A DNA stretch of 29,052 nt from a virus: the IMG/VR virus record IMGVR_UViG_3300023116_000239, positions 1-29,052 of that record; one strand, given 5' to 3'. The position numbers and the translations under genes were made by a program. Under the pieces are notes generated by a model. That model did not search any database and was not told the DNA's origin. It worked only from the letters and a program-made list of their open reading frames with translations. This document shows positions 1 through 29,052 of this stretch, one piece after another; position 1 is the stretch's first letter, and every line of letters begins with the position of its first letter.

Positions 1-1
1 A

Positions 2-85
2 TCTGGTGATGAAATATCTGGAACTGTTTTCAACAGAGATTTTTACACATCAAGTTATTCAAACGGAAGTTTAATCAGAGAGTAG
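2..85 (+). CDS. C-terminal end of an upstream virion gene (gp6 by position)
   Basis: An open frame enters from the left edge and stops at TAG 83-85, giving the last 27 residues of a protein that ends in SLIRE. The giant gene starts two bases after the stop. In T4 the gene before gp7 and gp8 is gp6, a baseplate wedge protein, so the position suggests gp6. The fragment is too short to recognise by sequence, and it could be another baseplate gene such as gp25 or gp53. Confidence 0.5.
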   Translation, partial: SGDEISGTVFNRDFYTSSYSNGSLIRE

Positions 86-86
86 T

Positions 87-3000
87 ATGATACAGACTGG
101 GATTGAATCTAGAGTAAAGATTCAGGACATAATTTCCAATCAGTTACCAGAATTTGTCTTGGATGAAAGTCCAAAGGCAGTAGATTTTTTAAAGCAATAT
201 TACATTTCTCAAGAATATCAAGGCGGACCTGTTGATATTGTAGAAAATTTAGATGAATATTTAAAAGTAGATAACCTCACCCCAGATGTGGTTGTTGGAT
301 TTACTACACTTTCCTCCAATATTAGTGCAAGTGACACTACTATTACTGTTTCAAACACAAGAGGATTTCCCAATCAATATGGTCTTTTAAAAATAGATAG
401 TGAGATTATAACATATACTGGTATTACAACAAACACTTTTACTGGTTGTGTTCGGGGTTTCTCAGGTATTACTAGTTATCATACGGATTTGAATGAAGAA
501 GAGTTAGTCTTCTCCACATCAACCGCAGAATCTCACAGTAGTAATGCAAAGATACAGAATCTGAGTTCACTATTTCTAAAAGAATTCTACAAAAAACTGA
601 AATTTACATATACTCCAGGATTCGAAGATAGAGTTTTTGATTCAAGAATCAATGCCGGAAACTTTATCAAAGAAGCAAGATCTTTTTATGAGACAAAGGG
701 AACGGATGATTCATTTAGAATCTTATTCAACGTATTATATGGAGAGACTCCAAAGATTATTAATCTTGAAAATTATCTGATTAAACCATCTGATGCACAA
801 TTTATCAGAAGAGAAATATGTGTTGCTGAAGTAATTTCTGGAAATCCATTAAAAATAGTTGGGCAAACATTAACAAAAACAACAGATGATGCCACTAATG
901 CATCAATATCATCTGTTGAAGCATTTACAAGAAATCAAAAACAATATTTTAAGATTGGATTATTTGTTGGATATGATGACAATAGTAGTGTTCAAGGAAA
1001 TTTTGCAGTTACACCCAGTTCAAAAGTTTTAGAGAGTGTGAGTGTAGGATCATCAGTAATATCAGTAGATTCTACAATTGGATTTGGACAAACTGGAATA
1101 TTATATTCTGGATCAAATATTATCGAATATTCTGATAAGAGTATTAATCAGTTTTTGGGATGTTCTGGAGTTACTAGTGATATTATTGCTACCGATAATA
1201 TTCATTCGGATGATACTTATTTTTCATATGAAGATGGAGATATTTCAAAAAAGGTTGTCTTAAGACTTACAGGTGTTTTATCTGATTTTGTACAAAAGTC
1301 AAAAACGATTTCTGTTAGTGAAGGTGATATAATAACTGTTAAAAATGTTGGCACATTAGTTAAAAATCCGGAGCAAAATAAAACATATAAAGAAATTTTT
1401 GCAAACTCTTGGATTTATAACACTAGCTCTTCTGTCAGTATTGATTCTTTTGATGGAGCATCGGTTTTATTAAAAACATCGGTAGATAAATCTCAATTTA
1501 AAAAAGGAGATCTTGTAGAGTTTATAGATGAAACGACAAACACTGTTGTGTTTCCAACAGAATCTTCATCTAAACCTTATATTGATGCAAATATACCCTT
1601 TCAGTCAAAATCATTATCTATAGGAAACTTAACTGGATTTACTCCAGTTGCAAGTAAAAACTATAAGATAAGAAGAAAAATTAATAAAGCAAATAGTTCT
1701 TCCATTTCATTTAAATATGGAAATGATAGCATTATTTCGGATGTTCAAAATCTATACTTAGATAATGATGATTATGCGTATGTCGCATCAAATTCTTTGC
1801 CTTCTTGGGGGAATGGATTTGGAAATACATATACTTACAAAATAACAAAGACTTTAAATTCTGCATCAATTTCTGCAACTTCTGGAAGTTTATCCGATTT
1901 AGATCCCGCAACGGGTTTGTATACCTCCATTTTATTTGATACCAATGTTCCCTTCATAAGTGGAGAAAAAATCCAATACACGGCATCTGGAACCCCTCTC
2001 AGCGGATTATCTGAAGGTTCTTACTATGTTAAAGTTTTATCAAACCCCAAAAAGATAAAACTTTTTACTTCAAACTCATTTTTAGACTCTGATTCCAATG
2101 CTGTTCAGTTTGAGTCTTCAACAATACCACTCGAAACACATAGTTTTGTTTTATATTCTCAAAAATCGAGAACAATAAATCCACAAAAAGTTTTAAAGAA
2201 GTTTACTCTAAATCCAAATATTAAAAACGGAACCGGAGAAAAAACAATTCCAGGAACAACTGGAATGCTGATTAATGGGGTTGAAATTTCCAACTATAAA
2301 ACTTTTGATAAGATTTATTCTGGTCCTATTGAAAATGTAAATATTTTGAATGGAGGATCTGGTTTTGATGTAATCAATCCACCAAAAATAGTGGTTTCTG
2401 CAGGGTTGGGAACAACCGCATTGGTTCAACCAGTGATAAGTGGTTCTGTACAAGAAATTTTTGTTGATAAGCAAGATTTTAATATCAAAGAAGTATTGTC
2501 AGTCAATGTTACTGGTGGAAATGGATCTGGTGGTTCTTTTGAACCAGTAACAGTTGTAAAGAGAAGAGAGATATTATTCGACGGTAGAGCAACTACTGAA
2601 GGTGGGGGAATAAGTACTACTACATCACAACTTACATTTTTAAGTGATCATAACTTAACAAATGGTGAAGAAGTTACTTATAGAAATAACGGAAATGAAA
2701 ATATCAGTATCGGTCTAGGAGTATCTGCATTAGTTGATAATAAAAATTATTTTGTGAAGATTGATAATAATACTACTGTTCAACTGTTCAATACTTTTGA
2801 TGATTATCAATCCAATGCAAATGTTATTTCTTTTGGAACTACTTCTCTAAGTGGAACTCACAAATTTTTAACCGGAACTGCAAAGAAAACTATTTCGGAA
2901 ATAAAGGTTATTGATGGTGGAACATTCACAAATAGAAAACTTTTGGTAAAACCATCAGGAATTTCCACATCACAAAGTTTGATTAACTTTACTAATCATG

Positions 3001-6000
3001 GTTTTTCTAGTGGTGAAATCGTAGAGTATGCATCAGTTGTTGGACTAGGATCCACACAGCCACAAAATATTTCTGGTTTAACTACAACCAATCAATACTA
3101 TATCTTAAAAGAAAACAATAATTCGTTCAGAGTTTGTGATGCGGGTGTTGGTGGTACTAACCTCACAAATTATGAGCAGAAAAACTTTGTAAAGTTGTCT
3201 TCAACAGGGACAGGTTTTCAGCAATTTAAGTATCCCGATATTCGGGCATCGGCTGAAGTTACAGTAGTTGGACTTGGGACAACTACTCAAATACAGTCTG
3301 TAACTTTGACACCTGTTATCAAAGGATCAATCAAACAAGTATATCTTTATGAACCAGGAACAAGATATGGATCCAATATTTTAAATCTTCAAAAGAAACC
3401 ATCATTAACAATTAAAAATGGCAGAGATGCACAGTTCTCTCCAATCATAGTTAATGGATCAGTAAATGAAGTTAATCTTCAATTCGGTGGATTTGATTAT
3501 TTTTCAATTCCTGATGTTATTGTTAGTGATCCAACTGGATCTGGAACGGGTGCTAAATTAAGAGCAATAATTTCTGACGGCAAAGTTTCTGAACTAAGAA
3601 TAATTAATGCAGGTATTGGATATTCAACTTCTAGCACTATTGAAGTCATTCCAAGTGGAAAGGATCAAATATTTGATTGTTCTATTAGATCTTTGTCCGT
3701 TAATCAAGTTGAAAAACTTTCGACACAACAAACTGAAATTTTAAGAGACGTTGATGATGAGTTATCATATTCTGTATCCGGATATTTTGATACATTGAGG
3801 TCATCTTTCCAAGATGATGGATCAGACATTTCCGGAATCATCGGATGGGCATATGATGGAAATCCAATCTATGGGTCATATTCATCCCCAGATCCAGAAA
3901 ATATAAACTCTGGTATCAAAACGATGACTTCTAGTTATGTTAAAAACACATCTAATGTTTATGACAGACCATCAACATCCAACTTCCCTCTAGGATTTTT
4001 CGTCGAAGACTATAGATATGAAAATGGAAGTGGAGATCTTGATAGAAATAATGGAAGATTTGCAAAAACCGAAGATTTTCCGAATGGTGTATATGCATAC
4101 TACGCATCAATAAATCCAGTATCAGGAAAACCACAATTCCCATATTTTATTGGAGACACTTTTAGATCAAATACTTTAAGTGAAAATCCCACATTAAATC
4201 AAACATTTGATTTTAATAACTCGTCACTTTCTAGAAACACTCTTCCATATAAGATTTCAGAACCAAATGCCGATAATGATTTTATCATAGAAAGTAATGA
4301 AATTAGAAGACAAAAAATATCCATCGAGTCTGTTCAAGAAGGATCTATTAAATCTATAGACATTGTAAATCCTGGAGACAATTTTAAAGTAAATGATTCT
4401 TTAAACTTTGACAATAGTAACACAAATGGTGGTGGAATTTCTGCAGAAATTTCAGAGTTAAAAGGAAAAACTATTAATAGAGTTGATACAATATATCAAT
4501 CATATAACAATGCCTTATTTACTTGGAGAAAGGACGGGAAGGTAAACGTAACTATAGAACCTTTCCACGTATTTGGAGATAATGATTACGTTTCAATATC
4601 CGGATTCTCCACATCTACACTATCTTCATTAAATGGTTATTTTCAAATTGATGTTTCAAGTATTCCAACTATAGGAATAACTACAGAGATTGCAGGAACC
4701 GGTGCTGCAACAACAGAAATCTATGTGACGCAAGTTCCATCTGGTATTTCTGTTGGTAGTACAATTGGGATTGGGACAGAGACTATTGAAGTTCTTAATG
4801 TATATTCAAATAAAAATGTTCTCAGAGTAAAGAGAGGTCTTCCCGGAACTACACATAATGTCGGTGTGGCAATAACGGCTAAAACAAAAACCTTTACTAT
4901 TGATCAGCAACTAGATTATTTTAAGTCAAAAGTTAATGATAAGATTTATTTTAACCCTAGAGAATCTGTTGGATTGGGCACAACTGCCGGAACTGGACAT
5001 GAGGTTTCCTATTCATTTGGACAAGAAACAATAACGGGATCCATTCCCACTCAAAGAATTAGTTTAGAGGATCATCCATTCAAAACCAATCAAAAATTAA
5101 CATATAGTAGAAACGGTAATAGTCATATTTCAATTTCTACTTCTCCAACAGGAACACCATTTAATCTTCCAACCACAGTATATGCTGTTAATAAGTCACC
5201 AAGTACGATTGGTATAAAAACCTCCCTTACATCCAATGAAGTATTTTTCATAACAAATGGTGACAATGCGGATGATTATTACTTCGAAAGTAATCTCGAA
5301 CAAAAAGTAGGAAAAGTTGAAAAGATTTTATCGACTGTTTCAATATCAACAACGCATGGATTAACTGCTGGTGATTCAATCACTTTAAATGTCAAACCGA
5401 ATCTTTCTGTTGGAATAGGAACTTCAACTGCTATTAGAGTAAACAGAAATTCAGTTACAGGAAATCTTCAAATTAATCCTATAGGATTTACATCTATAGG
5501 TGTCAATACATTAACTAATGAGATTACTATTAGTTCCCATGATTTGAAAACGGGAGATAAGATTTATTATGAAGCAAATACTGTTGCTTCTGGTTTAAGC
5601 ACTGGTTCTTACTTTGTTTATAGAGTAGATTCAAACACTATTAAGTTAAGCGAAACCCTCATTAATTCCAAACAAAATCCACCGGTAGTGGTAAGTATTG
5701 CCGGAACTGGCGGATCATCTCAAACTATTTCTCCAATCAATCCAAAAATAGAATCTATTGTAAATAATAATCTTGTATTTGATTTATCAGATTCCTCTTT
5801 AAATGGATATGCATTTAAGGTTTACTACGATCAAGATTTTAATAATGAATTTGTATCCACAGGATCTACGTCCACTTTTAACACGATTGGTGTTGGTACT
5901 ACAGGTCAACCGGGTGCGACTTATACAATCAATCATTCATCTGTGGGATTCCCAGAAAAACTTTACTATTCATTAGAAAGGGCAGGATATATTAGCACAT

Positions 6001-9000
6001 CCGATAAAGATGTAAATAATTTTTCCGAGATTGAATTTGTCAATAGTATTTACAATCAGACTTATACAATCTCTGGTGTAGGAACTACCACATTCCAAGT
6101 TTCATTACAACAAAAACCGGAAAAATTATCATATTCATCTGCAGAGTGCGATAAGTTAGAATATACAACTACTTCTCTATCAGCATCAGGACCAGCAAAT
6201 AAAGTAAAACTTCTATCCGGTGGATCTGAATACAAAAAACTACCCTCCTTATCAAATGTAACTTCAACAAATGGAGAGAATCTGTTTGTTTCCCTCAATT
6301 CTGATGAAATTGGAAACATTATAGAAACCAAAATTATAAATGAGGGATTTGAGTATTCATCCGATAAAACATTACAACCAGAAGCTTTCATATCTCCAAA
6401 TATTAAGTTAAAGGATTCAAATACGATTGGTATTGTTACCATAACATCCGGTGGATATGGATATATTTCAGAACCTCAAGTAGTTGTTGTCAACAACAAC
6501 ACAAGAACTGTATTGGATAATGGATTGATAAAACCAATATTGACAGCCAACTCAATTACAAGTTTGAATATTGATGTCCCACCAAAAGGAATTTCAGATC
6601 AATCGGCAGAACTTTTTACTGTCAATAATACCAATGGCATTAGTATAAAACAGGTCCAATCATCAAATACTGGAATCTTTACTTGCATTCTCACAACACC
6701 ATCTGCAGGATTCTCTACAGATGCATTTGCAGTGAATGATGAGGTCTTCCTTGAAGGTATTCAAAAGTATAGTGCTTCTGGAGATGGATTCAATTCTAGT
6801 GACTATGGATATAAGTTCTTTACGGTCACAAAATATGAAAATAAATTTACACCCGGATTAACTGATGATCAAGTTACCGTTAGTATTGCCGGTTTAGGAA
6901 CTAATACTGGAATTGCAAAAACAATTCAAGATTCTTTTGGTACAATCATATCTAAAGACAATTATCCAACGTTTACAATTTCATTAAAACCATCTGCGTT
7001 TGAAGTTGGAGAAAAGATTATTAGTAATGGTATAGAGAGAGATTTAGAAGTCACTGGATATGATGATACTGGGTCTCTTAAAGTATTTGGATCTTATGAT
7101 CTATCTACTAATGAGATAATTGAGGGAAAAACATCTGGAAATATTGCAACTATCGAATCTTTGGTCAAATATAATGGAATGTATGAGATTCAGTTCTCCA
7201 ATAGAAAAGACGAAGGTTGGGATACTGAAACTGGAAAATTGAGTGAAGATTATCAGGTTCTTGCAGATAATGATTATTATCAAAATCTTTCTTACTCTAT
7301 TAAGAGTAATCAACAATGGAAAGACATTAGGACACCAGTTAATAGTTTGGTTCACTCAGTTGGAACTAAAAATTTCTCAGATACAGAAGTAATATCCGAT
7401 GAAGATGATAAGATTGGAATCTCTAGTTTCTCAGACAATACGACAATCGTAAGAGATTATATTGATGAAAAAAGAGTGGATACCATTAATAACTTTGATT
7501 TTGTGAAAGATATTGATTTGGTCAATGAAAGATCAAAATTCTTAAAATTATCAAACAAAAAACTCACAAATTATAATGAGTCCAGATCTAATATTGTTTT
7601 AAAAATTGACAATATTCAAGATCAATTTAGTGCTTTTGAATCCGAACCATTTGTTTATAAAGATATATTAGATCTAAATGATGTTGGATCATATAATAAT
7701 TATTTGTTTAAAGTTTCTGATGTAAGTAACGAAAATCAGGTTCAACTTACAAATCTGGTTTTATTGAAGAATGATACTAATAAAAATATTGCAATCTTAG
7801 AAAAACAGTCTTTGGTAAATGTTGGATCCGGATTTACCACACAGGATGGGGAGCAATATGGAGATTTCTCAGTAGAAAGTGATGAATTTGGAAACAACTA
7901 TCTCAGATTTACTCCGGAAGATCCATTTAATATTGAATATGATATCAAGTATATCTACAAAAAGTTTGATAATCAAGTTGTTGGGGTAGGAACAAAATCA
8001 GTTGGATTTGTTGATCTAACTTCTCGTAGTCAAGAGGTTATTATCGGAATTACTTCAACTATTATTGGAGTTGCAACTGATAAGTTTACTTCATTACACG
8101 TTAATGCACAGGTTTACAAAGAAGTAAGCAATGAGATGAATTTTGTTGAGTTATATTTAACTCATGATGGAACAAATACAAATATTGCAGATTTCTATTT
8201 TGATACTGGAGATTTTTCAACATCTAGTGGATTAATCGGATCATTTGGGGCAAATATCAATTCTGGAATAGTCAATTTAACTTTCAACAATGATTCCAAT
8301 GAAGATGTTGTTGTAAAAACTAGAATTGTTGGATTTGGAACAACTGCCGTTGGTGTTGGGACTTACAGATATATTTTAACAAATCAACCAGTGGGTAATG
8401 AAAGATCTGCAATTTATCAATCCGATTTTGCTGGAGGAACTGGTGTAACGACATTTTTAACATTGGATAAAAATATTTTTGATGCATCGAAATCTTTAGT
8501 TGAAGTTAGTATTGGATCTACAAAATCAATTCACCAAATTATGATGGTTCAGGACAAAACTGACATCTATATTCAACAATCTTCAATCCTTTCAGTTGGA
8601 AGTACAACGGGAATAGGAACCTTTGGTGGAGAATATTCTGGAGATAATGTTTTAATTAAGTTCTATCCAGATGCAAGTTTTACTGGCAATGTTCAAATTC
8701 ACTCTTTCAGCGAGTGTCTTTATACGACTGTCGATTTTGTAAATCAAGCACCAGATCTTTTGTATGGAAATTCTGTAGAAACTGTAAATACTTCTCAATA
8801 TCTTGCAATCAACGGAGATAGAATTAATAAAGAAGACTTTGTACTTAGATCAAACAATACTCCAATTTTTGCCAAAACATTTGATCCAGCAAATACAAAT
8901 ATTCTCAATCAATCGACAGGAGTATTTTCGATTAATAATCATTTCTTCAGTAATGGTGAAGAATTAGTTTATACTCCAGGATCAACATTTGTCGGTGTTG

Positions 9001-12000
9001 GATCAACTCCAATGATGTATAAGAATGGATCTGTTATTGCAGAACTGCCAACACAAGTATTTGCTATTGTTAATAATAACGATAACGAGTTCTCAATATC
9101 AACAACAAAATCAGGAACAGCAGTAACATTTACATCTTTAGGTGAAGGAAATGCTCATCAATTTGCAATGGCAAAGAGAAATGAAAAAACTATTATTACC
9201 CTTGATAATGTTGCACAATACCCAATTACATTCACAAAAATCTCTCAAACATTAAGTGGAAATGGTGGTGGAATCACAACCTCAGCAACAACATTTGCTT
9301 TAAGTGGAATCACAACTATAGTTCCTCTTGATATATTGAAAATAGATGATGAATATATGAAAGTTGTTAATGTTGGATTTGGAACAACAAATATTGGACC
9401 TATTACCAATACAGGAACTGAAAAATTAGTTCAGGTTGAGAGAGGTCACGTAGGATCTTCTGCAACATCACATACTGATTCGACATCGACTAGAATATAC
9501 AAAGGATCTTACAATATTGTTGGAGATAGCATTTTCTTTACAAAAGCACCGAGAGGTAATTCAAGTATTACTAGAGATAGTAGCAACTTAAAGTTTGAAA
9601 CTTCCGACTTTACTGGCAGAGTGTTCCTTAGGAGTGATTACACTACAAACCAAGTTTATGATGATGTTTCTGACCAATTTAGTGGAATTGGTAGAACATT
9701 TACATTAACTGTTGGTGGAGCAAATACTGCTGGTATTGGAACTACTGGTGGAAATGGAGTAGTGTTTATCAATGGAATATTCCAAACTCCAACAACTCAA
9801 AATAATCCATCAAGAAATTTCAGAATTATTGAGCAAACCTCTCCTACAGGAATATCTTCTATCGTATTCAGTGGTATTAGAACAGATATAGCAGATCCAA
9901 ATAGTATTTTGATTTCGGAATCCGATGTAAATCAAAACCAAATTCCTAGAGGTGGTATTATTATTTCTCTTGGATCGACTGGTGGACTTGGGTATGCACC
10001 TCTTGCTGGTGCCGCAGTCACTGCAGTAGTTTCTGCTGGTGTTATTGTTGGATTAAATACTGGAATTACTGGAGGAACCTTTGGATCTGGATACAATGGA
10101 ATTGTATCAATAGGTATCAGTGTTTATGAAAATGGTCATAGTGGAAATGTAGCAGATATTAGTGCTACAGTAGGTGCAGGTGGAACATTGGTGTTCACTA
10201 TCAATGATGGTGGAAGTGGATATAATAATCCAGAAATATTTGTTTCAGAACCTTCATATGAAAACCTTGAAATAACCGGTGTCTCTAGAATAGGTGTGGG
10301 TGCAACAACTGATACTGGAACTGGATTATTGCTTAATGTCAATGTTGGTGCAAGTTCAACAGTAGGTGTTGGATCAACATACTTTGCTGTTAATAGTTTC
10401 TCTATTGCAAGATCTGGATATGCATTCAGAAAAGGTGACGTATTCAAACCAGTTGGATTAGTCACTGCTGCTGGATTAGCATCTCCACTATCTGATTTTG
10501 AAATAACTGTATTGGAGACATTTACTGATAATTTTGGAGCATGGCAGTTTGGAGAACTTGACTTCATTGATTCTATTAAAAACTATCAGGATGGAATAAG
10601 AATCAGATTCCCACTATTCTATAATGGATCAATTCTTAGTTTCGAAAAACCAGAAGATTCTACTATAGATCTTCAAAATGTATTATTAATATTCATCAAT
10701 GGAGTTCTTCAAAGTCCTGGAGATGCATATACTTTTGATGGTGGTACATCATTCGCATTCAGTGTTGCACCAAAACCAAGTGATAATATTGACATTTTCT
10801 TCTATAGAGGGACAAGAGGTTTAGATGATATACAAGTAGAAAATGTTATTCCAACTTTGGAAAGAGGTGATAATGTTCAAGTATTTAAAAATGATACTAT
10901 TTCTGGAACAGTTACTCAAGATCAAAGAACTATTTTTGATGTCTCTTTCTCAGATAAGTTTGAAACAAATTTATATACTGATCAAGGAGTTGATGAAGTC
11001 AATGACAAACCCATGTCATGGACAAAACAAAAAACCGATAGAGTAATTAATGGTGAGTTTGTCTACAAGACGAGACAATCTACAATTTCTCAAGTATATC
11101 CGACTGCAAAAATTATTAAAGATGTTTCAACTTCAGATTCTAGAATTTTTGTTGATGATGTAAGTGATTTCACATATAATCTTGGTGCTGGACCATACAA
11201 TTCATTGAAAGGTATTGTTGTTGATGGCAAAGAAGATCCTTCACCAGCAAATATTACTGCAACTATTGGTGCAGGTGGAACTATCAGTTCTCTTAGTATT
11301 GTTAATGGTGGAAGTGGATACACTGGATCCACTGTTAATGTTAAGTTCCAAAATCCTTTACGTGTTGGTGTTGGATTCGGAACAACTGCCACTGCAACCG
11401 TAACAGTTGGGAGTGGTGGATCTTTAACCACTCCAATCAATATTACAAATCCAGGATTTGGATACACTGTTGCACCAAAAACTATCGTTCCTTTACCTAG
11501 TCCAAATTATGAAAACTTGGGAGGTATTCAAATTGTTTCTGGTTTCTCTGGAATAATAACATCTATTGAAACTACTACAGGAACAGGTGGACATTCATTA
11601 GGAATCAAGTTCTTCCTCGATAGATCTCCAACAGCATTTGGCAATGATTTGAAAGTTGGATATCCAATATTTGTTAAGAACACTAAGGTTGGATCGGGTG
11701 TGACATCAGTTGATAGTTCTGATAGCGCTATAGTTGGCATTGGAACAACATTCTTAGACAATATCTATTATGTTGGTGCAATAACTGTCGATGGGACAGT
11801 AGGAATTGTCACATGCAATATTGATTCCGGAACTAATACGACAGGTCTTTCTACTAGTGGAGATATTGTTGGAGAATTCTCTTGGGGATTGTTTACATCG
11901 ATTACTAGATCATCATCTCCTATTTCTATTGGAGTTACTGGAAAAACTGTTGATGTTGGTTTATCCACATTCCCAACAATTCAAAGAAGGGGTGAGGGTC

Positions 12001-12038
12001 TTAGAAAAACTGGAGCACTTCCAGAAACACTCAACTAA
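87..12038 (+). CDS. Giant 3983-residue virion structural protein, putative baseplate component in the gp7 position, with YHYH-like domain
   Basis: The start ATG lies two bases after the upstream stop, and the frame stays open for almost 12 kb. The first 270 residues, beginning around QLPEFVLDE and including FLKQYY and FYETKGTDDS, look like the conserved head of large structural proteins found beside gp6 and gp8 in marine T4-like phages. The rest is a beta-rich, Gly/Ser/Thr/Asn-rich mosaic. One repeat family (GFP..LLKID.EIITYTG type) occurs near residues 74-134, 319-377, 1540-1596 and 3069-3140. A second (H.L..GE.V.Y type) occurs about seven times between 616 and 3026. GGSGY units lie near 755, 1174, 2121, 3373, 3740 and 3788. 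A YHYH-like domain spans about 1250-1360. No signal peptide, membrane segment or enzyme motif is visible. T4 gp7 has about 1030 residues, so homology to gp7 is inferred from position only. A role as a long baseplate-attached fiber is also possible. Confidence 0.85.
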   Translation: MIQTGIESRVKIQDIISNQLPEFVLDESPKAVDFLKQYYISQEYQGGPVDIVENLDEYLKVDNLTPDVVVGFTTLSSNISASDTTITVSNTRGFPNQYGLLKIDSEIITYTGITTNTFTGCVRGFSGITSYHTDLNEEELVFSTSTAESHSSNAKIQNLSSLFLKEFYKKLKFTYTPGFEDRVFDSRINAGNFIKEARSFYETKGTDDSFRILFNVLYGETPKIINLENYLIKPSDAQFIRREICVAEVISGNPLKIVGQTLTKTTDDATNASISSVEAFTRNQKQYFKIGLFVGYDDNSSVQGNFAVTPSSKVLESVSVGSSVISVDSTIGFGQTGILYSGSNIIEYSDKSINQFLGCSGVTSDIIATDNIHSDDTYFSYEDGDISKKVVLRLTGVLSDFVQKSKTISVSEGDIITVKNVGTLVKNPEQNKTYKEIFANSWIYNTSSSVSIDSFDGASVLLKTSVDKSQFKKGDLVEFIDETTNTVVFPTESSSKPYIDANIPFQSKSLSIGNLTGFTPVASKNYKIRRKINKANSSSISFKYGNDSIISDVQNLYLDNDDYAYVASNSLPSWGNGFGNTYTYKITKTLNSASISATSGSLSDLDPATGLYTSILFDTNVPFISGEKIQYTASGTPLSGLSEGSYYVKVLSNPKKIKLFTSNSFLDSDSNAVQFESSTIPLETHSFVLYSQKSRTINPQKVLKKFTLNPNIKNGTGEKTIPGTTGMLINGVEISNYKTFDKIYSGPIENVNILNGGSGFDVINPPKIVVSAGLGTTALVQPVISGSVQEIFVDKQDFNIKEVLSVNVTGGNGSGGSFEPVTVVKRREILFDGRATTEGGGISTTTSQLTFLSDHNLTNGEEVTYRNNGNENISIGLGVSALVDNKNYFVKIDNNTTVQLFNTFDDYQSNANVISFGTTSLSGTHKFLTGTAKKTISEIKVIDGGTFTNRKLLVKPSGISTSQSLINFTNHGFSSGEIVEYASVVGLGSTQPQNISGLTTTNQYYILKENNNSFRVCDAGVGGTNLTNYEQKNFVKLSSTGTGFQQFKYPDIRASAEVTVVGLGTTTQIQSVTLTPVIKGSIKQVYLYEPGTRYGSNILNLQKKPSLTIKNGRDAQFSPIIVNGSVNEVNLQFGGFDYFSIPDVIVSDPTGSGTGAKLRAIISDGKVSELRIINAGIGYSTSSTIEVIPSGKDQIFDCSIRSLSVNQVEKLSTQQTEILRDVDDELSYSVSGYFDTLRSSFQDDGSDISGIIGWAYDGNPIYGSYSSPDPENINSGIKTMTSSYVKNTSNVYDRPSTSNFPLGFFVEDYRYENGSGDLDRNNGRFAKTEDFPNGVYAYYASINPVSGKPQFPYFIGDTFRSNTLSENPTLNQTFDFNNSSLSRNTLPYKISEPNADNDFIIESNEIRRQKISIESVQEGSIKSIDIVNPGDNFKVNDSLNFDNSNTNGGGISAEISELKGKTINRVDTIYQSYNNALFTWRKDGKVNVTIEPFHVFGDNDYVSISGFSTSTLSSLNGYFQIDVSSIPTIGITTEIAGTGAATTEIYVTQVPSGISVGSTIGIGTETIEVLNVYSNKNVLRVKRGLPGTTHNVGVAITAKTKTFTIDQQLDYFKSKVNDKIYFNPRESVGLGTTAGTGHEVSYSFGQETITGSIPTQRISLEDHPFKTNQKLTYSRNGNSHISISTSPTGTPFNLPTTVYAVNKSPSTIGIKTSLTSNEVFFITNGDNADDYYFESNLEQKVGKVEKILSTVSISTTHGLTAGDSITLNVKPNLSVGIGTSTAIRVNRNSVTGNLQINPIGFTSIGVNTLTNEITISSHDLKTGDKIYYEANTVASGLSTGSYFVYRVDSNTIKLSETLINSKQNPPVVVSIAGTGGSSQTISPINPKIESIVNNNLVFDLSDSSLNGYAFKVYYDQDFNNEFVSTGSTSTFNTIGVGTTGQPGATYTINHSSVGFPEKLYYSLERAGYISTSDKDVNNFSEIEFVNSIYNQTYTISGVGTTTFQVSLQQKPEKLSYSSAECDKLEYTTTSLSASGPANKVKLLSGGSEYKKLPSLSNVTSTNGENLFVSLNSDEIGNIIETKIINEGFEYSSDKTLQPEAFISPNIKLKDSNTIGIVTITSGGYGYISEPQVVVVNNNTRTVLDNGLIKPILTANSITSLNIDVPPKGISDQSAELFTVNNTNGISIKQVQSSNTGIFTCILTTPSAGFSTDAFAVNDEVFLEGIQKYSASGDGFNSSDYGYKFFTVTKYENKFTPGLTDDQVTVSIAGLGTNTGIAKTIQDSFGTIISKDNYPTFTISLKPSAFEVGEKIISNGIERDLEVTGYDDTGSLKVFGSYDLSTNEIIEGKTSGNIATIESLVKYNGMYEIQFSNRKDEGWDTETGKLSEDYQVLADNDYYQNLSYSIKSNQQWKDIRTPVNSLVHSVGTKNFSDTEVISDEDDKIGISSFSDNTTIVRDYIDEKRVDTINNFDFVKDIDLVNERSKFLKLSNKKLTNYNESRSNIVLKIDNIQDQFSAFESEPFVYKDILDLNDVGSYNNYLFKVSDVSNENQVQLTNLVLLKNDTNKNIAILEKQSLVNVGSGFTTQDGEQYGDFSVESDEFGNNYLRFTPEDPFNIEYDIKYIYKKFDNQVVGVGTKSVGFVDLTSRSQEVIIGITSTIIGVATDKFTSLHVNAQVYKEVSNEMNFVELYLTHDGTNTNIADFYFDTGDFSTSSGLIGSFGANINSGIVNLTFNNDSNEDVVVKTRIVGFGTTAVGVGTYRYILTNQPVGNERSAIYQSDFAGGTGVTTFLTLDKNIFDASKSLVEVSIGSTKSIHQIMMVQDKTDIYIQQSSILSVGSTTGIGTFGGEYSGDNVLIKFYPDASFTGNVQIHSFSECLYTTVDFVNQAPDLLYGNSVETVNTSQYLAINGDRINKEDFVLRSNNTPIFAKTFDPANTNILNQSTGVFSINNHFFSNGEELVYTPGSTFVGVGSTPMMYKNGSVIAELPTQVFAIVNNNDNEFSISTTKSGTAVTFTSLGEGNAHQFAMAKRNEKTIITLDNVAQYPITFTKISQTLSGNGGGITTSATTFALSGITTIVPLDILKIDDEYMKVVNVGFGTTNIGPITNTGTEKLVQVERGHVGSSATSHTDSTSTRIYKGSYNIVGDSIFFTKAPRGNSSITRDSSNLKFETSDFTGRVFLRSDYTTNQVYDDVSDQFSGIGRTFTLTVGGANTAGIGTTGGNGVVFINGIFQTPTTQNNPSRNFRIIEQTSPTGISSIVFSGIRTDIADPNSILISESDVNQNQIPRGGIIISLGSTGGLGYAPLAGAAVTAVVSAGVIVGLNTGITGGTFGSGYNGIVSIGISVYENGHSGNVADISATVGAGGTLVFTINDGGSGYNNPEIFVSEPSYENLEITGVSRIGVGATTDTGTGLLLNVNVGASSTVGVGSTYFAVNSFSIARSGYAFRKGDVFKPVGLVTAAGLASPLSDFEITVLETFTDNFGAWQFGELDFIDSIKNYQDGIRIRFPLFYNGSILSFEKPEDSTIDLQNVLLIFINGVLQSPGDAYTFDGGTSFAFSVAPKPSDNIDIFFYRGTRGLDDIQVENVIPTLERGDNVQVFKNDTISGTVTQDQRTIFDVSFSDKFETNLYTDQGVDEVNDKPMSWTKQKTDRVINGEFVYKTRQSTISQVYPTAKIIKDVSTSDSRIFVDDVSDFTYNLGAGPYNSLKGIVVDGKEDPSPANITATIGAGGTISSLSIVNGGSGYTGSTVNVKFQNPLRVGVGFGTTATATVTVGSGGSLTTPINITNPGFGYTVAPKTIVPLPSPNYENLGGIQIVSGFSGIITSIETTTGTGGHSLGIKFFLDRSPTAFGNDLKVGYPIFVKNTKVGSGVTSVDSSDSAIVGIGTTFLDNIYYVGAITVDGTVGIVTCNIDSGTNTTGLSTSGDIVGEFSWGLFTSITRSSSPISIGVTGKTVDVGLSTFPTIQRRGEGLRKTGALPETLN
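321..500 (+). repeat. First copy of the GFP..LLKID.EIITYTG repeat module
   Basis: Residues about 74-134 of the giant protein follow the pattern DTTITV, then GFP, then LLKIDSEIITYTG, then GCVRGFSG, then a His. Related units occur near nucleotides 1041-1215 (degenerate, ending GCSG), 4704-4872 (ending VKRGLPGTTH) and 9291-9510 (ILKIDDEYMKV, ending VERGHVGSS). A diverged version lies in the 2509-residue protein near 19929-20195 (YVKIGNEIIGYN). This looks like a beta-structured module copied within and between virion proteins. The function is unknown. Confidence 0.55.
1932..9165 (+). repeat. Dispersed family of about seven H-x-L-x-x-G-E-x-V-x-Y modules in the giant protein
   Basis: Units of about 60-80 residues start near nucleotides 1932, 2640, 2988, 5061, 5340, 5523 and 8931. 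Five begin with a variant of HNLTNGEEVTY (HGFSSGEIVEY, HPFKTNQKLTY, HDLKTGDKIYY, HFFSNGEELVY), while the units at 1932 and 5340 are more degenerate. Most continue to a Y(F/Y)V strand and a short N..I.L strand, and several close with a Gly-rich turn. Identity between copies is low at DNA level, so these are old protein-level duplications, not recent tandem repeats. The span given covers the whole family, which is interrupted by other sequence. Confidence 0.6.
3834..4155 (+). other. YHYH-like domain within the giant protein, with YAYY in place of YHYH
   Basis: Residues 1253-1263 read GWAYDGNPIYG, close to the DG-PIYG signature of the YHYH domain family. Further on, LDRNNGRF, FPNGVYAYY and FPYFIG (residues 1351-1356) match in order the family's LDECNGRF, YHYH and FPY-IG blocks. 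The eponymous YHYH is YAYY here at residues 1336-1339, so both histidines are absent. The block order makes the domain call firm. The role of the domain in phages is not known to me. Confidence 0.75.
10173..11490 (+). repeat. Pair of diverged GAGG - GGSGY - P.YENL blocks near the C-terminus of the giant protein
   Basis: Two stretches share the same layout. The first has VGAGGTLVF, NDGGSGY at residues 3373-3379 and EPSYENLE. The second has IGAGGTISS, NGGSGY at 3740-3745, NPGFGY at 3788-3793 and SPNYENLG. At DNA level the 14-base string ggtgcaggtggaac occurs in both, at 10173-10186 and 11268-11281, and gtggaagtggata occurs in both just downstream. This supports an internal duplication followed by divergence. 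Confidence 0.6.
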
Positions 12039-12042
12039 ACAA

Positions 12043-12050
12043 TATAAATA
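12043..12050 (+). promoter_or_regulatory. T4-type late promoter box upstream of gp8
   Basis: TATAAATA is a perfect match to the late-promoter element that in T4 is recognised by the gp55-type late sigma factor. It sits in the 30-base gap between the giant gene and gp8, 19 bases before the gp8 start codon. The position and the exact match make this a good call. It implies that gp8 and the genes after it can be transcribed separately from the giant gene. Confidence 0.75.
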
Positions 12051-12068
12051 TCTAAAAAACTGTGTAAT

Positions 12069-13637
12069 ATGGCTGCTATAGTAACAGACCAATTTAGAAT
12101 TGCGAATGCCAATAATTTTGTAGATTCTGTATTGGATGCTAATAATTCATATTATGTATTTCTAGGGTTATCAAATCCTGGACCAACTTCTGTTGGATTT
12201 GGTAGATCAGATTCATGGAGCAATACTCCATCTAATCCACCTAGTCCTATTGATAATCAACAATATTTGAGTCATTACAGAAATACTGCTTTGTTTGGCA
12301 AAAAACTAAACAGTTCAAATATTAGAAGAGTTGTAAAAAAAGTTACTTGGACTGCAAACACTAGATACGACATGTATCGACATGACTATAGTGTTGCCAA
12401 TCAAACTCCAAATTCGGGAAGTGCAAGACTTTATGATACAAACTATTATGTTGTAAATAGTGACTTTAGAGTTTATGTATGCCTTTATAATGGATCGCAT
12501 GGAGACATTGGAGGGTCATCGAATCTGACTGGAAATACATCTCAGGATGAGCCAACATTTACAGATTTGGAACCATCTGCTGCTGGAACAAGTGGTGATG
12601 GATATATTTGGAAATATTTGTTTACCATTTCTCCAAGTGATATTATAAAGTTCGACTCTACCGAATATGTTGTTCTCCCAAACAATTGGTCAACATCTAC
12701 CGACTTCCAAATTCAAAGTGTAAGAGAGGCGGGTGATTCGACTGTAAATAATAATCAAATAAAAGTTGTATATATTGCAGATGGTGGGAGTGGAATTTAT
12801 AAAGCAGGAACTTATGATATCAAGGGTGACGGGACTGGAGCAAAAGTTAATATTGAGGTCAATACTTCAAATCAGATTACAAAAGCAACAGTAGTTTCTG
12901 GTGGTAGTGGGTATACTTTTGGAATTGTTGATTTTGGACATTCGTCGAGTGATTCTCTGGGCAGTAATGTAGCAAAATTGATTCCAATTATTCCACCATC
13001 TAGAGGTCACGGGTATGACATTTATACTGAATTGGGTGCAGATAAGGTTTTGGTTTATTCCAGATTTGACGATTCTACCAAAGACTTTCCAACGGATACT
13101 AAATTTTCTCAAGTTGGAATTATAAAAAATCCCGAAAAATATAATTCAAAAACGACTTTTACTGGTAACGAATATTCATCTTTAGGCGCCATCAAGTTAA
13201 CTTCAGATTTTAGTGGAACTCCTGTTGTTGGTACGGCAATAACTCAATCTACTTCAAGTGGAACTGCGAGAGGATATATTGCATCATATGATATCGATAC
13301 AAGAGTATTAAAATATTATCAAGACAGATCTTTAAATTTTGCCAATGGTCGTGATCAAACTGATAGAAATGATGTTACCTCAAAGGCAAATGTTGTCAGT
13401 TTTGCATCAACTACTACAACAATATCTCCTATTTCAGGATCGGTTGATATTAATTTTAGTGGAATTACGACAACGATTGGATCTAAACAAGTTAGTTTGG
13501 GTGTAACTTTCTCTGGAGGGATTGCAGATCCAGAGATAAATAAAAACACAGGAGATATTATCTACATTGACAATCGTTCTCTTGTAGAAAGAGACTCTAG
13601 ACAAAAAGAAGACATCAAAATTATTCTGGAATTCTAA
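12069..13637 (+). CDS. gp8: gp8, baseplate wedge subunit, with internal insertion
   Basis: This is a homologue of the T4 gp8 baseplate wedge subunit. Matching blocks occur in the same order as in T4: IVTDQFR at the N-terminus, FGRSDSW at residues 44-50 (T4 FGRSEPW), GDGYIWKYLF at 176-185 (T4 GDGYVWEYLF), EYVVLPN, and a C-terminal block of MIYMENR type (here IIYIDNR) ending KEDIKIILEF, close to the T4 end EEINILFTF. At 522 residues it is well above the 334 of T4 gp8. Much of the extra length lies after residue 220, where DGGSG (238-242) and SGGSGYTFG (277-285) units of the shared beta-repeat family appear. The ATG lies 19 bases after a late-promoter box. No clear Shine-Dalgarno sequence is visible. 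The next gene starts 6 bases after the stop. Confidence 0.92.
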   Translation: MAAIVTDQFRIANANNFVDSVLDANNSYYVFLGLSNPGPTSVGFGRSDSWSNTPSNPPSPIDNQQYLSHYRNTALFGKKLNSSNIRRVVKKVTWTANTRYDMYRHDYSVANQTPNSGSARLYDTNYYVVNSDFRVYVCLYNGSHGDIGGSSNLTGNTSQDEPTFTDLEPSAAGTSGDGYIWKYLFTISPSDIIKFDSTEYVVLPNNWSTSTDFQIQSVREAGDSTVNNNQIKVVYIADGGSGIYKAGTYDIKGDGTGAKVNIEVNTSNQITKATVVSGGSGYTFGIVDFGHSSSDSLGSNVAKLIPIIPPSRGHGYDIYTELGADKVLVYSRFDDSTKDFPTDTKFSQVGIIKNPEKYNSKTTFTGNEYSSLGAIKLTSDFSGTPVVGTAITQSTSSGTARGYIASYDIDTRVLKYYQDRSLNFANGRDQTDRNDVTSKANVVSFASTTTTISPISGSVDINFSGITTTIGSKQVSLGVTFSGGIADPEINKNTGDIIYIDNRSLVERDSRQKEDIKIILEF

Positions 13638-13643
13638 AGAAAA

Positions 13644-16600
13644 ATGTCGCAAAAAACAAACTTAAATATCAGCCCATATTATGACGATTTTGATTCAGCA
13701 AAAAACTTTCTAAAAGTTTTATTTAAACCAGGATATCCTGTTCAGTCTAGAGAACTGACAACTTTACAATCAATACTTCAAAATCAGATTGAAGATTTTG
13801 GAAGTCATATGTTTAAAGAGGGATCAATGGTTATCCCTGGAAACATAACATATGATGGGCAGTTTTATGCGGTTAAACTAAATTCTACTCAATTTGGAGT
13901 TGACATATCATTATATATTGATAAGTTTGTCGGAAAAACGATACAGGGGCAAGTTACTGGAATTACTGCAAAAGTTCAGAAAGTAGTTCTGCCAACGGAA
14001 AATGATAATATAAATGATATTACATTATATGTAAAATATCTTGAATCTGATTTGAACTTCGAGTTCTCTGAATTTGCAGATGGAGAATTATTGTCCGCAA
14101 CAGAGAACGTTGTGTATGGAAATACGACTATAAATGCAGGAACTCCTTTTGGATCCTTAATCAGTGCAAATGCAACTGCCATTGGATCAGCAGCATCAAT
14201 TGGTGATGGAGTTTATTTTATAAGGGGATATTTTGTAAGTGTTTCGGATCAAACAATTCTTTTAGATGAGTATACAAATACCCCATCATATAGAGTTGGA
14301 TTAAAGATAACCGAATCTATTGTTAATGCAAAAGAAGACGAATCATTATATGATAATGCAAGAGGATTTTCAAACTATGCATCACCAGGTGCCGATAGAT
14401 TAAAAATATCTCTAACTCTCACAAAAAAATCATTAACAGATACGAATGATACTGATTTTGTAGAGTTACTTAGATTAAAAAATGGAAGAGTTAAAAAGAT
14501 AACAACAAAAACTGAATATAATAAAATCCGAGATTATCTTGCAGAAAGAACTTTTGATGAATCTGGAGATTATACTGTAAGACCTTTTGATTTAAATTTA
14601 GAAGAATCTTTAAATAATCTACTAGGAAATGATGGTTCCTTCTTTGCTAATGAGCAAACGGATCAAGGAAACATTCCATCCGATAATCTTATATCTCTGA
14701 AAATATCTCCAGGTAAAGCATATGTAAAAGGATATGATATTGAAAAAACATCAACATCGATCATTGATGTAGAAAAACCAAGAGATACTGAAGATATTAA
14801 AAACGTAACAGTCCCATTTGAAATGGGAAATATTTTAAGAGTCAATAATGTAACTGGTGTAGCAAAAGTAAGAGAAACAATCTCACTGTACGCGCAGTTT
14901 GGATGTGTTGGAGAGCAAATTGGTGAGGCAAGAGTTTACTCTTTCAATTTAACAGATTCTGCATATGCAGATGCAACCACAAGTTGGGATTTGAGACTTT
15001 ATGATATTCAAACATACACAAAACTTACATTAAATCAAGCAGTAACTACATCACAGATTAAGCAATCATATTTTGTTAAAGGAAAGAGCACTGGTGCAAC
15101 AGGATTTGCTACTGCAGACGGATCGTCCAATATTGTTTTCTTAAGACAGACCTCAGGAACTTTCGCAAAGGGTGAAACTTTAATCATCAATGGTGTAGAA
15201 TCATCAAGATCTGTAACCGAAGTTCGTGCATACAATACTCAGAATATAAAGTCTGTAAAACAAACCACTCCTTTCAGTGGAACTAATGATTTCAAAGCAG
15301 ACTCTATTTTAGATAAGTTTGATTTTCCCGGAGCAGTTTCTCAGTTAGTCATTACTGCTGCTGGTGGTGGAATTTCGACAGTAACGTCTCCTGGACGTAC
15401 TTTCGTAGGTCTTAGAACAGATACAGTTATTAGATATCAACAATCAGGATCTTCTTTAGAATCTTACAATAGAATATCCAGTATCGCATCAGATTTATTG
15501 TCATTTGAGGTTTCTGCAATATCTAGTGTATCAGGAGTTTTCAATGGAGCACTTCCAACATCAGATATTCAAGTTAACGGATTCTTAGGTGCACCTATTG
15601 TAAGAGGATCTGGCACATTATTTGCACCATTACCAGAACAAAATACTTCTGATGTTGATCTCTCAAATTCCAATCTTTATTTGATTGATCAACTTACGGG
15701 ACAAGATGTCGATAACTCAGATAATACTATTACATTAAACACTAGTGATATTAGTGGTGTTACTGATATCTCTTGGGTAAACTTTGATCAAGAAAGATTT
15801 TCTATTGGATATAATGGTGGAGGTATTGGAACCATTACTTCCGATTCATTTGATCTTAGTGGAAATACAATCACCTTAAGAAATCTTGATAGTGCCCAAT
15901 CAAATAACGATACTGTTGTTAATGTAACTTTTCTCAAGAATGGAATTCAAAGTAAAACCAAAAACTTCAGTAGAAGCAGAGTTTTATTTGTGAACGGATC
16001 CAAATTGAAAGAATCTGGCACTAACGCGGCAACTTCCAAAAATGATGGATTGACTTATAATGAATATTATGGCTTGAGGGTTCAGGATGAAGAAATTTCT
16101 TTAAACTATCCAGATGTAGTAAAAGTTCTTGCCGTATATGAATCTTTAAATACATCAAATCCGACTTTGGACGTAGTAGAGTTTCCAGTTATTACAAATG
16201 TTGGATCAAATGCACTCATTGGTGAAAACATCATAGGATCTGTAAGCAATGCAGTTGCCAGAGTCGTTACAAATAACACAACAACTCCTTCATCTGGTGC
16301 TGCAAATAAATTAGGAATTGTTTATTTGAACGAAAATAAGTTTTCTATAGGTGAAGCAGTAACTTTTGAAGAATCTGGAATCACATCTGAAGTAGATTCT
16401 ATTACGAATGGAAACTTTAGCAATATAACGCAAGAGTTCAAACTGAATAGAGGTCAAAAAAATCAGTATTATGATTATTCCAGACTTGTAAGAACTAAAA
16501 ATACTCAAGATCCATCAAGACGTTTAATGGTCGTATTTGACCATTATACAGTTCCAACAAACGATACGGGTGATGTATTTACTGTTGATAGCTACGATAA

Positions 16601-19600
16601 AGATAGATTTTCGACTGATATTCCAAATATTGGAGGATCTGTCAGAGCAACTGATACACTAGATTTTAGACCTAGAGTGTCCGTTTTTGATCCTACAGTA
16701 ACAACTGATAGATCACCATTTGATTTCAACTCAAGAACTTCGGCATTTAATACTTCCCCATTAAGATTATTGGCACCAGAAGAGGGGTCAGTAATCAACC
16801 AAAGTTTTTATCTTCCTAGAATTGACAAGATTTATTTAGACATTCTCGGAAATTTTGTTGTAGAAAAAGGTTTATCATCGAAAAATCCAAAGCCACCAAC
16901 AAAAAATGGTGAGTTTTTGGAATTGGGAACAATTGCATATCCAGCATACTTATACAATCCTTCTGATGCAAATATTATTCTAACGGATAATAGAAGATAT
17001 ACAATGAGAGACATTGGACTTATTGAAGATAGAGTTGAAAATCTGGAAAGAGTAACAACATTATCTTTACTTGAAGTCAATACTCAGTCTTTACAGATTC
17101 AAGATGCCGAAGGAAGAAATAGATTCAAGAGTGGATTTTTTGTTGATGATTTTTCTGATGAATCAAAATTTGACACATTCTTCTCAACAACATTAGTCGA
17201 TGGAGACTCTAGAACATTAAATTCTGATATCAGTAGTGATTCTTTAGAATCTTTAATTGCAACTGAAGATGACTTAAATCCAGAGAATTTAGATTTATCT
17301 CTCGACAAATATTCAAATCCACCTCTTCAACTTTTAGATGAGAACATACAAAAGACTGGTAACGTACTAACTCTTGCATATAATCAAGTTAATTGGTTAG
17401 AGCAACCATTTGCAACAAAAGTTGAAAATGTCAATCCATTTAACATTGTTGTATATGATGGGGTGATAAAACTACAACCAGAAGTTGATAGCTGGACTAG
17501 AACAGTTCAATTAGCAGATAGAAACATTGATCGGGGTGTAGTAAGGACTCAAAATAGAAGTGTAAACTTAGTTAATAATTTGAGTCAAAACCTGAGACAA
17601 AACTTGACAAGTACTACGCGACTTGATGGAATAACTGTCAATAGAGGTAGGGGAAGGTTAGTTAGTTCATCTACAGTAGATACAGTAGTTGGAAGATCAA
17701 CTAGTTCTTCAACCAGTGTTTCAAACTCTTCGAGCACTGCAACAGGGTCATTCTCATTTGATACCGTAGATACGACCATTCGTAACGAGGTTGTTGGAAC
17801 ACCTGATGAACTCTTTATGAGATCTAGAAATGTTGAGTTCAATGCATCAAACTTAAAACCGAATACTAGATATTATCATTTCTTAGATGGTAATAGTGGA
17901 ATTGACATTATTCCAAAACTCATTGAAATTTCAAATAATAGACAACTTACTGGATTTGGAGCATCTGCAGCATTTAGGATTGGTGAAACTGTTGTTGGAA
18001 TTGTAAATGGTGTCGAAAGAATTAGATTCAGAATTTGCAAACCTAATCACAAGTCTGGTCCATTCAGAAATCCAACAACAACTTACAATCAAGATCCATA
18101 CAATAAAGAAGCAATAGGCAATTTTTATAGTTCAACATCAAAAATACTAAACGTAGATACTTCATCACTTTCACAAAATGCTCAAGGTCGTTTTTCTGGA
18201 TACATTGCAACAGGAATGCAATTGGTGGGACAAACTAGTGGAGCAATCGCATTTGTAAAAAATAACAGACTGATTTCTGATAATTATGGAGATCTTATTG
18301 GAACATTCTTTATAAGAAATCCAAATCAAACACCCAGACCATCAACTAGAATACGAACAGGAACAAAAACTTACAGACTCACTTCCAGCCCAACAAATGC
18401 TTCTGGATTGCCGGGTAGCAATTCCGTTTCTTTTGCAGAAACAAACTATAGTGCAAATGCAACCTTATTGCAGTTTAGAGCAACAGTAGCAAGAGAAACT
18501 ACTAGAACTAATGTAAGTATTTCCAATACTGTCAATTTAAGAACTTCATTAACTACTTCATTAACCACTACCACAAGAAGAAACGTTACCACAAATACAT
18601 ATGCAGACCCACTGGCACAAACTTTCACAGTTGGTGGAAATATTCAAGTCAAATCTGATATTGATACTGATGATGATGTAAATGGAGTATTTTTAACCTC
18701 AGTAGATCTATATTTTGCATCTATAGATAGTGGAAATGCTCCTATAAGGGTTGAAATAAGATCTACTCAACTCGGAACACCAACACTTGAAGTCATTGGC
18801 ACTCCAGTAACTCTTAGACCCAGAACCATTAACGAAAATGGAGTTGAAACTCAACTGATTCAAACATCTTCCACAGGTGAAGTTGCAACAAATGTTAGAT
18901 TCCCAGAACCCATCTTCTTGCCACCAGGTAGAGAATATGCAGTTGTTCTAGTTTCAGAACAAAGTGATGAATATGAAGTCTGGACTGCAGTTATGGGAAA
19001 TAAGACAGTAAATACCCAACAACTTCCAGATGTTGATCAGGTCATTTACACCAAGCAATTTGCTCTTGGATCACTCTTCAAGTCTCAAAACGGATCTATT
19101 TGGACTACAGACCAAAATCAAGATCTTAAGTTCAAACTTTATAAAGCAGAGTTTACTTCAACTCAGGGAACTGCATACTTCTATAATCCACCACTTGACG
19201 AAAGTAATACCTATGTTCCCGAATTGATCAACAATCCAATTACTACTCTTCCCAAGAAAGGAAAGATTGGTATCGTGACAACAACCAATAGTGACTTTAT
19301 TGGCATTGTAACTGTTGGCAGAAAACTTGCAGGTGTCAATAATAATGGAGGATCTGCAGTAGTTGTTGGGCAGGGTAGTTCAGTTTCAACAGTCGGACTC
19401 ACAACTGCTGGTTCTGGTTATCCAGCAAGTGTTACAAATGAAGTTGTGAGCACTTATAATATTTCTGGTGAGGGAGAAAATCTCAAACTCAGAATAACAA
19501 CAAACTCCAGTGGAGTTATTACTGGTGTAGCACACTCTACTGTCCATCCAGACTTTGGAACTGGTTATAAAGTTGGTGATGTTGTAGGTATTCAAACTTC

Positions 19601-21173
19601 AACGACCTCAACTCAAACTGGTAGAGATGCAAGAATAACGATTACTGCAATCAATGGTGTGGATACACTATACCTCACAAATGTACAAGGTCAGTTCAAT
19701 ACTAGTGGAACGGAGTTTGCTGTAGGTGCTGCCGTAAGTTACTACAGTGATGCAACCACTATAGTTTCTGCCGCAGGAACTAATATCGTTTCTGCTTCTG
19801 CAAATGGGGGTGTCTATTCGGGAGATTATTTCAAGGTAGACCACTTCAATCACGGAATGTATTCGACTACTAATAAAGTTGTAGTTAATAACATTAAATC
19901 AGATGTTCCAGCAACAGTATTGACTTCTCAAGTAACACTTGATGAAGTATCAACGATTAGTGTTGCTTCTACTGAGAACTTTACGACTTTTGAAGGAAGA
20001 CCAGTTGGTGCAGGATATGTTGGATATGTTAAGATTGGAAATGAGATTATTGGATATAACAATGTTGGTAGTGGAACACTGAGCATTTCTCCAAGTGGCA
20101 GAGCTATCGATGGAACTATCTCCGTTAATCACTTCTCAAATACTGTTGTAGAAAAATATGAGTTTGGTGGAGTTTCACTGAGAAGAATCAATGGGATTAC
20201 TACATCCATAGTTGCACCAATTGACATTGATAGTTATCATATTAAGATTGATAGATCAAGCACTAAAGGAAATAGTAGAATAAACGATGGAGCAACTGCA
20301 AATGCTCCGCAACTTTCATTCAATGATGAAAAGTTAGTAGGTGGAAATAAAGTAACTGCATCAGAAAACTTGATGTATGATTCTGTAATTCCTTCATACG
20401 ATATTCTGACACCAGGATCAACAACTTCTGTAACTGGAAAAATTAGAACTGTAAGTTCAACAAGTGTTGATGGCACAGAAGTTTCTTTCAATGATAATGG
20501 ATATGAAGATGTTCAACTCAATTCTCTCAATGCTTTAAACTCTGTTCGAATGGTTGCATCTGAGGTAAATCAAGATCAATATCTAACTGCTTTACCGAGA
20601 AGAAAATCATTTACGACTGCAATTACTTTTAACTCCAGTGATCCAAATAATGCACTTTCTCCAATACTGGATTTAGAATCGGCAAGATCGGTATTTAATT
20701 TGAATCGAATCAACAAACCAATCACAAATTATCCTGGTGATAATAGAGTGAATTCCGTTCTTGATGATCCACACGCATCGGTATATTATTCAAACATAAC
20801 TAATCTCCAAAACCCTGCATCTGGACTTAAAGTTATCATTGCCGCAGAAAGACCTGGAGATGCCGATTTCAGAGTTCTTTATACAACTATAAAGGCAGAC
20901 TCTAGTGAAATCGAACAATCCTATGAGTTGTTCCCAGGATATAATAATCTGAAACAAACAACCGAAGGACTGTTAGTTGTTGATCCATCCAGAAATAGTG
21001 GATTGCCTGATAGAAAAGTGAGAGCGAGTCTAGATGGAGAATTCTTAGAGTATGAGTTTACTGTTGATAATCTAGATCTCTTCACTGGTTATGGAATTAA
21101 GATTGTAATGTCAAGTTCTAATCAAGCACAAGCACCTCGTTTTGCAGATCTTAGAGTTATAGCACTCAGATGA
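13644..21173 (+). CDS. 2509-residue virion structural protein with DUF4815-type N-terminus, likely baseplate or tail-fiber component
   Basis: The N-terminus (NLNISPYYDDF, GYPVQSRELTTLQSILQNQ, EGSMVIPG) matches the DUF4815 family of large structural proteins in marine myoviruses. Other conserved-looking blocks are SPGKAYVKGYDIE (about 354-366), DTLDFRPR (about 1008), and a predicted helical or coiled segment with DIGLIEDRVENLERV (about 1122). Ser/Thr/Arg-rich low-complexity stretches lie near 1337-1371 and 1613-1650. A block from DPLAQTF (about 1655) runs through FLTSVDLYF, PPGREYAVVL and GSLFKSQNGSIWT (to about 1838). The C-terminal part holds a GSGY unit (about 1923-1926) and an EIIGYN-type repeat (about 2096-2184). 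It occupies the interval where T4 encodes gp9 to gp12 and wac, so it may replace some of those functions. That is inference from position. The stop overlaps the next start by four bases. Confidence 0.85.
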   Translation: MSQKTNLNISPYYDDFDSAKNFLKVLFKPGYPVQSRELTTLQSILQNQIEDFGSHMFKEGSMVIPGNITYDGQFYAVKLNSTQFGVDISLYIDKFVGKTIQGQVTGITAKVQKVVLPTENDNINDITLYVKYLESDLNFEFSEFADGELLSATENVVYGNTTINAGTPFGSLISANATAIGSAASIGDGVYFIRGYFVSVSDQTILLDEYTNTPSYRVGLKITESIVNAKEDESLYDNARGFSNYASPGADRLKISLTLTKKSLTDTNDTDFVELLRLKNGRVKKITTKTEYNKIRDYLAERTFDESGDYTVRPFDLNLEESLNNLLGNDGSFFANEQTDQGNIPSDNLISLKISPGKAYVKGYDIEKTSTSIIDVEKPRDTEDIKNVTVPFEMGNILRVNNVTGVAKVRETISLYAQFGCVGEQIGEARVYSFNLTDSAYADATTSWDLRLYDIQTYTKLTLNQAVTTSQIKQSYFVKGKSTGATGFATADGSSNIVFLRQTSGTFAKGETLIINGVESSRSVTEVRAYNTQNIKSVKQTTPFSGTNDFKADSILDKFDFPGAVSQLVITAAGGGISTVTSPGRTFVGLRTDTVIRYQQSGSSLESYNRISSIASDLLSFEVSAISSVSGVFNGALPTSDIQVNGFLGAPIVRGSGTLFAPLPEQNTSDVDLSNSNLYLIDQLTGQDVDNSDNTITLNTSDISGVTDISWVNFDQERFSIGYNGGGIGTITSDSFDLSGNTITLRNLDSAQSNNDTVVNVTFLKNGIQSKTKNFSRSRVLFVNGSKLKESGTNAATSKNDGLTYNEYYGLRVQDEEISLNYPDVVKVLAVYESLNTSNPTLDVVEFPVITNVGSNALIGENIIGSVSNAVARVVTNNTTTPSSGAANKLGIVYLNENKFSIGEAVTFEESGITSEVDSITNGNFSNITQEFKLNRGQKNQYYDYSRLVRTKNTQDPSRRLMVVFDHYTVPTNDTGDVFTVDSYDKDRFSTDIPNIGGSVRATDTLDFRPRVSVFDPTVTTDRSPFDFNSRTSAFNTSPLRLLAPEEGSVINQSFYLPRIDKIYLDILGNFVVEKGLSSKNPKPPTKNGEFLELGTIAYPAYLYNPSDANIILTDNRRYTMRDIGLIEDRVENLERVTTLSLLEVNTQSLQIQDAEGRNRFKSGFFVDDFSDESKFDTFFSTTLVDGDSRTLNSDISSDSLESLIATEDDLNPENLDLSLDKYSNPPLQLLDENIQKTGNVLTLAYNQVNWLEQPFATKVENVNPFNIVVYDGVIKLQPEVDSWTRTVQLADRNIDRGVVRTQNRSVNLVNNLSQNLRQNLTSTTRLDGITVNRGRGRLVSSSTVDTVVGRSTSSSTSVSNSSSTATGSFSFDTVDTTIRNEVVGTPDELFMRSRNVEFNASNLKPNTRYYHFLDGNSGIDIIPKLIEISNNRQLTGFGASAAFRIGETVVGIVNGVERIRFRICKPNHKSGPFRNPTTTYNQDPYNKEAIGNFYSSTSKILNVDTSSLSQNAQGRFSGYIATGMQLVGQTSGAIAFVKNNRLISDNYGDLIGTFFIRNPNQTPRPSTRIRTGTKTYRLTSSPTNASGLPGSNSVSFAETNYSANATLLQFRATVARETTRTNVSISNTVNLRTSLTTSLTTTTRRNVTTNTYADPLAQTFTVGGNIQVKSDIDTDDDVNGVFLTSVDLYFASIDSGNAPIRVEIRSTQLGTPTLEVIGTPVTLRPRTINENGVETQLIQTSSTGEVATNVRFPEPIFLPPGREYAVVLVSEQSDEYEVWTAVMGNKTVNTQQLPDVDQVIYTKQFALGSLFKSQNGSIWTTDQNQDLKFKLYKAEFTSTQGTAYFYNPPLDESNTYVPELINNPITTLPKKGKIGIVTTTNSDFIGIVTVGRKLAGVNNNGGSAVVVGQGSSVSTVGLTTAGSGYPASVTNEVVSTYNISGEGENLKLRITTNSSGVITGVAHSTVHPDFGTGYKVGDVVGIQTSTTSTQTGRDARITITAINGVDTLYLTNVQGQFNTSGTEFAVGAAVSYYSDATTIVSAAGTNIVSASANGGVYSGDYFKVDHFNHGMYSTTNKVVVNNIKSDVPATVLTSQVTLDEVSTISVASTENFTTFEGRPVGAGYVGYVKIGNEIIGYNNVGSGTLSISPSGRAIDGTISVNHFSNTVVEKYEFGGVSLRRINGITTSIVAPIDIDSYHIKIDRSSTKGNSRINDGATANAPQLSFNDEKLVGGNKVTASENLMYDSVIPSYDILTPGSTTSVTGKIRTVSSTSVDGTEVSFNDNGYEDVQLNSLNALNSVRMVASEVNQDQYLTALPRRKSFTTAITFNSSDPNNALSPILDLESARSVFNLNRINKPITNYPGDNRVNSVLDDPHASVYYSNITNLQNPASGLKVIIAAERPGDADFRVLYTTIKADSSEIEQSYELFPGYNNLKQTTEGLLVVDPSRNSGLPDRKVRASLDGEFLEYEFTVDNLDLFTGYGIKIVMSSSNQAQAPRFADLRVIALR
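17652..17757 (+). other. Ser/Thr-rich low-complexity linker in the 2509-residue protein
   Basis: Residues about 1337-1371 are dominated by Ser and Thr, with runs such as RSTSSSTSVSNSSST. A second Thr/Arg-rich stretch lies at about 18480-18600 (TSLTTSLTTTTRR). Both flank a more ordered block and are probably flexible linkers. Confidence 0.5.
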
Positions 21174-21364
21174 TAAAAGTAGAAGGACACTCAAATCTTT
21201 ATCGAGATGAAAATACCGGTGCTATCGTAAACTGCGATACTGCCGGTTATAACCAATATGTTAATTCTTTAGTACAAAAAGATTTGCGTAAAAAGGAATT
21301 GGATGATATGAGAAAAGATATTGATGAAATAAAAACTCTTCTTAGAGAATTGCTTCAAAAATAA
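21170..21364 (+). CDS. Small hypothetical protein with C-terminal coiled coil (64 residues)
   Basis: The start overlaps the previous stop in an ATGA arrangement, which suggests translational coupling. The N-terminal half contains VEGHSNLYRDENTGAIVN, which reads like a compact beta hairpin. The C-terminal half (about 34-63) is a charged heptad-like helix with KDLRKKELDDMRKDIDEIK and a Leu-rich end. I have the impression that similar short ORFs occur in marine T4-like genomes, but I cannot assign a function. It ends just before an intergenic gap with a late promoter, so it is the last gene of its unit. Confidence 0.75.
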   Translation: MIKVEGHSNLYRDENTGAIVNCDTAGYNQYVNSLVQKDLRKKELDDMRKDIDEIKTLLRELLQK

Positions 21365-21397
21365 CTAGCCTCTACAATTAATATAAATAGCTAGAGG
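21365..21397 (+). promoter_or_regulatory. Late promoter TATAAATA (21382-21389) inside overlapping inverted repeats
   Basis: The 53-base gap holds a perfect T4-type late box, TATAAATA, at 21382-21389, 28 bases before the ATG at 21418. Two mutually exclusive short stems enclose it: CTAGC 21365-21369 with GCTAG 21390-21394, and CCTCTA 21369-21374 with TAGAGG 21392-21397. The promoter call is firm. The stems are short with long loops, and there is no T-run, so they are not a convincing terminator. Confidence 0.75.
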
Positions 21398-21417
21398 TAT
21401 ATTAGCATCATAAAATA

Positions 21418-21753
21418 ATGGCTGTTTATGTATCCAATATTGTGATCGAACAGGGATATGACTTTGATACGTCATTTCAGTTAGAGGATACTAGGACTAA
21501 TTCTCCATTAGTATTAACTGATGCTTCAACATCAGCTCAGTTGAGAAAACATTATGGATCATCCACATCAGTATCTTTTGGCTCGACAATAACTAGCCCC
21601 GAATTAGGCATTATCTCCATTTCATTGACCGGTTCACAAACTGTTAGTTTAAAACCTGGTAGATATGTCTTTGATGTAAAAATTACAAATGCTGGTAGAG
21701 AATACAAAGCTGTAGAAGGTGCAGCACTAGTACGAGGGGGAGTCACCAGGTAA
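21418..21753 (+). CDS. Small virion protein, 111 residues, beta-rich, function unknown
   Basis: This is the first gene after the late promoter at 21382. The predicted protein is beta-rich, starting MAVYVSNIVIEQGYDF and including RYVFDVKIT and REYKAVEGAALVRGGVTR at the end. The layout (a short fold ending in a VDVKI strand and a Val-Arg-Gly-Gly end) resembles small phage tail or fiber accessory proteins that sit before a fiber gene. I do not recognise a named family with confidence. Its stop overlaps the start of the next gene (TAATG), so the two are probably made together and may form one appendage. Confidence 0.75.
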   Translation: MAVYVSNIVIEQGYDFDTSFQLEDTRTNSPLVLTDASTSAQLRKHYGSSTSVSFGSTITSPELGIISISLTGSQTVSLKPGRYVFDVKITNAGREYKAVEGAALVRGGVTR

Positions 21754-23168
21754 TGCCTAATATTAACGACAGGATTGGTTCTCAGAATGTAATCCGTGTA
21801 TTATCTAATGCTTCTGCACCACCGACACGATTAGTTAACCTAACTGACGTAGATTCTACTTTAAAAACTAGAGATGGTATGATCCTTGTGTGGGATCTTG
21901 CCACAGAATCTTTCTATATGACGGATACGATTGATTCGTCATCCTTGAATATTGCAGGTATTGTAACCTTTTCAAATACGACCAACTCTACGGCACCAGC
22001 AAATGGTGCTTTAGTCGTTAGAGGTGGGATTGGAGTCGCAAAGCAAGTAAATATTGGTGGTGGAATTTCTGTTGCAGGTATTGCAACATTTGCTTCTAAT
22101 TTAGATATTAATGCCGCAGTTGATATTCTAAATCAAACAACAGTAAATTCTACATTTAAGTCTGTTGGTGTTACTACTTTAGCATCTGCTGGTGGTATTA
22201 CAACAACCGGTGGTGATCTTTATGTTGGTGGTGACTTATATGTCGCCGATGATTTAACGTTTGATGAGTTTAATGCTCGTAATGCCAATATAACAGGTAT
22301 TGCCACCATAGGCACTACACTAGATGTTAATGGTACTTTAGATGTTGATGGAAGAACAGAATTAGATAATACCAATATTGCAGAAACTTTAAATGTTGTC
22401 GGATTAGCAACATTTGCATCAAACGTAGATATTAATGCTTCTATTGATATTGATGGACACACTGAACTTGATGATTTAAATGTATCCGGTGTATCTACAT
22501 TTGGATCTAATTTGGATGTAAATGCAGATATTGTTCTTGGTAACGGAAATGCGTTAAGACTTGGCAACTCTGCACAGGGAGATCTACAGATTTTCCATGA
22601 TGGAGCTCATAGTTACATCTTTGATGATGGAGAAGGTAATCTTAGGTTAAAATCTAATAATATTATTGAACTTCTGTCAGATACTGATGAGGTTATGGCA
22701 AGACTCACCAAAGATGGGGGAGTCGAACTTTTCTTCAATGATTCTAGAAAGTTCCAAACTACAGATTATGGTATTGAAATAACAGGAACAATAGATACTG
22801 ATCAATTAAATGTTTCTGGATTATCAACATTTGGTGGAGCAATAGATGCAAATTCCAGTTTGCACGTTCAAGGCATCTCGACATTTGTAGGCAATGCCTC
22901 CTTCTCTGGAAATGTTTCTATTGCAGGAACATTAACATACGAAGATGTAACAAACGTTGATGCTATTGGATTGATCACTGCCAGAAGTGGTCTTGAAGCA
23001 GGATATCCGGGTGCTGCATCCACATTAACATCTACTGGTGATTTACTACTTTCTCAAAATTTAAATGTTGCCGGATTATCAACATTTGTTGGTATTGCAA
23101 CATTTTCGAGTGATGTATTTGTTGCAGGAACACTTACTGCCGGACTTATTGATGGAGGTATTTACTGA
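21753..23168 (+). CDS. Repetitive tail-fiber-like structural protein (471 residues)
   Basis: After an N-terminal segment of about 60 residues that probably attaches it to the particle, the protein consists of beta-solenoid-like units built on LNV.GLSTF or IAGIATF followed by SNLDINA. About ten such units are visible. A distinct module at about residues 262-350 contains LRLGNSAQGDLQIFHDGAHSYI (HDG at 282-284), GNLRLKSN and ELFFNDSRKFQTT. Near the end is a YEDVTNVDAIGLITARSG block. These modules are typical of marine-phage fiber or structural proteins and of abundant marine viral reads. Host-surface binding is likely but inferred. The gene is joined by TAATG and TGATG overlaps to its neighbours. 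Confidence 0.8.
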   Translation: MPNINDRIGSQNVIRVLSNASAPPTRLVNLTDVDSTLKTRDGMILVWDLATESFYMTDTIDSSSLNIAGIVTFSNTTNSTAPANGALVVRGGIGVAKQVNIGGGISVAGIATFASNLDINAAVDILNQTTVNSTFKSVGVTTLASAGGITTTGGDLYVGGDLYVADDLTFDEFNARNANITGIATIGTTLDVNGTLDVDGRTELDNTNIAETLNVVGLATFASNVDINASIDIDGHTELDDLNVSGVSTFGSNLDVNADIVLGNGNALRLGNSAQGDLQIFHDGAHSYIFDDGEGNLRLKSNNIIELLSDTDEVMARLTKDGGVELFFNDSRKFQTTDYGIEITGTIDTDQLNVSGLSTFGGAIDANSSLHVQGISTFVGNASFSGNVSIAGTLTYEDVTNVDAIGLITARSGLEAGYPGAASTLTSTGDLLLSQNLNVAGLSTFVGIATFSSDVFVAGTLTAGLIDGGIY

Positions 23169-24034
23169 TGGCAAAACCAACTACTAGACAAGAACTAAAA
23201 GACTATTGTTTAAGACAACTTGGTGCACCAGTTTTAGAAATAAACGTTGCAGATGAGCAAATTGATGATTTGCTTGATGATACCATTCAATACTTTAATG
23301 AGAGACATTTTGATGGTGTAGAAAAAACTTATCTTAAATATAAGATTACTCAAGATGATATTAATCGTGGTAGAGGATCTGGATCGGGTTCTGTTGGAGT
23401 TACAACGACCGGTGTTGGCATTGTTACTACAACAGGAACCTCAACCAATATTGCTGGATTTGGAACGGTTACTTCCAATTTTTATGAGACTTCAAACTTT
23501 ATTCAAGTTCCAGATTCCGTAATTGGTATTGAGAAAATATTTAAGTTTGATACTAGTTCCATTTCTGGTGGAATGTTCAGTATTAAATATCAACTATTTT
23601 TGAATGATTTATATTTCTTTAACTCTGTAGATTTATTAACATATTCAATGACCAAATCTTATTTGGAAGATATTGATATGCTATTGACAACAGACAAGCA
23701 GATTAGATTCAATCAAAGGCAAAATAGACTGTATCTTGATATTGACTGGGGAGCACAAGAGGCAAATACTTTTCTCGTTATAGAATGCTACAGGGCAATG
23801 GATCCCGCAAACTTCTCAAAAGTATATAATGATAGTTTTGTCAAAAAATACTTAACTGCGGCAATAAAAAAACAATGGGGTATGAATCTGATTAAGTTTC
23901 AGGGAGTAAAACTTCCAGGTGGTGTCGAACTAAATGGCAGAGCTATATATGAAGACGGACAAAGAGAATTGGATGAGATAAAGCAAAGAATGTCATCCGA
24001 TTATGAACTGCCACCTATGGATATGATTGGATAA
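23168..24034 (+). CDS. gp13: gp13, neck (head completion) protein
   Basis: The N-terminus is typical of gp13 in marine T4-like phages: RQELKDYCLRQLGAPVLEIN, then DEQIDDLLDDTIQYF and ERHFDGV. Later blocks include YQLFLNDLYFF, RLYLDIDW and KQWGMNLIKFQGVKLPGGV. At 288 residues it is close to the roughly 309 of T4 gp13. In T4, gp13 and gp14 close the filled head at the portal and form the site where the tail joins. A Gly/Ser/Thr-rich stretch at residues 68-102 (RGSGSGSVGVTTTG) looks like an inserted flexible loop. Its start shares one base with the preceding stop, and gp14 follows after 5 bases. Confidence 0.92.
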   Translation: MAKPTTRQELKDYCLRQLGAPVLEINVADEQIDDLLDDTIQYFNERHFDGVEKTYLKYKITQDDINRGRGSGSGSVGVTTTGVGIVTTTGTSTNIAGFGTVTSNFYETSNFIQVPDSVIGIEKIFKFDTSSISGGMFSIKYQLFLNDLYFFNSVDLLTYSMTKSYLEDIDMLLTTDKQIRFNQRQNRLYLDIDWGAQEANTFLVIECYRAMDPANFSKVYNDSFVKKYLTAAIKKQWGMNLIKFQGVKLPGGVELNGRAIYEDGQRELDEIKQRMSSDYELPPMDMIG

Positions 24035-24039
24035 TAAAA

Positions 24040-25470
24040 ATGACATTAAATCCATTTTTTCTGCAAGGATCGACAAATGAACAATTTCTTGTTCAAGATT
24101 TAATCAATGAGCAACTAAAAATATATGGAATAGAAGTTTATTATTTGCCCAGAAAAATTTTTAAAACTGATAATATCATAAGAGAAATACAATCATCAAA
24201 ATTTGATGATGTTTTTGCGATTGAGGCGTATATCAATAATTATGATGGATATGCTCCTGATAGTGATATTATGACCAAGTTTGGTCTTAGATTAAAAAAT
24301 GAAATAAGTTTGACAATATCCAGAGAAAGATATGAAGAATTTATTGCACCGTTTCTGGAAGGTATTTCTTCGGGTATTAGAGAAGGAAGAATTACCGAAT
24401 ATGATTTTGCAGATTTAATTACAAGACCAAAGGAAGGTGATTTAATTTATTTTCCTCTTGGTGAGAGGTTATTTGAAATTAAAAGAGTTGAACACGAAAA
24501 ACCATTTTATCAACTAGGATCAAGTTATACTTACGAACTAAGTTGTGAACTTTACGAGTATGAAAACGAACTTATTGATACTGCAATTGAAGAAGTCGAT
24601 AATACTGTAGAAGATGAAGGATACATTACTTCTCTGACTGTTGTTGGAACTGCAAGAACGGCAACAATAACTGCAGGAATTTCCTCAGGTGCAGTTAGTG
24701 AAATATTCTTGAATAATGATGGATCTGGATATCAAACAGCACCAACTGTAATATTCTCTAGACCAGATGTTGGAATAAATTCTGCAACTGCGGTTGCAAT
24801 AACAACGAGTATAGGAAATGTACAATCTGTATTGAGATTGGAAATTATAAATGCTGGTAGTGGATATTTGACTCCACCAACAATCACATTTTCTGGTGGC
24901 GGTGGATCTGGTGCCGCTGCCACTTGTTCAATTGGTGGAACACAGTTTAGTGTAAGTGGCATTACTATTAGTGATGGGGGAGTAGGATATGCATCTGCAC
25001 CTGTGATAACTATTAGCGGACCTGGAACTGGAGTAACTGCAACAGCTATTGCTAGGATTAATAAAGATACTGAAATCGATTCAGTCAGAATTCTTAATCC
25101 GGGTATTGGGTATACAGAAGCACCAACGGTTTCTATTGCAGGATTCTCTACGATTGGTGTTGGAACCTTCATTTATAATGAAATTATTACCGGAGAGACT
25201 TCTGGAGCGACAGCAAGAGTTAGAGACTTTAGAACTACGGTATCTCCATTCCCAGGAAATCCTCCTGTCACCAATGTTAGAGTATCACTAAATACTGGTA
25301 AGTTTGGTGTAGGTGAAGTAATCGTCGGATCAATTTCTTCCGCCAGATATGTTGTTTCGCAATATGATGATGAGAGTTATGACAACCCATATGATGTTAA
25401 TGAAGAAATCGAAACAGAAGCAGACGGCATACTAGATTTTACAGAGTCAAATCCATTTGGTAATTATTAA
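24040..25470 (+). CDS. gp14: gp14, neck protein, with a C-terminal beta-repeat extension
   Basis: Residues 1-190 match gp14 neck proteins: NPFFLQGSTNEQFLVQDLIN near the start, then IYGIEVYYLPRK, and a block with GDLIYFPLGERLFEIKRVE and FYQLGSSYTYELSCELYEYENE. T4 gp14 has 256 residues, while this one has 476. The added part, about residues 195-460, contains four GSGY-type units at 226 (NDGSGY), 271 (NAGSGY), 312 (DGGVGY) and 353 (NPGIGY), each followed by a P-T/V-I-x-F/I strand. A further Gly-rich segment and an acidic tail (EEIETEADGILDF) follow. The core function is head completion and tail joining. The extension is probably surface-exposed on the neck, an inference from its likeness to fiber modules. 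gp15 starts within the stop codon overlap. Confidence 0.92.
   Translation: MTLNPFFLQGSTNEQFLVQDLINEQLKIYGIEVYYLPRKIFKTDNIIREIQSSKFDDVFAIEAYINNYDGYAPDSDIMTKFGLRLKNEISLTISRERYEEFIAPFLEGISSGIREGRITEYDFADLITRPKEGDLIYFPLGERLFEIKRVEHEKPFYQLGSSYTYELSCELYEYENELIDTAIEEVDNTVEDEGYITSLTVVGTARTATITAGISSGAVSEIFLNNDGSGYQTAPTVIFSRPDVGINSATAVAITTSIGNVQSVLRLEIINAGSGYLTPPTITFSGGGGSGAAATCSIGGTQFSVSGITISDGGVGYASAPVITISGPGTGVTATAIARINKDTEIDSVRILNPGIGYTEAPTVSIAGFSTIGVGTFIYNEIITGETSGATARVRDFRTTVSPFPGNPPVTNVRVSLNTGKFGVGEVIVGSISSARYVVSQYDDESYDNPYDVNEEIETEADGILDFTESNPFGNY
24715..25150 (+). repeat. Four GSGY beta-repeats in the gp14 extension, period about 42 residues
   Basis: Unit cores begin at residues 226, 271, 312 and 353, so the spacing is 41-45 residues. 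Each has (N/D)xGxGY, then a few residues, then APTV or PPTI or APVI, then a short strand and a Gly-Thr-rich turn. The same core appears in the giant protein, in gp8 and in the 2509-residue protein. Confidence 0.7.
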
Positions 25471-26273
25471 TGTTAGGAACCTATTTTTATCACGAGATAA
25501 TAAGAAAAACTATTATTAGTTTTGGAACTTTATTTAACAACATTTCAATTCGACACACTAAAAGTGATGGTAGTGTTTTGGATGAGACTAAGGTTGGTCT
25601 TTCATATGGACCAATGCAAAAATTCTTGACAAAGATTCAAGAGCAAGAGCAGTTATCAAAATCAATTGCAATTACTCTTCCAAGAATGTCATTTGAGATG
25701 ACTAGGATTCAATATGATCCTACTAGAAAAACAGGAGTAACTCAAACATTTAAGGCAAACGATACTACCGACAATAAAACTAAAAAAGTATTCATGCCGG
25801 TTCCTTACAATATTGAGTTTGAACTTAATATCTTTAGTAAGTTGAATGATGATGCCCTTCAGATCATCGAACAAATACTTCCATTCTTTCAACCATCATT
25901 TAACTTAACTGTTGACTTAGTTGAGTCAATCGGAGAGAAAAGAGATATTCCTATTATACTTGATAGTATTGATTTTCAGGATGATTATGAAGGTTCTTTT
26001 GAGACCAGAAGAGCACTCATTTATACTTTAAGATTTACTGCAAAGACTTATCTCTTCGGTCCTATTGCAGACTCTTCTGATGGACTTATTCGTAAGGTTC
26101 AGGCAGATCTTTACAGTGATACAAATACTCAAACTGCAAGACGTGAAATGAGATATACTGTTGTTCCAGATCCAATCAGTGCAGAACCAGGTGATGATTT
26201 TGGATTCACTGAGAATTGGAATTTCTTACCAGATTCTAAAGAGTATAGTCCAACTAGACAAGAGGATATTTGA
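25470..26273 (+). CDS. gp15: gp15, tail terminator / tail completion protein
   Basis: This is a homologue of T4 gp15, which caps the tail tube and sheath and joins the tail to the neck. The match runs over the whole length: YFYHEIIRK near the start (T4 YFYNSSFRRY), LFNNISI, ITLPRMSFEM (T4 ETILPRINLHL), YNIEFELNIFSK, IIEQILPFFQPSFN at about 132-145 (T4 IVEQILPYFQPHFN), KRDIPIIL (T4 KRDIKIVL) and DGLIRK (T4 EGLIRT). The length of 267 residues is close to the 272 of T4. The ATG overlaps the gp14 stop in TAATG, and gp16 starts a few bases after the gp15 stop. Confidence 0.95.
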   Translation: MLGTYFYHEIIRKTIISFGTLFNNISIRHTKSDGSVLDETKVGLSYGPMQKFLTKIQEQEQLSKSIAITLPRMSFEMTRIQYDPTRKTGVTQTFKANDTTDNKTKKVFMPVPYNIEFELNIFSKLNDDALQIIEQILPFFQPSFNLTVDLVESIGEKRDIPIILDSIDFQDDYEGSFETRRALIYTLRFTAKTYLFGPIADSSDGLIRKVQADLYSDTNTQTARREMRYTVVPDPISAEPGDDFGFTENWNFLPDSKEYSPTRQEDI

Positions 26274-26278
26274 TTGTT

Positions 26279-26725
26279 ATGAGTAATAATTATGATTCCA
26301 TCGATGAAGCACTCAATACAACGAGTGAGATTGTTGAGGTAGAACCTGTTAAGAAAAAACCAGAGATTGTAAAATCTAAAGAAGTTGATATTGAGAAAGA
26401 CTATGAATATAGTCGTGCTAATCTCTATTCCCTCATAGAGAAGGGTCAAGAGGCAATTAACGGTATTATGGAGGTAGCAGGTGAAGGAGGCAGTCCAAGG
26501 GCATATGAGGTCGCTGGACAGTTGATTAAGAGTGTTGCGGATACCACTGATAAGTTGATTGACTTACAAAAGAAACTCAAAGATGTGGAAGAGGATTCAA
26601 AGAAAACGATTGGTAATGTGACTAATAATGCAGTCTTTGTTGGGTCAACTTCAGAACTTCAAAAAATGCTGAAACAAGGTTTTCTAAATAGTAATGACTC
26701 AAACACTAAAAATGAAAAGGTGTAA
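26279..26725 (+). CDS. gp16: gp16, small terminase subunit
   Basis: The small terminase subunit recognises DNA for packaging and regulates the gp17 motor. From the ATG at 26279 the protein has 148 residues, against 164 for T4 gp16. It contains DYEYSRANLY (41-50; T4 DYGVVRRNMH), a helical core with GGSPRAYEVAGQLI and TTDKLIDLQKKLKDVEE (T4 NADSPRHMEVFATLM and TTNREILKLHKDMKDI), and NAVFVGSTSEL at 117-127 (T4 NATVFMGSPTEL). An in-frame TTG at 26270 would add three residues and overlap gp15, but the ATG is the likelier start. AGAGGA at 26261-26266 is a possible ribosome-binding site. The next gene overlaps its 3' end in another frame. The large subunit gp17 is not in the window. Confidence 0.93.
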   Translation: MSNNYDSIDEALNTTSEIVEVEPVKKKPEIVKSKEVDIEKDYEYSRANLYSLIEKGQEAINGIMEVAGEGGSPRAYEVAGQLIKSVADTTDKLIDLQKKLKDVEEDSKKTIGNVTNNAVFVGSTSELQKMLKQGFLNSNDSNTKNEKV

Positions 26726-28373
26726 GCAAGGACACTATTATTGTTATAAAGATAAAAAGTGTAAACGAATCCCAACAGGATATCGTGTGGGTCTTGGTGG
26801 TTGGCTCCGCAAAGAAAACGGAGAGGAACAAGAAGATACAAAGAAGAATGGAAATCACTCGAATGGAAATGGGAATGGGAACTCTAATGGGAGTTCTGAT
26901 GGTGGAGGCGTCTCCGAAGGTTGGAGTCAAAAGTATAAAAGGTCTATCGATTGCAATAACCCAAAAGGATTTTCTCAGAGAGCACATTGTCAAGGAAGAA
27001 AGAAGATGAGTGAAGAAAAGAAAGATCACGAATACTCTATGGCAAGATCTGAATTGAAAACCGTTACTAATGCTGCCAAACGTCTTCAAAAGAAGATGGG
27101 TAAAAAAGGTGAGGGTAATCTGCAAGCATGGGTTCAATCAAAAATTACCAAAGCAGCAGATTATATTGATACCGCAGCAGATTATGTAACCAACGAAGAG
27201 ACTGTCAAAGAAGAGGGACTTCGTGATTGGTTTGGTAAATCCAAGTCAAAAGATGGCAAAAGTGGTTGGGTTAATGTTGTTACAGGTGGAACCTGTGCAA
27301 GTGATGAACCTGGTGAAGGAACACCAAAGTGCGTTTCTTCAGCAAAAAGAGCAAGTATGAGTAAGGCAGAGAGACTTTCTGCTCAAAGAAGAAAAAAGGC
27401 AGCAGATCCGGGACAGCAACAAAAATCTGGTGCTGCAAAACCAACTTACGTTTCTACAGACCCAAAGAAAAAAATGAAGAAAGAAGAAGTAGAAGTAACA
27501 GAGGCAAAAGACAAACCAGGTAAAGGTAGTGGTAAAAAGGATGCCTGTTATCATAAAGTAAAGTCACGTTATTCCGTTTGGCCTTCTGCATATGCCTCTG
27601 GAGCACTTGTGAAGTGCCGTAAGGTTGGTGCTGATAACTGGGGAAATAAGTCCGAGAGTTACGATTTCTCAAACTGGAGAGAAGATTTCAAGGCAACTGA
27701 ATATGAGTTTGTTGATCTTATCAAACCAGAACCACTAAAAGGTGAACAGATTGATGAAGGTCAAAAGTGTTGGAAGGGATATGAGAAAAAGGGAACTAAA
27801 AAAATGTTTGGTAAGACCTATAATAACTGTGTGAAGAAAGAGGAAAATGAAATTAATGAGGCAAAGCACACACCAACAAAATCTGATTTAGAATCAAAAA
27901 TTGGTGGAGGTAATCTCAAGAAACTTTCAAAAAAAGCATCAACAAGAATTGATTATGATGTTGATGGTGATGTAGATCCCAATGACAAAGTTGAAAAGAA
28001 AACTGGAGAATATGGAGAACAACTTCCAACTCCATTTGGTAAGTTTAGAACTGGAGATTCTAAAAAAGTAAAAGTTAAAAAAGAAGAGTTTTCTGATTGG
28101 AGAGTAGAACTTGATGAGGATTGGCAAAAGGTCAATAAATCCGATAAGACTGATGGTATGAGTCCTGCAGCAGTTAAGGCATATCGTCGTGAGAATCCTG
28201 GTTCTAAGTTGAAGACTGCCGTAACTGGTGATCCAAAACCAGGAAGTAAAGATGCCAAACGCAGAAAGTCTTTCTGTGCAAGATCTAAGGGTCAACAAGA
28301 TATGCATAACATTGATTGCTCCAAGACCCCAGACAAACCCGTTTGCAAAGCCCGTCGTCGCTGGAAGTGCTGA
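26694..28373 (+). CDS. Modular Lys- and Cys-rich protein, candidate capsid core or internal polyprotein
   Basis: The frame opens at ATG 26694 (559 residues), but a second ATG at 26712, where the sequence begins MKRCKQG, is equally plausible and overlaps gp16 less. Numbered from the first ATG, several Cys modules are strung along a basic chain: CKQGHYYCYKDKKC (10-23), CNNPKGFSQRAHC (87-99), C201-C213, C285-C308 with WPSAYASGALVKC, CWKGYEKKGTKK to C379, and a C-terminal module with KRRKSFCARS ending RRRWKC. A helical segment with MARSELKTVTNAAKRLQKK lies at about 116-134. The C201 and C-terminal modules resemble small conserved families (DUF6321-like) that recur in marine phages. An Asn/Gly-rich linker lies at 52-72. 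Putative prohead-protease sites separate the modules. I infer a head-core or packaged role. The function is unproven, and zinc or DNA binding is possible. Confidence 0.75.
   Translation: MTQTLKMKRCKQGHYYCYKDKKCKRIPTGYRVGLGGWLRKENGEEQEDTKKNGNHSNGNGNGNSNGSSDGGGVSEGWSQKYKRSIDCNNPKGFSQRAHCQGRKKMSEEKKDHEYSMARSELKTVTNAAKRLQKKMGKKGEGNLQAWVQSKITKAADYIDTAADYVTNEETVKEEGLRDWFGKSKSKDGKSGWVNVVTGGTCASDEPGEGTPKCVSSAKRASMSKAERLSAQRRKKAADPGQQQKSGAAKPTYVSTDPKKKMKKEEVEVTEAKDKPGKGSGKKDACYHKVKSRYSVWPSAYASGALVKCRKVGADNWGNKSESYDFSNWREDFKATEYEFVDLIKPEPLKGEQIDEGQKCWKGYEKKGTKKMFGKTYNNCVKKEENEINEAKHTPTKSDLESKIGGGNLKKLSKKASTRIDYDVDGDVDPNDKVEKKTGEYGEQLPTPFGKFRTGDSKKVKVKKEEFSDWRVELDEDWQKVNKSDKTDGMSPAAVKAYRRENPGSKLKTAVTGDPKPGSKDAKRRKSFCARSKGQQDMHNIDCSKTPDKPVCKARRRWKC
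27495..28121 (+). other. Set of putative prohead-protease cleavage sites within the modular protein
   Basis: Four sites of the T4 gp21 type (hydrophobic-x-Glu, then a cut) lie between modules: VTE|A at 27495-27506, IDE|G at 27750-27761, INE|A at 27852-27863 and LDE|D at 28110-28121. IDE|G and INE|A fit the T4 rule (Leu or Ile, any residue, Glu, then usually a small residue) best. VTE|A and LDE|D are weaker. Such motifs can occur by chance in an acidic and basic protein, so it is their placement at module borders that gives support. Confidence 0.4.
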
Positions 28374-28376
28374 TCA

Positions 28377-28406
28377 ATGAAAAGTTTTCAACAATTTCTC
28401 TCAGAA
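28377..28406 (+). other. Putative capsid-targeting sequence ending in an L-S-E protease site
   Basis: Residues 1-10 share M-K, an aromatic at position 4 (F for Y), Q5, F7, a hydrophobic residue at 8 and E10 with the T4 internal protein leader. The last three residues, L-S-E, fit the gp21 rule for cleavage after Glu, and Ser follows. Confidence 0.6.
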
Positions 28407-28685
28407 AGTATCACCATCAATGGTGACTTCAATGGAACCCTCAACGTAGGGGGTTCTCAACCAGAACCTGCACAAGAGTCTTTCTTTGCTGATGTTATGT
28501 GGGAAGGTAAACTTTACCGTTTAGAAGTAGAAGGCAAGATGCTTTCTAAGAACGAACTTGCAGAACAAATTCAAGATGAATATCCTGGAGCAATTGTTCA
28601 TCAGATTTATCCTGGTCAGGTAAATACTTCAAGAATCAAAAACGCACAGAGATATCAACCAGAAAGATTATCGTGGAGTGATTAA
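28377..28685 (+). CDS. 102-residue candidate internal head protein with a capsid-targeting leader
   Basis: The protein starts MKSFQQFLSE, very like the ten-residue capsid-targeting sequence of T4 internal proteins (for example MKTYQEFIAE), which ends in a gp21 protease site. The predicted cut after Glu10 would release a mature protein of 92 residues. The mature part has a short beta segment (TINGDFNGTLNVGG), a Pro/Glu/Gln linker and a compact C-terminal domain with WEGKLYRLEVEG, a helix NELAEQIQDEYPGAI and VHQIYPGQ. No enzyme motif or Cys is visible. The start lies 3 bases after the preceding stop, with GGAAG about 10 bases upstream as a possible ribosome-binding site. The stop overlaps the next start in TAATG. 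Packaging in the head is inferred from the leader. What the protein does there is unknown. Confidence 0.75.
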   Translation: MKSFQQFLSESITINGDFNGTLNVGGSQPEPAQESFFADVMWEGKLYRLEVEGKMLSKNELAEQIQDEYPGAIVHQIYPGQVNTSRIKNAQRYQPERLSWSD

Positions 28686-29052
28686 TGGCACAGTGGAATA
28701 AAAATACACAAGACTTTCTAAATCAAGAAAGAACACTTTTTGAAGTTCCTTTGATAGCAACAAGGGATGGAAATGTTGTTGATAATCTCAATAGATTTCC
28801 AGTAAGTGTAAATCCTGATGCTTTTGGGAGAACTAGAATATCTCAACCACTTACACTATTTGATAGTTCTCACAGATATAGAGATAATAATCTTTGGGAA
28901 AGTTTGATTGTAGGCACTGGTTCTGCGGTTGGATTTGTAACAACTCAAGGATTAGTCAATATTGGTATTGGAACTACTGCTGGTTGTTCAGTAATTAGAG
29001 AAACTACTAAGACATTCTCATATCAACCAGGAAAATCTTTGCTTGTGTTGAA
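28685..29052 (+). CDS. N-terminal part of a virion structural protein, truncated by the window end
   Basis: The ATG overlaps the preceding stop in TAATG, and the frame stays open to the right edge (122 complete codons). Early blocks are NTQDFLNQERTLFEVPLIATR, then FGRTRISQPLTLFDSSHRYRDNN and TKTFSYQPGKSLLVL. The FGR-R-S-P-TLFDS-RY pattern and the following SYQPGKS block are typical of conserved structural proteins of marine T4-like phages. One IGIGTT motif, frequent in the giant protein, occurs near residue 99. It is probably a tail or fiber-related virion protein. It is not gp17, the gene expected after gp16. Confidence 0.75.
   Translation, partial: MAQWNKNTQDFLNQERTLFEVPLIATRDGNVVDNLNRFPVSVNPDAFGRTRISQPLTLFDSSHRYRDNNLWESLIVGTGSAVGFVTTQGLVNIGIGTTAGCSVIRETTKTFSYQPGKSLLVL

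What the first reader, a model, noticed from the sequence alone, without database searches (positions are those of the whole stretch)
28377..28685. Capsid-targeting leader on a small unknown protein: candidate protein injected with the DNA
MKSFQQFLSE resembles the T4 internal-protein leader MKTYQEFIAE at most positions and ends in a protease site. In T4, proteins with this leader are packed in the head, trimmed by gp21 and delivered into the host, where some block host defences. The 92-residue mature domain is not one I recognise, so it may be an unstudied early effector of a marine phage.
Basis: partly seen in the sequence, partly recalled or inferred. Interest (0 to 1): 0.85.

Follow-up and report, generated by a model that had tools for sequence, protein, structure and literature searches.

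The report
Head-targeted small protein of cyanophages
A small, uncharacterised protein of viruses that infect marine cyanobacteria starts with the same kind of short 'address label' that phage T4 uses to load proteins into its head, so it is probably loaded there too, but nothing yet shows that it is injected or attacks the host.

Summary
The ORF is real (28377-28685, 102 aa; phrog_1742, unknown function). It is a syntenic gene of T4-like cyanophages, usually just before a virion-protein gene. Its leader MKSFQQFLSE|S has the four positions that matter in the T4 capsid-targeting sequence: aromatic 4 and 7 for targeting, 8 and Glu10 for cutting. All four hold in 185 of 185 distinct long homologues. 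The spacing is specific: 32 matches in 16 genomes against 1 and 2 for spacing-shifted controls. The same kind of leader sits on cyanophage NMNAT-like enzymes, a family that mass spectrometry has found in virions. The mature part holds a beta-beta-alpha-beta 'YPG' module, which also occurs inside the neighbouring Lys/Cys-rich protein family, usually behind a prohead-protease-like site. This supports head targeting and processing.

The 'injected effector' half is not supported. In two virion proteomes neighbours are listed or flagged, the homologue is not. The mature domain is conserved and sits among structural genes, unlike T4's non-homologous IPs, and it is acidic. Best reading: a low-copy or transient, protease-processed head-interior protein. 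Speculative: the module's closest solved fold is T7 Gp2, an RNA-polymerase inhibitor, but homology and its key arginines are absent.

The parts
28377..28406 (+). Capsid-targeting-like leader, residues 1-10, MKSFQQFLSE
   Evidence: positions 4 [FY], 7 F, 8 [LIM], 10 E hold in 185 of 185 distinct long homologues (rows picked with a leader pattern) and in 128 of 128 picked by profile
28404..28409 (+). Predicted prohead-protease cut, Glu10|Ser11 (LSE|S)
   Evidence: Ser11 in 184 of 185 and Glu10 in 185 of 185; the cut itself is inferred from T4
28407..28475 (+). Residues 11-33, predicted disordered linker with conserved S[IV]xIxGDFNGxLxV
   Evidence: Conservation; pLDDT under 50 over most of it in the model
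28476..28625 (+). Residues 34-83, beta-beta-alpha-beta 'YPG' module
   Evidence: AlphaFold2 model, pLDDT blocks 74-87 over residues 31-80; recurs in other cyanophage proteins
28377..28685 (+). Whole gene, 102 aa, phrog_1742
26694..28373 (+). Upstream 559-aa modular Lys/Cys-rich ORF (DUF6321 at its C-terminus); relative SSCSM1_29 is flagged as a virion protein; four [LIVM]xE|[AGS] sites after residues 75, 270, 355, 389; no YPG module found in this copy
   Evidence: (4 sites against 1.16 expected by shuffling)
28685..29052 (+). Downstream gene (cut by the window end), virion structural protein family phrog_1645
   Evidence: 251 of 277 homologue loci with enough sequence have a start like MA[QIV][WF] there
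26270..26725 (+). Terminase small subunit (gp16-like), marks the structural gene block
   Evidence: phrog_445, E 2e-58

Best explanation
The gene encodes a head-interior (prohead core) protein of T4-like cyanophages. Its first ten residues form a short amphipathic helix that docks it into the scaffold core, as the T4 capsid-targeting sequence does. The gp21-like protease then cuts after Glu10. The mature 92-residue part is a flexible strand plus a small beta-beta-alpha-beta module. It most likely serves as a low-copy or transient structural or core component. It works with the neighbouring Lys/Cys-rich protein, whose relatives often carry the same module behind a protease-like site. Shown: leader, conservation, specificity, synteny, module sharing, predicted fold. 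Inferred: docking, cutting, location, structural role.
For: Leader spacing is specific: 32 matches in 16 genomes against 1 and 2 for shifted spacings and 1 for the reversed pattern. T4 mutants place targeting at residues 4 and 7 and processing at 8 and 10 (passages of PMC9026906); those positions hold in 128 of 128 and 185 of 185 distinct homologues, with synonymous codon change. NMNAT-like enzymes have such a leader in 47 of 48 IMG/VR loci, the exception cut by a contig end (of 49 loci fetched, one held only the C-terminus). NMNAT or cytidylyltransferase proteins are in virions of S-SCSM1, S-SZBM1 and S-SM1. Embedded YPG modules have [LIM]xE[AGS] just upstream in 22 of 28 non-redundant contexts against 4.7% of same-size windows. 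K[ST][FY]xxF[LIVM]xE occurs inside 134 Lys/Cys-rich ORFs 6 times against 0.02 by shuffling; one of the six may be an N-terminal leader. Fixed place beside structural genes. Relatives carry head maturation protease and scaffold genes.
Against: The homologue is missing from two virion proteomes in which its neighbours are listed or flagged. In S-SZBM1 it should give six tryptic peptides of 7-30 residues, so it is probably not abundant there. No N-terminal peptide data show the cut. The mature protein is acidic (-5), whereas T4 IPs are described as basic. The S-CAM9 NMNAT has a different N-terminus, and the S-SZBM1 NMNAT leader is one residue shorter.
Confidence: 0.55

Rival explanations
1. One reading: the mature protein is packed, injected with the DNA and blocks a host defence or process, as T4 IPI-IPIII do.
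For: Same leader chemistry as T4 internal proteins; NMNAT-like enzymes with such a leader belong to a virion-borne family.
Against: Not seen in two virion proteomes; conserved, syntenic, among structural genes instead of an accessory, variable gene; module shared with a virion-flagged protein family. T4 Ips share only the leader (passages).
Confidence: 0.18
2. Prohead-only core component: targeted and cut like T4 gp67/gp68, then expelled or digested, so it is absent from mature virions. This overlaps with the best explanation and differs in the fate.
For: Non-detection in two virion proteomes; second nearly invariant Glu (E34) before the module; leader conserved.
Against: E34 lacks the hydrophobic residue expected two before it in many homologues; no prohead data exist here.
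Confidence: 0.25
3. Assembly partner or chaperone of the downstream virion protein; the leader is a binding peptide for that protein and is not cut.
For: Coupling to a gene starting MA[QIV][WF] in 251 of 277 loci.
Against: In S-SCSM1 the downstream virion protein has no significant match to the usual one (best E 0.08) while this gene stays; such leaders also sit on unlinked NMNAT genes.
Confidence: 0.12
4. Gp2-like RNA-polymerase-binding protein delivered with the DNA, an analogue of T4 Alt.
For: T7 Gp2 is the top PDB match in Foldseek for one model (rank 4 for the other) and in VIA-align for both: Z 4.7 then 5.5, 49 residues, rmsd 2.3 and 2.1. RNAP epsilon YkzG also appears.
Against: E-values 0.1-0.5 and Z under 8; profile-profile comparison shows no homology (0.3% and 0.2%); Gp2's invariant R56 and R58, needed to bind RNAP (passages), align by eye with Q76 and Y78.
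Confidence: 0.05

Closest known systems
T4 internal proteins IPI, IPII, IPIII with capsid-targeting sequence
   Same: Leader with aromatic 4 and 7, and (IPII, IPIII) hydrophobic 8 and Glu10; small size; T4-like phages with protease and scaffold genes
   Different: No homology seen beyond the leader; mature part acidic and conserved; not detected in two virion proteomes; sits in the gp16-gp17 gene block
Cyanophage NMNAT-like cytidylyltransferase (T4-GC190, phrog_395)
   Same: Same kind of leader; T4-like cyanophages
   Different: An enzyme of about 360-430 aa, family seen in virions by mass spectrometry; encoded elsewhere in the genome
DUF6321 / gp114-like Lys/Cys-rich cyanophage proteins (phrog_727, phrog_3477, phrog_10346)
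   Same: Adjacent gene; the YPG module lies inside longer proteins, mostly of this kind, in 67 hits
   Different: Long, multi-module; the module mostly follows an internal protease-like site in place of an N-terminal leader
T7 Gp2 fold (RNA polymerase inhibitor)
   Same: Predicted beta-beta-alpha-beta fold, closest solved match
   Different: No profile homology, RNAP-binding arginines absent, T7 Gp2 has no leader of this kind

Membership tests
T4-type capsid-targeted internal head proteins | N-terminal CTS with residues 4, 7 (targeting) and 8, 10 (processing) | tested here: met
   185 of 185 distinct long homologues, 128 of 128; T4 mutational data from passages of PMC9026906
T4-type capsid-targeted internal head proteins | CTS removed by the prohead protease | not testable with these tools
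   Site LSE|S present; no peptide data
T4-type capsid-targeted internal head proteins | Present inside the mature head | tested here: inconclusive
   Homologues not flagged in the S-SCSM1 record and not in the S-SZBM1 table; detection limits differ, and no data for this phage
T4-type capsid-targeted internal head proteins | Ejected into the host | not testable with these tools
   None
T4-type capsid-targeted internal head proteins | Phage has gp21-like protease and gp22-like scaffold | tested here: met
   Annotated in relatives S-CAM9 and S-SCSM1; outside this window
phrog_1742 (cyanophage, unknown function) | Full-length profile match | tested here: met
   E 9e-41, residues 1-101 on profile 1-106 of 108
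T7 Gp2 RNA polymerase inhibitors | Sequence homology to the Gp2 family | tested here: not met
   hhalign probability 0.3% and 0.2%
T7 Gp2 RNA polymerase inhibitors | Arg56 and Arg58 that bind the beta' jaw | tested here: not met
   Invariant in 13 Gp2 sequences; Q76 and Y78 at the matching strand here, placed by eye
T7 Gp2 RNA polymerase inhibitors | Beta-beta-alpha-beta fold | tested here: inconclusive
   Top VIA-align rows for two models but Z at most 5.5

The most novel reading that the evidence does not exclude
T4-like cyanophages load their heads through one shared address code. Small modules either carry their own CTS leader or are strung together in a Lys/Cys-rich polyprotein that the prohead protease cuts apart. 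The cargo is delivered to the host as a takeover kit: an NAD-making enzyme and this Gp2-fold module, perhaps acting on transcription as T4 Alt does.
Probability: 0.1. Interest if true: 0.85.

Novelty: new variant of a known kind. Interest (0 to 1): 0.55.

Why it matters
Capsid targeting by a ten-residue leader is known from T4. My paper searches found no report of it for cyanophages. A leader that can be scored against controls gives a short list of head-targeted proteins per genome, including an NMNAT-like enzyme from a virion-borne family, whose route into the virion had no explanation in the passages I read. It makes 'what do cyanophages carry in their heads, and how is it sorted?' directly testable by N-terminal peptide mass spectrometry.

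Tried and rejected
Leader as chance resemblance: rejected. Homology of the module to Gp2: rejected by profile comparison. Phycobilisome CpcD-like linker: considered because phycobilisome chains appear among weak fold matches; CpcD was not among the nine Pfam families that any of 34 modules touched, all weak (best E 0.056), so no support. Relatives in plasmids: none. PDB sequence search: only weak matches, best E 0.066 and 0.11. Late-promoter-like ATAAATA: no copy near this gene, 3 in the window against 14 expected. Leaderless stand-alone homologues: of the four hits without the leader pattern, one has a single inserted residue and three are pieces that start at a locus edge (the last of these belongs to a Lys/Cys-rich protein). 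A loose internal CTS-like pattern was not clearly enriched (7 against 4.25); only the strict one was. A first count of sites before embedded modules (24 of 31 after I dropped six rows) held near-duplicates in shifted register, so I replaced it by 22 of 28. The S-CREM1 (14 virion proteins) and S-SM1 (41) lists are in supplements that I could not open.

Full report
WHAT IS THERE. The ORF at 28377-28685 (+) is real: 102 aa, ATG, starting three bases after the stop of a 559-aa ORF and overlapping by one base the next gene, a virion structural protein. The window is part of a T4-like cyanophage structural block: baseplate wedge, head-tail adaptor (gp13-like), head closure (gp14-like), tail sheath stabilizer (gp15-like), small terminase (gp16-like), then this trio (gp numbers recalled from T4). 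The protein matches phrog_1742, unknown function, over its full length (E 9e-41) and no Pfam or NCBIfam model at E up to 1. Of 50,697 phage records 135 have a match at E 0.01, all named Synechococcus, Prochlorococcus or Cyanophage.

IS THE LEADER MORE THAN CHANCE? Yes. The DNA pattern for MKx[FY]xx[FY][LIVMF]xE occurs once in the window, at this start, with 0.02 expected. In six genomes a strict protein pattern at 9,381 ATG starts gave 11 hits against 0.37 expected from residue shuffles, maximum 3 in 200 shuffles; a looser pattern gave 16 against 3.3. In 16 genomes (15 cyanophages and T4) the DNA pattern gave 32 matches; two spacing-shifted patterns gave 1 and 2, and the reversed pattern 1. 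One of the two shifted hits is itself the start of an NMNAT, MKSLFQFLSE. Fourteen of the 15 cyanophages were picked because they carry this gene, so the 13 matches at it are expected (the fourteenth has MRSFKQFMSE). The other 19 are 10 NMNAT-like enzymes, T4 IPII, IPIII and 61.1, and six further genes.

CONSERVATION. In 128 distinct homologues chosen by profile, positions 4 ([FY]), 7 (F) and 10 (E) hold in 128 of 128 and position 8 is L, I or M. With further scans the number is 185 of 185 long homologues, chosen with a leader pattern. Positions 3, 5, 6 and 9 vary. Codons vary synonymously, so selection acts on the protein. In T4, mutants placed targeting at residues 4 and 7 and processing at 8 and 10 (passages of PMC9026906). 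The fit is position by position. The IMG/VR scans for this gene used the leader as one of several search seeds, so those counts lean towards the leader. The NMNAT scan did not use it and still gave such a leader in 47 of 48 loci, by a somewhat looser pattern; the exception is cut by a contig end, and the 49th locus held only the C-terminus. No complete stand-alone homologue among the fetched loci lacks the leader. Against this, the S-CAM9 NMNAT has another N-terminus.

OTHER CARRIERS. NMNAT or cytidylyltransferase proteins are in the virion proteomes of S-SCSM1 and S-SZBM1 (passages of PMC9602691 and PMC9146016) and S-SM1 (section 26 of PMC3037559). The S-SCSM1 and S-SZBM1 proteins start MKSFLQFLKEA and, one residue shorter, MRFRQFIIEA; the S-SM1 start was not looked at. 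The authors of the S-SCSM1 and S-CREM2 papers note that such enzymes may be carry-over from the lysate (passages).

IS THIS PROTEIN IN VIRIONS? Not shown. In S-SCSM1 the GenBank record flags 48 CDS as virion proteins (my count over; the paper says 45, and that the flags are the mass-spectrometry list is my inference). SSCSM1_29 and _31 are flagged, the homologue SSCSM1_30 is not. In S-SZBM1 the homologue is PP650_gp085, which is S-SZBM1_191 if the numbers run in reverse (checked by size or name on gp079, gp080, gp081 and gp086). It is not among the 30 proteins of Table 1, while _190 and the 87-aa _195 are. SSCSM1_30 offers only 2 tryptic peptides of 7-30 residues, but S-SZBM1_191 offers 6. So it is probably not as abundant as T4 IPs (about 360 copies each); low copy, or loss at maturation, remains possible.

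THE MATURE PART. AlphaFold2 on 60 sequences gives a helix at 4-8, low confidence over residues 5-31 and a beta-beta-alpha-beta module at 35-79 (mean pLDDT 66 overall, about 85 in the module). A profile of the module finds it in three settings: this gene; an 82-aa leader-plus-module protein (L229 and IMG/VR relatives); and, in 67 hits, inside longer proteins, mostly of the neighbouring Lys/Cys-rich family, one of which (SSCSM1_29) is virion-flagged. The window's own 559-aa ORF gave no module hit. Of 28 non-redundant embedded contexts, 22 have [LIM]xE[AGS] within about 20 residues upstream, against 4.7% of same-size windows in the same ORFs (which replaces the less strict count). The DUF6321 'AAW' domain shows the same habit: 20 of 31 contexts have [LIVM]xE[AGS] upstream (no background computed), and two stand-alone forms carry the leader (S-CREM1 138886 and S-SZBM1 123125). 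Leader-like peptides K[ST][FY]xxF[LIVM]xE occur inside 134 such ORFs 6 times against 0.02 by shuffling. One of the six follows a Met near the ORF start and may be a true leader, and two are near-copies. I infer a modular head-protein set that is sorted by leader or by polyprotein and trimmed by the prohead protease. No peptide data test this.

FUNCTION. Fixed synteny (a MA[QIV][WF] start follows in 251 of 277 loci), a conserved mature part and module sharing point to a core or structural role rather than an arms-race effector. T4 Ip1-3 share nothing but the leader and block GmrSD variants (passages of PMC12373910). The mature part is acidic (-5; family mean -4.4 over 185); after residue 10, T4 IPI, IPII and IPIII are +1, +5 and +10. 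For a second model of the module (67 aa, pLDDT 78), as for the first, T7 Gp2 is the best VIA-align match (Z 4.7 and 5.5). Profile comparison denies homology, and the arginines that bind RNA polymerase (passages of PMC3778932) are not there. I keep this as a speculative reading only.

NOVELTY. 'cyanophage' with 'capsid targeting' found one paper, the T4 review. DUF6321, PF19846, phrog1742 and T4-GC1019 found none. The listings (20 of 24 shown; 8 of 8; 10 of 27; 10 of 20) show no title reporting capsid targeting in cyanophages. Only open-licence PMC papers were searched.

Noticed in passing
L091:38819-40045 (S-SCSM1) and L372-L419: Cyanophage NMNAT-like cytidylyltransferases carry a CTS-like leader in 47 of 48 IMG/VR loci, and the family is reported in virions of several phages: a candidate head-delivered NAD-metabolism enzyme.
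   Followed up: partly
window 26694-28373: The 559-aa Lys/Cys-rich ORF looks like a string of small domains with protease-like sites between them (4 against 1.16 expected): a candidate prohead-protease polyprotein.
   Followed up: partly
L087, T4 19130 (-), gene 61.1: T4 gp61.1 (54 aa, unknown) starts MKTFKEFIKED, a CTS-like leader.
   Followed up: no
L251:146-415, L252:1768-2538 (-), L255:294-1529 (phage DSL-LC03): Three more leader-bearing genes in one genome: an NMNAT C-terminal domain alone (90 aa), and 257-aa and 412-aa proteins without PHROG matches.
   Followed up: partly
L229:1501-1746 and L352-L359: An 82-aa protein made of leader plus the YPG module without the GDFNG linker, a second stand-alone form.
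   Followed up: partly
L093:989-1252 (S-SZBM1 gp081): An 87-aa protein next to the small terminase has the third highest emPAI of the S-SZBM1 virion table and no function.
   Followed up: no
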